From Rhodanobacter sp. T12-5 (GTDB lineage: Bacteria; Pseudomonadota; Gammaproteobacteria; Xanthomonadales; Rhodanobacteraceae), in NCBI RefSeq assembly GCF_008329435.1, contig NZ_NPKN01000001.1, forward strand, positions 434,001 to 498,000: a stretch of 64,000 nt of DNA. Reading direction: 5' to 3'. This document shows positions 1 to 64,000 of this stretch, one piece after another (position 1 is the first letter of the stretch; the number at the start of each line of letters is the position of its first letter). Made by a program: the position numbers and the translations under genes. The notes under the pieces were generated by a model, which saw only the letters and a list, made by a program, of their open reading frames with translations, was not told the DNA's origin and ran no database searches.

Positions 1-398
1 GGATCGGGCGGCCAGAAGAATCCATGCGGTGCCAGCGCCTGCTGCAGGTCGGCGTTCAACACGCCGGGCTCGACCACGGCAAGGCGATTGTCCGGATCGA
101 TGCGCACGATGCGGTTCATCCGCTCGAAGCTCGCCACCACGCCGCCGTCCACCGGTACCGTGGCGCCGGTGGTATTGCTGCCACGCCCGCGCGCGATCAC
201 GGGTACCCGATGCGCGCGACACGCCTGTACCAGCGCCTCGACCTGGGTGTGCGAAGTCGGAAACACCACCGCATCCGGCAACGCCTGCCGGCGTGAGTTG
301 TCGTACGAATAGGCGATCCGCTCGGCCTCGCCGACGGCGAACGCGTCTGCCGGGAAGGCGGTGCGAAGACGGTCGAGCAGGGCGGGTGGCAGCGGCAT
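1..398 (-). CDS. FAD-linked oxidase, N-terminal part (GlcD/D-lactate dehydrogenase type)
   Basis: The gene runs off the left edge, so only about 132 N-terminal residues are visible, starting MPLPPALLDRLRTAFP. They contain the PP-loop of the FAD-binding type 4 (VAO) domain, RGRGSNTTGATVPVDGG at about residues 72-88, followed by RIVRIDPDNRLAVVEPGV. This is the usual N-terminal pattern of glycolate oxidase GlcD and D-lactate dehydrogenases, which oxidise 2-hydroxy acids and pass electrons to quinone or cytochrome. The substrate cannot be told because the catalytic cap domain lies outside the window. It is divergent from nothing nearby and shares the minus strand with the MarR gene. Confidence 0.8.
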   Translation of the reverse strand, partial: MPLPPALLDRLRTAFPADAFAVGEAERIAYSYDNSRRQALPDAVVFPTSHTQVEALVQACRAHRVPVIARGRGSNTTGATVPVDGGVVASFERMNRIVRIDPDNRLAVVEPGVLNADLQQALAPHGFFWPPD

Positions 399-493
399 TC
401 GCCCAGTTTAACGCCGAACTCGCGATGGGCCGGCTGGACGGGGACGAGCTTGAAGCGGGAACGCGCTCTGGCGTGTTTCCGCGCTCGCCGGGC

Positions 494-955
494 TCACTTC
501 ATCAGCTTGTCCAGGATCCGCGTGAGCCACGCGCGCTCCTCGACATCGAGTTTCGCCAGCACCTCGCGCTCGCGCACGCGCGCCATCGGCGCGACCTCGT
601 CGTGCATCGCCCAGCCTTTCGCGCTGAGGCTCAGTACCGAGCGACGCTTGTCGTTGTCGTGGATTGCCCGGTCGACCCGGCCGGCCTCGACCAACCGCGC
701 CAGCGCGCGACTGACCGCCACCTTGTCCATCGCCGTGCGTTCGGCCACTTCGCGCGCGGACAGTCCCTCGAACCGCGCCAGCACCGCCATCACCCGCCAT
801 TCGGTCATCGAGATGTCGTAGCGGCTCTGGTAGTCGTCGGCGATCGCCTGGCTGATCGTGTTGGACAGGATCGACAGCCGGTACGGCAGGAAATGTTCCA
901 GTTGCAGGGGGGCATGCTCGGCAGTTGCGGAGGCTGGACGGCGCTTGGCGGGCAT
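494..955 (-). CDS. MarR family transcriptional regulator
   Basis: This 153-residue winged-helix regulator has the MarR pattern: helix EWRVMAVLARFEGLSAREVA, then AMDKVAVSRALARLVEAGRV as recognition helix, then a wing with DNDKRRSVLSLSAKG. It lies divergently next to hppD, so it probably controls tyrosine/homogentisate catabolism, with an aromatic intermediate as ligand (inference). An in-frame ATG at 985 would add ten residues but falls inside the 982-1004 palindrome. The start at 955 has an AGGA about 11 bases upstream and is preferred. Confidence 0.85.
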   Translation of the reverse strand: MPAKRRPASATAEHAPLQLEHFLPYRLSILSNTISQAIADDYQSRYDISMTEWRVMAVLARFEGLSAREVAERTAMDKVAVSRALARLVEAGRVDRAIHDNDKRRSVLSLSAKGWAMHDEVAPMARVREREVLAKLDVEERAWLTRILDKLMK

Positions 956-981
956 TGCGGCGATGATCCTTGCAAATGGTT

Positions 982-1004
982 TCACATGTAACTATAACGT
1001 GTGA
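982..1004. promoter_or_regulatory. Palindromic operator candidate between marR and hppD
   Basis: The dyad TCACATGT-N7-ACGTGTGA (arms differ at one base) lies in the divergent region between the MarR gene and hppD. Its size and AT-rich centre fit a MarR-family operator. It would let the regulator control both itself and the catabolic operon. No footprinting evidence exists; this is a sequence call only. Confidence 0.45.
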
Positions 1005-1065
1005 TTACCACCGATGATGGCACGCTCTTGTGCTGCCATCGTGCACCGACAATCAGGAGAGCGCC

Positions 1066-2160
1066 ATGAACGCCCAGCCGAACCTTGGCATGCAGGTCAC
1101 CACATTCGACAACCCGATGGGGATCGACGGTTTCGAATTCGTCGAGTTTGCCGCGCCGGCCGGCCGCGGCATCGAGCTGCATGAGCTGTTCAAGCGGATG
1201 GGTTTCAGCGCCGTGCTGAAGCACAAGTCTCGCCCGATTACCGTGTACCGGCAGAACGGCGTGAATTTCCTGATCAACGAGGACCCGGATTCCTTCGCTG
1301 CGGACTTCGCCAAGGCGCACGGTCCCAGTGCCTGCGGCTTCGCCATCCGCTTCCGCAAGCCCGGCGTGCAGGTGCTGCAATCCGTCCTCGACAACGGCGG
1401 CGAGAAGATCGAGCACAAGGAAGCCAGCAAGGCGGTGAACGCGGCCGTGATCAAAGGCATCGGCGACTGCATGCTGTACCTGGTCGATCGCTACGGCGAC
1501 CTGGGCAGCATCTACGACGCCGACTACGAGGCGATCGAAGGCGCCGACCAGAACCCGGCCGGCTTCGGTCTCACCTTCATCGACCACCTCACCCACAACC
1601 TGCATTTCGGCAACATGCAGAAGTGGTCGGACTACTACGAGCGCCTGTTCAACTTCCGCGAGATCCGCTATTTCGACATCAAGGGCGCCAAGACCGGCCT
1701 CGTCTCCAAGGCGATGACCGCGCCGGACGGCATCGTGCGCATCCCGCTGAACGAGTCGAACGATCCGAAAAGCCAGATCAACGAATACCTCGATGCCTAC
1801 CACGGCGAAGGCATCCAGCACATCGCCTGCTTCACCGACGACATCTACGGCACGGTGGAGAAGATGCGCGAGGCCGGCGTGGAATTCCTCGACACGCCCG
1901 ACGCGTATTTCGAAGTGATCGACGAACGCGTGCCGAACCACGGCGAGGACGTGGCACGGTTGGCGAAGAACAAGATCCTGATCGATGCCGATCTTGAAAC
2001 CAGACAACGCAAGCTACTGCAGATCTTCACCCAGAACGCGATCGGTCCGATCTTCTTCGAGATCATCCAGCGCAAGGGCAACGAGGGCTTCGGCGAGGGC
2101 AACTTCCAGGCGCTGTTCGAGAGCATCGAGCGGGATCAGATGAAGCGCGGGTTCCTGTAA
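1066..2160 (+). CDS. hppD: 4-hydroxyphenylpyruvate dioxygenase
   Basis: The 364-residue enzyme converts 4-hydroxyphenylpyruvate to homogentisate, the second step of tyrosine breakdown, in the cytoplasm. It has two vicinal-oxygen-chelate domains. The iron ligands of the family are visible as H174 (FIDHLTHN), H252 (IQHIACFTDD) and E332 (FFEIIQRKG), and the C-terminal stretch GFGEGNFQALFESIE is typical. An upstream ATG at 1030 is in frame, but the ATG at 1066 follows AGGAG and gives the normal length. hmgA and a fumarylacetoacetase follow on the same strand, interrupted by a DUF559 element starting 4 bases after the stop. Confidence 0.97.
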   Translation: MNAQPNLGMQVTTFDNPMGIDGFEFVEFAAPAGRGIELHELFKRMGFSAVLKHKSRPITVYRQNGVNFLINEDPDSFAADFAKAHGPSACGFAIRFRKPGVQVLQSVLDNGGEKIEHKEASKAVNAAVIKGIGDCMLYLVDRYGDLGSIYDADYEAIEGADQNPAGFGLTFIDHLTHNLHFGNMQKWSDYYERLFNFREIRYFDIKGAKTGLVSKAMTAPDGIVRIPLNESNDPKSQINEYLDAYHGEGIQHIACFTDDIYGTVEKMREAGVEFLDTPDAYFEVIDERVPNHGEDVARLAKNKILIDADLETRQRKLLQIFTQNAIGPIFFEIIQRKGNEGFGEGNFQALFESIERDQMKRGFL

Positions 2161-2163
2161 ATT

Positions 2164-2612
2164 CTTGAAGCCCCTCTCCCATCGGGAGAGGGGTTGGGGT
2201 GAGGGTTCGGAGATGCCGGAAACAATCAAGCCACCGCTACCCACCACAACGCGCCAACACGCGCGGGACTTGCGCCAGAGTGGAACGGATGCCGAACGCA
2301 AACTCTGGTATCAATTGCGTGCCGGGCGGTTGAACGGACTGAAATTCCGTCGCCAACATCCCATCCCCCCATACATCGTCGATTTCTACTGCGCGTCGCG
2401 AAAGTTGGTGATCGAGCTTGATGGCTCACAACACAACGAGGAAGTGGATCGCGAGCGCGCCCGGTTTCTCGAAGCGCAGGGTTTGAGAATCCTGCGCTAT
2501 TGGGACAACGAAGTTCTTCAACAAATGGAAGTAGTGCTGGAGGCGATTTTGGATATCGCCGACAGCCGAACCCTCACCCCAACCCCTCTCCCGGCGGGAG
2601 AGGGGCTTCAAG
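2164..2612. mobile_element. DUF559 endonuclease cassette flanked by 47-bp inverted repeats
   Basis: Positions 2164-2210 and 2566-2612 are inverted copies of one another over 47 bases with two mismatches. Each copy contains its own hairpin, CCCCTCTCCC-N3-GGGAGAGGGG (2171-2193 and 2583-2605). The only gene between them is a DUF559 endonuclease whose ATG begins two bases inside the left repeat. I see no clear target-site duplication. The layout looks like a discrete inserted unit between hppD and hmgA, which are normally adjacent. No transposase is present, so mobility is inferred. Confidence 0.65.
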
Positions 2613-2641
2613 AGCCCAGGGCGTGCACATGTCTGCGATGA
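2213..2641 (+). CDS. DUF559 (Vsr-like) endonuclease domain protein
   Basis: The ATG at 2213 gives 142 residues. The core is [20 protein letters not shown], then [18 protein letters not shown], then VIELDGSQH. This is the DUF559/Vsr-type restriction-endonuclease fold, with the acidic residues of VDFYC and IELDG as the probable metal site. The last 26 or so residues are encoded by the right inverted repeat and host DNA ([11 protein letters not shown]), and the stop lies 13 bases inside hmgA. So the C-terminus is a by-product of the insertion site. Its biological target is unknown; a role in DNA repair or spread of the cassette is inference. Confidence 0.8.
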
Positions 2642-3939
2642 TCAGCGACGGTTACCAATCCGGCTTCGGCAACGAGTTCGCCAGCGAGGCCATTCCCGGC
2701 ACCCTGCCGCAGGGCCAGAACTCGCCCCAACGCGTGGCCCATGGCCTCTACGCCGAACAGCTCTCCGGCACCGCGTTCACCGCGCCGCGCCACGGCAACC
2801 GGCGCAGCTGGCTGTACCGGATCCGTCCAGCCGCCGTGCACCAGCCGTTCCAGCCGCTGGCGCATGCCACCTTCCACAATCGTTTCGACGAGGCACCGGC
2901 CACGCCGAACCAGTTGCGCTGGGATCCGCTGCCGCTGCCGGAAAAGCCGACCGACTTCGTCGACGGACTGGTCACGCTGGCCGGCAATGGCGGGCCAGCG
3001 GAGCAGGCCGGCGTGGGTATCCACGTCTATACGGCCAATCGTTCGATGCAGGGCCGCTTCTTCTATGACGCCGACGGCGAGCTGCTGATCGTGCCCCAGC
3101 AGGGCCGGCTGCGGCTGGCCACCGAGCTGGGCCTGATCGAGCTGGAACCGCAGGAGATCGCGGTGATCCCGCGCGGAGTGCGCTTCCGCGTCGATCTGCC
3201 CGACGGTGAGGCGCGTGGCTATGTCTGCGAGAACTTCGGCGCGCTGCTGCGCCTGCCCGATCTCGGTCCGATCGGCTCGAACTGCCTGGCCAATGCGCGC
3301 GATTTCCTCATCCCTCACGCGGCCTATGAAGACGTCGATGGCGCCTTCGAGTTGGTGGCGAAATTCCAGGGCGCGCTGTGGTCGGCGAAGATCGATCACT
3401 CGCCGCTGGACGTGGTCGGTTGGCACGGCAACTACGCACCGTACAAGTACGACCTGCGCCGCTTCAACACGATCGGCTCGATCAGCTACGACCACCCTGA
3501 TCCATCGATCTTCACCGTGCTGACTTCGCCCAGCGACACCGCGGGTACGGCGAACATGGATTTCGCGATCTTCCCGCCGCGCTGGCTGGTGGCGCAGCAC
3601 ACGTTCCGGCCGCCGTGGTTCCATCGCAACGTGGCCAGCGAGTTCATGGGCCTGATCACCGGCGTATACGACGCCAAGGCCGAGGGCTTCGTGCCCGGCG
3701 GCGCGTCGCTGCACAATTGCATGAGCGGGCACGGTCCGGACGCGGCCACGTTCGAGAAAGCCTCGAAAGCGGATCTGTCGAAGGCGGACGTGATTGGCGG
3801 CACCATGGCCTTCATGTTCGAGACGCGCAAGGTGATCCGTCCTACCCGGCAAGCCCTGGCCGCGCCGCAGTTGCAGGGCAACTACCACGAATGCTGGCAG
3901 GGCATCGCGAAGCATTTCGACCCGGGAAGCAAGGCTTGA
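2629..3939 (+). CDS. hmgA: Homogentisate 1,2-dioxygenase
   Basis: This 436-residue cytoplasmic Fe(II) dioxygenase opens the ring of homogentisate to give maleylacetoacetate. Family signatures include [16 protein letters not shown] at the N-terminus, [15 protein letters not shown], and the metal region [16 protein letters not shown] with [14 protein letters not shown] at the C-terminus. The ATG at 2629 gives the usual length; an in-frame ORF extends further upstream but is encoded by repeat DNA. The gene overlaps the end of the DUF559 ORF. Its stop overlaps the TTG start of the following lipoprotein gene. Confidence 0.97.
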
Positions 3940-4529
3940 GTCGCCTCTGGCCGATCGCTGCCGTCGCCTTGGCGCTTGCCGGCTGCAGCGGTGCCTATCA
4001 ACCGACGGCGGCGCCGCCGGCAACTGCCCATGCACCGGTCGCTTCACCATCCCAGCCTCCGCCGGCCGCAACGATGGCCGCGAACACGCCGGCGCGTTAC
4101 GACGGTTACGGCGACATGCGTTTCGGCATGGACGAGGCGGCATTCGGCCAAGCCTGGGGCGGCGAGCTGAAGGGTGCGCCGGGGCAGGATTCGAGCTGCT
4201 TCCACAAGACGCCGAAATGGGCGAAGCAATCGGCGGAAGTCGCCTTCATGTTCGAGGGTGGCCGCTTCGTGCGCTACGACGTCGGCACCGCGAAGGACAC
4301 CGCGCCCGGCGGCGGCAAGGTTGGCATGAGCGAGGTACAGATCCGCACGCTGTACGGCGCCCGCGTCGAGGCACAGCCGCACAAGTACGTCGATGGCGCA
4401 AAATACCTGCGCATTGCCGCGCCGCAAGGCGATGGCGTGCTGGTGTTCGAGACCGACGCACAGGGCACCATGACGCGGTGGCACGTGGGTGTGCCGCCGC
4501 AGGTCGATTACGTTGAAGGTTGTAGTTAG
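3936..4529 (+). CDS. Predicted lipoprotein of unknown function
   Basis: A TTG start overlapping the hmgA stop (TTGA) gives 197 residues. The N-terminus [20 protein letters not shown] is a lipoprotein signal with lipobox LAGC, followed by a Pro/Ala-rich tether (about residues 22-50). The mature domain has [20 protein letters not shown] and one clear cysteine (SSCFHKTP). I do not recognise a family. Position inside the homogentisate operon suggests co-transcription, not necessarily a catabolic role. Confidence 0.7.
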
Positions 4530-4546
4530 TTACCTCGGAGTATTCA

Positions 4547-5533
4547 ATGAAACTCGCAAGTCTCAAGGAAGGCGGCCGCGACGGCACGCTGATCGTGGTC
4601 AGTCGCGACCTCACCCGCGCGGTGAAGGCGAGCGCCATTGCACCGACGCTGCAGGCCGCGCTGGACGACTGGTCGAACGCGGCGCCGCGGCTCAATGCGC
4701 TGTCGGATGAATTGAACGCCGGCCATGCCGGCGATGCCTTCGCACTGGACATGCACGCGCTGGCCTCACCGCTTCCACGTGCATATGAATTCGTCGATGG
4801 CTCGGCCTACCTGCCGCACGTCGAGCGCGTGCGCCGCGCCCGCGGCGCCGAGGTGCCGAAGTCGTTCTACACCGACCCGCTGATGTACCAGGCGACCAGC
4901 GCCGGCTTCCTCGGCCCGCGCGATCCGGTAGTGGTGCCGAGCGAGGATTTCGGCATCGACCTGGAAGCCGAAGTGGTGGTGGTCACCGACGACGTGCCGA
5001 TGGCAGCGACACCGGCGCAGGCCTCCGGGCACATCCAGCTGGTCGGCCTGATCAACGACGTCAGCCTGCGCGGGCTGATCCCCGGTGAACTGGCCAAGGG
5101 TTTCGGCTTCCTGCAGTCGAAGCCGCGCTCGGCGCTGTCGCCGGTGCTGGTGACGCCGGACGAACTGGGCGACGCCTGGCAGGGCGACAAGCTGCACCTG
5201 CCGATGCGCACCTGGCTGAACGGCGCGTGGTTCGGCGAGGCCGAATGCGGCGTAGACATGCAGTTCAGCTTCGCCGAACTGGTCGCCCACGTGGCCAAGA
5301 CCCGTCCGCTGACTGCCGGCACCATCGTCGGCTCCGGCACCATCGCCAACGAGGACACTGGCAAGGGCGCCTCGTGCCTGGCCGAGCAGCGCACAGTGGA
5401 AACCCTGCGCGACGGGCAGCCGTCGACGCCGTTCATGAAATTCGGCGACAGCCTGAAGATCGACATCACCGACGCCGCCGGCGCCTCGATCTTCGGCTCG
5501 ATCGAACAGCGGATCGAACCGCTGAAGCGCTGA
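4547..5533 (+). CDS. fahA: Fumarylacetoacetate hydrolase family protein (fumarylacetoacetase)
   Basis: The 328-residue protein belongs to the FAH fold. This family in proteobacterial tyrosine operons cleaves fumarylacetoacetate to fumarate and acetoacetate. Metal-site motifs include VPSEDFGIDLEAEVVVVTDD and LVGLINDVSLRGL, with GTIVGSGTIANEDTGKG near the active site. Its place directly after hppD and hmgA supports the assignment. A glutathione-dependent maleylacetoacetate isomerase, usually next to it, is absent from the window. Confidence 0.9.
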   Translation: MKLASLKEGGRDGTLIVVSRDLTRAVKASAIAPTLQAALDDWSNAAPRLNALSDELNAGHAGDAFALDMHALASPLPRAYEFVDGSAYLPHVERVRRARGAEVPKSFYTDPLMYQATSAGFLGPRDPVVVPSEDFGIDLEAEVVVVTDDVPMAATPAQASGHIQLVGLINDVSLRGLIPGELAKGFGFLQSKPRSALSPVLVTPDELGDAWQGDKLHLPMRTWLNGAWFGEAECGVDMQFSFAELVAHVAKTRPLTAGTIVGSGTIANEDTGKGASCLAEQRTVETLRDGQPSTPFMKFGDSLKIDITDAAGASIFGSIEQRIEPLKR

Positions 5534-5551
5534 GCAGCGGGGCGCGGCCCT

Positions 5552-5628
5552 GTGGGAGCGACTTCAGTCGCGATGCCCTTGCTTTGAAACTCCAGGGCAA
5601 AGAGCCTCGCGACTGAAGTCGCTCCCTC
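5552..5628. repeat. REP doublet (REPIN-like inverted repeat), type 1
   Basis: A GTGG head at 5552 leads into a 20-base arm (5554-5573, GGGAGCGACTTCAGTCGCGA). Its perfect inverted copy follows at 5607-5626 after 33 bases. The arm contains its own small palindrome (GCGACTTCAGTCGC). This is the layout of REP sequences arranged as an inverted pair. It lies between fahA and hemN and may also end transcription of fahA. Confidence 0.75.
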
Positions 5629-5680
5629 AGATCTGTGGCATCCGGCGCATCTGCGGCGGGTTGTCGCCATGGAGCGGCAA

Positions 5681-5694
5681 TTGATCCGGATCAA
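5681..5694 (+). promoter_or_regulatory. Fnr/Anr box of hemN
   Basis: TTGATCCGGATCAA is a perfect match to the TTGAT-N4-ATCAA consensus for Fnr. It is centred 41.5 bases before the A of the hemN ATG at 5729. An Fe-S Fnr-type regulator is encoded just downstream. Confidence 0.8.
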
Positions 5695-5728
5695 GGCGCG
5701 CCAACGGCGGCGAGGACAGACTCGCCCC

Positions 5729-7129
5729 ATGGCCACTCCCTTAGCTCCTCCCGAATTCGATTCCGCGCTGATCGCCCGCTACGACGTGGCAGGTCCACGC
5801 TACACCAGCTATCCGACGGCGCCGCAATTCACCGCCGATTTCGACGAGACGGCGTTGCGCGCGGCGATCCGGACGTCCAACGAGGAGCCGATTCCCCGGC
5901 CATTGTCGCTGTACGTGCATGTGCCGTTCTGCATGAGTCCATGCTTCTACTGCGGCTGCAACCGGGTGATCACCCGCGACGTGGGCCAGGCCGATCGCTA
6001 TCTCGAGCGGCTCTACCGCGAGATCGAAATGATCGCGCCGCTGTTCGACCGCGACCGGCCGGTGCGCCAGCTCCACTTCGGTGGCGGTACGCCGAATTTT
6101 CTGGACGCCCCGCGCATGCGCGAGTTGATGGAGTCGCTCGCGCGCCATTTCAGTTTCAGCCACGAGACGGATCGCGAGTACGGCATCGAGATCGACCCGC
6201 GCTTTGCCGATGGCGACTACGTGCGCGGCCTGGGCGAGCTGGGTTTCAACCGCATCTCGGTCGGCATCCAGGATTTCGATCCGGCGGTGCAGCAGGCGGT
6301 CAACCGGATCCAGAGTTTCGAGCAGACCCGCGAGGTGATCGATGCGGCCCGCGTTGGGCGCTTCCGTTCGGCCAGCGTCGACCTGATCTACGGCCTGCCG
6401 CTGCAGACGATCGACGGCTTCAGCCGCACGCTGGACCAGGTGGTGGCGCTGGGGCCGGATCGGGTCGCCGTCTACGGTTACGCGCACCTGCCGGAGATGT
6501 TCAAGGCGCAGCGACAGATCGAAGCGGCCGAGTTGCCCGATGCGGCTACCCGGCTGGCGCTTTTTGGTTGCGCGCTGGAGAAGCTGAGCGCGGCCGGCTA
6601 TGTCTATATCGGCATGGATCATTTCGCCCGCGCCGACGACGAACTGGCGCAGGCGCAACGCAGCGGCACGCTGCAGCGCAATTTCCAAGGCTATTCGACG
6701 CACGGCGACTGCGACATCGTCGGCCTCGGCGTCAGCGCGATCGGCCGCATCGGCGACAGCTACAGCCAGAACGCACGCGACCTGATCGGCTACTACGCGG
6801 CGCTGGATGCCGGTCGCCTGCCGGTGACGCGCGGTCTGCAACTGGACGAGGACGACCTCATCCGGCGCAGCCTGATCAACGAGCTGATGTGCCACGGCGA
6901 GCTGGATAAACAACTCTTCGGTGCGCATCACCGGCTGCTGTTCGACGAATATTTCGTGCGCGAGCGGCAGCGGATGGCGCCGCTGGTGACCGACGGACTG
7001 GTGCAGGAAGACGCGCGGATGCTGCGGGTGACCTCGCGGGGTCGGTTGCTGTTGCGTATCATCGCCATGTGCTTCGACGCCTACCTGGGCGACGCGGCGC
7101 AAGCTCCGCGATATTCGCGCGTGATATGA
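5729..7129 (+). CDS. hemN: Oxygen-independent coproporphyrinogen III oxidase (radical SAM)
   Basis: The 466-residue enzyme decarboxylates coproporphyrinogen III to protoporphyrinogen IX without oxygen, allowing haem synthesis in denitrifying cells. It has the N-terminal RYTSYPTAPQF and the radical-SAM cluster motif CMSPCFYCGC (C-x3-C-x2-C). Further family motifs are QLHFGGGTPNFL, GIEIDPR and RISVGIQDFD. Start at 5729 is chosen by family alignment; an upstream in-frame ATG at 5669 lies before the Fnr box and is unlikely. It probably forms a unit with the fnr gene 33 bases downstream. Confidence 0.97.
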   Translation: MATPLAPPEFDSALIARYDVAGPRYTSYPTAPQFTADFDETALRAAIRTSNEEPIPRPLSLYVHVPFCMSPCFYCGCNRVITRDVGQADRYLERLYREIEMIAPLFDRDRPVRQLHFGGGTPNFLDAPRMRELMESLARHFSFSHETDREYGIEIDPRFADGDYVRGLGELGFNRISVGIQDFDPAVQQAVNRIQSFEQTREVIDAARVGRFRSASVDLIYGLPLQTIDGFSRTLDQVVALGPDRVAVYGYAHLPEMFKAQRQIEAAELPDAATRLALFGCALEKLSAAGYVYIGMDHFARADDELAQAQRSGTLQRNFQGYSTHGDCDIVGLGVSAIGRIGDSYSQNARDLIGYYAALDAGRLPVTRGLQLDEDDLIRRSLINELMCHGELDKQLFGAHHRLLFDEYFVRERQRMAPLVTDGLVQEDARMLRVTSRGRLLLRIIAMCFDAYLGDAAQAPRYSRVI

Positions 7130-7162
7130 CCCTTGCAGCCCCCACCGGCAGTCCATCACATC

Positions 7163-7924
7163 ATGCAATCCAAGCACATGGCAGGTCGCCTGCCCGAGCC
7201 GCCCAACCCGATCGCCGACGACGGTGACGAGACGCGTTTCTGTGGCACCTGCGCGTTCTCCAGTGCCTGCATCGCGGCCGGCTACGACAAACCCGAACTG
7301 GTCGAGTTGCAGTGCCTGGTGGAGCACGTCGGGCCCTTTCGGGCGGGCGAGCACATCTTCCGCACCGGCGACCCGTTCCGCGCGATCTTTGCCGTGCGCG
7401 GTGGCACCGTCAAAACCCGCATGGTCGACAAGGAGGGCCGCGAGCAGGTGCTCGGTTTCTACCTGCCGGGCGAGGTGATCGGCCTCAACGCGATCTACCC
7501 GGAGCACTTTCCATGCGACGCAGTGGCGCTGGATACGACGTTCTTCTGTCGCTTCTCGTTCCCGGCGATGAGCGCGCTGGCCTCGCGCGTGCCGGCGGTG
7601 CAGCAGCACCTGTTCCGCATGTTGAGCAAGGAGCTCGGCACCGCCAGCCTGCTGGCCGGAGACCACAGCGCCGACGAGCGCGTTGCCGCGTTCCTGATGG
7701 ACCTGGCCAGCCGTTACGCCGCGCGCGGCTTTTCCGCCACCCGTTTCCACCTCAGCATGTCGCGCGGCGACATCGCGAACTACCTGCGCCTGGCCGCCGA
7801 GACGGTCAGCCGCGTATTCAGCCGCTTCCGCAGCCAGAAGCTCATCGAGATAGAAGGCCGCGAGTTGCAGATCGTCGATCCCAAGGGCCTGCGCGTGATC
7901 GGTCAGGGGCTGCTGCCGGAGTGA
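7163..7924 (+). CDS. fnr: Fnr/Anr-type oxygen-sensing transcriptional regulator
   Basis: A 253-residue Crp-family activator with a cyclic-nucleotide-like beta-roll, a dimer helix and a C-terminal helix-turn-helix. The four cluster ligands of Fnr are present: C27, C30 and C36 (CGTCAFSSAC) plus C118 (EHFPCDAV). It should therefore carry a 4Fe-4S cluster and dimerise only without oxygen. The recognition helix LAAETVSRVFSRF has the E-x2-SR set that reads TTGAT half-sites. Such sites recur through the window, so this is the likely master regulator of the island. In-frame ATG at 7133 is an alternative start. Confidence 0.93.
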   Translation: MQSKHMAGRLPEPPNPIADDGDETRFCGTCAFSSACIAAGYDKPELVELQCLVEHVGPFRAGEHIFRTGDPFRAIFAVRGGTVKTRMVDKEGREQVLGFYLPGEVIGLNAIYPEHFPCDAVALDTTFFCRFSFPAMSALASRVPAVQQHLFRMLSKELGTASLLAGDHSADERVAAFLMDLASRYAARGFSATRFHLSMSRGDIANYLRLAAETVSRVFSRFRSQKLIEIEGRELQIVDPKGLRVIGQGLLPE

Positions 7925-7967
7925 GCTGCTGCGCGGCGGCTGGATACGGCAACGCGCCCACCTGCCG

Positions 7968-8858
7968 CTAGTGCCGCATCAATACCGGGATGCACGACTC
8001 CTCGAGCACGTGCCGGGTGGCGCCGCCAAAAAATCGCTCGTGCGTCGGCGATTGGCCGTAGGCGCCCATTACGAGCAGGTCGACCTGTCCATCGGCGGCC
8101 TGCTTCAGCAGGAGATCGCCGGCGAGGTCGGACGAGGCGCGGATGTATTGCGGTCGTGCGGTGATGTGGTGACGCAGCAGATAGACGAACGGATCGAAGT
8201 GCGGCAGGCGGCCGTCCGCATGGCGCGATCCGCGCACGCCGCCATCAATCAGCGTCACCTGACTGGCCTTCCTGAGAAACGGCATGGCGGCATGCATCGC
8301 GCGGATCGATTCGAGGCTTCCGTTGCAGCCGATCACGATCCGCTCGAAGCTGATTTCCCGGCTCCATCGCGGCGGCAGGACAAGGCATGCCAGCTGGCAA
8401 CCAAGGATCGCCTCGCCGAGTACGTCGAACAGCCCGGACGGCGCCACCATGTCGCGCTCGATCACCGCCAGGTCATGCCAGGCACCAAGCTGCCGCAGCG
8501 TCTGGGCCATGCCCACGCCGCTGGTGGTCCATGTCGCCGCGTTCACGCCGGATTGCCGCGCGAAAGAGCCAAACGCGGCAAAGGCGTCGATGTCATCGGC
8601 ACGCGGCTCCGCCAGCAGGCCGAGGACGGTGGGGCCACCTTCGCTGTCGCGCAGCATTCGCACCGACGGCTCGACGAAACATCCGGTCAGGTTGCCGCCC
8701 CAGCGAGCCGCGATGGCCGTGCCCACGGTGGCGGCCGGACTCCACGGATCGGTCGAGGTCACCAGCGCGAGTACGTCGCCCGGGCAAGCGAATGGCGTCG
8801 CCGGGTCGACAGCGGGGTCGGTGAGGCCGGCATCGTGTTCTTGTGAATGCATGGGCAT
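7968..8858 (-). CDS. Universal stress protein family protein
   Basis: This 296-residue protein ends in a clear UspA domain: DLLVMGAYGQSPTHERFFGG followed by ATRHVLEESCIPVLM. That is the ATP-binding G-x2-G-x9-G-type motif. The N-terminal half is a more degraded copy of the fold. It is cytoplasmic, with a role in surviving anaerobic or energy stress as known for Anr-controlled Usp proteins. It follows a GNAT gene by 28 bases and is probably in its operon. Start at 8858 (MPMHSQEHDAG) avoids a long upstream extension that overlaps the GNAT gene. Confidence 0.85.
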   Translation of the reverse strand: MPMHSQEHDAGLTDPAVDPATPFACPGDVLALVTSTDPWSPAATVGTAIAARWGGNLTGCFVEPSVRMLRDSEGGPTVLGLLAEPRADDIDAFAAFGSFARQSGVNAATWTTSGVGMAQTLRQLGAWHDLAVIERDMVAPSGLFDVLGEAILGCQLACLVLPPRWSREISFERIVIGCNGSLESIRAMHAAMPFLRKASQVTLIDGGVRGSRHADGRLPHFDPFVYLLRHHITARPQYIRASSDLAGDLLLKQAADGQVDLLVMGAYGQSPTHERFFGGATRHVLEESCIPVLMRH

Positions 8859-8886
8859 GACGGTATTCCGGTCGGCGCGGCAACGA

Positions 8887-9462
8887 TCAGAGATCCAGCG
8901 TGTGGATGACCTGGCTCGAATCGTCCGGATCACGGCGGCGATGGAAGCCCAGGTAGTTGGCCAGATCGCGCATCGCCTCGTTGTCGGCGGCATCGAGCGA
9001 GGTCATCACCTTGAAGCCGTTTCTGCGGGCGAGGTCGATCAGATGCCGCATCAGGAGCACGCCGAGTCCGCGCTGGCGCCAGTCGTCGGCCACGGTGACC
9101 GCGCATTCGCAATGGCCTTGTTCGCTGGTGGCGCTGTAGCGGCTGACGCCGACTTCGCGCAGCTTTCCGTCGTCGTGCGCCAATGCGACGAATGCCATTC
9201 GCTGGTCGTAGTCGACATCCATCAGCTGGTTGACCAGATCCGGGCCGGCCTCCTTGAATCCGCCAAGAAACCGGAACCGGCGCGAGTCGGGTGACAGTCG
9301 GTGGATGAAGTCTTCCTCGCGTTCGCGATCCTCCGGCCGCAGTGGCCGGATGAGTACGGGCGTGCCGTCGGCGAGGGATTCGATCCAGTGGGTACCGCTC
9401 AGCTTGTCGACATGGAGGTTGGCGCTGTCAGGGATTGTTTGCGGGGAGAAGGTATTGGACAT
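8887..9462 (-). CDS. GNAT family N-acetyltransferase
   Basis: The 191-residue protein has the GCN5 acetyl-CoA fold. Key stretches are GTPVLIRPLRPEDREREEDF, then AVTVADDWRQRGLGVLLMRHL (the Q/RxxGxG/A-like pyrophosphate loop), then ANYLGF. It resembles the catalytic domain of bacterial protein lysine acetyltransferases. The substrate is unknown. It starts an operon with the downstream Usp gene and has an Fnr-type box about 112 bases upstream. Start at 9462 is chosen over 9534, which would add a poorly conserved leader. Confidence 0.82.
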   Translation of the reverse strand: MSNTFSPQTIPDSANLHVDKLSGTHWIESLADGTPVLIRPLRPEDREREEDFIHRLSPDSRRFRFLGGFKEAGPDLVNQLMDVDYDQRMAFVALAHDDGKLREVGVSRYSATSEQGHCECAVTVADDWRQRGLGVLLMRHLIDLARRNGFKVMTSLDAADNEAMRDLANYLGFHRRRDPDDSSQVIHTLDL

Positions 9463-9567
9463 GGCGTTGTTCCCGATGCGGATGGCCGTGCGGTCCGTGC
9501 CTGGCAGGCGAGCAGGCGATTTCGCTTCCTGCACGATGCATTTTTACGCCGCGGTAGGCCCCTCCAG

Positions 9568-9581
9568 TTGACCTCCGTCAA
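9568..9581 (-). promoter_or_regulatory. Fnr/Dnr-type box upstream of GNAT-usp operon
   Basis: TTGACCTCCGTCAA is a perfect TTGAC-N4-GTCAA dyad centred about 112 bases before the GNAT start. If centred at -41.5, transcription would begin near 9533. Confidence 0.6.
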
Positions 9582-9770
9582 TTGATGGTCGGGTTGTCGT
9601 TGCCGATGCCGGCAGGCACAGCTCGCCGAGCGCGCAGGACACTGCCCCGCAACTGGTTCCGGTCAGGAACGTTGGTCGCTCGCAGGGTTTGGAGAGGGCT
9701 CTTCGCGAACCGGGCAGGTGAGTTCGTCTGGCCGCCCCGTAGCGCGGCAGGGCGAAATTTCAGCGTGTAT

Positions 9771-9784
9771 TTGACCGGGATCAA
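9771..9784 (+). promoter_or_regulatory. Fnr-type box upstream of cytochrome b561
   Basis: TTGACCGGGATCAA differs from the Fnr consensus by one base in the left half. It is centred about 110 bases before the ATG at 9888. Confidence 0.65.
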
Positions 9785-9887
9785 GTCGCGCGCGGATGTT
9801 TCATCGCACGCTCTCCCCGCATGGACCGGAGCGGCGCGCGATCGCGTCGAGCCGGCAGTTGCCAACCCCTTTTCTTCAGAGATTGCC

Positions 9888-10448
9888 ATGGACTGGAAAA
9901 ACACCACCGACCGTTACGGCTCGTTGTCGATCGGCATGCACTGGCTGATGCTTTTGTTGCTGGTCGCCGTGTATGCCTGCATCGAATTGCGCGGCTTCTA
10001 TCCGCGCGGCAGCGACCTGCGCGAGGGCCTGAAGACCTGGCATTTCATGCTGGGCCTTGGCGTGTTTGCGCTGGTCTTCGTGCGGTTGGCGATCCGCTTC
10101 GCGGCGGGGGCGACGCCGCCGATCCGGCCGGCGCCACCGGTGTGGCAGGACCGCCTGGCCGGGCTGATGCACCTGGCGCTGTACCTCTTCCTGATCGCGA
10201 TGCCGCTGCTCGGCTGGCTTGCCCTCAGCGCTACCGGCAAGCCGGTTCCGTTCTTCGGCCTGCAGTTGCCGGCGCTAGTGGGGGCGGACAAGGCGCTCGC
10301 CGATTCGCTGAAAGAGATTCACGAAACCATCGGCACGGTCGGCTACTACCTGGTCGGCCTGCACGCGGCGGCCGCGCTGTTCCACCACTACGGGATGCGC
10401 GACAACACCTTGTCGCGCATGCTGCCGGGATGGCTCAGTCGATCTTGA
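9888..10448 (+). CDS. Cytochrome b561 family membrane protein
   Basis: The 186-residue protein has four predicted membrane helices and the haem-binding histidines expected for bacterial cytochrome b561. They are in SIGMHWLMLLLL (helix 1), LKTWHFMLGLGVF (helix 2) and ETIGTVGYYLVGLHAAAALFHHY (helix 4). It would carry two b haems in the inner membrane and exchange electrons with quinone. The partner is unknown. ATG at 9888 gives the standard N-terminus WKNTTDRYG. An Fnr-type box upstream ties it to anaerobic respiration. Confidence 0.9.
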   Translation: MDWKNTTDRYGSLSIGMHWLMLLLLVAVYACIELRGFYPRGSDLREGLKTWHFMLGLGVFALVFVRLAIRFAAGATPPIRPAPPVWQDRLAGLMHLALYLFLIAMPLLGWLALSATGKPVPFFGLQLPALVGADKALADSLKEIHETIGTVGYYLVGLHAAAALFHHYGMRDNTLSRMLPGWLSRS

Positions 10449-10518
10449 CCGGCTCGTTGTGCCGGATGAGTCTGGCGGCACGCGGTCGGCTACTCGCCCG
10501 TGGCAGAGCGCGGCAGAC

Positions 10519-11220
10519 TCACGGCGGTGCAACGGCGCCGACCACCGCGCGTGCGGTTCGGCACTTCAGGTACGGCGAGGTGTTCAGCCAGTTCGGATCG
10601 GGATAGAACGAGAAAACGTATTGGCCGCTTTTCAAGGCATCGATCAGCGGTCGGGCGACCGCATTGCGTACGGCCGGGCAACCCCAGCTGCGGCCGATCC
10701 GCCCCTGTCCGCTGGCGGCGGCAGTGCTGACATAGGAAGCGCCGTGGATCACCAGTGCACGTTCGCGGGCGTGATCGTTGACACCCGGCTCGAGTCCATC
10801 CATGCGCAGCGAATAGCCATTGTGGCCGACGTACGTGCCACTGGTCCGGAACAGGCCGAGGCTGGATTCCAGGCTGCCTGCCTGATTGGAGAATCTTCGG
10901 GCGAAGTTTTCGCCCGTGTTGCGCCCATGCGCCACCAGCTCATGGAACAGCAGCTTGCGCGAGACCAGGTCGAACACCCACAGGCGCGGCTCGGTGGATG
11001 GCAGCGAGTAATCAATCACCGCCAAGCGATCGGCTGGTGCCTGCCCCTGGGCGGCAGCGCATTCGGTGGCGGCCAGCGCCAGCTCGATGACCTGCACGTT
11101 GGCATGCGGGGCCAACTTGCCCAGCGCCTGCGCCAGCGAATCGTCGGCCGCATGCGCGGGAGCGAAGCCGCCGACAAGCAGCGGCGCCGTGACGACAATG
11201 TGGCGCAGGAATCGGATCAT
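10519..11220 (-). CDS. Murein L,D-transpeptidase catalytic domain protein (YkuD_2 type)
   Basis: A 233-residue exported protein with signal peptide MIRFLRHIVVTAPLLVGGFAPAHA. The catalytic region is ALVIHGASYVSTAA followed by GRIGRSWGCPAVRNAVARPL, where the His of IHG and the Cys of SWGCPAV form the active site. Proteins of this type are predicted to modify or cross-link peptidoglycan in the periplasm. It is convergent with cytochrome b561 and has no obvious operon partner. Confidence 0.85.
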   Translation of the reverse strand: MIRFLRHIVVTAPLLVGGFAPAHAADDSLAQALGKLAPHANVQVIELALAATECAAAQGQAPADRLAVIDYSLPSTEPRLWVFDLVSRKLLFHELVAHGRNTGENFARRFSNQAGSLESSLGLFRTSGTYVGHNGYSLRMDGLEPGVNDHARERALVIHGASYVSTAAASGQGRIGRSWGCPAVRNAVARPLIDALKSGQYVFSFYPDPNWLNTSPYLKCRTARAVVGAVAPP

Positions 11221-11424
11221 CGGGTGAATCTGTCTGCCGGCCGGGCGTGAATCGCCGATCCTAGCAGCGCCCCGTTAAGCGCCTGTTCGTGATGGATCGT
11301 CGCCGCCATGGCAAGAGACGGCTCGATTTGCCGTGAAGGAAGCGTCGCGTTGCTTTTCGCTTGTGGAGGAGGTCTCTCGTGCAGCCGCCGGCCCGCTGTC
11401 TGACTGGTATGCCATCGTGTCACC

Positions 11425-12126
11425 ATGGACGCCACGCATCGACCGTCGATACGGCTCAGCATGAATGATCGAACCAGGCAAAAAGGAGCGCGATTTCCAG
11501 CGTTTTTGCTGGCCGTTTTCGTGATCGTGGTGGTGGCCCTTGGCGTCGCACCCCGGTATCGCCAAGACTGGGCGATGGAGAATGTGCTGGTGCTGCTGGC
11601 GCTGCCCTTGTTGATGTTGGGCTTTCGCCGCCTGCGGTTGTCCAATGCCAGCTATGCGGCATTGTTCGTATTCTTGCTGTTGCACGAGGTCGGCGCGCAC
11701 TACACCTACTCCGAAGTGCCTTGGGATCGCTGGTTTTCCGCGTTGTCCGGATTTTCGCTGAACGACGCATTGGGCGTTTCGCGCAATCACTTCGACCGCG
11801 CCATCCATTTCTCGTACGGCCTGCTGGTGACCCCGGCCGTAGTGGAGCTGGCAGCGGCGCGCACGTCGCCTCGTGGTGCCTGGCGCTGGATTGTGCCGAT
11901 CAGCCTGATGACAGCCAGTTCGGCGTTGTATGAATTGTTCGAATGGGGCGCAGCCGTGTGGTTCGGTGGGGACCTGGGTGTCGCCTACCTGGGCACCCAG
12001 GGCGATCCATGGGACGCCCAGCAAGACATGTTCCTCGCCTTGCTCGGCAGCGTGGCCGCTGTCGCCGTGCTTGCCGCCGTGGCTGGCTGTCGCCGACGCG
12101 ATCCGCGTGAAGGCGTTCGTCATTGA
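11425..12126 (+). CDS. DUF2238 (YjdF-like) integral membrane protein
   Basis: The 233-residue protein has about six membrane helices. The DUF2238 pattern is visible in LLLHEVGAHYTYSEVPWDRW, then NHFDRAIHFSYGLL, then SSALYELFEWGAAVWFGG and TQGDPWDAQQDMFLALLG. The conserved acidic and histidine residues in these motifs face the membrane core. Function is unknown. Start could also be the ATG at 11461. It is convergent with the NRAMP-like gene downstream. Confidence 0.8.
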   Translation: MDATHRPSIRLSMNDRTRQKGARFPAFLLAVFVIVVVALGVAPRYRQDWAMENVLVLLALPLLMLGFRRLRLSNASYAALFVFLLLHEVGAHYTYSEVPWDRWFSALSGFSLNDALGVSRNHFDRAIHFSYGLLVTPAVVELAAARTSPRGAWRWIVPISLMTASSALYELFEWGAAVWFGGDLGVAYLGTQGDPWDAQQDMFLALLGSVAAVAVLAAVAGCRRRDPREGVRH

Positions 12127-12180
12127 GCCGGTGCCCGGAATGCCGCGCTACTTGCCGCGGGCAGCTCAGCTACGGCGCCT

Positions 12181-13482
12181 TCATTTCCCCCACGTGACGA
12201 ACATCATCACGGCCGCCGTTGCCATCGCCGCCGTGGCCAGCCAGCCGAAAATCTTCAGCGGCCACGGCATGGTGAATTTGCCCATGACCTTGCGCCGCGA
12301 GCCCATCAGCATCATCACGATCATCAGCGGTACGGCAGTCACGCCGTTGATCACCGCGCTCCAGTACAACGCCTTGATCGGATCGAGCGGGGTCAGGTTC
12401 AGCGCGATGCCGGCGAAACTGGCGACGATCAACACACCATAGAAAAACCTGGCGTTTTGCGGCTTGTACTCCAGCCCGCTGCGCTGGCCGGAAGCGCCGG
12501 CGACAGCGTAGGCGGTGGCACCGGCCAGCACCGGCACGGCGAGCAGGCCGGTACCGATGATGCCGGCGGCAAACAGCGCGAATGCCAGGTCGCCAGCCAG
12601 CGGCCGCAATGCTGCGGCCGCTTCGGCTGAAGTCTGGACGTCGACCTTGCCGTGCGCGTGCAGCACGACGGCAGTGGTGAGAATGATGAAGAAGGAGATC
12701 AGGTTGGAGAAGATCATGCCGACCGTGGTGTCGATGCCGATGCGACGCAAGGCGCTGGGTGCCTGCTTTGGCGCTCGGCGCAAGGGCTTGCGGCGATTGC
12801 TCGACTCCATTTCCTCGACCTCTTGTGCTGCCTGCCAGCAGAACAGATAGGGGCTGATGGTGGTGCCGAGCAGCGCGACCAGGCCGACGGCGTACGACGC
12901 GTTCCACGTGATGGGCGGCAGCACCAGGCTCTTGAGCACAGCCAGCCACGGCACGTCGATCACCAGCACGGTGGCCACGTAGGCGAACAGGCTGAGGGTG
13001 AGCAGCTTGAGGATCGGGGCATAGCGGGTGAACGGGATGAACACTTGCAGCACCAGCGACAGCAGGGCGAAACCCGCGGCATAGATCAGCGCCGGCCCGC
13101 CAACGAGCAGTTTCAGCGCGGCACCCATGGCGCCGATGTCAGCCGCCAGGTTGATGACGTTGGCGATCACGAGGGAGGCCGTCAGCGCGTATACCAGCGG
13201 GTGGGGATAGTGCTTGCGCATGCCGTCCAGCAAACCGTGGCCGGTGACGCGGCCGATGCCGGCGCTGACCGCCTGTATCGCGATCATCAACGGCATGGTC
13301 ACCAGGATGCACCACAGCATGCCGTAACCGAACGCGGCGCCTACCTGCGAGTAGGTGGCAATGCCGCTGGGGTCGTCGTCCGCCGCACCCGTGACCAGAC
13401 CCGCGCTAAGGTTGGCCCACAACGGCTTTTCGACGCCGCCGTCTTCGGTGTTCTTGCGGTCGACCATGGGTGCTTCCGGCAA
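12181..13482 (-). CDS. NRAMP-related transporter with altered metal site
   Basis: A 433-residue protein with about 11 membrane helices and the NRAMP fold. Helix 1 reads DDDPSGIATYSQVG where canonical Mn/Fe transporters have DPGN. Helix 6 reads LLGTTISPYLFCWQAAQEVEE where they have a Met-Pro-His motif. So the Asn of helix 1 and the Met of helix 6 that bind the metal are both replaced. This suggests a different substrate, such as Mg2+ as in NRAMP-related Mg transporters, rather than Mn2+ (inference). It stands downstream of a usp gene and may be separately transcribed. Confidence 0.8.
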   Translation of the reverse strand: MPEAPMVDRKNTEDGGVEKPLWANLSAGLVTGAADDDPSGIATYSQVGAAFGYGMLWCILVTMPLMIAIQAVSAGIGRVTGHGLLDGMRKHYPHPLVYALTASLVIANVINLAADIGAMGAALKLLVGGPALIYAAGFALLSLVLQVFIPFTRYAPILKLLTLSLFAYVATVLVIDVPWLAVLKSLVLPPITWNASYAVGLVALLGTTISPYLFCWQAAQEVEEMESSNRRKPLRRAPKQAPSALRRIGIDTTVGMIFSNLISFFIILTTAVVLHAHGKVDVQTSAEAAAALRPLAGDLAFALFAAGIIGTGLLAVPVLAGATAYAVAGASGQRSGLEYKPQNARFFYGVLIVASFAGIALNLTPLDPIKALYWSAVINGVTAVPLMIVMMLMGSRRKVMGKFTMPWPLKIFGWLATAAMATAAVMMFVTWGK

Positions 13483-13622
13483 GGTGGTATCTGGTGTGCG
13501 GCTTTACGCGGAGCCGGATGCGCAGGAATTTCCCCGTCGCTGACGCGTTGCCCCCGGGGTGCGGTGCCGAGGTGAACCTCGCCCATGCATCGGTAGGGCT
13601 GCCGCTCGCGCCGAGGTGTTGC

Positions 13623-14057
13623 TCAACGGCAAACCAGCACTGGCACGTCGCCGTTGAGGATCACCTTGTGTGTCTCGCTGCCCAGCAGCAGCCGGTCGAA
13701 GCCGCGCCAGCCGTGCGAGGCCATCACGATCAGGTCGCACTGGTGCTTGCGGGCAGCGTCGACGATGGCGGAGTAGGGACGCGTATCGGACTCGCTGCCG
13801 CTTTCGCAAGCGACGCCGGCAGCCGCCGCGCGCTGGCGCACATCGGCCAGGTAGCGTTCGGCGTTGGCGCTGGCTTCCTTGGTGTATTCGGGTTCGACCA
13901 GGATGAACTCGGCGAAATAGGCGGAGGCGGGCAACGGGACGATCACGTGGAACGCATACACGCGGGCTCCCAGCTTGGCGGCCAGTTCGAGGCCGATGTC
14001 GACAGCGTGCAGGGACAGTTCGGAACCGTCGGTGGGCAGCAGGATGTGCTTGAACAT
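13623..14057 (-). CDS. Universal stress protein UspA
   Basis: A single-domain 144-residue Usp: MFKHILLPTDGSELSLHAVD at the start and DLIVMASHGWRGFDRLLLGS then THKVILNGDVPVLVCR at the end. The G-x2-G-x9-G/S nucleotide motif is intact. It lies 26 bases after a short-chain dehydrogenase gene on the same strand, so both are probably driven by the Fnr-type box at 14901-14914. Confidence 0.9.
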   Translation of the reverse strand: MFKHILLPTDGSELSLHAVDIGLELAAKLGARVYAFHVIVPLPASAYFAEFILVEPEYTKEASANAERYLADVRQRAAAAGVACESGSESDTRPYSAIVDAARKHQCDLIVMASHGWRGFDRLLLGSETHKVILNGDVPVLVCR

Positions 14058-14083
14058 GGCGAACTCCTCTATTTTCTCGATGA

Positions 14084-14845
14084 TCAGCGGCAGGTATAAC
14101 CACCATCAATGACCAGCTCGCTGCCGGTCACGAACTTCGACTCGTCGGAAGCGAGGTAGACCACGCCCCAGGCGATATCGTCCGGTTCGCCCATGTGGCC
14201 GAGCGGATGCAGCGCCCCGACCTCGCGCCGGTGCTGTTCGGGGTCGCCGCCCATCGTGGCGATGTGCTGCTCCACCAGCGGCGTCCAGATGAAGCCGGGG
14301 TGGATCGAGTTGACCCGGATGCGGTCGGCTGCATAGATCAACGCGTCGGTCTTGCTCATCAGCCGCACCGCGCCCTTGGACGCATGGTAGGGCGGCAGGT
14401 CGGGCGCGCCGACCAGGCCGTAGATCGACGACAGGTTGATGATGCTGCCGCCGCCGGCCGCGCGCAGCGGCGCGATCGCATGCTTGGTGCAAAAGAACAC
14501 GCCTTTCACGTTGACCGCCTGCACCCGGTCCCACTCGGCTTCGGTGAGCTCGTGCGTAGGCTTGTTCGCCCCGGCGATGCCGGCGTTGTTGACCAGGACG
14601 TCCAGCCGTCCAAATGCCGCCACGGTACCGGCGATTGCGGCCGCCACCTCGGCCTCCACCGATACGTCGGCATGGATATAGCGCGCGTTGGCGCCAAGCT
14701 GTTCGGCCAGTTTCCGGCCGGTGTCGTCATGCAGGTCGACGATGGCCACTCGTGCGCCGGACTCGATCATGCGGGCGACGCAGGCGGCGCCGATGCCCAC
14801 CGCGCCGCCGGTCACCAATGCCACCTTGCCGCTGAGCCTGCCCAT
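14084..14845 (-). CDS. Short-chain dehydrogenase/reductase
   Basis: The 253-residue protein is a classical SDR: TGGAVGIG cofactor loop (about residues 13-20), NNAG, and the catalytic Ser with Y-x3-K (SSIYGL, YHASKGA). Asp in VAIVDLHDD suggests NAD preference. The substrate is unknown. The start at 14845 (MGRLSGKVALVTGG) is chosen because the longer ORF begins inside the Fnr-type box. It leads an operon with the uspA gene. Confidence 0.9.
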   Translation of the reverse strand: MGRLSGKVALVTGGAVGIGAACVARMIESGARVAIVDLHDDTGRKLAEQLGANARYIHADVSVEAEVAAAIAGTVAAFGRLDVLVNNAGIAGANKPTHELTEAEWDRVQAVNVKGVFFCTKHAIAPLRAAGGGSIINLSSIYGLVGAPDLPPYHASKGAVRLMSKTDALIYAADRIRVNSIHPGFIWTPLVEQHIATMGGDPEQHRREVGALHPLGHMGEPDDIAWGVVYLASDESKFVTGSELVIDGGYTCR

Positions 14846-14900
14846 GCTCGTGCCTCCCGTATGGATGGGTGCAGCGTGCGCGACGCGGCGTGGACCGGTG

Positions 14901-14914
14901 TTGACCGGGATCAA
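14901..14914 (-). promoter_or_regulatory. Fnr-type box upstream of SDR-usp operon
   Basis: On the minus strand this reads TTGATCCCGGTCAA, one base from consensus, centred about 62 bases before the SDR start codon. Confidence 0.65.
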
Positions 14915-15034
14915 TTGAACGCCATGTTGGGTCGCCGATCGGGCAGGCGTTGCTGCGGGACTGATGGACGACGCAGATCGGCAGAGGAAAGGGACGGTCC
15001 GCGGCGCGGGCCGCCCTTTCGGTTCGCGACTAGC

Positions 15035-15805
15035 TCACTTGCCGGCCGCCTTGTAGGACAGCTCCGCGTTGTAGCTGTCCACGTGCGCCGAACTGTCCTG
15101 GATGGAATCACGGATGGTCTGGCGCAGCGCATCCGCATCCGCCTTGCCGTAAACGCCCTCGACCATCTTCCACAAGCCCGGGTTCATCTCCTTGCCGAGA
15201 TCCGCCCAGTTGCTGCCCGGGCTGACCAGCAGGAAATCCGGCGAACCCTCGCCACCCTCGACGACTTCGTTCAACATGGAGTGGCCAGCCCACTTGCTCT
15301 TCTCCGCGGCAACATAGATCTTCCTGGCCGCATCCTTGAACGCCTCGCGGTGGCCGGGTTTCAGCTTGAAGTAGGTGACCTCGATCAAGGCGGGCACGCC
15401 GAGCCTGCCTGCCGGCATGTTCCTGAGTTCCGGATCGCCCTGCATGAAGACGCTGGTCTCGCCTTTCAGGTGCGGATTCACTTGCGCCTTGAACGTGGCG
15501 TCGCAGGCCTTGCCGGCCTCGTGCATCGCATCGAAGCTGGCCCATGTCAGCGGGTCGGTAACGTAGGAGTAGCTGTACACGTCGCCGGTCTCGTGCGCCC
15601 AGCTCGTCCACGTGTACTTGAACCCATGCTCGGCCAGACATTGGTTGTAGCTCTTCATGCCCGTCTCGTAGGCTTGTTGATCCGCCGGAGCCACCGTGTC
15701 GGTGTAATCACGGACGATGTTCGCCGTGTCCTTTTCGGCTGCCTGGACGCCGCCGATGCACAGCAGCGCGATCACGGGTACCAGCCATACAGTCATGCGT
15801 TTCAT
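15035..15805 (-). CDS. Secreted protein of unknown function
   Basis: The 256-residue protein has a signal peptide (MKRMTVWLVPVIALLCIGGVQA, cleavage about residue 23). The mature part has two loosely similar halves. Each half contains an aromatic-rich strand (YTWTSWAHETGDVYSYSYVT; LIEVTYFKLKPGHREAF) and a charged helix, which suggests two alpha/beta-barrel-like modules. Two cysteines (NQCLAEHG, GKACDATF) could form a disulphide. I do not recognise the family. It stands alone between the SDR and nnrS genes. Confidence 0.7.
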   Translation of the reverse strand: MKRMTVWLVPVIALLCIGGVQAAEKDTANIVRDYTDTVAPADQQAYETGMKSYNQCLAEHGFKYTWTSWAHETGDVYSYSYVTDPLTWASFDAMHEAGKACDATFKAQVNPHLKGETSVFMQGDPELRNMPAGRLGVPALIEVTYFKLKPGHREAFKDAARKIYVAAEKSKWAGHSMLNEVVEGGEGSPDFLLVSPGSNWADLGKEMNPGLWKMVEGVYGKADADALRQTIRDSIQDSSAHVDSYNAELSYKAAGK

Positions 15806-16171
15806 GAATGCCTCCCTCGGGGCGGCCGCCCCGATTGTGGTGGGTCATGGAATCCCCCAGGCGCTTCGCGACCCGGCAAAGCGCGCCGAGCATACGCCAG
15901 CACGTGTGGTGCGAATCTGACGACGCGCCGGCCGCTTGCCGCCGCGCGGGTTGCCGCGGGCCGCGACCTGGCATGCCAGCTACCTCGCCGCGTTGTCTGC
16001 CGGCTGATTTCCGCGCCGCGCCGGCTGCTGTCCTCGAGCCGCCAAGGCCCACCGCGGCCTTTCTGCTGCCCCGCGAGCGTGACTGCCGTCAGTGCGTGAC
16101 CCAGATCATGGGCACGGCTTTCCCTGACCTGCCACCATGACGAATCATTCTCATTCGAGTTGGCTGCCATC
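15806..16171. other. Intergenic region upstream of nnrS
   Basis: About 366 bases separate the secreted-protein gene (minus) and nnrS (plus). I see no convincing gene. Two weak signals lie near nnrS: an Fnr-like dyad at 16096-16109 and CGAAT-N7-ATTCG at 16141-16157. Confidence 0.6.
16096..16109 (+). promoter_or_regulatory. Weak Fnr-like box upstream of nnrS
   Basis: GTGACCCAGATCAT keeps the TGAC-N4-ATCA core but has both outer bases changed. It is centred about 70 bases before the nnrS ATG, the same spacing as stronger boxes in this window. Confidence 0.35.
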
Positions 16172-17425
16172 ATGGCTGAACCTTCGTCTTCCGCTTCCGC
16201 GACCAGGCCCGCCACGTTCGCCGAGCTCCCGGCCTTGCTCGCCTCGGCGCCCCATCGACTGCTGTTTCTGGCCGGCTCCATCGCCGTGTTGCTCAGCATG
16301 GCCTGGTGGGCGGTGGAGCTGACGTGGATGCGGTTCGGGCTGGGTGGCTGGCCCCAGCCGACGATCACGCCGGCGTATGCGCACGGCATGCTGATCCAGT
16401 ACGGCATGTTCCCGCTTTTCATGTTCGGCTTTCTCCTGACGGTGTTCCCGCGCTGGTTGAACCGGCCGGCGTTGCCTCGTTCGCGTTATGTGCCGGTGGC
16501 CGGCTGCGTGTTCGGCGGCTATGTACTGGCGAATGTGGGGCTGCTGAATATGCCGTGGCTGCTGAAGCTGGGTTTTCTGGTGATGCTGATCGGCTACCTG
16601 ATCGGCTTGTACACGCTGGCGTCGGTGCTGCGGGCATCGCGCGACCGCAACGATCACGCGCGTTCGTGCGTGCTGGGTATCGCGCTGGGCACGCTTGGCC
16701 TGATCGCCTTCATCGCTTTCCTGTTCGGCGCACCGGACGATTGCGCCCAACTGGCGGTGCGGATCGGTACCTTCGGCTTGCTGCTGCCGATCTTCTTTTC
16801 CGTGACGCACCGGATGCTGCCGTTCTTCAGCGGCAACGTGATCAAGGGTTATGTGGTGATCCGCCCACGCTGGAGCCTGCCGGTGGTGTGGGCGCTGCTG
16901 CTGGCGCACTTGCTGCTGGACTGGCGCGGCGCGCTGGGCTGGCTGTGGCTGGCCGACATTCCGCTGGCGCTGGTATTCGCCTGGCATGCGCTGGCGTGGC
17001 AACCGTGGAAGGCGATGCGGCCCGGCGTGCTGGCCGTGCTGCACCTGTCCTTTGCGTGGCTGCCGGTGGCCTTCGCATTGTATGCCGTGCAGGACGTGAT
17101 CTATGCCCGCAGCGGCGAGCTGCTGTTCTTCCGCGCGCCGCTGCATGCGCTGGCGATCGGCTACTTCGGCTCGATGCTGGTGGCGATGGTGACGCGCGTG
17201 ACCCAGGGTCACTCGGGCCGGCCGATGCAGATGGGCGCGGTGCCATGGGTGTGTTTCGCGCTGCTGCAGCTGGTGGCGCTGGTGCGCATCCGCGCCGAGT
17301 TCGGCGGCGACGTCTACCTGTGGCTGGTGATCGCCGCGTACGGCTGGCTGCTGGCGTTCCTGCCGTGGGTATTGCGCTCGGCATGGATCTACCTGACACC
17401 GCGCGTGGACGGCAAGCCGGGCTGA
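16172..17425 (+). CDS. nnrS: NnrS family haem/copper membrane protein
   Basis: A 417-residue inner-membrane protein with about 12 helices. NnrS proteins bind haem and copper and protect denitrifying cells from NO stress. Family signs are YAHGMLIQYGMFPLFMFGFL near the N-terminus, SVTHRMLPFFSG in the middle and LHALAIGYFGSMLVAMVTRV with TQGHSGRP near the C-terminus. These supply the conserved histidines. ATG at 16172 is preferred to a TTG four codons upstream. nirK follows 126 bases later. Confidence 0.92.
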   Translation: MAEPSSSASATRPATFAELPALLASAPHRLLFLAGSIAVLLSMAWWAVELTWMRFGLGGWPQPTITPAYAHGMLIQYGMFPLFMFGFLLTVFPRWLNRPALPRSRYVPVAGCVFGGYVLANVGLLNMPWLLKLGFLVMLIGYLIGLYTLASVLRASRDRNDHARSCVLGIALGTLGLIAFIAFLFGAPDDCAQLAVRIGTFGLLLPIFFSVTHRMLPFFSGNVIKGYVVIRPRWSLPVVWALLLAHLLLDWRGALGWLWLADIPLALVFAWHALAWQPWKAMRPGVLAVLHLSFAWLPVAFALYAVQDVIYARSGELLFFRAPLHALAIGYFGSMLVAMVTRVTQGHSGRPMQMGAVPWVCFALLQLVALVRIRAEFGGDVYLWLVIAAYGWLLAFLPWVLRSAWIYLTPRVDGKPG

Positions 17426-17484
17426 AGCGGGGCGAGTCTCGGGCTGTGGCAGGGTGACGCAGCGAGGCCTCGAATCATTCCCGT

Positions 17485-17498
17485 TTGACCCAGGTCAA
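17485..17498 (+). promoter_or_regulatory. Fnr/Dnr-type box of nirK
   Basis: TTGACCCAGGTCAA is a perfect dyad of the TTGAC-N4-GTCAA type (16 bases including flanking T and A). It is centred about 60 bases before the nirK ATG, giving a leader of roughly 20 bases if at -41.5. Confidence 0.75.
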
Positions 17499-17551
17499 AC
17501 ACGACATACTGCGTTCCCATAGGCTGGCAGCCGAACCCAGGGAGAACGTTG

Positions 17552-19075
17552 ATGACGCGTCCGCACCTTTACCTCGCCGCCGCCGCGATGCTTGCGCTGG
17601 TGGCATGTTCCGGCAAACCTTCTGCCTCGTCCGGCCCGGCCGCGATGGCAGCCACACCCACTCCCAGTACCTCCGTCGCCTCCGAGCGCGGCGACTTCGG
17701 CCCGCCGCAGGGCGAGCCGATCCACGCCGTGCTGACCAGTCCGCCGCACGTGCCGCCACCGATCCATCGCAACTACCCGGCCAAGGTCATCGTGGAACTG
17801 GAGGTGATCGAAAAGGAAATGCCGATTTCCGAGGGCGTGAGCTACACGTTCTGGACCTTCGGCGGCACCGTGCCGGGCAGCTTCATCCGCGTGCGCCAGG
17901 GCGACACGGTGGAGTTCCACCTGAAGAACAACCCCAACGACAAGATGCCGCACAACATCGACCTGCACGGCGTGACCGGTCCGGGTGGTGGTGCGGCGTC
18001 CAGCTTCACTGCGCCGGGGCACGAGTCGCAGTTCACCTTCAAGGCGCTCAACCAGGGCATCTACGTCTACCACTGCGCCACCGCGCCGGTCGGCATGCAC
18101 ATCGCCAACGGGATGTACGGGCTGATCCTGGTCGAGCCGCCGGAGGGCCTGAGCCCGGTCGATCACGAGTACTACGTGATGCAGGGCGACTTCTACACCA
18201 CCGGGAAGTATCGCGAGAAGGGCCATCAGCCGTTCGACATGGAGAAGGCGATCGACGAGCGTCCGACCTATGTGTTGTTCAACGGCAAGGAAGGCTCGAT
18301 CACCGGCGACAACGCGCTGACCGCCAAGACCAACCAGAAGGTGCGCCTGTTCGTGGGCAACGGCGGCCCGAACCTGATCTCCAGCTTCCACGTGATCGGC
18401 GAGATCTTCGACAAGGTGCAGCCCGAGGGCGGCACGGTGGCGCAACACAATGTGCAGACCACGCTGATCCCCTCCGGCGGTGCCGCGATCGTGGAGTTCC
18501 GCACCGACGTGCCGGGCAGCTACGTGCTGGTCGACCACTCGATCTTCCGCGCGTTCAACAAGGGCGCGCTGGGCATCCTGAAAGTGGACGGCTCGGAGAA
18601 CAAGTCGGTCTACTCGGGCAAGGAGGTGGACTCGGTCTACCTGGGTGACCGCGCCGGCAGCAACCTGCAGGCCGTGACCACCGCCGCCACGGCGCATGCC
18701 GCCGGTACGCTGACCAAGGAAGACCAGATCGCCGCGGGCAAGCAACTGTTCGCCGGCACCTGCTCGGTCTGCCACCAGGCCAACGGCGAGGGCCTGCCGA
18801 ACGTGTTCCCGCCGCTGGCGAAGTCGGATCTCCTCGCGGCCGATCCGAAGCGCGCCATGACCATCGTGACGCACGGCCTGACCGGCAAGGTCACCGTCAA
18901 CGGTCACGAATACGATTCGGTGATGCCACCGATGTCGCAGCTGACCGACGACGAGGTGTCCAACATCCTGACCTATGTGCTGAACAGCTGGGGCAACCCG
19001 GGTGGCCAGTTCAGCAAGGATGAGGTGGCCAAGGCACGCGCGGCTGCAGCGTCGGCACCGGCAGCGGAGCACTGA
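17552..19075 (+). CDS. nirK: Copper nitrite reductase fused to cytochrome c (NirK)
   Basis: The 507-residue enzyme reduces nitrite to NO. Two cupredoxin domains carry type 1 copper ligands H134, C175, H183 and M188, and type 2 ligands H139, H174 and H329. The catalytic residues D137 and H280 are present. A C-terminal cytochrome c domain follows, with CSVCH at 404-408 and a MPPM axial ligand region, as in three-domain NirK of Ralstonia type. The N-terminus ([10 protein letters not shown]) looks like a lipoprotein signal, so the enzyme may be membrane-anchored in the periplasm. ATG at 17552 follows GGAGAA. nirV and a SCO gene follow. Confidence 0.96.
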
Positions 19076-19076
19076 G

Positions 19077-19838
19077 ATGCGTGCTCTGGCACTGGCCTGC
19101 CTGGGCCTGCTGCTGGCGCTTCCGGCAGCGGCGGCGGAATACGCCGCCCTGCCGGGAGGCACGTTCACCAGCGTGCTGCCGGCGGATGGCAAGGCGGCGC
19201 CGGCGCAGGTCGCGCCGTTCCGCCTGCGCACCGAGCTGGTCACCAATGCCGAGTTCCTGGCCTTCGTGAAAGCGCATCCCGCATGGCGGCGCGACAAGGT
19301 GGCGCGCATCCTTGCCGATGCGCGTTACCTCACGCAGTGGGCCAGCGCCGATACGCTGGGTGACGAAGTGCTGCCGCGCCAGCCGGTGACGCGGGTCAGC
19401 TGGTTTGCCGCGCAGGCCTATTGCGAAAGCGAGCGGGCGCGCCTGCCGAGCTGGTACGAGTGGGAGTTCGCGGCAGCGGCCGATGCCACCCGCCGCGATG
19501 CACGCGCCGACCCGGCCTGGCGCGAAAGCATCCTGGGCTGGTACTCGCGGCCATCCACCACGGCCTTGCCGCAGATCGGCGGTGCCGCCAACATCTACGG
19601 CGTGCGCGACATCAATGGCCTGGTGTGGGAGTGGGTCGACGACTTCAACGCCTTGATGGTCGCCAGCGACAGCCGCGATCAGGGCGATCCGGATCTGCTG
19701 AAATTCTGCGGTGCCGGCGCACTCAGCATGCAGGACAAGGAAAACTACGCGGTGCTGATGCGCATCGCGATGCTGTCCGCGCTGAAGGCCGCCGACACCA
19801 CCAACAACATGGGCTTCCGCTGCGCGAAGTCCGATTGA
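19077..19838 (+). CDS. nirV: NirV-like formylglycine-generating-enzyme family protein
   Basis: The 253-residue exported protein (signal MRALALACLGLLLALPAAAA) has the FGE-sulfatase/SUMF1 fold. Signs are LPGGTF at the mature N-terminus, TELVTNAEFLAFVKAHP, PVTRVSWFAAQAYCESERARLP, the DINGLVWEWVDDF core and NNMGFRCAKSD at the end. NirV proteins accompany nirK; their exact role in nitrite reductase maturation is not settled. It starts two bases after the nirK stop, so translation is probably coupled. Confidence 0.9.
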   Translation: MRALALACLGLLLALPAAAAEYAALPGGTFTSVLPADGKAAPAQVAPFRLRTELVTNAEFLAFVKAHPAWRRDKVARILADARYLTQWASADTLGDEVLPRQPVTRVSWFAAQAYCESERARLPSWYEWEFAAAADATRRDARADPAWRESILGWYSRPSTTALPQIGGAANIYGVRDINGLVWEWVDDFNALMVASDSRDQGDPDLLKFCGAGALSMQDKENYAVLMRIAMLSALKAADTTNNMGFRCAKSD

Positions 19839-19847
19839 GGAAACGCC

Positions 19848-20417
19848 ATGAAACGCCTGCTGTCTTTTGTCGCGATGCTCCTGCTGCTGGGCGGCAGCGT
19901 CCAGGCGGCGCAGCCGCTGCCGGGTGATTCGGTGTACCAGCTGCCGGTGCAACTCACCGGCCAGGACGGCCAGTCGCAGATGCTGTCGGCACGTCGTGGC
20001 CGGCCACAGCTGGTGACGATGTTCTATACCTCGTGCAAGATGGTCTGCCCGCTGATCATCGACAGCCTGCGGCTGACCCGCAACGCACTGGACCCGTCGA
20101 TCCGCTCGCAGATCGACCTGCTCGCGGTGAGTTTCGACCCGGCCAGGGACGACGTCGCCACCCTGCGCAGCTACGCCGACAAGCGCAAGCTGGATCCACG
20201 CTTCTGGACCCTGGCCCGCGCCGAGCCGGCGCAGGTGCGGCAGCTGTCCGGCGTACTCGGCCTGCAGTACCGGCAATTGCCGGATGGCGAGTTCAACCAC
20301 AGCAGCGAGTTGATCCTGCTCGACGGCGAGGGCCGCATCGCGGCGCGCACCAACGTGATCGGCAGGCTCGACCCGGCCTTCGTCAAGGCGATCACCGAGA
20401 CTGTTTCCAGGCACTGA
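19848..20417 (+). CDS. SCO1/SenC family copper chaperone
   Basis: A 189-residue periplasmic thioredoxin-fold protein with signal MKRLLSFVAMLLLLGGSVQA. The copper-binding set is intact: C-x3-C in YTSCKMVCPL and the distal His in GEFNHSSEL. SCO proteins deliver copper or reduce thiols during assembly of copper enzymes. Its position 10 bases after nirV points to loading of NirK rather than cytochrome oxidase (inference). Confidence 0.92.
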   Translation: MKRLLSFVAMLLLLGGSVQAAQPLPGDSVYQLPVQLTGQDGQSQMLSARRGRPQLVTMFYTSCKMVCPLIIDSLRLTRNALDPSIRSQIDLLAVSFDPARDDVATLRSYADKRKLDPRFWTLARAEPAQVRQLSGVLGLQYRQLPDGEFNHSSELILLDGEGRIAARTNVIGRLDPAFVKAITETVSRH

Positions 20418-20461
20418 GCCTCCCGCGATATGGACGTCTGTACGTCCGTCGTGCATCGAAG

Positions 20462-20480
20462 CGCCGCCGTCATGGCGGCG
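20462..20480 (+). terminator. Hairpin after the nirK-nirV-SCO operon
   Basis: CGCCGCC-GTCAT-GGCGGCG forms a GC-rich stem followed by only a short T-containing run (TTCT). It is a possible terminator, weakened by the poor T tract. Confidence 0.4.
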
Positions 20481-20536
20481 TTCTCGTGTGCATGCCCGTG
20501 GCGTGTTGTCACAGCAGGCCTGTTCATCGAGCCGGC

Positions 20537-20550
20537 CTGACCGCGGTCAA
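20537..20550 (+). promoter_or_regulatory. Fnr/Dnr-type box of the porin gene
   Basis: CTGACCGCGGTCAA has one mismatch (first base) to the TTGAC-N4-GTCAA dyad. It is centred about 61 bases before the porin ATG, the same spacing as the nirK box. Confidence 0.6.
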
Positions 20551-20604
20551 TTTGTCGGTGCCCTGGTGTGCGCAGACTGCGCGCATCCACAAGGGGAAAC
20601 CACG

Positions 20605-21858
20605 ATGAAAACGACACGCAGGATTCTTCCCGTCGCATGCCTTCTGGCCACGGCGATGACCGCGCCATCGGTCTGGGCCGACGGCACCGGCACGCAGGCA
20701 GCGCCGGTCAACGCGCCGCTGCAACTGGAGTGGGACGCGCGCCTGCGCCGCGAGCAAGTCGACGACGACGCCTTCAGCCACGACGCCAATGCCGACACCT
20801 TGCGACTGCGGCTCGGCCTGCGCGCGAAATTCGGCGATGGCTGGAGCGCGTTGCTGGAAGGCGCCGGCGTGGCCAGTGCCGGCGAGCATTACAACAGTGG
20901 CGCGAATGGCCGCACACAGTATCCGGCGATCACCGACCCGCGCGGCAGCGAACTCAACCAGGCCTGGCTGGGCTGGCAGGGCGATGCGTTCGGCGTGACC
21001 GCGGGCCGCCAGCGACTGCTGCTGGACAACCAGCGCTGGGTCGGCAACAGCGGCTGGCGCCAGCACGAGCAGACCTACGATGCGGTGGCGCTGCAATGGC
21101 AGCCGCTGGCCGCGTTGACGCTGCGTTATGACTGGCTCGATCGCGTGCACCGCGTGGCCGGCCGCGATGCGCTCAACCCGCTGGCGCGCGAGCGCCGGCT
21201 GAATACCCACCTGTTGAACGCCGCGTGGACGCAAGGCGCGCAGCAATGGGTGGGCTATGCCTACCTGCATGAAGACCGCGACGTGGCCAGCGCGTCCAGC
21301 GAGACCTATGGCCTGCGCTGGAGCGGCAAGGCACTGCACGATGGCAACGGTCCGGGCTGGACGCTGGAGGCAGCGCGGCAGGTCGACTACGCCAACAACC
21401 CGTTGCACTTCGCGCACAACTACTGGCTGCTCGAACCGACATGGACGCTGCAAGGGATCACCGCCAAGCTGGGCTGGGAGCATCTGGGCGGCAACGGCCA
21501 GCATGCCTTGCAGACACCGCTGGCCACGCTGCATGCGTTCAACGGCTGGGATGACCAGTTCAACGTGACGCCTGCCGGCGGCCTGGAAGATCGCTATGTG
21601 GGCGTCGGTGGCAACCTCGGCCGCACCGGTCCTGCCAGCAAGCTGGGCTGGGTGGTGTCGTACCACGACTACCATGCCGATCGCGGTGGCCGTTACGGCA
21701 GCGAGTGGAATGCTTCGCTGAGCTTTCCGCTGGCAACCGGCCTCACGGGCTTGATCAAGGTGGCGGACTATCGCGCCGACGGCCTGGGTCGCGACAGCGC
21801 CAAGCTGTGGCTGCAACTCGAATGGCATGGACAGCAGGCGTTGGCGAACGCGCATTGA
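20605..21858 (+). CDS. Outer-membrane porin-like beta-barrel (alginate-export/OprD-like)
   Basis: A 417-residue protein with signal MKTTRRILPVACLLATAMTAPSVWA, followed by alternating amphipathic strands. Examples are RLRLGLRAKFGDGWSALLEG, NQAWLGWQGDAFGVTAGRQR and SYHDYHADRGGRYGSEWNASLSF (given in parts). The pattern resembles alginate-export family porins. Its box and its place between nirK and the next anaerobic operon suggest uptake of nitrite, nitrate or another small anion. The substrate is inference. Confidence 0.8.
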   Translation: MKTTRRILPVACLLATAMTAPSVWADGTGTQAAPVNAPLQLEWDARLRREQVDDDAFSHDANADTLRLRLGLRAKFGDGWSALLEGAGVASAGEHYNSGANGRTQYPAITDPRGSELNQAWLGWQGDAFGVTAGRQRLLLDNQRWVGNSGWRQHEQTYDAVALQWQPLAALTLRYDWLDRVHRVAGRDALNPLARERRLNTHLLNAAWTQGAQQWVGYAYLHEDRDVASASSETYGLRWSGKALHDGNGPGWTLEAARQVDYANNPLHFAHNYWLLEPTWTLQGITAKLGWEHLGGNGQHALQTPLATLHAFNGWDDQFNVTPAGGLEDRYVGVGGNLGRTGPASKLGWVVSYHDYHADRGGRYGSEWNASLSFPLATGLTGLIKVADYRADGLGRDSAKLWLQLEWHGQQALANAH

Positions 21859-21884
21859 CCGAGGGCAGCCTTGCTGCGGGTGCG

Positions 21885-21898
21885 TTGACCCAGGTCAG
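21885..21898 (+). promoter_or_regulatory. Fnr/Dnr-type box of the DUF2249-ubiT-nad operon
   Basis: TTGACCCAGGTCAG has one mismatch (last base). It is centred exactly 41.5 bases before the A of the ATG at 21933, with GATATA at 21920-21925 as possible -10. If used in the normal class II position, the mRNA would begin at the start codon. Confidence 0.65.
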
Positions 21899-21932
21899 CG
21901 CGCGCGCGCCCGTGCTGCGTTGATATAGCGCC

Positions 21933-22217
21933 ATGCAAGCTATCCAGTCGTTGTACCCGCACCGAGCCGACAACGCCGCGCCGGCCGAACTCGATCTGCG
22001 CGGGCTGCCGTCACCGGAGCCGATGCTGCGCGCGCTGGAGGCGGCCGATGCGTTGCTGCCCGGGCAGTCGGTGCAGGTGCTCACGCCGCTGTTGCCGATG
22101 CCCTTGCTCGATGCGCTGGCGACGCGCGGGCTGTACACGTCGGCGGTCACGCTGCCGGGCGGCACCGCACGAGTGTTGATCCGCCGTCGGGATGACGATG
22201 GCCCGGCTGGCGCTTGA
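21933..22217 (+). CDS. DUF2249 protein (TusA-like fold without the catalytic cysteine)
   Basis: The 94-residue protein has LDLRGLPSPEPMLRALEAAD, which matches the TusA/SirA opening motif except that Ser replaces the sulphur-carrying Cys of CPxP. A beta-strand pattern (VQVLTPLLPMP, TARVLIRR) completes the small alpha/beta fold. DUF2249 genes often occur in denitrification clusters; the function is unknown. It is first in an operon that continues through nadB. The next gene overlaps it by 26 bases. Confidence 0.8.
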   Translation: MQAIQSLYPHRADNAAPAELDLRGLPSPEPMLRALEAADALLPGQSVQVLTPLLPMPLLDALATRGLYTSAVTLPGGTARVLIRRRDDDGPAGA

Positions 22218-23451
22218 TCAGGCGCCCGCGGTCTCGTTGCCGCGCCGCTTCCTGCTGAGTGCGCCGCTGTGGGGCGTGCTCGCCGGCATGTTGTTGTTCG
22301 TCGATGGTGATGCCTTGCTGCGCTCACGCTGGCATCCGGCCACGCTGGCACTGGTGCATGTGTTCACGCTCGGCGTGCTCGGCAACGTGATGTTCGGCAG
22401 CATGCTGCAGTTTCTTCCCGCGGCCGCCGGGGTGCGGGTGCGTGGCAGCGCGTTGTTGGGAGCGCCGCTGCATGTCCTGTTCAATCTCGGCGCGCTGCTG
22501 CTGGTGGCGGGGCTGCATCAGAGGTGGCGTGCGGCACTGCTTGGTGCCGCGGTGCTATTGCCGCTGGCTTTCGTTCTGCTCGCCGCGATGACCTTGCCCG
22601 GCCTGCTGGCAGCGGTCGGGCAGCGGCTGCTGCGCGCGGGGCTCGGCGTGGCGATCGGGTTCGGCGTGCTCACTGCGCTGCTCGGTGGTGCACTGGCGCT
22701 GGCTCTTGCTGACGGGTGGGCGTGGCCGGTGGGCGCGCTGGTCGACGTGCATGCCAGCTGGGGCGTGCTGGGTTGGATCGTGGTGTTGCTGGCCAGCGTG
22801 GCGCGGGTGGTGATGCCGATGTTCCAGGGCACCGGAACGCTTCCCGCACGGGTGCAGGCGCTGTGGCTCGGCAGCGCGCTGGTGATGCTGTCCGGCGCAG
22901 CGTGGTGGCGCTTGACTCACGCCGATGGCCGCTGGCTGGTCGGTACGGTGGCGTTGCATGCAATGCTGTTTGCAGGCGCCGCCTTGTGGCTGCAGTGGCG
23001 CGCGCCGCGGCAACGCCGCAGCCCGCTGCTGTGGAGCTGGCGTGCCGGTTTGATCGTGCTGTCGCTGGCGGCGCTGGCACTGGTCGCCGGGCCGCGTGGC
23101 GGACTGCTGGCTGCGGTGCTGGGGCTGGGTATCGCCTTGCCGCTGCTGCTGCTCGGCATGGCGCTGGAGATCGTCGCCTTCATCGGCTGGATCGAGTTGC
23201 ACCGGGTGTGCGGTCGCGGCGTGCAGTTGCCCGGTGTGCAGCGGCTGCTGCCCGACAGCGACAAACTCGGTGTGCTGCTGGCGCAACTGCCGCTGCTGCT
23301 GTTGCCGGCCGCGGCGTTGTGGCCTTCGGCCTGGCTGGCGCGCGCCGCCGGGTTGGCGCTGCTGTTCGCGTGGCTGGGCGTGTGGTCGGCGCTGCGCGGC
23401 GTACGCAGGCGCGCACATGGTTTTCTGTTGGCGTTGGAGGATCGCCCGTGA
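22192..23451 (+). CDS. NnrS-like polytopic membrane protein
   Basis: The 419-residue protein is almost entirely hydrophobic, with about 12 predicted helices. LALVHVFTLGVLGNVMFGSMLQFLP in helix 2-3 resembles the His-Thr-Leu-Gly haem-contact motif of NnrS proteins. VDVHASWGVLGWIVVLLASVARVVMP adds another conserved His (motifs quoted in part). It is not a close copy of the NnrS at 16172. It may bind haem or copper in the inner membrane; the role is inferred from context only. The stop overlaps the GTG of the DGC gene by four bases. Confidence 0.65.
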   Translation: MTMARLALDQAPAVSLPRRFLLSAPLWGVLAGMLLFVDGDALLRSRWHPATLALVHVFTLGVLGNVMFGSMLQFLPAAAGVRVRGSALLGAPLHVLFNLGALLLVAGLHQRWRAALLGAAVLLPLAFVLLAAMTLPGLLAAVGQRLLRAGLGVAIGFGVLTALLGGALALALADGWAWPVGALVDVHASWGVLGWIVVLLASVARVVMPMFQGTGTLPARVQALWLGSALVMLSGAAWWRLTHADGRWLVGTVALHAMLFAGAALWLQWRAPRQRRSPLLWSWRAGLIVLSLAALALVAGPRGGLLAAVLGLGIALPLLLLGMALEIVAFIGWIELHRVCGRGVQLPGVQRLLPDSDKLGVLLAQLPLLLLPAAALWPSAWLARAAGLALLFAWLGVWSALRGVRRRAHGFLLALEDRP

Positions 23452-23867
23452 GCGCGAAGTTGCCGCTGGTCTATTCCTGTTCCGGCTGTTCGAGTGCGGC
23501 GCAGATGGCCAACCATCTGGCGCTGAAGCTGGATCGCGAAGGCATCGCCGAGATGTCCTGCATCGCCGGCGTCGGCGGTGGCGTTACCGCCCTGGTGCGC
23601 ACGGCGCAGAGCGGGCGTCGCATCCTGGCGCTGGATGGCTGCGTGCTGAAGTGCGCCTCGGCCTGTCTTGCGCATGCAGGCGTCGTCGCCGACACGCACC
23701 TGGTGCTGTCCGACTACGGTGTGCGAAAGCGCCAGCATGCCGATTTCAATCTCACCGAGGCGCAGCAGGTATACGCGGCCGAGGTGCGCCCGGCGGCGCT
23801 GGCACTGTTTGAGGCGATGACCGCCGGATCACCCATGGAGCCTGCCGATGTTGCTGCCCAACCCTGA
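23448..23867 (+). CDS. DGC-domain putative zinc-binding protein
   Basis: A GTG start overlapping the previous stop gives 139 residues. Cysteines cluster in VYSCSGCSSAAQMAN, MSCIAGVGGG and LALDGCVLKCASACLAHAG. The DGC motif and spacing match the family annotated as putative zinc-binding or DGC-domain proteins. It could be a small redox or metal carrier for the operon. Its stop overlaps the start of the chorismate mutase-UbiT gene by 20 bases, indicating translational coupling. Confidence 0.75.
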   Translation: MSAKLPLVYSCSGCSSAAQMANHLALKLDREGIAEMSCIAGVGGGVTALVRTAQSGRRILALDGCVLKCASACLAHAGVVADTHLVLSDYGVRKRQHADFNLTEAQQVYAAEVRPAALALFEAMTAGSPMEPADVAAQP

Positions 23868-24708
23868 GCGTCTCGCGCTGGCGCGCATGCGCGGTGCGAT
23901 CGACCGTGTCGACGATGGCCTGATCGTGCTGCTCGCCGCACGCCGTCGGCTGGTGCGCGTGGTGGCGGCGCTGAAGCCGCGTGCCGGCGTGCCGCCGCGT
24001 GACCTGGCGCGCGAGCGGCAGGTGCGCACGCGCACCCAGTCGCTGGCACACCGGCTGGATCTGCCGGCGGATACCGCGGCGGGTCTGCTGGACCTCGCGA
24101 TCGTCGATGCCTGTCGTCAGCAGGGCATGGCGATTGACCTCGATCAAGGCGCGCTCGCGCCGTCTCCCGCCATGATGCAGCCCATCATGCCCGACACGCT
24201 TCGCTCCGAATCCCGCGCACTGCATTGGTTGCGCCTGCTGCCACCGCCGCGCCGGCTCGCGCCGCTGCTGCGCGCGCTGCCACAGCGCTGGCAACGCAAC
24301 CTGCTGGAGCGTGCGATGGCGCGCGTGCTCGCCGTGCCGCTGCAGGACGGCACGCTGGATTTCATGCGCGGTCGCCGGCTCGGGATCGAGGTCAGCGACC
24401 TGCAACTGTGCTGGGTGCTGGAATGGTGCGATGGACGCTTGTGCGTCGGTGATGGCGTACCTGAAGCCAGCGTGCGCGGCAGTGCCACCGATCTGCTGCT
24501 GCTGGCCAGCCGGCTGGAAGATGCCGACACGCTGTTCTTCCAGCGCGCGCTGGAGCTCACCGGCGATACCGAGCTCGGCCTTACCGCGCGCAACCTGCTG
24601 GAGCGGTTGCCGTGGGAGTCGGTGCCGTTGGGACTGCGCATCGCGCTGAACCGCGGCGCGCGCTTCGCCCGCGCCGCCCGCGCCGCACACCGCGGCGAAG
24701 CCGTCTGA
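23848..24708 (+). CDS. ubiT: Chorismate mutase (AroQ type)-UbiT fusion protein
   Basis: The 286-residue protein joins two domains. Residues about 8-93 are an AroQ chorismate mutase: R15, R32, K43, D52, R55, E56 and Q92 fall at exactly the spacing of the E. coli mutase active site. Residues about 114-286 are an SCP2 lipid-binding domain that closely resembles E. coli UbiT, including DADTLFFQRALELTGDTELG. UbiT binds ubiquinone intermediates in the oxygen-independent hydroxylation pathway with UbiU and UbiV, both encoded at 29.8-31.7 kb. The mutase half could also be an isochorismate-pyruvate lyase. An Fnr-type box sits inside the linker. Confidence 0.88.
   Translation: MLLPNPERLALARMRGAIDRVDDGLIVLLAARRRLVRVVAALKPRAGVPPRDLARERQVRTRTQSLAHRLDLPADTAAGLLDLAIVDACRQQGMAIDLDQGALAPSPAMMQPIMPDTLRSESRALHWLRLLPPPRRLAPLLRALPQRWQRNLLERAMARVLAVPLQDGTLDFMRGRRLGIEVSDLQLCWVLEWCDGRLCVGDGVPEASVRGSATDLLLLASRLEDADTLFFQRALELTGDTELGLTARNLLERLPWESVPLGLRIALNRGARFARAARAAHRGEAV
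24134..24147 (+). promoter_or_regulatory. Fnr-type box inside the chorismate mutase-ubiT gene
   Basis: TTGACCTCGATCAA, one base from consensus, lies in the linker codons between the two domains. In-frame ATGs follow at 24172, 24175 and 24187. A -41.5 position would place a transcript start near 24182, allowing the UbiT domain to be made alone from 24187. Chance occurrence is possible. Confidence 0.4.
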
Positions 24709-24743
24709 GCCATCCCGTTTCCCTCCCCTGAAAAGCGATCACG

Positions 24744-25769
24744 ATGACCGCCTCCGCAACGCTGCCCGTGCCGGTCTGGCGCGACGAACTCGAACACGAG
24801 TACGCCGCGCTGGCCGAGCGCCTGGAACCGCTGGTGCCGTGCCTGGAAATATCCCTGCACCTGCCGTGGATCGAAGCCATCAACACGCTGAAGAAGCAGC
24901 GCGGTGCGGTGATCATGGCGCACAGCTACCAGTCGCCGGAGATCTTCCACGGCGTGGCCGACATCACCGGCGACTCGCTCGGCCTGGCGCAGGCGGCGGC
25001 CGACTGCGACGCCGACCTGATCGTGTTGTGCGGCGTGCACTTCATGGCCGAGAGCGCAAAGATCCTGGCGCCGGGAAAGACCGTGCTGATTCCCGACCTC
25101 GAAGCCGGCTGCTCGCTGGCTTCGTCGATCACTGCCGCCGACGTGCGTGCGCTGCGCGCGCAACACCCCGGCGTGCCGGTGGTGAGCTACGCCAACACCT
25201 CGGCCGCGGTGAAGGCGGAGTCCGACGCGATCTGCACCTCGGCGAATGCGGTGCAGGTGGTCGAGTCGATGGGCACGGGCAAGGTGATCTTCCTGCCCGA
25301 CGAGTACCTGGGCCGCCACGTCGCCAGCCAGACCCGGGTCGAGCTGGTGCTGTGGCACGGCCGCTGCGAGGTGCACGAGAAGTTCACCGCGCAACAGGCG
25401 CGGCACGCGCGCGAACAGTTCGACGCGATGCTGGTGGCGCATCCGGAGTGTCCGCCGGAGGTACTCGCCGAGGCGGATTTCGTCGGTTCCACCACGGCCA
25501 TGGGCAAGTGGCTGGAACGCGAAAAGCCGGCACGCGTCGCGTTGATCACCGAGTGCTCGATGGCCGACAACCTGCGCGCACAGTTCCCGGCGACGCAATT
25601 CATCAAGCCGTGCAACCTGTGTCCGCACATGCAGCGGATCACCCTGCCGAAGATCTACGAAGCCCTGCGTGACCTGAGGCATGCCGTGGAGGTGCCGCCG
25701 CAGGTTGCCGTGCGTGCCCGCGCGGCGCTGCAGCGGATGCTGGCCGTGGGTCGGCGCGAAACCGTGTGA
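24744..25769 (+). CDS. nadA: Quinolinate synthase
   Basis: The 341-residue 4Fe-4S enzyme condenses iminoaspartate with dihydroxyacetone phosphate to quinolinate in NAD synthesis. Family motifs are IMAHSYQSPEIFHGVADITG DS-type N-terminal region, LCGVHFMAESAKIL, VVSYANTSAAVKAESD and CNLCPHMQRI, which include the cluster cysteines. It forms an operon with nadB (four-base overlap) and lies 35 bases after ubiT. The cluster is oxygen-sensitive, which fits an anaerobic island. Confidence 0.95.
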   Translation: MTASATLPVPVWRDELEHEYAALAERLEPLVPCLEISLHLPWIEAINTLKKQRGAVIMAHSYQSPEIFHGVADITGDSLGLAQAAADCDADLIVLCGVHFMAESAKILAPGKTVLIPDLEAGCSLASSITAADVRALRAQHPGVPVVSYANTSAAVKAESDAICTSANAVQVVESMGTGKVIFLPDEYLGRHVASQTRVELVLWHGRCEVHEKFTAQQARHAREQFDAMLVAHPECPPEVLAEADFVGSTTAMGKWLEREKPARVALITECSMADNLRAQFPATQFIKPCNLCPHMQRITLPKIYEALRDLRHAVEVPPQVAVRARAALQRMLAVGRRETV

Positions 25770-27205
25770 GGCGCGAACGTCGACCCATCGTGGTGGTAGG
25801 CGGTGGCGTGGCCGGTCTGGTCACGGCGCTTGCCGCGGCGCCGGCGCCGGTGCGCCTGCTGTGCCGTGCGCACGACGGCAGCGGCAGTGCCAGCGCGCTG
25901 GCGCAGGGTGGCATCGCCGCCGCGCTCGATCCGCACGACAGCACCGCTGCGCATGCCGGCGACACCATCGAGGCGGGCGCCCGGCACAACGACGCGACTG
26001 CGGTGCAATGGCTGACCGGCGAGGCGCCGGGCGCGATCGCCTGGTTGCAGCAGCAGGGCGTGCGGTTCGATCGCGGCGTCGACGGCAGCCTGCAGCTGGG
26101 TCGCGAGGGCGGCCATGGCGCCGCGCGCATCGTGCACGCCGGCGGCGATGCCACCGGCGCGGCGCTGGTGCGCGCGCTGCGCGCCAGGGTGCAGTCGTCG
26201 GCGCATGTGCAGTGGCGCGGTGGCGTCGATGTCGATGCGCTGTTGTTGCGCGATGGTGCCGTGGTCGGTGTGCGCACCCGCGACGAGCGTGGCCGCCGGC
26301 AACACATGGAGGCCGCCGCGGTGGTGCTTGCCACCGGCGGCATCGGTGCGCTGTTTGCGCACACCAGCAATCCGGCCGGTGCGGATGGTGCGGGGCTGGC
26401 GCTGGGCCTGGCCAGCGGCGCCGCGTCGCGCGATCTGGAGTTCATGCAGTTTCATCCCACCGCGCTGGATGTCGACGGCCATTGCCTGCCGCTGATCACC
26501 GAGGCTCTGCGCGGCGCCGGTGCGCGCCTGCTCGATGCCGCCGGGCAACCGCTGATGCGCGGCCTGCATCCGCTCGGCGATCTGGCGCCGCGTGATGTGG
26601 TGGCCCGCCGCGTCTGGCAGATGCAGCGCGAGGGCGGCAAGGTCTGGCTCGATGCGACGGCGGTGAGTGGCGACTGGAACCTCCGCTTTCCCACCGTGCT
26701 GGCGGCGTGCCTGGCGCATGGTCTTGATCCGCGGCAGGTGCCGCTGCCGGTGACGCCCGCCGCACATTTCCACATGGGCGGCATCGCCACCGACCTGGAT
26801 GGGCGCAGCACCTTGGCCGGCCTGCACGCGGTGGGCGAGGTTGCCTGCAACGGCGTGCATGGCGCCAACCGGCTGGCCAGCAATTCGCTGCTGGAAGGGG
26901 TGGCGTGCGGTCGCCGGCTCGGCGCCGCGCTGGCGATTGCCGCGCCGGTGCGCAGTGGACCGGGCAGCCATCGCTGGGCCGAGCGTGGCGACGGTTTGCC
27001 ACCGGCAGCGCTGGCCGCGTTGCGCACGCTGCTGTGGCATGCCGCCGGTCCGGTGCGCGAGGCATCGTCATTGCGCGACGCATGGCGTGCCTGTGCGGCT
27101 GCCGCGGACGCCGGCTGGCAGATGCGTCTGGCCAAATCGCTGCTGCGCGCGGCCGCGTTGCGCCGGCGCAGCCTCGGCGCGCATTGTCGGCTTGATCGCG
27201 GCTGA
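25766..27205 (+). CDS. nadB: L-aspartate oxidase
   Basis: A GTG start overlapping the nadA stop gives 479 residues, shorter than the roughly 540 of E. coli NadB. The FAD motif VVVGGGVAGLVTALAAA, the loop GSASALAQGGIAAALDPHDS and the active-site HFHMGGIATDLDGRSTL with NGVHGANRLASNSLLEG are all present. It makes iminoaspartate for NadA. The enzyme can use fumarate instead of oxygen as electron acceptor, so it works anaerobically. The shorter C-terminal helical region is the main difference from the family. Confidence 0.94.
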   Translation: MRRERRPIVVVGGGVAGLVTALAAAPAPVRLLCRAHDGSGSASALAQGGIAAALDPHDSTAAHAGDTIEAGARHNDATAVQWLTGEAPGAIAWLQQQGVRFDRGVDGSLQLGREGGHGAARIVHAGGDATGAALVRALRARVQSSAHVQWRGGVDVDALLLRDGAVVGVRTRDERGRRQHMEAAAVVLATGGIGALFAHTSNPAGADGAGLALGLASGAASRDLEFMQFHPTALDVDGHCLPLITEALRGAGARLLDAAGQPLMRGLHPLGDLAPRDVVARRVWQMQREGGKVWLDATAVSGDWNLRFPTVLAACLAHGLDPRQVPLPVTPAAHFHMGGIATDLDGRSTLAGLHAVGEVACNGVHGANRLASNSLLEGVACGRRLGAALAIAAPVRSGPGSHRWAERGDGLPPAALAALRTLLWHAAGPVREASSLRDAWRACAAAADAGWQMRLAKSLLRAAALRRRSLGAHCRLDRG

Positions 27206-27271
27206 AGCGGTGCGCTGCGGCGATATGCCCTATGCCGCAACGCCTGCCGTGGCCCTCATCAGTGGCGCTGG

Positions 27272-27285
27272 CTGACTCTCGTCAA
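27272..27285 (+). promoter_or_regulatory. Fnr/Dnr-type box of fabA-fabB
   Basis: CTGACTCTCGTCAA has one mismatch to the TTGAC-N4-GTCAA dyad and is centred about 62 bases before the fabA ATG, matching the spacing of nirK, porin and norZ boxes. Confidence 0.55.
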
Positions 27286-27340
27286 GACGCGCGCAGATTC
27301 AGTTGTGCAAACTGCAGCTTCCCCACCCAGCGAGCCTTCC

Positions 27341-27856
27341 ATGACACGTCCATCTTCGCTCGATTACGAACAACTGCTGGCCTGTGGCCGGGGCGAACTG
27401 TTCGGCGACGGCAATGCACGACTGCCCGCGCCGCCGATGCTGATGTTCGACCGCATTTCCCATATCGCCACCGAAGGCGGGGCGTATGGCAAGGGATTGA
27501 TCCAAGCCGAATTGGACATCCATCCGGAGCTGTGGTTTTTCGGCTGCCATTTTCTTGGCGATCCGGTGATGCCCGGTTGCCTCGGGCTCGATGCGATGTG
27601 GCAGCTCAGCGGGTTCTTCCTGCCCTGGCTGGGTGAACCCGGTCGCGGTCGCGCGCTGGGCGTGGGCCAGGTGAAATTTTCCGGGCAGGTCATGCCGACG
27701 GCGAAGCTGGTGCGCTACAAGATCGACATCCGCCGCGTGATGCGCGGCAAATTGCGCATGGTGATCGCCGACGGCAAGACCTTCGTCGACGACCGCCTGA
27801 TCTACGAGGCGAGCGACATGCGCGTGGGCCTGTTCCAGTCCACCGAGGGCTTTTGA
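27341..27856 (+). CDS. fabA: 3-hydroxydecanoyl-ACP dehydratase/isomerase
   Basis: The 171-residue hot-dog enzyme dehydrates 3-hydroxydecanoyl-ACP and isomerises it to cis-3-decenoyl-ACP, the branch point to unsaturated fatty acids without oxygen. Catalytic H70 ([13 protein letters not shown]) and D84 (LGLDAMWQL) are at the exact family positions. ATG at 27341 is chosen over an upstream ATG at 27305. fabB starts two bases after the stop. The Fnr-type box suggests this pair is induced when oxygen-dependent desaturation fails. Confidence 0.97.
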
Positions 27857-27857
27857 G

Positions 27858-29066
27858 ATGCGCCGCGTCGTGGTGACCGGCATGGGCATCGTGTCGTGCC
27901 TGGGCAACCAGACGGCGACGGTGTCGCACGCACTGCACGAGAGCCTCAGCGGCATCCGCGCGATGCCCGGTTACGCTGAACTCGGCCTGCGCAGCCAGGT
28001 CGCCGGCGTGCCGGAGATCGACCTGGATGCCGAGATCGACCGCAAGCTGCGCCGCTTCATGGGTGACGCCGCCGCCTACGCCTACGTGGCGATGCGTTCG
28101 GCGATCGCCGATGCCGGGCTTGCCATCGAGCACATCTGCCACCCACGCACCGGCGTGATCGCCGGTTCCGGCGGCGGTTCGCCGCGCTGGCAGATCGAGA
28201 CCGGCGACCTGCTGCGCCACAAGGGCGTGCGCAAGGTCGGCCCGTTCATGGTGCCGCGCACGATGTGCTCCACCGTGTCGGCCACGCTGGCTACCGCATT
28301 CGGCATCCTCGGCCTGAGCTATTCGATCGCCGCCGCCTGCGCGACCTCGGGGCATTGTATCGGCGCCGCGGCGGACCTGATTCGGCATGGCGCGCAGGAC
28401 GTGATGTTCGCCGGCGGCGGCGAGGAGGAGCACTGGGGCATGACCGCGCAGTTCGATGCGATGGGCGCGCTTTCCACCGGCAGCAACGACACGCCGCAGC
28501 GCGCGTCGCGCCCGTATGACGTTGCCCGCGACGGCTTCGTCATCGCCGGTGGCGGCGGCATGCTGGTGCTGGAGGAATACGAGCATGCCCGCGCACGCGG
28601 CGCGCACATCCATGCCGAACTGGTCGGTTACGGCGTCACTTCCGATGGCGCCGACATGGTGGCGCCGTCCGGCGAAGGCGCGGTGCGCTGCATGCAGATG
28701 GCGATGGCCAACCTGCGCGCGCCGATCGACTACCTCAACACCCATGGCACGGCCACGCCGCTGGGTGACATCGTGGAGCTGCAATCGGTGCGCAAGGTTT
28801 TCGCCGATGCGGTGCCGCCGCTGTCCTCGACCAAGGCGCTGACCGGTCACTCGCTCGGCGCGGCCAGCGTGCACGAGGCGATCTACAGCCTGCTGATGCT
28901 CAACGAAGGCTTCATCGCCGGCTCGGCCCATATTGACGAGCTGGACCCGCGCGCCGAAGGCTTCCCGATCGTGCGTGCAAGCCGCGATGCGCAGCTGCGC
29001 ACGGTGATGTCCAACAGCTTCGGCTTCGGCGGCACCAACGCCAGCCTGGTGTTCGCCAGGGTGTGA
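27858..29066 (+). CDS. fabB: Beta-ketoacyl-ACP synthase I
   Basis: The 402-residue condensing enzyme elongates the unsaturated acyl chain made by FabA. The thiolase fold triad is visible: C161 ([14 protein letters not shown]), His in [13 protein letters not shown] and His in [16 protein letters not shown]. The [12 protein letters not shown]-terminus is typical. It is translationally coupled to fabA. Other fabB/fabF copies may exist outside the window. Confidence 0.96.
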
Positions 29067-29088
29067 TGGCAACACCAGCACTGCTGCC

Positions 29089-29114
29089 GCAGGGGCCCGC
29101 CAGCGGGCTCCTGC
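29089..29114. repeat. REP-like hairpin after fabB
   Basis: GCAGGGGCCCGC-CA-GCGGGCTCCTGC forms a stem with one mismatch. Its core resembles the type 2 REP arms near 62.4 kb (CCCGCTCGCGGGC-like). It has no T tract and may stabilise or end the fabAB message. Confidence 0.5.
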
Positions 29115-29166
29115 ACACGGGCGGCCACCATCGCCTTTCACCACTCCCATCCTCCGGAAGAGCCCC

Positions 29167-29817
29167 ATGCCATCCATTCCAGCCTCACGCCCATCGACCT
29201 TTGGCGAGGAACTTGCCAACAGCATCAGCCATGGCCTCGGCGTGGTGCTGGCCATCGTTGGCCTGCCGATCCTGATCGTCAACGCGGTGCATGTCGGCAG
29301 CACCGCGGCGATGGTGGGGGCGGCGGTGTTCGGCGGCAGTACGATCCTGTTGTACATGGCTTCGACGCTGTATCACGCGGTGTCGCACGAGCGGGCCAAG
29401 GCGTGGCTGCGGCGGCTGGATTACGGCGCGATCTACCTGCTGATCGCCGGCACCTATACACCGATCGCACTGGGCGTGTTGCGCGACAGCTGGGGCCTGG
29501 CCCTGCTCGGCGTGATCTGGAGCCTGGCGCTGCTGGGGCTGGTGTTCAAGCTGGTGGTGGGCGCGCGGTTCGAGCGGCTGTCCACGGCGCTGTATGTGGC
29601 GATGGGCTGGATGGCGCTGATCGCGATCCGCCCGCTGTGGCAGCACATGCCGGCGGCCGGCTTGATCCTGCTGTTCGGCGGTGGCGTGGCGTATACGCTG
29701 GGCGTGGTGTTTTTCATGCTGCACGAGCGGCTGCGCTACAGCCATTTCATCTGGCATCTGTTCGTGCTTGCCGGCACCGGCTGCCACTACGCCACCGTGC
29801 TGGGTTACGCGTATTGA
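29167..29817 (+). CDS. Haemolysin III/PAQR family membrane protein
   Basis: The 216-residue protein has about seven membrane helices. The metal-site motifs of the HlyIII/PAQR fold are present: EELANSISHGLGVVLA, YMASTLYHAVSH, YLLIAGTYTPIAL and HLFVLAGTGCHYATV, giving Ser, His and Asp/His ligands for zinc. Bacterial members are inner-membrane proteins of uncertain function, possibly lipid hydrolases; the haemolysin name is historical. It lies after fabAB, which may fit a membrane-lipid role. Confidence 0.85.
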   Translation: MPSIPASRPSTFGEELANSISHGLGVVLAIVGLPILIVNAVHVGSTAAMVGAAVFGGSTILLYMASTLYHAVSHERAKAWLRRLDYGAIYLLIAGTYTPIALGVLRDSWGLALLGVIWSLALLGLVFKLVVGARFERLSTALYVAMGWMALIAIRPLWQHMPAAGLILLFGGGVAYTLGVVFFMLHERLRYSHFIWHLFVLAGTGCHYATVLGYAY

Positions 29818-29827
29818 GCGGCGGCGC

Positions 29828-30709
29828 TCATGCCGGCGCTTCGGTCAAGCGCATGCCCGGCTCGCCGTACCAGTAGCCGTTGCGCGCGCCGATGCGTGGC
29901 GGCGCCACCGGTGAGCGGCGGGCGAGGTGGTAGTGCGCCACCATCTCGGCCATGCCTTCGGCCTGCGGATACAGCCGCAAGATGTCCACGCCCAGTTCGC
30001 GCAGCACCGGCAGCTCGGGGCCGAGGTCGGTGATCTCCTCGCCCTGGATCTGGATGCCGTTGATGCGCAGGAACGGGCGGCCCTCGCGCGTGGCCAGCGG
30101 CATGCCGTCGGGATAGTCGATGCAGCGGAAGCCGCACTGGTCTTTCGCCACGTCGAGTGCGCGTGCGGTGAAGCAGCGTGCGGAGAAAGCCAGCGGCAGC
30201 CGGCCGAATGCGATCACTTCGAGCTCGGGCATCGTCCTGCCTTGCGCCTGCATCGCCTCGCGCAATTCACGCAGCAAGGTGTGGCCTTGTTCGACACCCG
30301 GCACCCAGCGGCGCAGGCCGTCTTCCATCAGCATCGCCAGCGTCTGGTGGTTGTAAACGTTGAGCGTGGGGCCGGCCACGAACGGCACGCCGCGCTCGCG
30401 ACACAGCTGCACCGCGGACAGGTCGTTCGCCTCGATCCAGCAGTCGCCGTGATCGACCAGCCGCTGCAGTGCGCCCAGCTCGGACTCGGCTTCGATCAGC
30501 GCCAGCGAGGACAGCACGATCTGCTTGCCGCTGCGGGCAAGCTCGGCGGCCAGCGCGATCCAGTCGCGTGTACCGAGTTCGCGCCGCTTGCTGCATACCG
30601 TCTCGCCCAGATAGATGACGTCGACCGGCCAGTCGGCGGCCTCGCGGTAGAACGCCAGCGTGCGTTCGCGCGGCCAGAAATACTGCAGCGGTCCGAGGCT
30701 CAGTTTCAT
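29828..30709 (-). CDS. ubiV: Oxygen-independent ubiquinone hydroxylation protein UbiV (U32 family)
   Basis: The 293-residue protein begins MKLSLGPLQYFWP, matching E. coli UbiV from the first residue. The four cluster cysteines lie at C39 (ETVCSKRRE), C179, C192 and C196, against 39, 180, 193 and 197 in E. coli. UbiU-UbiV is a 4Fe-4S heterodimer that hydroxylates ubiquinone precursors under anoxia, working with UbiT. An ATG three codons earlier (30718) is an alternative start. It directly follows ubiU. Confidence 0.95.
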   Translation of the reverse strand: MKLSLGPLQYFWPRERTLAFYREAADWPVDVIYLGETVCSKRRELGTRDWIALAAELARSGKQIVLSSLALIEAESELGALQRLVDHGDCWIEANDLSAVQLCRERGVPFVAGPTLNVYNHQTLAMLMEDGLRRWVPGVEQGHTLLRELREAMQAQGRTMPELEVIAFGRLPLAFSARCFTARALDVAKDQCGFRCIDYPDGMPLATREGRPFLRINGIQIQGEEITDLGPELPVLRELGVDILRLYPQAEGMAEMVAHYHLARRSPVAPPRIGARNGYWYGEPGMRLTEAPA

Positions 30710-30720
30710 CGTCGTCATCG

Positions 30721-31719
30721 TCAATGCCAGGAGCGGTGATAGGGGCCGAGCGTGGTCTGGTGACCCTCGGCGTGTTTCGACAGCGACTGCTGCCAGCCGG
30801 GCTGCAGGCTCCAGCTGGCGGGAGCGTCGCGGTAGCGGTCCAGCGCCGCACGCCAGGTGCGGGTGACCGAACCCACATACGCCACGCCGCGCTGGCGCCC
30901 CTCGATCTTCAACGCCGCCACGCCGGCCTGCGCCAGTCGCGGCAGCAGCTCCAGCGTGTTCAGGCTGGTCGGTTCCTCCAGCGCGTGGAAGATCTCGCCG
31001 CCGACTTCGAAGCGGCCCTTGCACACGGTCGGATAGCCGGCCGGTTCGCGCGGTTCGAAACGGTCCATCAGCACCTGGTTGAGGCGTACGCTGCGGCGAC
31101 CGTCGTCGTGTTCCTCCCAGCGCACGAAGCTGGCCGGCGAACACACGCCGTGGCGGTTCGGCGAGGCGCCGGTGACGTAGCTCGACAACTGGCAGCGGCC
31201 CTCGACCATGATGCACAGGCTGCCGAACGCGAACACCTCCAGCGGCACCGGCGAGCCTTCGCACAGGCGTTCGACCTGCTGGATCGACAGCACCCGCGGC
31301 AGCACCGCGCGGCTGATGCCGAAGCGCTCGTAGGCATAGCGCAGCGCGGGCGCGGTGGTGGCCGAACCTTGTACCGACAGATGCCGCTTGAGTGATGGAT
31401 GCGTGCGCGTGGCGTAGTCGAGCACGGCCATCTCGGCGGCAATGATCGCGTCGCAGCCGAACTCGGCGGCCTTGTCCACCGCGCTGTACCACTGCGGCAG
31501 GCGCGCGCTGTCGGGATAGGTGTTCAGCGCCAGGTAGACCTGCCTGCCGCGCTGGTGCGCGTAGGCGATGCCATCGCGCAGTTCGTCGTCGCTGAAGTTC
31601 AGCCCGGGAAACGCGCGGGCGTTGGTCTGGTCGCGGAAGCCCGCGTAGACCGCATCGGCGCCGGCGTCGATCGCCGCTTGCAGCGCCGGCAGGTTGCCGG
31701 CAGGACAGACCAGTTGCAT
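30721..31719 (-). CDS. ubiU: Oxygen-independent ubiquinone hydroxylation protein UbiU (U32 family)
   Basis: The 332-residue U32-fold protein has cluster cysteines at C169, C176, C193 and C233, almost the same numbering as E. coli UbiU (169, 176, 193, 232), within FGSLCIMVEGRCQLSSYVTG and HGVCSPASF. The N-terminus MQLVCPAGNLPALQAAIDAG is characteristic. It pairs with UbiV in anaerobic ubiquinone synthesis. A longer ORF starts inside the Fnr-type box, so the ATG at 31719 is used. ubiV follows within a dozen bases. Confidence 0.96.
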   Translation of the reverse strand: MQLVCPAGNLPALQAAIDAGADAVYAGFRDQTNARAFPGLNFSDDELRDGIAYAHQRGRQVYLALNTYPDSARLPQWYSAVDKAAEFGCDAIIAAEMAVLDYATRTHPSLKRHLSVQGSATTAPALRYAYERFGISRAVLPRVLSIQQVERLCEGSPVPLEVFAFGSLCIMVEGRCQLSSYVTGASPNRHGVCSPASFVRWEEHDDGRRSVRLNQVLMDRFEPREPAGYPTVCKGRFEVGGEIFHALEEPTSLNTLELLPRLAQAGVAALKIEGRQRGVAYVGSVTRTWRAALDRYRDAPASWSLQPGWQQSLSKHAEGHQTTLGPYHRSWH

Positions 31720-31777
31720 GAGCACCTCGAAGCTGGGAGTTCGGGGCGCATCGTGGCGGTTGCCCGGGGCGGCTGCG

Positions 31778-31791
31778 TTGACGTGGATCAT
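31778..31791 (-). promoter_or_regulatory. Fnr-type box of ubiU-ubiV
   Basis: On the plus strand this reads TTGACGTGGATCAT; the TGA-N6-TCA core is intact with two departures from consensus. It is centred about 65 bases before the ubiU ATG. Confidence 0.6.
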
Positions 31792-31842
31792 CCCGGATCG
31801 TGTCGGAGGACCGGTCCCGCCTGAACGGACGGCCGGCGGGGG

Positions 31843-32208
31843 TCAGCCGGTGCGGCGCGCGCGCCGGCTCCTTGCTCCGCGCGAGTCGGTGTCGCTTGCG
31901 CAGTAGATACCGTACAGCGTGGCGATGATGGCGTGCGCGGGGCCCGCGGGCAGGGTGTACCAGACGGTCTGCGCTTCGCGCCGGGTACTGACCAGGCCTT
32001 CGTCGCGCAGCCGGGCCAGGTGCTGGGACAGCGCCGACTGGCTGAGTTCGGGCAGTTGCTCGTTGATCTGCCCCACCGACATCTCGCCGTCCAGCAGCAG
32101 GCACAGCATGCGCAGCCGCTGCGCATTGCCCAGCGTCTTGAGCAGCTGCGAGGCCTCTTCGGCGCGCGACTGCATGAGGTCCAGGTCCGCATCGGCCGGC
32201 ATGCTCAT
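31843..32208 (-). CDS. ArsR-family repressor of BigR/SqrR (persulfide-sensing) type
   Basis: The 121-residue winged-helix protein has LSQSALSQHLARLRDEGLVS with TRREAQTVWYTL, typical of the BigR/SqrR/YgaV subgroup. Two cysteines, C36 (RMLCLLLDGE) and C103 (YGIYCASD), are 67 residues apart, as in BigR, where they form a disulphide or tetrasulphide with sulfide-derived persulfides. It should repress the divergent sulfide genes. ATG at 32208 follows AAGAAGG; an ATG at 32247 is possible. Confidence 0.88.
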   Translation of the reverse strand: MSMPADADLDLMQSRAEEASQLLKTLGNAQRLRMLCLLLDGEMSVGQINEQLPELSQSALSQHLARLRDEGLVSTRREAQTVWYTLPAGPAHAIIATLYGIYCASDTDSRGARSRRARRTG

Positions 32209-32266
32209 CGGGTGAACCTTCTTGATGCGCGCGATTGCCTGTTTCATGGAATTGACTTTACCATGA

Positions 32267-32281
32267 TATCTAATTAAGATA
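32267..32281. promoter_or_regulatory. Candidate BigR/SqrR operator
   Basis: TATCT-AATTA-AGATA is a perfect AT-rich dyad in an otherwise GC-rich genome. It lies between the ArsR gene and the divergent DUF2892-DUF302 genes, the position expected for autoregulation and control of the sulfide operon. Confidence 0.6.
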
Positions 32282-32369
32282 AAGCTAATTTAGATGACAT
32301 TGATTTATCCGGGAGGGCCAGCGATTGCTGGCCTCCCGCCGGTTTCCACCCCATCGCAGGAGTTCCGCC

Positions 32370-32576
32370 ATGAATGTCGATCGCATCGTTCTGGGTTTCG
32401 CCGGCACCGTCGTGCTGGTGGGTATCGCGCTGGCGCACTTCGTGGCGCCGGGCTGGATCTGGCTCCCGGTGTTCGTGGGCGCCAACCTGCTGCAGTCCTC
32501 GTTCACCGGCTTCTGCCCGCTGGCGATGCTGCTGCGCAAGCTGGGCCTGAAGCCCGGTTGCGCCTTTCCGTCCTGA
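32370..32576 (+). CDS. DUF2892 (YgaP-like) small membrane protein
   Basis: The 68-residue protein is MNVDRIVLGFAGTVVLVGIA followed by a second helix and GFCPLAMLLRKLGLKPGCAF. It has two membrane helices and two conserved cysteines (FCPL, GCAF). The same domain forms the membrane anchor of the YgaP rhodanese. It lies next to a BigR-like repressor, as in other sulfide-response loci. ATG follows AGGAG. Confidence 0.85.
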   Translation: MNVDRIVLGFAGTVVLVGIALAHFVAPGWIWLPVFVGANLLQSSFTGFCPLAMLLRKLGLKPGCAFPS

Positions 32577-32604
32577 GTGGCGTTGCGTCGAGCCGAGGTG
32601 AACC

Positions 32605-32988
32605 ATGTATTACATCGTTGAAACATCCAAGACGCCGGAACAGGCCGCCACCGACCTGGCCGAAGCGGTCGTGCGCAACGGCTTCGGCGTGCTGCACGTG
32701 CACGATCTGGGCGCCACCCTGCGCAGCAAGGGCGTCGCGTTCGAGCGCCAGTGCAAGGTGTTCGAAGTGTGCAATCCGCAGCAGGCGGCCAGCGTGCTGG
32801 CGGCGGACATGCGGCTGAACATGGCGCTGCCGTGCCGCATCTCGGTCTACACCGACGGCGGCAAGACCTGGATCGGCATGATCCGGCCGGTGCGGATGTT
32901 GGGCATGCTCTCGACCGATGCCGCCCTGGTTGCGACGGCGGGCGAAGTGGAGCAGGTCGTCACGCGCATCATCGACGAGGCCCGGTGA
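32605..32988 (+). CDS. DUF302 protein
   Basis: The 127-residue protein has the DUF302 pattern: VVRNGFGVLHVHDLGATLRSKG, then CKVFEVCNPQQAASVL, then LPCRISVYTDGGKTWIGMIRP. The fold is a small alpha/beta dimer of unknown function. Cysteines at CKVFEVC and LPCR may matter in a sulfide context. It is 28 bases after the DUF2892 gene and probably in the same operon. Confidence 0.85.
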   Translation: MYYIVETSKTPEQAATDLAEAVVRNGFGVLHVHDLGATLRSKGVAFERQCKVFEVCNPQQAASVLAADMRLNMALPCRISVYTDGGKTWIGMIRPVRMLGMLSTDAALVATAGEVEQVVTRIIDEAR

Positions 32989-33156
32989 AATGCCGCGGCC
33001 GTACCGGCGCCCCGCGGCGCCGAAACCAGGTCGGATCCCTGCGTGAAGTCCCTGCGGGTCTTGCCGGCACCATCGCCTGCCGAGTTGACCACGCTCAAGT
33101 CCTCCCCGGCTTTGATGGCACACGCTGCCAGCATCCCCTCTGAGCAGGAGTCTGCC

Positions 33157-34464
33157 ATGTGCGACGTCGTCATCATTGGTGCGGGTCTGGGCGGCATGAG
33201 TGCCGCCTATGAAATCAAGGCCACGTTGGGTAGCGCCCATCGCGTCACGGTGGTCGGCGAGGGTGGCCTGTTCTCGTTCACGCCATCCAACCCGTGGGTA
33301 GGCATCGGCTGGCGCGAGCCTGCCGACGTGCAGATCGACGCCGCGTCGGCGCTGGGCCGGCACGACATCGCGTTCGTCGACTCGCCGGCCAGCGCGGTCC
33401 ATCCGGCGGAGAACCGCGTGCTGCTGCAGGATGGCCGCGAGCTGAAGTACGACTACCTGGTCATCACCACCGGCCCGCGCCTGGCCTTCGACGAAATTCC
33501 GGGGCTGGGGCCGCTAGCCGGTTACACGCAATCGGTCTGTACCACGGCGCATGCGACCGCTGCCTGGCAGGCCTACGAGGCGTTCCTGCAAGCGCCCGGC
33601 CCGGTGGTGGTCGGCGCCGCGCAGGGGGCGAGCTGCTTCGGCCCGGCCTACGAGTTCGCGATGATCCTCGACACCGATTTGCGCCGGCGCAAATTGCGCG
33701 ATCGGGTGCCGATGACGTTCGTCACGCCGGAGCCGTACATCGGCCACATGGGACTCGGCGGCGTGGGCGATTCCAGGGGACTGCTGGAGAAGGAGCTGCG
33801 CCAGCGCCACATCAAGTGGATCACCAATGCACGCATCGACAAGGTCGAGCCCGGCGTGATGCAGGTCAGCGAGCATGACGCGCACGGCCAGGTGCTGGAG
33901 ACTCACGCGTTGCCGTTTGTCTACTCGATGGTGATCCCCGCGTTCACCGGCGTGGCCGCGCTACGCGGCGTCGAGGGACTGGTCAATCCGCGCGGCTTCG
34001 TGCTGATCGACAAGCACCAGCGCAATCCGGCGTTTCCGAACATCTTCTCCGCCGGCGTGTGCGTGGCGATCCCGCCGGTGGAGGTGACGGCGGTGCCGAC
34101 CGGGGCGCCCAAGACCGGCTTCATGATCGAATCCATGGTCGGTGCGCTGGCTGCCAACATCAAGGCCGCCATCGACGGCAGGCCCGCCACCGCCGAGGCG
34201 ACATGGAACGCGGTGTGCCTGGCCGACATGGGCGACAGCGGCGCGGCGTTCGTGGCCATTCCGCAGATCCCGCCGCGCAATGTCACCTGGGCGAAGCAGG
34301 GCAAGTGGGTGCATCTGGCCAAGGTCGCGTTCGAGAAATACTTCATGCACAAGATCCGCTCGGGCAACACCGAGCCGGTCTACGAAAAGTACGTGATGAA
34401 AGCCCTCGGCATCGAACGGCTCAAGCCGGCGACGCAGCCCGAGGGCGTGATTCCACCCCGATGA
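33157..34464 (+). CDS. sqr: Sulfide:quinone oxidoreductase family protein
   Basis: The 435-residue flavoprotein has FAD motif VVIIGAGLGGMSAAYE at the N-terminus. Two redox cysteines occur in the expected regions, GAAQGASCFGPAYE and FSAGVCVAIPPVE, plus one in YTQSVCTTAHA. SQR oxidises sulfide to sulfane sulphur and reduces the quinone pool at the inner membrane. PTGAPKTGFMIESMV in the C-terminal half is typical of the family. ATG at 33157 follows a GGAG; a longer in-frame ORF exists. It lies downstream of the BigR-controlled genes. Confidence 0.88.
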   Translation: MCDVVIIGAGLGGMSAAYEIKATLGSAHRVTVVGEGGLFSFTPSNPWVGIGWREPADVQIDAASALGRHDIAFVDSPASAVHPAENRVLLQDGRELKYDYLVITTGPRLAFDEIPGLGPLAGYTQSVCTTAHATAAWQAYEAFLQAPGPVVVGAAQGASCFGPAYEFAMILDTDLRRRKLRDRVPMTFVTPEPYIGHMGLGGVGDSRGLLEKELRQRHIKWITNARIDKVEPGVMQVSEHDAHGQVLETHALPFVYSMVIPAFTGVAALRGVEGLVNPRGFVLIDKHQRNPAFPNIFSAGVCVAIPPVEVTAVPTGAPKTGFMIESMVGALAANIKAAIDGRPATAEATWNAVCLADMGDSGAAFVAIPQIPPRNVTWAKQGKWVHLAKVAFEKYFMHKIRSGNTEPVYEKYVMKALGIERLKPATQPEGVIPPR

Positions 34465-34483
34465 CACACCGAGCGTCCTTGCC

Positions 34484-35602
34484 ATGAAATCCGTCCCGCC
34501 CCTGGTCGCCATGCTGCTGGTTGTCGTCGCGCTGGTCGGCTGCGGCAAGCCTCATCCGCCGACTGCCGCGCAGAACCCGCCACCGGCGCTGGCCAGCGTG
34601 GTTGTGCACGCACAGGCGGCGCATGACGAACAGGTCTGGGACGGCGTGGTGGAGGCAGTGAACCAGGCCACGATCACGGCGCAAACCAACGCGCTGGTGC
34701 TCGAGCTGCCGCATGACGTCAACGATATCGTCGCCAAGGGCGATGTGCTGGTGCGCTTCACCGACGTCGAGCAGAAGTCGGCGCGCAGCGCGGCACAGGC
34801 ACAGGTCGCTTCGGCCGAGGCGACCTACCGGGAGGCTGCCGCGTCGTACAAGCGCATCGAAGCGGTCTACGCGAAGGGTTTCGTCTCCGCGGCACAGATG
34901 GATCAGCAGCGCGCCCAGCGCGATGCGGCACAGGCGGCGCTGGCGTCGGCCCGGGCCCAGCTCGATCAGGTGGGCCAGGCGCTGGACTACACGGTGCTGC
35001 GCGCGCCCTACGCAGGCATCATCACCCGCCGCTACGTGCAGGTGGGCGAGGCGGTGCAGGCCGGTCCGCCGTCGCCCCAGCCGTTGATCGCGCTGCAATC
35101 GCTGGACGATCTGCGCGTCAACGTGCAGGTGCCGCAAAGCGCGGTCGATGCGATCCGCCGTTTCCATGCGGCCGAGGTGCTGCTCACCGGCGACGGCGCA
35201 CGCCGGGTCGCCGCCGGCAGCGTCAGCGTGTTTCCGTACGCCGACCCGAACACCCACACCTTCAATGTGCGGCTGCAATTGCCTGCTGGCGACACCGGCC
35301 TGTATCCCGGCATGACGGTGAAGGTCGCCTTTGCCACCGGTGAGGCGAAACGCCTGCTGCTGCCGGCCAGCGCGCTGGTGCAGCGTGGCGAGCTGCTGGG
35401 CGTGTACGTGCTGGATGAGCACGGCGCAGCCTTGCGCCAGTTGCGCATCGGTCATCGCTACGCGGACCAGGTCGAGGTGCTGGCCGGGCTCGACGACGGC
35501 GAACGGGTCGCCACCGATCCGGCCGCCGCCGCGCGCTGGCTGATCGAGCACAGATCGACCGGGAGCGGATCGATCGAGAGCCGGCACGGAGTCGCGCCAT
35601 GA
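34484..35602 (+). CDS. RND efflux membrane-fusion lipoprotein
   Basis: The 372-residue periplasmic adaptor has a lipoprotein signal (LVVVALVGCGKPH). It shows the barrel-sandwich, alpha-hairpin and beta-barrel order: ITAQTNALVLELPHDVNDIV, the helix pair RIEAVYAKGFVSAAQMDQQR, then YTVLRAPYAGIITRRYVQVG and LYPGMTVKVAFATGE. It links an RND pump to an outer-membrane channel. Its stop overlaps the ATG of the permease gene by four bases. No TolC-like gene is adjacent. Confidence 0.93.
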   Translation: MKSVPPLVAMLLVVVALVGCGKPHPPTAAQNPPPALASVVVHAQAAHDEQVWDGVVEAVNQATITAQTNALVLELPHDVNDIVAKGDVLVRFTDVEQKSARSAAQAQVASAEATYREAAASYKRIEAVYAKGFVSAAQMDQQRAQRDAAQAALASARAQLDQVGQALDYTVLRAPYAGIITRRYVQVGEAVQAGPPSPQPLIALQSLDDLRVNVQVPQSAVDAIRRFHAAEVLLTGDGARRVAAGSVSVFPYADPNTHTFNVRLQLPAGDTGLYPGMTVKVAFATGEAKRLLLPASALVQRGELLGVYVLDEHGAALRQLRIGHRYADQVEVLAGLDDGERVATDPAAAARWLIEHRSTGSGSIESRHGVAP

Positions 35603-38600
35603 GCGAGCCACGGCTCGGCTTCTCCGGCCGCATCGCCCGCACATTCCAGCGTTCGCCGCTGACGCCGATCCTGGCGATCGCGGCACTGCTGCTGGGCCTG
35701 GTCGCGGTGATGATCACGCCGCGCGAGGAAGAGCCGCAGATCGACGTGACCATGGCCAACGTGATGGTGCCGTTCCCCGGTGCCGACGTGCACGACGTCG
35801 AGAACCTGGTGGCCTATCCGCTGGAGCAGAAGCTGGCCGAGCTCGAAGGCGTGAAGCACGTCTACTCGGTGAGCCGGCCCGGCATGGCGGTGATCACGGT
35901 GGAGTTCCAGGTCGGCGTGCCGCGGCAGACCGCGATCGTGCGGCTGTACAACCAGGTGTTCCAGAACCAGGGCTTCGTGCCGCCCAACCTGGGCGTGGGC
36001 CCGCCGCTGGTGCGGCCGATGGGCATCGACGACGTGCCGGTGATGGCGCTCACGCTGTGGAGCGACGATCCCGCGCAGGGCCCGACCCAGCTGGCCGAAG
36101 TCGCGCATACGCTGGAAACCGAATTGAAGCGCGTGCCCGGCACACGCGACGTCTACACCATCGGCGCGCCCGAGCGGGCGGTCGTGGTGGATCTGGATGC
36201 GGCGAAACTGGCCGCCTACGGCATGGCCGTCGGCGACCTGGCGAATGCCTTGCGCGCGGCCAATGTGGTGACCCAGGCCGGCGATCGCGTGACGGGCAAC
36301 CGCGATGTGCCGGTGACCGCCGGGCGTTTTCTCGCCGACGCGGCGGATGTGGCGCAACTGGTGATCGGCCTGAAGAACGGCCAGCCGGTGTTCCTCTCCG
36401 ACGTGGCCACGATCCATCAGGGCGCCGACCTGCCCAGCCGCTATGTCTGGTTCGGGGCGCCCGCCGGCAAGGCCGGTCCCGCTGCCGGCAACGCAGCGGC
36501 GGTGACCATCGCGGTGGCGAAGAAGCCTGGTACCAATGCTGCCGACATCACCGACGCGATCCGTGCGCAACTGCATGTGCTCGAAGGCGTGGTGATTCCC
36601 GCCGGCGTCCACGTCACGGTGACCCGCGACTACGGCCAGACCGCCACCGACAAGGCGGACAAGCTGATCCACAAGCTGATTTTCGCCACCTCCTCGGTGG
36701 TGCTGCTGGTGCTGCTGGCGATGGGCTGGCGCGAGGCGATCGTGGTCGGCAGCGCGGTGGTCATCACCCTGGCGCTGACCCTGTTTGCATCGTGGGCGAT
36801 GGGCTTCACCATCAACCGCGTCTCGCTGTTCGCGCTGATCTTCTCGATCGGCATCCTGGTCGACGATGCGATCGTGGTGGTGGAGAACATCCACCGGCAC
36901 ATGGCCGGATCGGAGACGGCTCGGGGCGGACGCACCCTGCGCGAGGCGATTCCCGCGGCGGTCAGCGAGGTCGGCGGGCCGACCATCCTGGCCACCTTCA
37001 CGGTGATCGCCGCGCTGCTGCCGATGGCCTTCGTGTCCGGCCTGATGGGGCCGTACATGCGGCCGATCCCGATCAACGCCTCGGCCGGCATGCTGCTGTC
37101 GCTGGCGGTCGCGCTGATCGTGACGCCATGGCTGGCGCTGAAGCTGCTCGGCCATCACCGGCACACCGACGCTGCGCCGACGGACAGCCATGCCGCGGGC
37201 GATGGCCGCCTGCACCGCGTGTTCCATCGGCTGATGCTGCCGTTCCTCGACGGCGACCGCGCGCCGCGCCGGCGCCGCCTGCTGTTCGCCGCGATGGGCG
37301 TGCTGGTGCTGGCCGCCGTGGGCCTGGTGGTGATCAAGGCGGTGGTGCTGAAGATGCTGCCGTTCGACAACAAGTCCGAGTTCCAGATCGTGGTGGACAT
37401 GCCCGAGGGCAGCACGCTGGAGCGCACCAACCGCCTGCTCGGCGAGCTGGCGCAGAGCCTGGCCGGCGTGCCCGAAGTGAAGGACTGGCAGGGCTATGCC
37501 GGCACCGCCGCGCCGATCACCTTCAACGGGTTGGTGCGCCAGTACTACCTGCGCAACGGTCCGATCGTCGGCGACCTGCAGGTGAACCTGGTCGACAAGA
37601 GCGAGCGCTCGCGCCAGAGCCACGCGATCGCACTGGCCGTGCGGCCGGCGCTGGCCCGCATCGGCGCGCGCTACGGCGCTTCGGTGAAGGTGGTCGAGGT
37701 GCCGCCCGGTCCGCCCGTGCTCGCACCGATCGTGGCCGAGGTCTACGGACCCGACTACGCCGACGTGCGCCGCACGGCGCGCGCGCTGGAGCGGAAATTC
37801 AAGGCCAACCCCGACATCGTCGACGTCGACACCAGTGTGGAGGCGGATGCGCCGCGCGAGGTGCTGGTGGTCGACCGCGCACGCGCGGCGCGGCTGGGGC
37901 TGGACCAGGCGTCCATCGCGCAGGTGTTGCGCACCGCGCTGTCCGGCGAGGATGCGACTTACCTGATGGATGGCCACGCGAAATACGCGGTGCCGATACG
38001 CCTGCGCCTCGACGCCGGTGACCAGGCGGCGATGAACCAGCTGCTGGCGTTGCGCGTGCGCGCGCAGGGCGGGGCCCTGGTGCCGTTGTCCGAGGTGGTC
38101 AGCGTGCAGCCGGCAAACTGGGAAAAGGCGATTTATCACAAGGACCTGCTGCCCTATGCCACGGTCACCGGCGACGATGCCGGCGCCACCGACAGCCCGT
38201 TGTACGGCATGTTCTCGCTGGTCGGCGAACTTCGCCACGAGCGGCTGGACGGCCAACTGCTGCAGCAGCACTTCATCGCGCAGCCCACCGACACCACCCG
38301 CGCCGCGGTGAAGTGGGATGGCGAGTGGCAGATCACGTTCGAGACCTTCCGCGACATGGGGCTGGCGTATTCGGTCGGCCTGCTGCTGATCTACCTGCTG
38401 GTGGTCGGCCAGTTCAAGAGCTATGTGGTGCCGCTGATCATCATGGCGCCGATCCCGCTGACCGTGATCGGCGTGATGCCGGGGCATGCCTTGCTGGGCG
38501 CGCAGTACACCGCCACCTCGATGATCGGCATGATCGCGCTGGCCGGCATCATCGTGCGCAATTCGATCCTGCTGATCGACTTCATCAACCACGCGCTGGC

Positions 38601-38856
38601 CGCCGGACAGCCGTTGCGCGAGGCGGTGATCAACGCCGCGGCGGTGCGCGCGAAACCCATCGTGCTGACCGGGGTGGCGGCGATGATCGGCGGTTTCTTC
38701 ATCGTCGACGACCCGATCTTCCAGGGCCTGGCGGTGTCGCTGATCTTCGGCATCCTGGTGTCGACCGCACTGACCCTGCTGGTGATTCCGCTGCTGTATT
38801 ACGTGTGGCTGCAGCGGCATCCCTTGCCCGAGACACCATCCCCCGAAGGAGCGTGA
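35599..38856 (+). CDS. RND efflux pump inner-membrane permease
   Basis: The 1085-residue protein has the 12-helix RND layout with two large periplasmic loops. Motifs include VMVPFPGADVHDVENLVAYP and the TM4 proton-relay region FSIGILVDDAIVVVENIHRH with paired Asp. The C-terminal repeat is SMIGMIALAGIIVRNSILLI. It is of the HAE1-like group that pairs with short lipoprotein adaptors. Substrate is unknown; position after sqr suggests export of a toxic compound linked to sulfide stress (inference). Confidence 0.94.
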   Translation: MSEPRLGFSGRIARTFQRSPLTPILAIAALLLGLVAVMITPREEEPQIDVTMANVMVPFPGADVHDVENLVAYPLEQKLAELEGVKHVYSVSRPGMAVITVEFQVGVPRQTAIVRLYNQVFQNQGFVPPNLGVGPPLVRPMGIDDVPVMALTLWSDDPAQGPTQLAEVAHTLETELKRVPGTRDVYTIGAPERAVVVDLDAAKLAAYGMAVGDLANALRAANVVTQAGDRVTGNRDVPVTAGRFLADAADVAQLVIGLKNGQPVFLSDVATIHQGADLPSRYVWFGAPAGKAGPAAGNAAAVTIAVAKKPGTNAADITDAIRAQLHVLEGVVIPAGVHVTVTRDYGQTATDKADKLIHKLIFATSSVVLLVLLAMGWREAIVVGSAVVITLALTLFASWAMGFTINRVSLFALIFSIGILVDDAIVVVENIHRHMAGSETARGGRTLREAIPAAVSEVGGPTILATFTVIAALLPMAFVSGLMGPYMRPIPINASAGMLLSLAVALIVTPWLALKLLGHHRHTDAAPTDSHAAGDGRLHRVFHRLMLPFLDGDRAPRRRRLLFAAMGVLVLAAVGLVVIKAVVLKMLPFDNKSEFQIVVDMPEGSTLERTNRLLGELAQSLAGVPEVKDWQGYAGTAAPITFNGLVRQYYLRNGPIVGDLQVNLVDKSERSRQSHAIALAVRPALARIGARYGASVKVVEVPPGPPVLAPIVAEVYGPDYADVRRTARALERKFKANPDIVDVDTSVEADAPREVLVVDRARAARLGLDQASIAQVLRTALSGEDATYLMDGHAKYAVPIRLRLDAGDQAAMNQLLALRVRAQGGALVPLSEVVSVQPANWEKAIYHKDLLPYATVTGDDAGATDSPLYGMFSLVGELRHERLDGQLLQQHFIAQPTDTTRAAVKWDGEWQITFETFRDMGLAYSVGLLLIYLLVVGQFKSYVVPLIIMAPIPLTVIGVMPGHALLGAQYTATSMIGMIALAGIIVRNSILLIDFINHALAAGQPLREAVINAAAVRAKPIVLTGVAAMIGGFFIVDDPIFQGLAVSLIFGILVSTALTLLVIPLLYYVWLQRHPLPETPSPEGA

Positions 38857-38858
38857 GC

Positions 38859-39326
38859 ATGAGCGAGACCCAGGAATTCACGCTTACCCTGACCCAGGAA
38901 TCGGATTACGTTTTCCGCATCGAATTCGACGACACCGCGATCCCCGCGCTGTACACCGACGAATCCGCGCCGCTGGGCAACGACACCGGTCCGAACCCAT
39001 CGCGCATGCTGGTCGCCGCCGTGGCCAACTGCCTGAGTGCCAGCCTGTTGTTCTCGCTGCGCAAGTTCAAGAACCATCCGGGCAGCATCGTGACCCGGGC
39101 GAAGGCGCGGCTGGAACGCAACGAGCACAAGCGCCTGCGCGTGGCGCATATCGAGGTGGCGATCGAGCTGCCGGAGGCCGCTGCCGACTACGTGCAGATC
39201 GAACGATTGCTGCAGCAGTTCGAGGACTTCTGCGTGGTCACCGAGAGCGTGCGTCAAGGTGTCGCGGTGGACGTCAGCGTTCGCGATGCGGCGGGCACAT
39301 TGCTGCATGCCTCCGGGTCGGCGTGA
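38859..39326 (+). CDS. OsmC family protein
   Basis: The 155-residue protein has the OsmC/Ohr fold with the two redox cysteines at AAVANCLSASLLFS and QFEDFCVVTESV. Such proteins reduce organic peroxides or persulfides using these thiols. It starts two bases after the RND permease stop, so it is probably the last gene of the sulfide-response operon. That context would fit persulfide handling (inference). Confidence 0.9.
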   Translation: MSETQEFTLTLTQESDYVFRIEFDDTAIPALYTDESAPLGNDTGPNPSRMLVAAVANCLSASLLFSLRKFKNHPGSIVTRAKARLERNEHKRLRVAHIEVAIELPEAAADYVQIERLLQQFEDFCVVTESVRQGVAVDVSVRDAAGTLLHASGSA

Positions 39327-39356
39327 TCCGTGCGCTGGCAGGTGCGCGCTGCGAGG

Positions 39357-39370
39357 TTGACGTGGATCAG
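39357..39370 (+). promoter_or_regulatory. Fnr-type box of the His-rich periplasmic protein gene
   Basis: TTGACGTGGATCAG keeps both TGA/TCA cores with two departures from consensus, centred about 78 bases before the ATG at 39442. It is nearly identical to the ubiU box (TTGACGTGGATCAT). Confidence 0.55.
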
Positions 39371-39441
39371 TCGGGATGGCGTCAAGGCGCGCTAGCATCC
39401 CGTCATCCGCGGCATCCGCGCCGCCTGCTGGAGTTTTCCGC

Positions 39442-39939
39442 ATGAAATCCGTCAAGACCGTTCTTGCGCTGGCGTGTGGCCTCGGCCTGGCCATGGCGGC
39501 GCAGGCCTCTCCCCAGCACGCCCATGAGGGCCACACGGCACACGCCGCCACGGCGGCTGCGCCGGTACCGACGCAGCGCTGGACGCCGGATGCACCGTTG
39601 AGCGACGGCATGCGCCGCGTGCATGCCGCGGTCGACGAGCTGCGCCACTACGAGATGGGCCACATGAGCGCGCCGATGGCGGTGGATCGTGCCACCGCGG
39701 TCGAGGAGGCGGTGACCTTCATGTTCGCCCACTGCAAGCTGGCAGCCGAGCCCGACGCCGCGCTGCACGGCATCCTGGTGCCGCTGCTGAGCGCGGCACA
39801 GGCACTGAAGGCCGATCCGAAGAAGGTCGGGGCGGTGGCCGACATGCGCGCGGCGATCGCGCACTATCCGCAGTACTTCAACGACCCGGGCTGGGATCAG
39901 TCCGCACCGGTCGAGCACGTGATGCACGACGAGCCCTGA
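39442..39939 (+). CDS. Histidine-rich periplasmic protein of unknown function
   Basis: The 165-residue protein has signal MKSVKTVLALACGLGLAMAAQA and a His-rich mature start (SPQHAHEGHTAHAA). The helical remainder contains MRRVHAAVDELRHYEMGHMS, EEAVTFMFAHCKLAAEPDAALH and AIAHYPQYFNDPGWDQ. The His/Met pattern suggests a metal-binding four-helix protein, perhaps for copper supply to NirK or azurin (inference). An Fnr-type box supports an anaerobic role. It is convergent with ubiD. Confidence 0.72.
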   Translation: MKSVKTVLALACGLGLAMAAQASPQHAHEGHTAHAATAAAPVPTQRWTPDAPLSDGMRRVHAAVDELRHYEMGHMSAPMAVDRATAVEEAVTFMFAHCKLAAEPDAALHGILVPLLSAAQALKADPKKVGAVADMRAAIAHYPQYFNDPGWDQSAPVEHVMHDEP

Positions 39940-39956
39940 GTCGTGGCTGCCGCGCA

Positions 39957-41444
39957 TCACGTCGCCGTCGGTGTGCGCGTGGCCTGCAGCGCCGCCCACA
40001 GCACATCGACGCGCCGTTCCACCGTGGCATCCGGCACGATCGGCCGGCTCCAAGTGCGCGTGGTTTCGGACGGCCATTTGTGGGTGGCGTCGATGCCGAG
40101 CTTGGAGCCGAGCCCGGCGACCGGGCTGGCGAAGTCGAGGTAGTCGATCGGGGTGTTCTCCACCAGCATCGTGTCGCGCGCCGGATCGACGCGGGTCGAC
40201 ACGGCCCAGATCACGGCAGACCAGTCGCGCACGTCGATGTCGTCGTCGGTGACGATCACGAACTTGGTGTAGGTGAACTGGCGCAGGTACGACCATACGC
40301 CCATCATCACGCGGCGCGCGTGGCCGGCGTACTGCTTGCGGATGCTGACCACGGCGATGCGGTAGGAACACGCCTCCGGCGGCAGATGGAAGTTCACGAT
40401 TTCCGGAAACACCTTCTGCAGGATCGGCACGAAGATGTCGTTCAGCGCCAGCGCCAGCACCGACGGCTCATCGTGTGGCGCGCGGCCCATGTAGCTGCCG
40501 TGATAGATCGCCTCGCGACGCAGCCGCATGCGCTCGATGGTGAACACCGGGAAGTGATCCTGCGCGTTGTAGTAGCCGGTGTGGTCGCCGAACGGGCCTT
40601 CCAGCGCGGTGTCGCCGGGATGGATGAAACCTTCCAGCAGGATTTCCGCGCCGGCCGGCGCGTCGAGGCCAGTCATCTCGCTGCGCCACACACGCGTGCG
40701 CTGGCCGCGCAGCAAGCCGGCGAATTCGTATTCGGACAAGCTGTCCGGCACCGGCGCCACCGCTGCCAGCATCGTCGCCGGGTCGGCGCCGATCGCCACC
40801 AGCACGGGAAACGGTTGCTGCGGATGCGCGGCGCACCAGTCCGCGTAGTCGAGCGCGCCGCCTCGATGCGGTAGCCAGCGCATGATCACCCGGTTCGGTC
40901 CGATCACCTGCTGGCGGTAGATCGCCACGTTCTGGCGCGGCTTGGCTGGGCCGCGCGTGACCACCAGGCCGAACGTGATCAGCTTGCCGGCGTCGTCGGG
41001 CCAGCAGTGCTGGATCGGCAGGCGCGCCAGATCGATCTCGCTGCCCTGCAGCGTCTCGTATTCGAACGCGGCCTCGCGTACGCGCTGCGGCGCCACGTGC
41101 GCAAGCTGGGCCAGCTCCGGCCAGGTGGACAAGGCCTGGCGCAGGCTGGACGGCCAGCGTGGCTCCTTGATCGCGGCGAGCAGCTGGCCGAGCTCGCGCA
41201 GCGAGGCCAGCGGGCGTCCGGCCAGTGCCAGCTCGATGCGCCGTCGATGGCCGAACAGGTTGCCGAGCAAGGCATGCGTTGCGCCGACCGGCTGTTCCAT
41301 CAGCAGCGCCGGTCCACCCTCGCGCAGCGCGCGCAGGCTCAGCGCGGTGGATTCCAGGTGCGGATCGACCGGAACCTGCACGCGCAGCAATTGCCGCTCG
41401 CGTTCCAGTCGGTCGAGAAAGCTGCGCAGGTCGTGATGGCTCAC
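39957..41444 (-). CDS. ubiD: UbiD family decarboxylase (4-hydroxy-3-polyprenylbenzoate carboxy-lyase)
   Basis: A GTG start overlapping the previous stop (GTGA) gives 495 residues. UbiD features are [57 protein letters not shown] and [13 protein letters not shown]. These are the prenylated-FMN and substrate regions. The enzyme removes the carboxyl group from the polyprenyl-hydroxybenzoate intermediate of ubiquinone and needs a UbiX partner, which is not in the window. It closes an operon that begins with norZ. A longer ORF reaching 42161 is an artefact. Confidence 0.93.
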
Positions 41445-42577
41445 GCGGCGTCGCTGTCCGCCGCATGCCAGCGGCCATCGCGCAGGCTCGCGCGCAGGGC
41501 GACGTCCCATGGCGCGGTATCGATGTCGTGGGCGGCCAGCCACGACGGATCGAACAACGTCTGCGCGTAGCGTTCGCCACGATCGCACAGCAGGCTGACG
41601 ATGCTGCCGCGCTGGCCGCGTGCGCGCATCGATGCGGCCAGCTGCAGACAGGCCACGAAGTTGGTGCCGGACGAGCCGCCGTAGCGACGGCCCAGCAGTT
41701 CCTCCAGCAGCCACGCGGCGGCGATCGAGGCACTGTCCGGCACCTCGATCACATGGTCGACCACGTCGAGCAGAAAGCCGGGTTCGACCCGCGGCCGACC
41801 GATGCCCTCGATCAGGGTCGGCTGGCTGGCCACCGCGTGCGGGTCGCGTGTGCGCCAGCCATGTACGAAGCCGCTGCCGGCGGGCTCGGCGACGCACAGG
41901 CGCGTAGGCAGGCGGCGGTAGCGCAGGTAGCGGCCGATCGTGGCCGAGGTGCCGCCGGTGCCGGCGCCGCAGACGATCCACTCCGGTTCCGGCTCTGCCT
42001 CCAGCGCGAGCTGTCCGATGATCGACTCGGCGATGTTGTTGTTGCCGCGCCAGTCGGTGGCGCGCTCGGCGAGGCCGAACTGATCCAGGTGGCAGGCGCC
42101 GCGCTCGGCGTGTTCGGCGGCGCGTGCATGAACCTGGGCGGGATCGTCGACCAGATCGCATTCACCGCCCAGCGCCTGCACGTCGCGGATCTTGCCCGGT
42201 GCCGTGCAGGCCGGCATCACCGCGATGAAATGCAAGCCCAGCATGCGCGCGAACCACGCCTCGGAAATGGCGGTGCTGCCGGACGAGGCATCGACCACGG
42301 CCTGGCCGTCACGCAGACGCCCGTTGCACAGCGCGTACAGGAACAGCGAGCGGGCGAGCCGGTGCTTGAGGCTGCCAGTGGGGTGCGAGGCTTCGTCCTT
42401 GAAATAGAAATCGATGCCGTGGAAGCCGGGGAAATTCAGCTTGAGCAGATGCGTGTCGGCCGAGCGTGCCGACTCCTGCTGCAGCTTGGCCAGCGCGGTG
42501 TGCACCCAGCGGCGTTCGGCTTCGCGTTGCGGATTGACGAGGCGCAGGATGCTGTCCATCGAAGGCTCCGTGATCAT
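41441..42577 (-). CDS. PLP-dependent cysteine synthase-like protein (possible cysteine desulfhydrase)
   Basis: The 378-residue fold-type II enzyme has the PLP lysine in [13 protein letters not shown], the substrate loop [20 protein letters not shown] and the phosphate loop [14 protein letters not shown]. Its long form and sequence style resemble Cds1-like L-cysteine desulfhydrases, which release sulfide, more than CysK or CysM. The exact reaction is uncertain. It overlaps both neighbours by four bases, so its synthesis is coupled to the PLP decarboxylase and ubiD. Confidence 0.8.
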
Positions 42578-44535
42578 GGTGGGGCGTGTACGGCGGCGGT
42601 CAGCGCACGCACGCGGCGACCGAGGAATTCGAAATAGCGGTCGATGTAGCTGATGCCATTTTCATGGTCGATCAGGTACGGGTTCATCAGGGTGTGGCGC
42701 AGGATCAGCAGGCGATCGTCGTCGCCGTCACGCTCCAGCGTGCTGGCGTCCAGTGCCAGTCCGGTGAGGATGCGCGCGGTCTCTGCGGCACCGAGCACTT
42801 CCGGTCGCAGGCTGGTCACCGAGCCGAAGAATTCCTTCAGCTGCAGCGGCTGCGCGGGGTCGCAGCGCAGCGTGTCGTGCAGGGCGCGCACGAACGCATT
42901 CGCGCCGGCCACCGACGCGTTGTCGCACGGATTGAGCGCGAGGCAGACCAGGTTGCTGTCCGGTGCGAACGGCACGAGTGCGTGCACGCAGTCGGCCAGT
43001 TCCAGCGCGAACCGCCGCGCGCGCGCATGGAACGCCTCGGCCGCGCGCACGGTGGCGCGCGGCAAGTGGCCGAAGTGGCGGTGATCGAGCGGCAGCACCT
43101 TGTGCGTGACGTACACCGCCGCCGCGGCCGCACCGGACTTGGAGCCTTCCGGGATGAACTGGCCCAGGCTGCGGTAGCGCGCCAGGTAGCCGGCCGGCGT
43201 GGCTGCATGGAACACGTAATCGGCGCGCTCGGCCAGCAGCGCCATCGGCCGGTGATCGCGGCAGATGAAGGCGCCGGTGCCGTACGGCAGGTAGCCGAGC
43301 TTGTGCGGATCGACCGTGGCCGAATCGGTGTCGCCCAGCGCCGCGAACGCCGCGTGCACTGCCGGCGTGGGGAACTGCACGTAGTCGGCGGCCACCTCGG
43401 CGCGCGTGCGCAGCGAGCCGTCCTCGTGACGGAACAGCGTGGCCAGGTAGCCGCCCCAGGCGGCGTCCACATGCACGGCAAAGTCGAGTTCGCGCCCGCG
43501 CGATTCGGCGCGCGCGGCGAGTACTTCGTGGATCGGGTCGATGGTGCCGTACTCGGTGCTGCCAAGCACCGCCACGCACATCAGCACCGGCTGCCGCTCG
43601 CGCGCGCAACGGGCGAGCGTGTCGCGCAGCGCGGCCGGGTCCAGCCGCATGCCGTCGGTGGGCAGCAGTTCCAGCTGGTCGCGGCCCAGGCCGAGCAGTT
43701 TCAGCCCCTTGCTCCACGAGTAGTGCGCGGTGACCGGTGCCAGCACCAGCGGCACGCGCAGCGACGGATGCGCGGCGAAGAAGCCGACCATGCCGCGCTG
43801 CTCGATGCGCTCGGCCTCCACCTGTTGCAGCCAGCGCGCACGCGCGGCCGATGTCTGCGCGGCCAGCCAGTGCTGCCATGCCTCCAGCATGGCGATGCCG
43901 TCGGCGTGGGAGAGGTTGAAGGCGCTCCAGTCGTCCGCAGGCAGCTCGATCTCGGGCACCTTCGCCGCGCGCAACGCCACCGGAAACGCCTTCAGCGCCA
44001 GCGCCAGCCGCAGCGCCTGGTAGTTGGCCAGGGTGCCGCCGGAAGTGAGATGGCCAAACGCGCAGGCCGGCACCGCCGGGTCATGCGGATAGCCGAGCAT
44101 GCGCGCCAGCTGCAGGCCCGCCTGCACCTCCATGTCGACGGTGACCGGCGCGGCATCCTCGCTGACGTTGTTGGGGTTGTACGGCAGCGTCAGCATCTGC
44201 GCCGCGAGCCCCGGCAGCAGCAGGTCCGAGGCCATGTGGCCGATGTAGCGCGGACTATGGAACGGCACCGATTTCTTCAACGCGGCCGACAGCAGATGCA
44301 GTTCGCGGCGCATGCGCGATTCGAACGCGAGATAGTCCGGATGATGCGCGGCGGCGGTGGCGATCGCCGGTGGATCCTCCGGATGGAAGTTGCGCCGCCA
44401 GTACACGTGGTCGCGCAGGAACTCCACCATCAGCTTTTCCAGCAGCGCGTCATTCTCGCCGTAGGGGCCGAGAAAGCAGGCGTCCAGCGTGTGGTCACGC
44501 GGCGCCAGCGCCGGCAGCGGCACGGCCGCGCTCAT
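42574..44535 (-). CDS. Group II PLP-dependent decarboxylase
   Basis: The 653-residue enzyme is of the glutamate/tyrosine decarboxylase fold. It has FGHLTSGGTLANYQALRLAL, the cofactor-facing VHVDAAWGGYLATLF and the Schiff-base lysine in SATVDPHKLGYLPYGTGAF. Its size is larger than classical GadB and closer to the 600-residue class with tyrosine- or aspartate-type activity. Substrate is unknown. ATG at 44535 overlaps the sirB2 stop. A longer ORF to 45186 is spurious. Confidence 0.85.
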   Translation of the reverse strand: MSAAVPLPALAPRDHTLDACFLGPYGENDALLEKLMVEFLRDHVYWRRNFHPEDPPAIATAAAHHPDYLAFESRMRRELHLLSAALKKSVPFHSPRYIGHMASDLLLPGLAAQMLTLPYNPNNVSEDAAPVTVDMEVQAGLQLARMLGYPHDPAVPACAFGHLTSGGTLANYQALRLALALKAFPVALRAAKVPEIELPADDWSAFNLSHADGIAMLEAWQHWLAAQTSAARARWLQQVEAERIEQRGMVGFFAAHPSLRVPLVLAPVTAHYSWSKGLKLLGLGRDQLELLPTDGMRLDPAALRDTLARCARERQPVLMCVAVLGSTEYGTIDPIHEVLAARAESRGRELDFAVHVDAAWGGYLATLFRHEDGSLRTRAEVAADYVQFPTPAVHAAFAALGDTDSATVDPHKLGYLPYGTGAFICRDHRPMALLAERADYVFHAATPAGYLARYRSLGQFIPEGSKSGAAAAAVYVTHKVLPLDHRHFGHLPRATVRAAEAFHARARRFALELADCVHALVPFAPDSNLVCLALNPCDNASVAGANAFVRALHDTLRCDPAQPLQLKEFFGSVTSLRPEVLGAAETARILTGLALDASTLERDGDDDRLLILRHTLMNPYLIDHENGISYIDRYFEFLGRRVRALTAAVHAPP

Positions 44536-44936
44536 GCCAGCCACCCATGCAGCCAGCCCAGCGGATGATGCATGCGCGCGACGCCGAGCATGAACACATA
44601 GGTGCACAGCGCGGCGACGTAGCAAAGTTGCCGCGTTCGCGGGGTGCGTCCGCGTTTGAGTGCCAGCGTGCCGAGCAGCACGTACAGCACCAGCAGGATC
44701 AGCTTGGTGGTGAGCCAGCCGTTGGCGAACATCGCGCCGGGCAGGATCGTCAGCAGCATCAGCGCGGCGGTGAGCAGGGCGGTGTCGATGCTGTAGCTGA
44801 GCAGCCGCAGCGGCGTCCATTGGGCGGCGCCGGCATGCCCCAGCTGCGCCGCAAGCCCGCGCAGCGCGAACAGCAAGCCGCTGGCCAGCACGCAGGCGAT
44901 ATGCACCCATTTGATCTGCGGATAGAACTCGATCAT
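44532..44936 (-). CDS. SirB2 family membrane protein
   Basis: The 134-residue protein has four predicted helices. It starts MIEFYPQIKWVHIACVLASG and ends HHPLGWLHGWLA, with conserved His residues in WVHIACV and RMHHPLG that could bind haem. SirB2-like proteins have no firm function. It lies 75 bases after norZ and overlaps the decarboxylase start by four bases. Confidence 0.8.
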   Translation of the reverse strand: MIEFYPQIKWVHIACVLASGLLFALRGLAAQLGHAGAAQWTPLRLLSYSIDTALLTAALMLLTILPGAMFANGWLTTKLILLVLYVLLGTLALKRGRTPRTRQLCYVAALCTYVFMLGVARMHHPLGWLHGWLA

Positions 44937-45011
44937 CGTGATCCCTGCGCGTTCGTGGTGGCCGGCGCTGCCGGCGAAGGAGCGGGGCGCACGCGCGCGC
45001 CCCGCCGGGAC

Positions 45012-47330
45012 TTACACGGTTTCGGCGACAGCCTCGGCACGAGCCGGCGGCGCACCTTCGGGCAATGCCCGGGCCAGCACTTTCGTCCGCGCCTGCGGCT
45101 TCTGCGCCAGCCACAGCGAGGCGACGAACACGGCGATCAGCAGCGCGCCGATCGCGAACAGGATGTCGCCAGGCATGCGCATCCACACCAGCATGTGGAT
45201 CAGCGGGCGGTCCATGAACTCGGCCGAGCGGGCGAACCAGTAGCCGTGGTCAAGTACCGCGCGCAACTGCAGCAGGCCCAGCGGCAGCAGGGTCAGGACG
45301 CCCATCAGCGACAGCCCGATGTTGAGGCTCCAGAACGAACCGCGCAGCAGGCCCTCGCGCCACATCGCCTGCGGCTTGATCCCGCGCAGGCAGAACAGCA
45401 TCAGGCCCATGCCGAGCATGCCGTACACGCCGAACAGCGCGGTGTGGCCGTGCAGCGCGGTGAGGTTCAAGCCCTGCATGTAGTACAGCGCGATCGGCGT
45501 GTTGACCAGGAAGCCGAACATGCCCGCACCGACCAGGTTCCAGAAGCTCACCGCCACGAAGAACATGATCGGCCAGCGGTAGCGCGCCATCCACGGCGCG
45601 GAGTGCTGGCGCTTCCAGGTGCCGTAGGCTTCCAGTCCGATCAGCGCCAGCGGTACCACTTCCAGCACCGAGAAGCTGGCGCCGAGCGCGATCACCGCGG
45701 TGGTGGTGCCGCTGAAGTACAGATGATGCAGCGTACCGAGCACGCCGCCGGCCATGAACACGATGGTGGCGAACAGCACGCCGACGGTGGCGGTATGCAC
45801 GCGGACCAGGCCCAGCTTCATGAACAGGTAGCTGATCACCGCGGTGGCAAACACTTCGAAGAAGCCTTCCACCCACAGGTGCACCACCCACCAGCGCCAG
45901 TACTCGACCATGGCGATGTGGGTGTGCTCGCCCCACATCAGGCCGGCGCCGTAGAGCAGGCCGATCGCCACGGTGGACATGAACAGCAGGCCGACGATCG
46001 AGGCGCTTTCGTCCTTGCTGCGCATCACCGGCCACAGCGCGCGGCCGACCAGGAACACCCACAGCATCAGGCCGACGAACAGGAAGATCTGCCAGAAGCG
46101 GCCGAGGTCGGTGTATTCCCAGCCCTGATGGCCGAACCAGAAGTTGTACTGCAGGCCCATCTTGTCCATCACCGCGAACCACTGGCCGGCAAACGAGCCG
46201 ACCACGATCACCAGCAGGCAGACCCACAGGAAGTTCACCCCGAGCCGCTGGAACTTCGGCTCGTAGCCGGAAATCATCGGCGCGATGTACAGGCCGGTGG
46301 CCAGCCACGCGGTAGCGATCCACAGCACCGCCAGCTCGGTATGCCAGGTGCGGGTGAGCGCGTAGGGCAGGTAATTGGCCAGTGCAAATCCGTAGGTCTG
46401 TTGTCCCTCGACCTGGTAGTGCGCGGTGGTGGCGCCCAGCAGGATCTGCGCCAGGAACAGCGCCAGCACGGTCCAGAAATATTTCGCGGTGGCCTTCATC
46501 GACGGTGTCGGCTTCAGGTCGGCCAGCGGATCACGCAGTGGTGGCGCCGCCGGCTTCTCCTCGCTGCCGTGCACCGCGTGGTGCCAGGCCAGCAGGCCGA
46601 TGCCGAGGATCATGAACAGGACGCTGAAGATCGACCACAGGAACGCGGTCGAGGTCGGCGTATTGCCGGCGATCGGCTCGTACGGCCAGTTCTGCGTGTA
46701 GCTCATGGTCTCGTGCGGGCGCTGCGCGGCAGCCGCCCAGCTGGTCCACCAGAAGAACGCGGTGACCGCGCGGCGATGGGGCATCTCGGCGATGGTGTTG
46801 TCGCGCATCGCATAGTCTTCGCGCAGCTTCTTCGTCGCCGGATCGTTGCTGAACAGGCTCATGTAGTGCGCGGCAACCGCCTCCATCGCATGCGCGCGCA
46901 GGTCCGACACGGTGATCGTGTCGGTGCCTGCGTCATACGTGTTGGTGCGCAGCTCCTGCATGACGCGCGACTTCAGCGCGGCCTGCTGCGGCGCATCCAG
47001 CGACGCGTACGGCCCGAGGCCTTCGTCGCGCGCCAGCAGCTCCAGCATCGTGGTGGCTTCGCGATGCAGCCAGTCGGCGCTCCAGTCCGGCGCCAGCAGC
47101 GCACCGTGGCCCCAGATCGATCCCAGTTGCTGGCCGCCGATGCTCTGCCAGACCTCACGGCCCAGTTCCATGTCCGCCTTGGTGTAAAGCGTCTGGCCCT
47201 CGCTGGTGACCACCGCGGTGGGCAGCGGCGGTGCCTGCTGGTGCACCTCGTAGCCGACCCACAGCAACACGCTGAACGAGACGATCAGCAAGGCCGCCAA
47301 GCCCAGCCAGAGTTTTCGGGTGGTACTCAT
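45012..47330 (-). CDS. norZ: Quinol-dependent nitric oxide reductase (qNor)
   Basis: The 772-residue single-subunit enzyme reduces NO to N2O with electrons from quinol. It has an N-terminal helix and periplasmic domain (LGSIWGHGALLAPDWSADWL) fused to a 12-13-helix NorB core. Quinol-site residues appear in AHYQVEGQQTYG. The haem and FeB ligands are seen in VVHLWVEGFFEVFA, GTLHHLYFSGTT and LHGHTALFGVYG. Retained FeB His/His/His and Glu argue for an active reductase. An Fnr-type box lies upstream and sirB2-decarboxylase-lyase-ubiD follow. Confidence 0.96.
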   Translation of the reverse strand: MSTTRKLWLGLAALLIVSFSVLLWVGYEVHQQAPPLPTAVVTSEGQTLYTKADMELGREVWQSIGGQQLGSIWGHGALLAPDWSADWLHREATTMLELLARDEGLGPYASLDAPQQAALKSRVMQELRTNTYDAGTDTITVSDLRAHAMEAVAAHYMSLFSNDPATKKLREDYAMRDNTIAEMPHRRAVTAFFWWTSWAAAAQRPHETMSYTQNWPYEPIAGNTPTSTAFLWSIFSVLFMILGIGLLAWHHAVHGSEEKPAAPPLRDPLADLKPTPSMKATAKYFWTVLALFLAQILLGATTAHYQVEGQQTYGFALANYLPYALTRTWHTELAVLWIATAWLATGLYIAPMISGYEPKFQRLGVNFLWVCLLVIVVGSFAGQWFAVMDKMGLQYNFWFGHQGWEYTDLGRFWQIFLFVGLMLWVFLVGRALWPVMRSKDESASIVGLLFMSTVAIGLLYGAGLMWGEHTHIAMVEYWRWWVVHLWVEGFFEVFATAVISYLFMKLGLVRVHTATVGVLFATIVFMAGGVLGTLHHLYFSGTTTAVIALGASFSVLEVVPLALIGLEAYGTWKRQHSAPWMARYRWPIMFFVAVSFWNLVGAGMFGFLVNTPIALYYMQGLNLTALHGHTALFGVYGMLGMGLMLFCLRGIKPQAMWREGLLRGSFWSLNIGLSLMGVLTLLPLGLLQLRAVLDHGYWFARSAEFMDRPLIHMLVWMRMPGDILFAIGALLIAVFVASLWLAQKPQARTKVLARALPEGAPPARAEAVAETV

Positions 47331-47385
47331 CGCGCATCTCCCTTCAATGATGCGCGCATGCTGGGGGCAACGTCGGTGAGTCTTC

Positions 47386-47399
47386 TTGATTCAGGTCAG
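47386..47399 (-). promoter_or_regulatory. Fnr-type box of norZ operon
   Basis: On the plus strand TTGATTCAGGTCAG, one mismatch at the outer right base from a mixed Fnr dyad. It is centred about 62 bases before the norZ start codon on the minus strand. Confidence 0.65.
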
Positions 47400-47486
47400 T
47401 GAGTGAGTCTTCGGCGCTGTACGGATTGTCGCAGTCGACCGCATGGACGGCCGGATGCCCTTGCTGCAGGCGCGGAACGACGGCAT

Positions 47487-47500
47487 TTGATGCAGGTCAT
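47487..47500 (+). promoter_or_regulatory. Fnr-type box upstream of the CopD-like gene
   Basis: TTGATGCAGGTCAT has one outer mismatch and is centred about 63 bases before the GTG at 47557. It and the norZ box lie back to back in the divergent region. Confidence 0.6.
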
Positions 47501-47556
47501 GGCCGACGTGTCGGTTGCGGCGGAACCTGTACCTCTTCCCGCCGTCGAGCTTTGCC

Positions 47557-47994
47557 GTGTCTGCCTGGTACCCATGGATCGTCCTGCTGCACTTGTCCTG
47601 CGCGATCGTGTTCGTCGGCGCGGTGGCGTTCGAGGTGCTGGTGGTCGAGTCGCTGCACAAGCATTTCGACGGCGCCACCATGCAGCGCATCGAGCAGGCC
47701 GTGATGGCGCGGGTGCGTCGGTTCATGCCGCTCGTGGTGATTCTGCTGTTCGCCAGTGGCGGCGTGTTGTTCGACATCCGTTGCGACGGCACCGTCTGTA
47801 TCGGCTCGCGCTTCGGCAACCTCTTGTTGCTGAAGGTACTGCTGGCGTTCGGCGTGCTCGGCGTGTTCGTCAATGCGATGTGGGCGATGCGGCGTGGTGC
47901 GATGAACGCGTGCCGGTTCCGGCATACCCACCGGATCGTGCTCGCGCTGATGGTCGGTATCGTCTTCCTGGCCAAGACCATGTTCTACTTGTAG
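47557..47994 (+). CDS. CopD/DUF-type four-helix membrane protein
   Basis: A GTG start gives 145 residues beginning [21 protein letters not shown], a typical first helix with a conserved His. Three more helices follow, with [18 protein letters not shown] at the end. The pattern resembles small CopD-like or haem-binding membrane proteins. The longer reading from TTG at 47515 begins before the transcript start predicted from the Fnr box, so it was not used. tpx lies 26 bases downstream. Function is unknown. Confidence 0.68.
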
Positions 47995-48020
47995 CCATCC
48001 ATTCATTCATGAGGTGTGCG

Positions 48021-48521
48021 ATGTCCGATGTCACGTTCAAGGGCCAGCCGATCAACGTCGATGGCCAGTTTCCCGCGATGGGTTCGACCGCCCCGGCGTT
48101 CAGCCTGGTCGGCGGCGATCTCTCCGATGTGGCGCTGTCGAGCTACGCGGGCAAGCGCAAGGTGCTGAACATCTTCCCCAGTGTCGACACCGGCGTGTGT
48201 GCCGCCTCGGTGCGCCGCTTCAACGAGCTGGCCGGCAAGCTCGACAACACCGTGGTGCTGTGCATCTCGGCCGATCTGCCGTTCGCGCAGGCGCGTTTCT
48301 GTGGTGCCGAAGGCCTGGACAAGGTGGTCAACCTGTCACTGATGCGCGGTCGCCAGTTCCTCAACGACTACGGCGTGGCGATCGCCAGCGGCCCGCTGGC
48401 CGGCCTGGCTGCCCGTGCGGTGCTGGTGCTGGACGAGCACGACAAGGTGATCCACGCTGAACTGGTCGGTGAAATCGGGCATGAGCCGAATTACGACGCG
48501 GCGCTGAAAGCACTGGGCTGA
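48021..48521 (+). CDS. tpx: Thiol peroxidase (2-Cys peroxiredoxin)
   Basis: The 166-residue atypical 2-Cys peroxiredoxin has the peroxidatic Cys in [18 protein letters not shown] and the resolving Cys in [16 protein letters not shown]. It reduces peroxides using thioredoxin. The length and N-terminus ([12 protein letters not shown]) are standard for Tpx. It lies in the NO/oxidative defence block with haemoglobin and azurin and may be co-transcribed with the CopD-like gene. Confidence 0.96.
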
Positions 48522-48533
48522 TTGCGCTTGATT

Positions 48534-48559
48534 CGCAGGGCGGCGGTGTCCGCCCTGCG
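48534..48559. terminator. Bidirectional terminator between tpx and trHb
   Basis: CGCAGGGCGG-N6-CCGCCCTGCG is a perfect 10-base-pair stem between two convergent genes. The T tract is poor, but position and stability fit a shared terminator. Confidence 0.6.
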
Positions 48560-48576
48560 GCGCATGCCAGTTCGTC

Positions 48577-48984
48577 TCAGCGATCGATGCCGATGATCGG
48601 CACGCCGAATGGCCGCGCCTGGGGATTCAGGCCCAGCCCGTATTTCAGGCTGCGGGCGATGCGTTCGGCGTATTCCAGCATGAGCGCGGCGCTGGCTTCG
48701 TCCAGCTCCTCGGCACAGGTCTCGCGCCACAGCGCGAGCCAGCGGTCGAAGTGTTCGGCCCGGATCGGATGCGGCCGGTGCGCACCCATCGGGTTGCCGC
48801 GATAGCTTCCTGCGCGCAAGGCCACCGAGGCCCAGAACGAGGTGAGCAGGCGCTTGTGCTCGTCCCAGTCGTCCACGGCCGCATTGAAGACCGGGCCGAT
48901 CTGCGGATCGCGCCGCACCTTTTCGTAGAAATGGTCGACCAGCGTGGCAATCCTTGCTTCGTCGAATGGCGTGGCTGTATTCAT
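48577..48984 (-). CDS. Group III truncated haemoglobin
   Basis: The 135-residue globin begins MNTATPFDEARIATLVDHFY. It has the group III core: DEHKRLLTSFWASVAL (E helix region), GNPMGAHRPHPIRAEHFDRW with the proximal His, and LKYGLGLNP at the end. Such globins are thought to handle NO or oxygen. It lies in a block with norZ and azurin, which supports NO detoxification. ATG at 48984 is used; 48993 is possible. Confidence 0.92.
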   Translation of the reverse strand: MNTATPFDEARIATLVDHFYEKVRRDPQIGPVFNAAVDDWDEHKRLLTSFWASVALRAGSYRGNPMGAHRPHPIRAEHFDRWLALWRETCAEELDEASAALMLEYAERIARSLKYGLGLNPQARPFGVPIIGIDR

Positions 48985-49033
48985 GCGGGACATGCTGGAT
49001 CGGATGGAAGAAGCAGAGTGTGACGACAACAAG

Positions 49034-49062
49034 ATGCATCCGGCCATCATGGCCGGATGCAT
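49034..49062 (-). terminator. Hairpin between azurin and truncated haemoglobin genes
   Basis: ATGCATCCGGCC-N5-GGCCGGATGCAT is a perfect 12-base-pair inverted repeat. It can end or attenuate the azurin message. The AAGATGCAT at its left edge resembles one NsrR half-site, so it might instead be regulatory. Confidence 0.5.
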
Positions 49063-49079
49063 TGCCGGGTTGGCGGAGC

Positions 49080-49526
49080 TTACTTGCCGAGGCTCAGGGT
49101 GCCCTTCATCAGCGCGGCGTGGCCGGGGAAGGTGCAGAAGTAGGCGTACTGTTCGCCTGCCTTGAGCTTGGCTACGTCGATCGTGGCCGTATCGGATTCG
49201 CCGCCGCCGATCAGCCTGGTGTGCGCGATGATGCGCGCGTCGCCCGGCTTCTCGTAGCTGTCGCTGGCGCCGGCCTTCATGCCGTCGGCGATCACGCCGG
49301 CTTCGTCGGAAGCATGCGACAGCACCCAGTTGTGGCCCATCGCGGTCTTCGGCAGCTTGCCGGTGTGCTTCAGCGTCACCGCGAAGCTCTTGCAGGTCTT
49401 CGGCACGGTGATGGTCTTCTGGTTGAACTGCATGGCATCGCTGCCTTCGATGGTGGTCGCGCACTCGGCGGCCATCAGCGGGGTGGACAGCACGGCGAGC
49501 AGGGCAAGGGCAATCAGTTTGCGCAT
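49080..49526 (-). CDS. azu: Azurin
   Basis: The 148-residue blue copper protein has a 20-residue signal and a mature form starting [16 protein letters not shown], very close to known azurins. Copper ligands are the His in [11 protein letters not shown] and the Cys, His and Met in [14 protein letters not shown]. It carries electrons in the periplasm and is a plausible donor to the NirK cytochrome domain. A longer ORF begins inside the Fnr-type box, so the ATG at 49526 is used. Confidence 0.97.
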
Positions 49527-49593
49527 GAAGTGTTGCTCCGGGGGAAGTGGGTGCAGCTCGGGATCATTCTGCGACGGCGGCGCATGGCGCACA

Positions 49594-49607
49594 CTGATCT
49601 GGATCAT
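49594..49607. promoter_or_regulatory. Fnr-type box between azurin and fdxA
   Basis: CTGATCTGGATCAT keeps the TGAT-N4-ATCA core with both outer bases changed. It is centred about 74 bases before azurin and about 72 before fdxA, so it could serve both divergent genes. Confidence 0.55.
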
Positions 49608-49672
49608 GGCCGGCGGCGCCGCTTGTCATGGACACTGTAGCCACGCACTGGTCATCACCGGAAGGAGACACG

Positions 49673-49996
49673 ATGACGCATGTCGTCACTGAAAACTGCA
49701 TCAACTGCAAGCACACCGATTGCGTCGAGGTGTGCCCGGTGGATTGCTTTCACGCCGGGCCGAATTTCCTGGTGATCGACCCGGACGAATGCATCGACTG
49801 CACGCTGTGCGTGGAGGAGTGTCCGGTCGGCGCGATCTTCCCCGAGCTCGATGTCCCGGCCGGGCAGGAGATCTTCATGTCGATCAACGCCGAGCTGGCG
49901 CGCGAGTGGCCGGTGCTGACCAGCAAGATCGCCGCGATGGAGGACGCCGCGAAGTGGGACGGCGTACCGGACAAGCTGCCGCTGCTCAAGCGCTGA
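49673..49996 (+). CDS. fdxA: 7Fe (3Fe-4S/4Fe-4S) ferredoxin
   Basis: The 107-residue FdxA-type ferredoxin has [19 protein letters not shown] for the first cluster and [19 protein letters not shown] for the second. The insertion and long C-terminal tail are typical of seven-iron ferredoxins. It carries electrons in the cytoplasm. Fe-S enzymes in this window (UbiUV, HemN, NadA) are possible partners, but this is speculation. ATG at 49673 follows AAGGAGA. Confidence 0.95.
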
Positions 49997-50020
49997 TTCC
50001 GGTCGGGAGCTCGCGCTCGT

Positions 50021-50041
50021 AACCTTTGGCCCGAAAAGGTT
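50021..50041. promoter_or_regulatory. Dyad upstream of the second qNor
   Basis: AACCTTT-N7-AAAGGTT is a perfect 7-base dyad, 25 bases after the fdxA stop and 144 before the qNor start. It could be an operator for an NO regulator or a weak terminator. No Fnr-type box was seen for this gene. Confidence 0.4.
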
Positions 50042-50184
50042 TATGGTTGAACGGCTGGCGCGGCGGTTGGGGGCAGGGGCCATCGTTCCGACATGTGCAA
50101 GCGAACCCGACGGGCATGGCGGTCGCCGTGTCAGTGTTTCGTCGTGTACCGGCTTGCGCTTTCGCATTTTCGGAGGAAGCAGCG

Positions 50185-52494
50185 ATGAATGAAGCAGCAC
50201 AACCCTTGACCGACGACGATACCGAACTGTCACCATGGTGGTTGCGAGCGGTGGTGATCGTGATGGTCATCGGCTTTGCCGGCTTGCTGGCCATCACCTC
50301 ACTGGCCTATCGCAATGCGCCGCCGATCCCGGCGCAGGTGATCGATGCCCAGGGCGCCGTGCTGTTCAGCGGCGACGATATCCGCGACGGCCAGGCGGTA
50401 TTCCTCAAATACGGCCTGATGGACAACGGCAGCATCTGGGGCCACGGCGCGTACCTCGGGCCGGATTATTCCGCCGAAGCGCTGCATCGTCTCGGCGAGG
50501 ATACCGCCGCGGCCATTGCCGGCAAGCAGTATGGCAAACCCGTGGGCGCGCTGGACGCACAGCAGCAGGCGGCTGTGCATGCGGAAACGGCGGTAACCCT
50601 GAAAACCAACCGTTACGATGCGCAGAGCGGCGTGTTGCGCCTGATCGAGCCCGAGGCAGTCGCTTACCGGCAGCAGATCGATTACTGGACGAACTACTTC
50701 AAGGATCCGACCAGGAATGGCGGGCTCAAGCCCAATCTGATCAGCGATTCCACCGAGTTGCACCAGTTCACTGCTTTCGTGACCTGGGCTGCGTGGGCTT
50801 CGGTGGCGACGCGGCCGGATACGAATGCGTCGTACACCAACAATTTCCCCTACGACCCCAGCGTGGGCAATGTCGCCACCGGCAGTGCGCTGCTGTGGAG
50901 CGCGCTGAGCCTGCTGGTGCTGCTGGCCGGCATCGCGACCGTGCTGCTGGCGTTCGGCAAGTTCGATTACCTGGGCTGGATCAGCCGCGATCAGCATGTG
51001 CATCCACATTTGTTGCCAGGGCAATCGAGCCGGGGGCAGCGGGCGCTGGTGAAGTTCTTTGTGGTGGTGGCGCTGCTGTTCCTGATGCAGGCCCTGGTCG
51101 GTGGTGGCGTGGCGCATTTCCGCGCTGATCCGGGCAGTTTCTACGGCTTCCAGCTGGAGAACATTTTCCCCAGCAACCTGCTGCGTACCTGGCATCTGCA
51201 GACCGCGATCTTCTGGATCGCCACCGCCTACGTCGCTGCCGCCCTGTTTCTTGGCCGCTCCCTGCGCGCGCCGGATGACGAGCCGCGCTGGCTGGCCGGT
51301 TGGGTGCACGTGCTGTTTGCGGCCTTCGTGATTGTGATCGGCGGCAGCCTGCTCGGCGTATGGGCCGGCATCGAACAGAAGCTGGGCAACTTGTGGTTCT
51401 GGTTTGGCGACCAGGGCTGGGAATACCTGGAGCTCGGCCGTGTGTGGCAATACCTGCTGGTGGTCGGCCTGCTGGTGTGGTTTGCGATCCTTTGGGTGTT
51501 GGCGCGTCCGCGTGCGGTAGCCAACCCGGCCGCACGACCGCTGGCGAGGATGTTCCTGTTCGCCGCCGTCGCCATTCCGGTGTTCTACGTGCCGGCGCTG
51601 TTCTTCGGCGCCAAGACCAACTACACGGTGGTCGATACCTGGCGCTTCTGGATCATCCACCTGTGGGTGGAGGGCTTCTTCGAATTCTTCGCCACCACGG
51701 TGGTCGCGCTGACCTTCTATCAACTGGGCCTGACCCGGCGCAACGTGGCGCTGCGGGTGATCTACCTGGACGCGATCCTGTATTTCCTTGGCGGCCTGAT
51801 CGGCACCGGGCACCACTGGTATTTCACCGGGCACACGAATTTCAACATGGCCATGTCGGCGCTGTTCTCGGTTCTTGAAGTGGTGCCGCTGACCTTGCTG
51901 ACGCTGGATGCCTGGGACTTCGTGCGCACCACCCGCGGCGATTGCGACGTGTGCGGCAAGGCCGTCGCGGTGCCGCACAAGTGGGCGTTCTACTTCCTGA
52001 TGGCGGTGGGCTTCTGGAACTTCGTCGGTGCCGGCATGTTCGGTTTCTTCCTCAACCTGCCGATCGTCAGCTACTACGAGGTGGGTACGCAGATCACGCC
52101 GACCCATGGCCATGCGGCGCTGATGGGCGTGTTCGGCATGCTGGCCATTGCCTTGATGGTGTTCTGCCTGCGCCAGGCCAGCAGCGATGCGCGTTGGCCC
52201 GGCATCGAGAAATACGTCAAGGTGGCATTCTGGGGTACCAACATCGGCCTGGCGCTGATGATACTGATGAGCCTCTTCCCCAGCGGCGTGATGCAGTTGT
52301 GGGACGTGGTCGAGCATGGTTACTGGCATGCGCGCAGTGCGGACTACATGGCGATGCCCCGTTCGCACCTGGTGGAGTGGTTGCGCCTGCCTGGCGACCT
52401 GATCTTCATCGGCTTCGGCGCGATTCCGCTGGTGATCGCTTCGCTCAAGGGCTGGCTGGGCGTGCGTGCGGACGCGCGGGCGGAAGCACGCTGA
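50185..52494 (+). CDS. Second quinol-type nitric oxide reductase, divergent subfamily
   Basis: The 769-residue protein has the same domain plan as norZ but a different style. FeB and haem ligand motifs IIHLWVEGFFEFFATT, GTGHHWYFTG and THGHAALMGVFG are intact. The quinol-site segment reads AHFRADPGSFYG, so the Glu of the HxxxE pair is Asp here. A CDVCGK pair of cysteines lies in a cytoplasmic loop absent from norZ. Retained double His argues against NO dismutase. ATG at 50185 follows GGAGGA. Confidence 0.9.
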   Translation: MNEAAQPLTDDDTELSPWWLRAVVIVMVIGFAGLLAITSLAYRNAPPIPAQVIDAQGAVLFSGDDIRDGQAVFLKYGLMDNGSIWGHGAYLGPDYSAEALHRLGEDTAAAIAGKQYGKPVGALDAQQQAAVHAETAVTLKTNRYDAQSGVLRLIEPEAVAYRQQIDYWTNYFKDPTRNGGLKPNLISDSTELHQFTAFVTWAAWASVATRPDTNASYTNNFPYDPSVGNVATGSALLWSALSLLVLLAGIATVLLAFGKFDYLGWISRDQHVHPHLLPGQSSRGQRALVKFFVVVALLFLMQALVGGGVAHFRADPGSFYGFQLENIFPSNLLRTWHLQTAIFWIATAYVAAALFLGRSLRAPDDEPRWLAGWVHVLFAAFVIVIGGSLLGVWAGIEQKLGNLWFWFGDQGWEYLELGRVWQYLLVVGLLVWFAILWVLARPRAVANPAARPLARMFLFAAVAIPVFYVPALFFGAKTNYTVVDTWRFWIIHLWVEGFFEFFATTVVALTFYQLGLTRRNVALRVIYLDAILYFLGGLIGTGHHWYFTGHTNFNMAMSALFSVLEVVPLTLLTLDAWDFVRTTRGDCDVCGKAVAVPHKWAFYFLMAVGFWNFVGAGMFGFFLNLPIVSYYEVGTQITPTHGHAALMGVFGMLAIALMVFCLRQASSDARWPGIEKYVKVAFWGTNIGLALMILMSLFPSGVMQLWDVVEHGYWHARSADYMAMPRSHLVEWLRLPGDLIFIGFGAIPLVIASLKGWLGVRADARAEAR

Positions 52495-52513
52495 CAGCGA
52501 TGATCCATGAAAA

Positions 52514-52551
52514 AGCCCGCGCCGACCCAGGTCGACGCGGGCTCTGTTTTT
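52514..52551. terminator. Strong bidirectional terminator between qNor2 and gapA
   Basis: Arms 52514-52526 and 52531-52543 pair over 13 bases with one mismatch. A run of five T follows on the plus strand, and four A precede it, serving the minus strand. Confidence 0.85.
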
Positions 52552-52563
52552 CCGGTCAGGCGA

Positions 52564-54544
<1,981 letters not shown>

Positions 54545-54653
54545 CCGACAAGATCGGCGGGCTGCACGGAGAACCGATGTTCGGACATCCAGACATCCAT
54601 TGCATACGTTTGCAGGGCTGGCACCGCGTTCCACATCTGCTAGCCTCGGTGGA

Positions 54654-56123
54654 ATGACCGATACCACGTTTCGCCGAACCAAGATCGTCGCCACCCTGGG
54701 ACCCGCCACCGACGCGCCGGGCATGCTCGACAAGCTGATCGCCGAAGGCGTCAACGTCGTGCGCCTGAACCTTTCGCACGGAAAGCCGGACGATCATCGT
54801 GCGCGCGCCAACGCAGTGCGCGCGGCCGCGGCCGCCGCCGGTTGCGAGGTCGGCATCCTGGCCGATCTGCAGGGACCGAAAATCCGCATCGAGACGTTTG
54901 CCGATGGCCCGGTGGAACTGGTCGAAGGTGCATCGTTCGTGCTGGACTGCCGGCCCGGCGTGCCGCCCGGCGACGCCTCGCGTGTCGGCGTCAGCTACTA
55001 CGAATTGCCGCAGGACGTGCATCCCGGCGACGTGCTTTTGCTGGATGACGGACTGGTCGCGCTGACCGTGCTGGAGGTGGTCGGTACCGAGGTGCGTTGC
55101 CAGGTGTTGATCGGCGGCAAGCTGTCCAATCGCAAGGGGCTGAACCGGCAAGGCGGCGGACTCTCGGTGACGGCGCTGTCGGACAAGGACAAGGCCGACA
55201 TCAAGCTGGCTGCCGAAATCGGCGCGGATTTTCTGGCCGTATCGTTCGTGCGTTCGGCCGAGGACATGCACCAGGCCCGCCGCCTGCTGCACGAGGCCGG
55301 CGGCAACGCCGCGCTGGTCGCGAAGATCGAGCGCGCCGACGCGATCCCGGTGCTGGGCGAGATCATCGACGCGTCCGACGTGGTGATGGTGGCGCGCGGC
55401 GACCTGGGCGTGGAGATCGGCGATGCCGAATTGCCCGGCCTGCAGAAGAAGATCATCCGCGAGTCGGTGCAGCGCAACCGCGCGGTGATCACCGCCACGC
55501 AGATGTTGCAGTCGATGGTGCGCTCGCCGATCCCGACCCGCGCCGAAGTGCTCGACGTGGCGAACGCGGTGATCGACGGCACCGACGCTGTGATGCTGTC
55601 GGAGGAAACCGCCGCCGGTGCGCATCCGGACAAGGCGGTGGCGGCGATGCGGCGGATCTGCCTCGGCGCGGAGCGCCAGTTCGAGCCAAAGGAGGACTTG
55701 ACCACCGGCGGCCACCGGCTGGACCGTACCGACCAGGCGATCGCGCTGGCGGCGATGCTGCTGGCCGGCGAGCTGGGGGTGCGCGCGATCGTGGCGCTGA
55801 CCGAATCCGGCGCTACCGCGCAGTGGCTGTCGCGTTACCGCACGGCGATCCCGATCTATGCGCTCTCGCCGCTGGCCGACGCGCGGCGGCGCATGCTGCT
55901 GCTGCGCGACGTGCAGCCGGTGGCGTTTTCGCACGAGGGCCTGAGTTCGGCCGCGACGGCCCGCGCGGCAGTACAGCAGCTGTTCGCACAAGACCGCCTG
56001 AGCGAGGGCGATCGCGTGGTGCTTACCCACGGCGATCACGTCGGCCAGGGTGGCGGCACCAATACCTTGAAGCTGCTTTCGGTCGGTGCCGAGGGCATGG
56101 TCGAGAGTCTGCGCGACCTCTGA
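54654..56123 (+). CDS. pykA: Pyruvate kinase
   Basis: The 489-residue enzyme makes pyruvate and ATP from phosphoenolpyruvate. Family motifs are RRTKIVATLGPATD, VVRLNLSHGKPDDH, LADLQGPKIRIETF, FLAVSFVRSAEDM, ALVAKIERADAI, VMVARGDLGVEIG and MLSEETAAGAHP. The ATG at 54654 gives the normal start; an ATG at 54600 is possible. A small TonB-like gene and fba follow on the same strand. Confidence 0.96.
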   Translation: MTDTTFRRTKIVATLGPATDAPGMLDKLIAEGVNVVRLNLSHGKPDDHRARANAVRAAAAAAGCEVGILADLQGPKIRIETFADGPVELVEGASFVLDCRPGVPPGDASRVGVSYYELPQDVHPGDVLLLDDGLVALTVLEVVGTEVRCQVLIGGKLSNRKGLNRQGGGLSVTALSDKDKADIKLAAEIGADFLAVSFVRSAEDMHQARRLLHEAGGNAALVAKIERADAIPVLGEIIDASDVVMVARGDLGVEIGDAELPGLQKKIIRESVQRNRAVITATQMLQSMVRSPIPTRAEVLDVANAVIDGTDAVMLSEETAAGAHPDKAVAAMRRICLGAERQFEPKEDLTTGGHRLDRTDQAIALAAMLLAGELGVRAIVALTESGATAQWLSRYRTAIPIYALSPLADARRRMLLLRDVQPVAFSHEGLSSAATARAAVQQLFAQDRLSEGDRVVLTHGDHVGQGGGTNTLKLLSVGAEGMVESLRDL

Positions 56124-56216
56124 TACTGACGCGCAGCTGTCCCTCGGCGCCATGTCGGCTGGCGCCGAACGGCCGGGCAGTTACACTTCGGTCGACCACC
56201 GGCACAGGAGATCGCC

Positions 56217-56657
56217 ATGAAAACCTCGTTTCGTCCGCTTCGCCAAGGGCTGTTGCTGGCACTGGCGCTCGGTTTCGTCGCGCCCGTGCTGGCGCACGCG
56301 CGCAAGGTCGACCAGAAGGATCTGTATCGCTACTGGATCCTGCTCAACACGAAGGTGCAGATGGATGCACCGAACAGCGGGCTGAACCTGGACAAGCCCG
56401 GTTGCGCGGCGGTGACCTACACGATCGGCTCCGACGGCGTGCCGATGGACGTGAAAGTGGTGAAAGTGGTGCCCAGGAGCGATCTCGGCCCGGTGGCGCG
56501 CAGTGCGGTTTCCAATTTTCGCTACGGCCCCTCGCTGAGCAACCGCATTGGCGAACCGGTGGCGACCAGCTACATCGTGCCGTTCAATGCACCCGAAGAC
56601 CCCGCCCAGCGCCAGAAGTTGATGGATGCCTGCCAGCTGCCCGGTTTCGCGCCCTGA
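56217..56657 (+). CDS. Exported protein with TonB C-terminal-like domain
   Basis: The 146-residue protein has signal MKTSFRPLRQGLLLALALGFVAPVLA. The mature part, CAAVTYTIGSDGVPMDVKVVKVVPRSDLG then ARSAVSNFRYGP (given in part), matches the strand-turn pattern of TonB C-terminal domains. It lacks the transmembrane anchor and Pro-rich linker of TonB, so it is not an energy transducer in the usual sense. Function is unknown. Confidence 0.7.
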   Translation: MKTSFRPLRQGLLLALALGFVAPVLAHARKVDQKDLYRYWILLNTKVQMDAPNSGLNLDKPGCAAVTYTIGSDGVPMDVKVVKVVPRSDLGPVARSAVSNFRYGPSLSNRIGEPVATSYIVPFNAPEDPAQRQKLMDACQLPGFAP

Positions 56658-56703
56658 TTGGGGTGCCGGCGCGGGCCATCAGGTCCGGCTCGGCAATCTG
56701 GCC

Positions 56704-56709
56704 TATAAT
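56704..56709 (+). promoter_or_regulatory. -10 promoter element of fba
   Basis: A perfect TATAAT lies 85 bases before the fba ATG. A clear -35 was not recognised. Confidence 0.5.
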
Positions 56710-56793
56710 TGCCGTTTTGAACCATGCCGCTTCGGCTTCGAGGCGGCTTCAACCTTGTGCAGGCGCGCCTCGCCCTGGCACCACGGAGTCGTC

Positions 56794-57804
56794 ATGAGTA
56801 TTGAAGATCTCGAAAGCATCGCCCTGGCGATGGTCGCGCCCGGCAAGGGCATCATCGCCATCGACGAGTCGACCAACACCATCAAGAAGCGCTTCGAGGC
56901 CGTCGGCATCGAAAACACCGAGGAAAATCGCCGCGCCTACCGCGAGTTGCTGCTGACCACGCCGGGCCTGAACGAGCACATCTCCGGCGCGATCCTGTAC
57001 GACGAGACGATTCGCCAGTCGACGAAGGACGGCGTGCCGTTCACCCAGGTCATGAAGAAGGCCGGCATCATCCCCGGCATCAAGGTCGACAAGGGCCCGC
57101 AGCCGCTGGCCGGCTTCCCCGGCGACGTGGTCACCGAAGGCCTCGACGGCCTGCGCGAGCGCCTGCAGGAATACGCCAAGCTTGGCGCGCAGTTCGCCAA
57201 GTGGCGTGCAGTGATCAACATCTCCGAGGACAACCCCAGTTCCACCGCGATCGAGGCGAACTGCCACGTGCTGGCGCGTTACGCCGCGCTGTGCCAGGAA
57301 GCCGGTCTGGTGCCGATGGTCGAGCCGGAAGTACTGATGGACGGCGACCACAGCATCGAGGTCAGCTACGAAGTGCACGAGGCCGTGCTGCGCAGCCTGT
57401 TCAACGCGCTGTACGAGCAGAACGTGATGTTGGAAGGCACCATCCTGAAGATCAGCATGGTCATCCCGGGCAAGGATTCCGACGACCAGGTCGATGTCGA
57501 GGAAGTGGCCGAGGCCACCGTGCGCGTGCTCAAGACCACCGTGCCGGCCTCGCTGCCGGGCATCGTGTTCCTGTCGGGCGGGCAGACCGACCAGCAGTCC
57601 ACCGCTCATCTGAACGCCATGAACCAGCTCGGCCCGCATCCCTGGCCGCTGTCGTTCTCGTATGGTCGCGCCATGCAGCAGGCGGCGCTGAAACTGTGGT
57701 CGAAGGACATGACGGCGAACTACGCCGACGCCCAGAAGACCGTTCACGCCCGCGCCCGCGACAACGGCCTGGCTGCGCTCGGCCAGTGGAACAGTGGCAA
57801 GTAA
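56794..57804 (+). CDS. fbaB: Class I fructose-bisphosphate aldolase
   Basis: The 336-residue enzyme is of the eukaryote-like class I family: ALAMVAPGKGIIAIDESTNT, RAYRELLLTTPGL, KAGIIPGIKVDKG, the Schiff-base lysine in LEGTILKISMVIPG and FLSGGQTDQQSTAHLNAMN. It cleaves fructose 1,6-bisphosphate in glycolysis or makes it in gluconeogenesis. ATG at 56794 is used. It ends at a strong rho-independent terminator. Confidence 0.96.
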   Translation: MSIEDLESIALAMVAPGKGIIAIDESTNTIKKRFEAVGIENTEENRRAYRELLLTTPGLNEHISGAILYDETIRQSTKDGVPFTQVMKKAGIIPGIKVDKGPQPLAGFPGDVVTEGLDGLRERLQEYAKLGAQFAKWRAVINISEDNPSSTAIEANCHVLARYAALCQEAGLVPMVEPEVLMDGDHSIEVSYEVHEAVLRSLFNALYEQNVMLEGTILKISMVIPGKDSDDQVDVEEVAEATVRVLKTTVPASLPGIVFLSGGQTDQQSTAHLNAMNQLGPHPWPLSFSYGRAMQQAALKLWSKDMTANYADAQKTVHARARDNGLAALGQWNSGK

Positions 57805-57834
57805 GGGCACGCGCCGCTGCATCTGATGCGAATG

Positions 57835-57868
57835 AAAAAACGGGCGCCGCGAGGCGCCCGTTTTTTTT
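57835..57868. terminator. Rho-independent terminator after fba (bidirectional)
   Basis: CGGGCGCC-GCGA-GGCGCCCG with six A before and eight T after forms a classic terminator. It serves fba (plus) and the barrel gene ending at 57886 (minus). Confidence 0.95.
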
Positions 57869-57885
57869 GTCGCAAGCCGCCGTTT

Positions 57886-58479
57886 TCAGAAACGGTATTC
57901 GGCATTCACCGAAAATACGCGGTTGCCGATCTCCAGACGGCCGATATCCGAGCGCTTGGAGATGTCGTAGTAATCGAACGCCGCGCCGACGCTCCAATGA
58001 CGATTGATGTCGTAACCGGTACCGATGCCGGCGTAGCCATTGGTCGCCTGCGTGCTGGCCTTGGAGGTCTGGCTGGCGCCATTGTCATAGACCGTTTCCG
58101 TGGCATGCAGCTTCCACGAGAACAGGCCGGCGCGCGCCGAGACGTACCACTGCGGCGTCAGGTTGAAGTGGCCATTGATGCCAGCCGTCCAGCCGTCACC
58201 GGAAAGCTTGTCGCGGTACACGCCCGGTTCGCCGGCCTTGAGGCTGCCAAGGTTCGTGTAGCCAGCCTCGAAGCCAATGAACTGCGTGCGGTAGCCCACG
58301 TTGAGGATGCCGGCGGTACCGTGATCGCTGCCCAGGTCGTACTGACCCACGGTTGCGTGGTAGTTGACGCGTCCGGCGCCGGCGTTGACGAACCAGCCGG
58401 TCAGATCCTTGGCCTGGGCGCCAGGCATGGCGCAGATGCCGGCGGCAGCGACGGCAAACATTGCAAAAGTCTTGTTCAT
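57886..58479 (-). CDS. Outer-membrane beta-barrel protein (OmpA-like/OmpW-like), copy 1
   Basis: The 197-residue protein has signal MNKTFAMFAVAAAGICAMPGAQA. Eight or so strands alternate, including GWFVNAGAGRVNYH, FIGFEAGYTNLGSL, GWTAGINGHFNLTPQWYVSA, GIGTGYDINRHWSVG and FSVNAEYRF ending in Phe, as needed for barrel insertion. The C-terminal motif KRSD...VSVNAEYRF is shared with two nearby genes. Function is unknown. Confidence 0.85.
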   Translation of the reverse strand: MNKTFAMFAVAAAGICAMPGAQAKDLTGWFVNAGAGRVNYHATVGQYDLGSDHGTAGILNVGYRTQFIGFEAGYTNLGSLKAGEPGVYRDKLSGDGWTAGINGHFNLTPQWYVSARAGLFSWKLHATETVYDNGASQTSKASTQATNGYAGIGTGYDINRHWSVGAAFDYYDISKRSDIGRLEIGNRVFSVNAEYRF

Positions 58480-58602
58480 TGAAAACCCCTTGTGGAGAAG
58501 ATTCGACCTTCCTGTCGAGCCTGGCGATCCTCGCCGAGGCGGGGCGATTATAAAGGCGAACTTTCGCCATTGAAGCCGTGGAGTGACGACTGCGACCTTC
58601 CG

Positions 58603-58640
58603 ACAAAAGAAGGGGCGCCTTGCGGCGCCCCTTCTTTTGT
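58603..58640. terminator. Bidirectional terminator between barrel genes
   Basis: A perfect 17-base stem (ACAAAAGAAGGGGCGCC and its complement, loop TTGC) with T-rich ends lies after the barrel gene ending at 58663. Confidence 0.9.
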
Positions 58641-58662
58641 CATCCAGCGATGTGGAACGGAA

Positions 58663-59262
58663 TCAGAAGCGGTATTCCGCACTGACCGAGACCATGTCGG
58701 TGCTCAGGTCCACGCGGTCCTTCTTCGCGTCGTAGTAGTCGTAGTTCAGGCCGAGGCTGACGTTGTTGCTGAAGTCGTAGCCCACGCCGGCACCGGCGTA
58801 CCAGCTGGTGTTGTCCAGGCCCGTGCGAACCGGGTTCGCGTCGTTGCTCAGACCGTGGCCCTTCCAGCCATAGATGCCACCACGTGCGCTGACGTACCAG
58901 TTCGGGCTCACGTTGAAGTGGCCGTTCACGCCTGCGGTCCAGCCATGCAGCTGGGATTTGTTGTCTGCCACAACTGGCTGGCTGTTGAAGATGTTCTTGG
59001 CGTGGATATTGCCCAGGTCGTTGTAACCCACCTCGGCGCCCAGCGCGACCGACGGGCTCAGCGCCCAGCGGTAACCGCCGTTGATGCCGTAGCCGGTGTC
59101 GCTGTCGTTGTAGGCGCCGTGGTCGATCGAGGTCCTGCCCACGTTGCCGTTGACGAACCAGCCATCGTTGTGGGTCGGCGCGCTCTGTGCAAAGGCAGAC
59201 GGAATGGCCAGCAGGCCGGCGGTACCGAGGGTCAGGGCGAGCAGGGTCTTTTTCATTTTCAT
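58663..59262 (-). CDS. Outer-membrane beta-barrel protein, copy 2
   Basis: The 199-residue barrel has signal MKMKKTLLALTLGTAGLLAIPSAFA. It shares with its neighbours NDGWFVNGNVGRTSIDHG, SVALGAEVGYNDLGNIH, HGWTAGVNGHFNVSPNWYVS, ARGGIYGWKGHG and a VSVSAEYRF C-terminus. It is closer to copy 3 than to copy 1. The mature fold fits an eight-stranded OmpA-type transmembrane barrel. Each copy has its own upstream gap, so they are probably separate units. Confidence 0.85.
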   Translation of the reverse strand: MKMKKTLLALTLGTAGLLAIPSAFAQSAPTHNDGWFVNGNVGRTSIDHGAYNDSDTGYGINGGYRWALSPSVALGAEVGYNDLGNIHAKNIFNSQPVVADNKSQLHGWTAGVNGHFNVSPNWYVSARGGIYGWKGHGLSNDANPVRTGLDNTSWYAGAGVGYDFSNNVSLGLNYDYYDAKKDRVDLSTDMVSVSAEYRF

Positions 59263-59384
59263 GGGGAGTCTCCGTTGTTGTCATGGCAGTCGGCCCGGGG
59301 GAAGTGGCCGCTGCTGCAGGCGCGCTGCCCGAGCTGGGCGGCGACACTTGAACACTTAGATGGCGTGCCCGGCCGATAATTCAA

Positions 59385-59396
59385 TACCAATTGGTA
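59385..59396. promoter_or_regulatory. Perfect palindrome upstream of barrel copy 2
   Basis: TACCAATTGGTA is a perfect 12-base palindrome in a short AT-rich stretch 123 bases before the start of the copy 2 gene. It could be an operator; no regulator is evident. Confidence 0.4.
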
Positions 59397-59459
59397 CAGT
59401 ATTAAGGTGGCGTTAACCGAAGGCCGATGGCGCCGCCTCGCGCCATCGGCCGGCCGGTA

Positions 59460-60113
59460 TCAGAAACGGTATTCGGCGGTCACCGATGCGGTGTCGGTGG
59501 ACAGGCCGATGCCATCCTTCTTGGCGTGGTAATAGTCGTACGCCAGACCCAGGCCGAAATGGTCGTTGAAGTCGTAGCCCACGCCGGCACCGCCGTAGTA
59601 GTCGACCTTGTCGAGGTCATGCCGGTTGATGTCCTGGTTGGCGTAGCCATGGCCCTTCCAGCCGTAGACGCCGGCCCGCCCGCTGACATACAGGCCGCGC
59701 CACACGTTGATCTTGCCGTTGACGCCCGCGGTCCAGCCGCGCAGGGCATCGCGGCGGTCGGTAAGGTTGACGTCGTTGCTGTTGAAGGCGTTTTTCAGCT
59801 TGAAATTGCCAAGGTCGTTGTAGCCGACGTCGACACCCAGCCCCACATCGGGGCCGACCTTCCAGCGGTAGCCGCCATCGATGGCATAGGTGGTCGGGTG
59901 GTCGTTGTACGGCCCCTTGTTGACGTGGGCCTGGCCGACGCTGCCGTCGATGAACCAGTTGCCGCTGCCGATGGCCTGGTCGGGCTGGTAGTAGCCCCCC
60001 GCGGGAGCCGTGCTGTCGGTGGTCGTGGGGGCGACTTGGTTGTCCTGCGCAAACGCGGGCAAGGCGACCAGCGCGGAGGAGGCGAGGGCGAGGAAAAGCA
60101 GTTTCTTTTTCAT
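59460..60113 (-). CDS. Outer-membrane beta-barrel protein, copy 3
   Basis: The 217-residue barrel starts at 60113 with signal MKKKLLFLALASSALVALPAFA. It has an N-terminal linker (DNQVAPTTTDSTAPAGGYYQ) absent from the other copies. The barrel region GNWFIDGSVGQAHVNKG, GLGVDVGYNDLGNFKLKN, RGWTAGVNGKINVWRGLYVS and ASVTAEYRF aligns with copies 1 and 2. A longer ORF to 60179 is not needed. Confidence 0.85.
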   Translation of the reverse strand: MKKKLLFLALASSALVALPAFAQDNQVAPTTTDSTAPAGGYYQPDQAIGSGNWFIDGSVGQAHVNKGPYNDHPTTYAIDGGYRWKVGPDVGLGVDVGYNDLGNFKLKNAFNSNDVNLTDRRDALRGWTAGVNGKINVWRGLYVSGRAGVYGWKGHGYANQDINRHDLDKVDYYGGAGVGYDFNDHFGLGLAYDYYHAKKDGIGLSTDTASVTAEYRF

Positions 60114-60340
60114 GGGGTACTCCTTCTTCTTTTGGCCGGGCCGCGGGTCTTGGGGAGGACGCGCGCGATCGGGCAGCACCTCGGGGATGGCGCTGCGGGG
60201 GTATTTCTAGCGGGACGATGCTGAAGCCCGCTAAACCGCAAGGCGAAATGGTTAAGCGCTAATTAAGAGGGCAGGCGCGGGCGACAGCGAACGGGCTTAT
60301 CGGCGACAATGAGCGCTTTTGCATCTCCGGAGACTGCCCG

Positions 60341-62350
60341 ATGACCACCCGCCGCGAACTCGCCAATGCCGTGCGAGCCCTTGCCATGGACGCCGTCGAG
60401 GCGGCCAAGTCCGGTCATCCGGGCATGCCGATGGGCATGGCCGATCTCGCGGAAGTGCTGTGGAACGACTTCCTGAAGTTCAATCCGGCCAACCCGAAGT
60501 GGTTCAATCGCGACCGCTTCGTGCTGTCCAACGGGCACGGCTCGATGCTGCAGTACGCGCTGCTGCACCTGACCGGTTTCGACCTGCCCATGGACCAGCT
60601 CAAGCGCTTCCGCCAGCTGCATTCGAAGACCGCCGGCCACCCGGAAGCCAGCGAAACGCCGGGAGTGGAGACCACCACCGGTCCGCTTGGACAGGGTCTG
60701 GCCAATGCGGTCGGTTTCGCGCTGGCGGAGAAAGTGCTGGCGGCACACTTCAATCGCCCCGGCCATGACGTGGTCGATCACCACACCTATGTATTCCTCG
60801 GCGACGGCTGCCTGATGGAAGGCATCTCGCACGAAGTCGCCTCGCTGGCCGGCACCTGGCAGCTGGGCAAGCTGGTGGCGATCTACGACGACAACGGCAT
60901 CTCGATCGACGGCGAAGTCCATGGCTGGTTCACCGACGACACGCCGGCTCGCTTCGAGGCCTACGGCTGGAACGTGATCCGCGGTGTGGACGGCCATGAC
61001 GCTGCGGCGATCAAGCAAGCGATCGCGACCGCCACCGCGCAGACCGACAAGCCGACCCTGATCTGCGCCAAGACCATCATCGGTTTCGGCGCGCCGCACA
61101 AGCAGGGCAAGGAAGAGAGCCACGGCGCGCCGCTGGGCAAGGACGAGATCGCTGCGGCCCGCGAACAGCTGGGCTGGCAGCACGCGCCGTTCGAGATTCC
61201 CGCCGAGATCTACGCCGGCTGGGATCACAAAAAGTCGGGTAATGAAGCCGAGCAAACCTGGAACGACGCGTTCGCGAAGTACGCCGCCGCGCATCCGGAA
61301 CTGGCCGCCGAGTTCCGGCGTCGCCTGGCCGGCGAGTTGCCGGCCGACTGGGCGGAGAAGTCGCAGGCGTACATCGCCAAACTGCAGGCCGAAGGTCCGG
61401 AAGTGGCTTCCCGCAAGGCCTCGCAGATGAGCCTGGACGCGTTCGGCCCGCTGTTGCCGGAACTGATCGGCGGCTCGGCCGACCTGGCTGGCTCCAACCT
61501 CACCAAGTGGAAGGGCAGCCTCGATGCCGCCACCGGCAACAGCGCCGACGGCAAGGGCAACTATGTCTATTACGGCGTGCGCGAGTTCGGCATGACCGCG
61601 ATCGCCAACGGTCTTGCCCTGCACGGCGGCTTCATCCCGTACGACGCGACGTTCCTGGTGTTCTCCGATTACGCGCGCAACGCGGTACGCATGAGCGCGC
61701 TGATCCCGGCGCACGCGATCCACGTCTACACGCACGACTCGATCGGCCTGGGCGAGGACGGCCCGACCCATCAGCCGGTCGAGCACATGGCGTCCCTGCG
61801 CTACATCCCGAACAACCACCTGTGGCGTCCGTGCGACGCGGTGGAATCGGCGGCGTCGTGGAAGGCGGCGATCGAGCGCAAGGGCGCGCCGTCGTGCCTG
61901 ATCTTCTCGCGGCAGAACCTCAGGCACCAGCAACGCAGCGAGCAGCAGGTCGCCGACATCCTGCGCGGCGGCTACGTGCTGTCCGATCCGCTGGACACGA
62001 AGTTCCAGGCGATCTTGATCGCCACCGGTTCGGAAGTGGAGCTGGCCATGGAAGCCTCGCGCGCGCTGGCCCAGCAGGGCGTGGCCGTGCGCGTGGTGTC
62101 GATGCCGTGCACCGAGGTGTTCGACGCGCAGCCGCTGGAATACCGCGAAGGCGTGCTGCCGCTCTGGTGCCGCGCCCGCGTGGCGGTGGAGGCGGCTACC
62201 GCCGACTTCTGGCGCAAGTACGTGGGCCTGGACGGCGAGGTGGTCGGCATGACCACGTTCGGCGCCTCCGCTCCTGCGCCGCAGCTGTTCGAGCACTTCG
62301 GTTTCACCGTGGCGCATGTGATCGATGCGGTGAAGCGCACCATCCGCTGA
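60341..62350 (+). CDS. tktA: Transketolase
   Basis: The 669-residue thiamine-diphosphate enzyme of the pentose phosphate pathway has [55 protein letters not shown] and [18 protein letters not shown]. It moves two-carbon units between sugar phosphates. Length and start are standard. It is on the plus strand while gph and pgk are on the minus, so it is not in one operon with them. Confidence 0.97.
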
Positions 62351-62363
62351 AACGCGTGTTGTT

Positions 62364-62446
62364 GTAGAAGCCCGCTCGCGGGCGATGCTTTTGCTCTGGA
62401 TCTCTCAACCACTAGAGCAAAACATCGCCCGCGAGCGGGCTCCTAC
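62364..62446. repeat. REP doublet (REPIN-like inverted repeat), type 2
   Basis: A GTAG head at 62364 is followed by an arm (62370-62397) whose inverted copy is 62414-62440, ending in CTAC. The arms pair over 27 bases with one unpaired C and a 16-base loop. The core is GCCCGCTCGCGGGCGATG. Its sequence differs from the type 1 repeat at 5.55 kb, but the GTRG head and paired layout are the same. Confidence 0.8.
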
Positions 62447-62465
62447 GCGATGCGCGGGCCGAGTA

Positions 62466-63101
62466 TCAGTCGAGCAGTCCGGCCAGTTCGTCCGGCGTTG
62501 CCGCAATGGCGTGGGCGCCGGCCTGTTCCAGTTCCGCACGGCTGCCGAAACCCCAGAGCACACCGAAGCCACGCACGCGGTTGGCGACGGCGCCGTCGAT
62601 GTCGAAGTGGCGGTCGCCGATCATCACCGTGTCGGCCGGATCGGCGCCGAAGTCAGCCAGTGCTTCGCCGATCATCGTGGCCTTCTCGCTGTGCGCGCTG
62701 TCCGGGTGCGGGCCGTACAGGCGCAGGAACGCATCGCCGAACGGCAGGTGGGCGATGATCGGCGCGGAGTGGCGCTGCGGCTTGCTGGTGACCACGGCGA
62801 GCTGATGGCCGGCATCGCGCAGCCGCTCGATCAGCAGCTCGATGCCCGGATAGATCTCGTGCTCGCGCCAGCCGAGCGTGTTGAAGCGCTCGTGGTAGTA
62901 CTCCACCGCCGCCTCGATGCGCTCGGCGTCGTTGTCCAGCAGCGGCGCGAAGCTGTGCCGCAGCGGCGGTCCGATCCAGCGGCGCAGTTCCGCATGCGCC
63001 GGCGCCGGCACGTCCAGCCGCGCCAGCGCATGCCTCACGCAGGCGGTGATGCCGTGCTCGGAATCGATCAGGGTGCCGTCGAGGTCGAACAGGCAGAGCA
63101 T
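62466..63101 (-). CDS. gph: HAD-family phosphatase (phosphoglycolate phosphatase-like)
   Basis: The 211-residue haloacid dehalogenase has the nucleophile motif LCLFDLDGTLIDSE, motif II VVTSKPQ, a Lys in HSEKATMIG and motif IV VMIGDRHFDIDGA. The helical cap fits phosphoglycolate phosphatase, but other phosphate monoesters are possible. Its ATG shares one base with the pgk stop (TAATG), so translation is coupled to pgk. Confidence 0.88.
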   Translation of the reverse strand: MLCLFDLDGTLIDSEHGITACVRHALARLDVPAPAHAELRRWIGPPLRHSFAPLLDNDAERIEAAVEYYHERFNTLGWREHEIYPGIELLIERLRDAGHQLAVVTSKPQRHSAPIIAHLPFGDAFLRLYGPHPDSAHSEKATMIGEALADFGADPADTVMIGDRHFDIDGAVANRVRGFGVLWGFGSRAELEQAGAHAIAATPDELAGLLD

Positions 63102-64000
63102 TACTTCGCGGCTCGCGCCTTCAACGCGGTGACCGCCGGCAGTTCCTTGCCTTCGAGGAACTCCAGGAAGGCACCGCCGCCGGTGGAGATGTACGACACC
63201 TGGTCGGCGATGCCGTACTTGTCGACCGCGGCCAGGGTGTCGCCGCCCCCGGCGATCGAGAACGCGTTTGACGCCGCGATCGCGCGCGCCAGCGTTTCGG
63301 TGCCCCTGCCGAACGCGTCGAACTCGAACACGCCGACCGGGCCGTTCCACACCACCGTGCCGGCCTTGGCGATCAGGGCGGCGTAGAGTTCGGCGGTCTG
63401 CGGACCGATGTCGAGGATCATCTCGTCCGCACCGACCTGGTCGACCGGCTTCACCGTGGCCGGGGCCTGCGCGGAGAATGCCGGCGCCACCACCACGTCG
63501 ACCGGCATCGGCACCTCGGCGCCGCGGCGTTTCGCGTCGGCCAGCACCTTCTTCGCGGCGTCGATCAGGTCCGGCTCGTACAGCGAGTTGCCGACCGAGT
63601 GGCCCATCGCGGCGATGAAGGTGTTGGCGATGCCGCCGCCGACGATCAGCTGGTCGACCTTGCCGATCAGGTTGTCCAGCAGGGTCAGCTTGGTCGACAC
63701 CTTGGAGCCGGCCACGATCGCCAGCAGCGGATGCGCCGGGTATTCCAGCGCCTTGCCGAGCGCATCCAGCTCGGCGCACAGCAACGGGCCGGCGGCGGCG
63801 ACCGGGGCGTACTTGATCACGCCGTGGGTCGAGGCTTGTGCGCGATGCGCGGTGCCGAACGCGTCCATCACGAAGATGTCGCACAGAGCGGCATACTTCT
63901 TCGCCAGCGTGTCGTCGTCCTTGCCCTCGCCGACGTTCATGCGGCAGTTTTCCAGCAGCACCACCTCGCCGGCCGCCACGTCCACGCCGTTGACCAGGTA
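63101..64000 (-). CDS. pgk: Phosphoglycerate kinase, partial
   Basis: The last 299 residues are visible; the N-terminus lies beyond the right edge. Motifs include [62 protein letters not shown] and [20 protein letters not shown] (given in part). These belong to the substrate loop and nucleotide site. The enzyme makes ATP from 1,3-bisphosphoglycerate. gph follows with one-base overlap. Confidence 0.96.

Follow-up and report, generated by a model that had tools for sequence, protein, structure and literature searches.

A chorismate mutase fused to the ubiquinone factor UbiT: a candidate source of prephenate for oxygen-independent ubiquinone synthesis

A single gene of a Rhodanobacter genome encodes an AroQ-type chorismate mutase (CM) and the ubiquinone factor UbiT in one protein. 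We consider it probable that the product is an accessory factor with two functions in oxygen-independent ubiquinone synthesis, whose CM half makes the prephenate donor at UbiTUV. The gene lies in a stretch of 64,000 nucleotides, the whole of which we call the window.

UbiT is thought to hold lipid-bound ubiquinone intermediates for the Fe-S hydroxylases UbiU and UbiV, and chorismate mutase converts chorismate into prephenate. As it has been cited, a PNAS paper of 2024 reportedly identifies prephenate as the oxygen donor of anaerobic ubiquinone hydroxylation. That prephenate should donate oxygen for a hydroxylation has been claimed only recently and is an unusual idea, the chemistry of which is open (PMC11574389, in part). 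In 2023 the UbiUVT authors regarded prephenate as a possible oxygen donor (excerpt of PMC10470549). TrhP and RlhA, which belong to the same U32 family as UbiU and UbiV but, unlike them, act on tRNA and rRNA, offer a parallel: an excerpt of PMC6599085 states that TrhP needs prephenate and that RlhA, as reported there, needs it too.

In the mechanism that we propose, the N-terminal AroQ half, which is presumably active, would convert chorismate into prephenate, and the C-terminal UbiT half would hold the lipid substrate while UbiUV hydroxylate it. If prephenate is the oxygen donor of UbiUV, then the fusion would put donor synthesis beside the hydroxylases. A CM-UbiT fusion would be expected if donor supply mattered, because it would bring the enzyme that makes prephenate together with the protein that holds the lipid for hydroxylation by UbiUV. 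Since the linker between the two domains is variable and predicted to be disordered, we picture a tether that raises the local supply rather than a closed tunnel. We infer that the CM domain is active and dimerises the protein, that the fusion contacts UbiUV, and that prephenate is supplied locally, with a gain from its nearness.

A mutase that should make prephenate is joined here to a part of the pathway that uses it, and this gives the donor claim independent support from genomes. A single protein that may both make and deliver the donor would also be useful for an in vitro assay of UbiUV, which has been called challenging because the donor was then unknown (PMC6747719, in part).

Neither domain is new, and the pathway has been described before. 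What appears new is the joining of the two domains: in the literature searched, which did not extend to the full 2024 PNAS donor paper, we found no report that joins UbiT/YhbT or SCP2 to chorismate mutase. The protein resembles UbiT (YhbT), the SCP2 factor of O2-independent ubiquinone synthesis, in that it passes the cut-off of the UbiT model and has ubiU and ubiV about 5 kb away, but E. coli UbiT has 174 residues, is mostly SCP2 and carries no CM domain (excerpt of PMC6747719). The UbiT-UbiU fusion of Zymomonas mobilis likewise joins UbiT to a second protein and supports their acting together in the pathway (same excerpt); there, however, UbiT is joined to a hydroxylase, whereas in Rhodanobacter it is joined to a mutase able to make the donor.

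The fusion gene, its protein and its setting

The protein of 286 residues comprises, in this order, the CM domain, a linker predicted to be disordered, and UbiT.

23848..24708, plus strand: cm-ubiT fusion gene, 286 codons and stop (open reading frame, Pfam and NCBIfam matches)
23878..24123, plus strand: AroQ-type CM domain, residues 11-92 (CM_2, alignment to 1ecm, Foldseek)
24136..24234, plus strand: linker, residues 97-129, predicted disordered (pLDDT <50; length differs among relatives)
24268..24618, plus strand: UbiT (SCP2 lipid-binding) domain, residues 141-257 (NF047962; best Foldseek matches UbiJ-SCP2)

A single frame runs from an ATG at 23848 to a stop codon at 24706-24708, with no stop codon between the domains. 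The minus strand is likewise open across this stretch, as often happens at 67% G+C; this does not point to a gene there. The host genome comprises 3.98 Mb in 19 contigs, and the nearest named relative of the protein, from R. glycinis S10, is 99% identical across the fusion. The host is a soil bacterium.

Two Pfam families are recognised, CM_2 over residues 15-91 (E 7.6e-14, 52.1 bits, cut-off 27) and SCP2 over residues 166-251 (E 3e-13, 50.4 bits, cut-off 21.3), and the NCBIfam UbiT model NF047962 (cut-off 46.9) covers residues 141-257 with 121.8 bits; the same genome encodes UbiU and UbiV, as an assignment to UbiT calls for. No named NCBIfam CM equivalog reaches its cut-off (the best is PRK09239, with 49 bits against 120). 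Judged by these matches, the fused domain is a CM by domain and falls in no named CM subfamily. A gap-free phmmer alignment places R15, R32, K43, D52, R55, E56 and Q92 at positions 11, 28, 39, 48, 51, 52 and 88 of E. coli CM (1ecm), with S84 of the E. coli enzyme replaced by A88. These matches bear out the sequence-only reading of this DNA in two respects: it had described one frame with an AroQ and an SCP2/UbiT domain, and had matched the same seven residues by their spacing.

An AlphaFold2 model built from 14 sequences has a mean pLDDT of 63.6 and a pTM of 0.39, the SCP2 part being weaker than the CM part; ten-residue blocks of the CM part score between 68 and 89, and residues 97-129 of the linker score below 50. 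The predicted model has the AroQ helix topology (helices 6-46, 53-69 and 74-91). Foldseek aligns the CM part with 1ecm_A (rmsd 1.1 Å, TM (target) 0.87, E 4.4e-3), and the best matches of the fusion model are to the UbiJ SCP2 domain. The CM domain is thus like that of E. coli PheA (1ecm) and like monofunctional AroQ (PRK09239) in gap-free alignment, fold and seven catalytic positions, but it differs from the PheA domain in having Ala for S84, a lipid-binding partner instead of a prephenate dehydratase (PDT), and a clade of its own.

The features of the window that bear on the setting of the gene are as follows.

5669: HemN, oxygen-independent coproporphyrinogen oxidase
7133: Crp/Fnr regulator
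16160: NnrS
17549-19075, plus strand: NirK, copper nitrite reductase with a C-terminal cytochrome c domain
22192-23451: predicted membrane protein, no Pfam match, upstream of the fusion
23448..23867, plus strand: DGC-domain gene, GTG start assumed (PF08859, 117.5 bits)
24744..25769, plus strand: nadA, starting 35 bases 3' of the fusion gene
25766-27205: nadB, next after nadA
29828..30724, minus strand: ubiV, U32-family partner (NF047965, 357.6 bits, cut-off 275)
30721..31791, minus strand: ubiU, U32-family partner (NF047963, 526.2 bits, cut-off 440; model begins at residue 25 of the open reading frame)
31778..31791, plus strand: FNR/DNR-like box with 2 mismatches to the consensus, upstream of the likely ubiU start

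The DGC-domain gene overlaps the start of the fusion gene by 20 bases, and the two therefore probably form one operon. The window holds 27 matches, at up to 2 mismatches, to TTGATNNNNATCAA, which we take to be the consensus of the FNR/DNR-like box, against 7.4 expected; given that expectation, the box upstream of ubiU may be a chance match. HemN, the Crp/Fnr regulator, NnrS and NirK, together with this surplus of boxes, point to anoxic respiration as the setting, and by its gene content the window looks like an anoxic-respiration island. Upstream of the fusion gene, which is probably inside the operon, no FNR-like box is listed nearer than 20310. Among the 57 distinct fusion genes, by comparison, six have such a box (at most 1 mismatch, within 350 bases upstream), against 0.05 expected from simple shuffles.

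Beside ubiU, at 31843-34464, stand genes for an ArsR-type regulator resembling BigR (below the model cut-off), a YgaP-like membrane protein, a DUF302 protein and an SQR-like oxidoreductase, a set that suggests a sulphide-response cluster.

Other chorismate enzymes and the spread of the fusion

The only other CM_2 protein in the genome is a PheA of 362 residues with CM, PDT and ACT domains. A protein of 333 residues is a chorismatase of the FkbO/Hyg5 type (PF21168 above cut-off; TIGR04444 192 bits, below its cut-off of 325), and the genome search found no UbiC. XanB2 is presumably a chorismatase of this same type. It produces 4-hydroxybenzoate from chorismate (PMC8854274, in part). With PheA and the chorismatase elsewhere in the genome, the fused CM should not be needed for amino-acid synthesis or for supply of the ring. 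A search with PF01136 matched UbiU and UbiV only, with no third U32 protein, and thus TrhP and RlhA appear to be absent from the genome.

The sequence-only reading had tied the fusion to ubiquinone through 4-hydroxybenzoate. Because a chorismatase is present we rejected 4-hydroxybenzoate as the main link, and prephenate is the better-founded of the two. The general idea of that reading, a chorismate product made at the UbiT complex under anoxia, is supported; the reading as a whole was thus supported in part, with the direction right and the metabolite wrong, prephenate as donor not having been considered. PheA could itself supply prephenate, and this counts against our main reading.

Alternatively, the fused CM might simply be an additional mutase that serves phenylalanine and tyrosine synthesis, perhaps when oxygen is absent, and its fusion to a neighbour a matter of chance. 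We think this unlikely, given that a PheA with all three domains is already present, and the distribution of the fusion also speaks against it. We counted a fusion where a match spans from residue 15 or earlier to residue 279 or later. By this count the fusion occurs in 42 of 299 genomes of the order sample, in four families (codes f1-f4), and in 37 of 147 genomes of the family sample; among the named genomes that carry it are those of Rhodanobacter, Dyella, Lysobacter and Thermomonas. Its presence across family and order genomes rules out an oddity of one strain, and the 57 distinct fusion sequences, each a single stop-free frame, rule out chance or sequencing error as its source.

The fusion keeps company with UbiU: a UbiU match is found in 42 of 42 fusion genomes of the order sample (that of G213 partial and below cut-off) and in 37 of 37 of the family sample, where the two samples overlap and the counts ignore common descent. 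None of the 107 family genomes without UbiU has an intact fusion. G018 and G031, both without UbiU, retain only broken CM remnants, that of G031 with a stop codon inside it. Both patterns speak for our main reading, and neither is what an extra mutase for amino acids would lead one to expect.

The association has exceptions. Among UbiU-positive genomes the fusion is missing from 3 of 45 in families f1-f4 of the order sample (G007, G036 and G176) and from 3 of 40 in the family sample (G007, G036 and G103). In G036 and G103 a CM belonging to the clade of the fused domains survives, detached, elsewhere in the genome. G007, together with Rhodanobacter fulvus (L035) and Rhodanobacter sp. Root480 (L034), which are named genomes outside the sample counts, has kept UbiUV and lost the CM domain of UbiT, and a CM_2 search of G007 found none beyond its PheA-like one. 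These three close relatives, with UbiUV but a CM-less UbiT, count against the main reading, as does G031, in which UbiU has been lost, yet the UbiT part is still open. Inside the order, seven sampled loci with a free ubiT (L106-L110, L114 and L115) have no linked CM within the fetched flanks.

Free mutase genes beside ubiT in other lineages

From other gammaproteobacterial families we took 86 ubiT loci, keeping listed matches with E up to 1e-8 and dropping weaker ones. UbiT is found in all 86 and UbiU nearby in 66. Five loci, from five other families, have CM encoded by a separate gene at a distance of 150-311 bases from the ubiT domain, and their 0.93 Mb held no further CM. The chance that all five would lie so near ubiT is 2e-7 under random placement, one CM being given per locus window. 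Four are divergent from ubiT; the fifth (L101) lies 3' of it and is followed by fabA and fabB.

That free CMs adjoin ubiT in five other families supports our main reading and again argues against a chance fusion of an extra mutase. On the other hand, the genomes G607 (L103) and G554 (L164) have the CM beside ubiT as the only CM_2 found, and it may therefore serve the whole cell; a ubiT-linked CM can thus be the general one. The other three of the five genomes contain a second CM_2. The sole CM_2 of G607 and of G554 is without the usual Gln88.

We hand-picked 60 more ubiT loci for family spread among the matches listed, 36 outside the class and 24 inside. No linked CM was found in these 60 (0/36 outside the class). 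Thus 5 of the 146 ubiT loci sampled outside the order have a linked CM, and the 141 that have none within the fetched flanks indicate that a linked CM is not required. For 27 of the 36 UbiT loci outside the class (L200-L235), UbiU is missing within the fetched flanks; some of these loci may encode UbiT-like proteins of another role, or may have unlinked ubiUV.

In E. coli numbering, all five free CMs have R11, R28, K39, R51 and E52, but D48 is present in one and Q88 in none, so that their activity is less sure than that of the fused domains; for activity they may depend on binding to UbiT or UbiUV. Fused CMs and three detached copies form one clade in the CM tree (support 99/98). The tree, which has several long branches and a bootstrap that had not settled, sets the free CMs apart from the fused ones; one joint clade still fits (AU p 0.37), and independent origins of fused and neighbouring CMs are thus unsupported. 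A broader form of the proposed reading, in which fused and neighbouring CMs alike are dedicated donor synthases of UbiTUV, with prephenate produced within the complex and passed on to its Fe-S hydroxylases, is one that we put forward tentatively, as possible but somewhat short of probable. If this is true, an enzyme for an organic oxygen donor would be built into the machinery that uses that donor.

Genus g15 (L086, L087 and L089) has an unfused CM of the fusion clade, flanked by a membrane-protein gene on one side and by fabA on the other; FabA was tested for L086 and L087. In G014, a genome without UbiU, this detached CM has Arg for K39.

Selection on the mutase domain

Across the 57 distinct fusions, R11, R28, K39, R51 and E52 are kept in every one, position 48 is Asp in 55 and Asn in two, and position 88 is Gln in 56 and His in one; these counts refer to rows collected by a profile of this CM domain, which badly decayed copies would escape, with CM-less UbiTs listed apart. 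Adding the window protein as a further row leaves the picture unchanged. Position 84, S84 in E. coli CM, is Ala in 50 of the 57. Median pairwise NG86 dN/dS, computed for the window and 25 chosen relatives over pairs with dS between 0.1 and 1.5, is 0.34 for CM, 0.77 for the linker (residues 93-125) and 0.21 for UbiT. The CM and UbiT domains evolve more slowly than the linker, and purifying selection has been kept in the CM domain.

These data bear on a second alternative, that the CM domain is kept as a module for dimerisation or for sensing chorismate or prephenate, with no significant catalysis. E. coli CM and PchB each form a dimer of intertwined chains (PMC12329711, in part); with dimeric AroQ relatives such a domain would dimerise UbiT, and both the predicted flexibility of the linker and the lack of Q88 in the free CMs beside ubiT would suit this reading. 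We nonetheless give it little credence. All 57 fusions share the five catalytic residues R11, R28, K39, R51 and E52, although no more than 12 columns of the alignment are conserved at 95% or above, and a free CM beside ubiT cannot act as a domain of UbiT.

Finally, the sequence-only reading had allowed that the N-terminal domain might be an isochorismate-pyruvate lyase, and one may add any other chorismate converter that feeds or drains the ring precursor. The fold family is common to PchB, the isochorismate lyase model is matched by one of 14 aligned members (2.7e-05) and the broader CM-like model TIGR01803 by five of the 14, but we regard this as very improbable, as the NCBIfam lyase model is not among the matches of the window protein at E up to 0.1 and the genome has a chorismatase to provide the ring precursor. 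The residues tell against it too: where the lyase PchB has Val (Val55) and Ala in place of Glu52 and Asp48 of E. coli CM (excerpt of PMC12329711), the fusions have the acidic Glu in 57 of 57 and Asp in 55 of 57.
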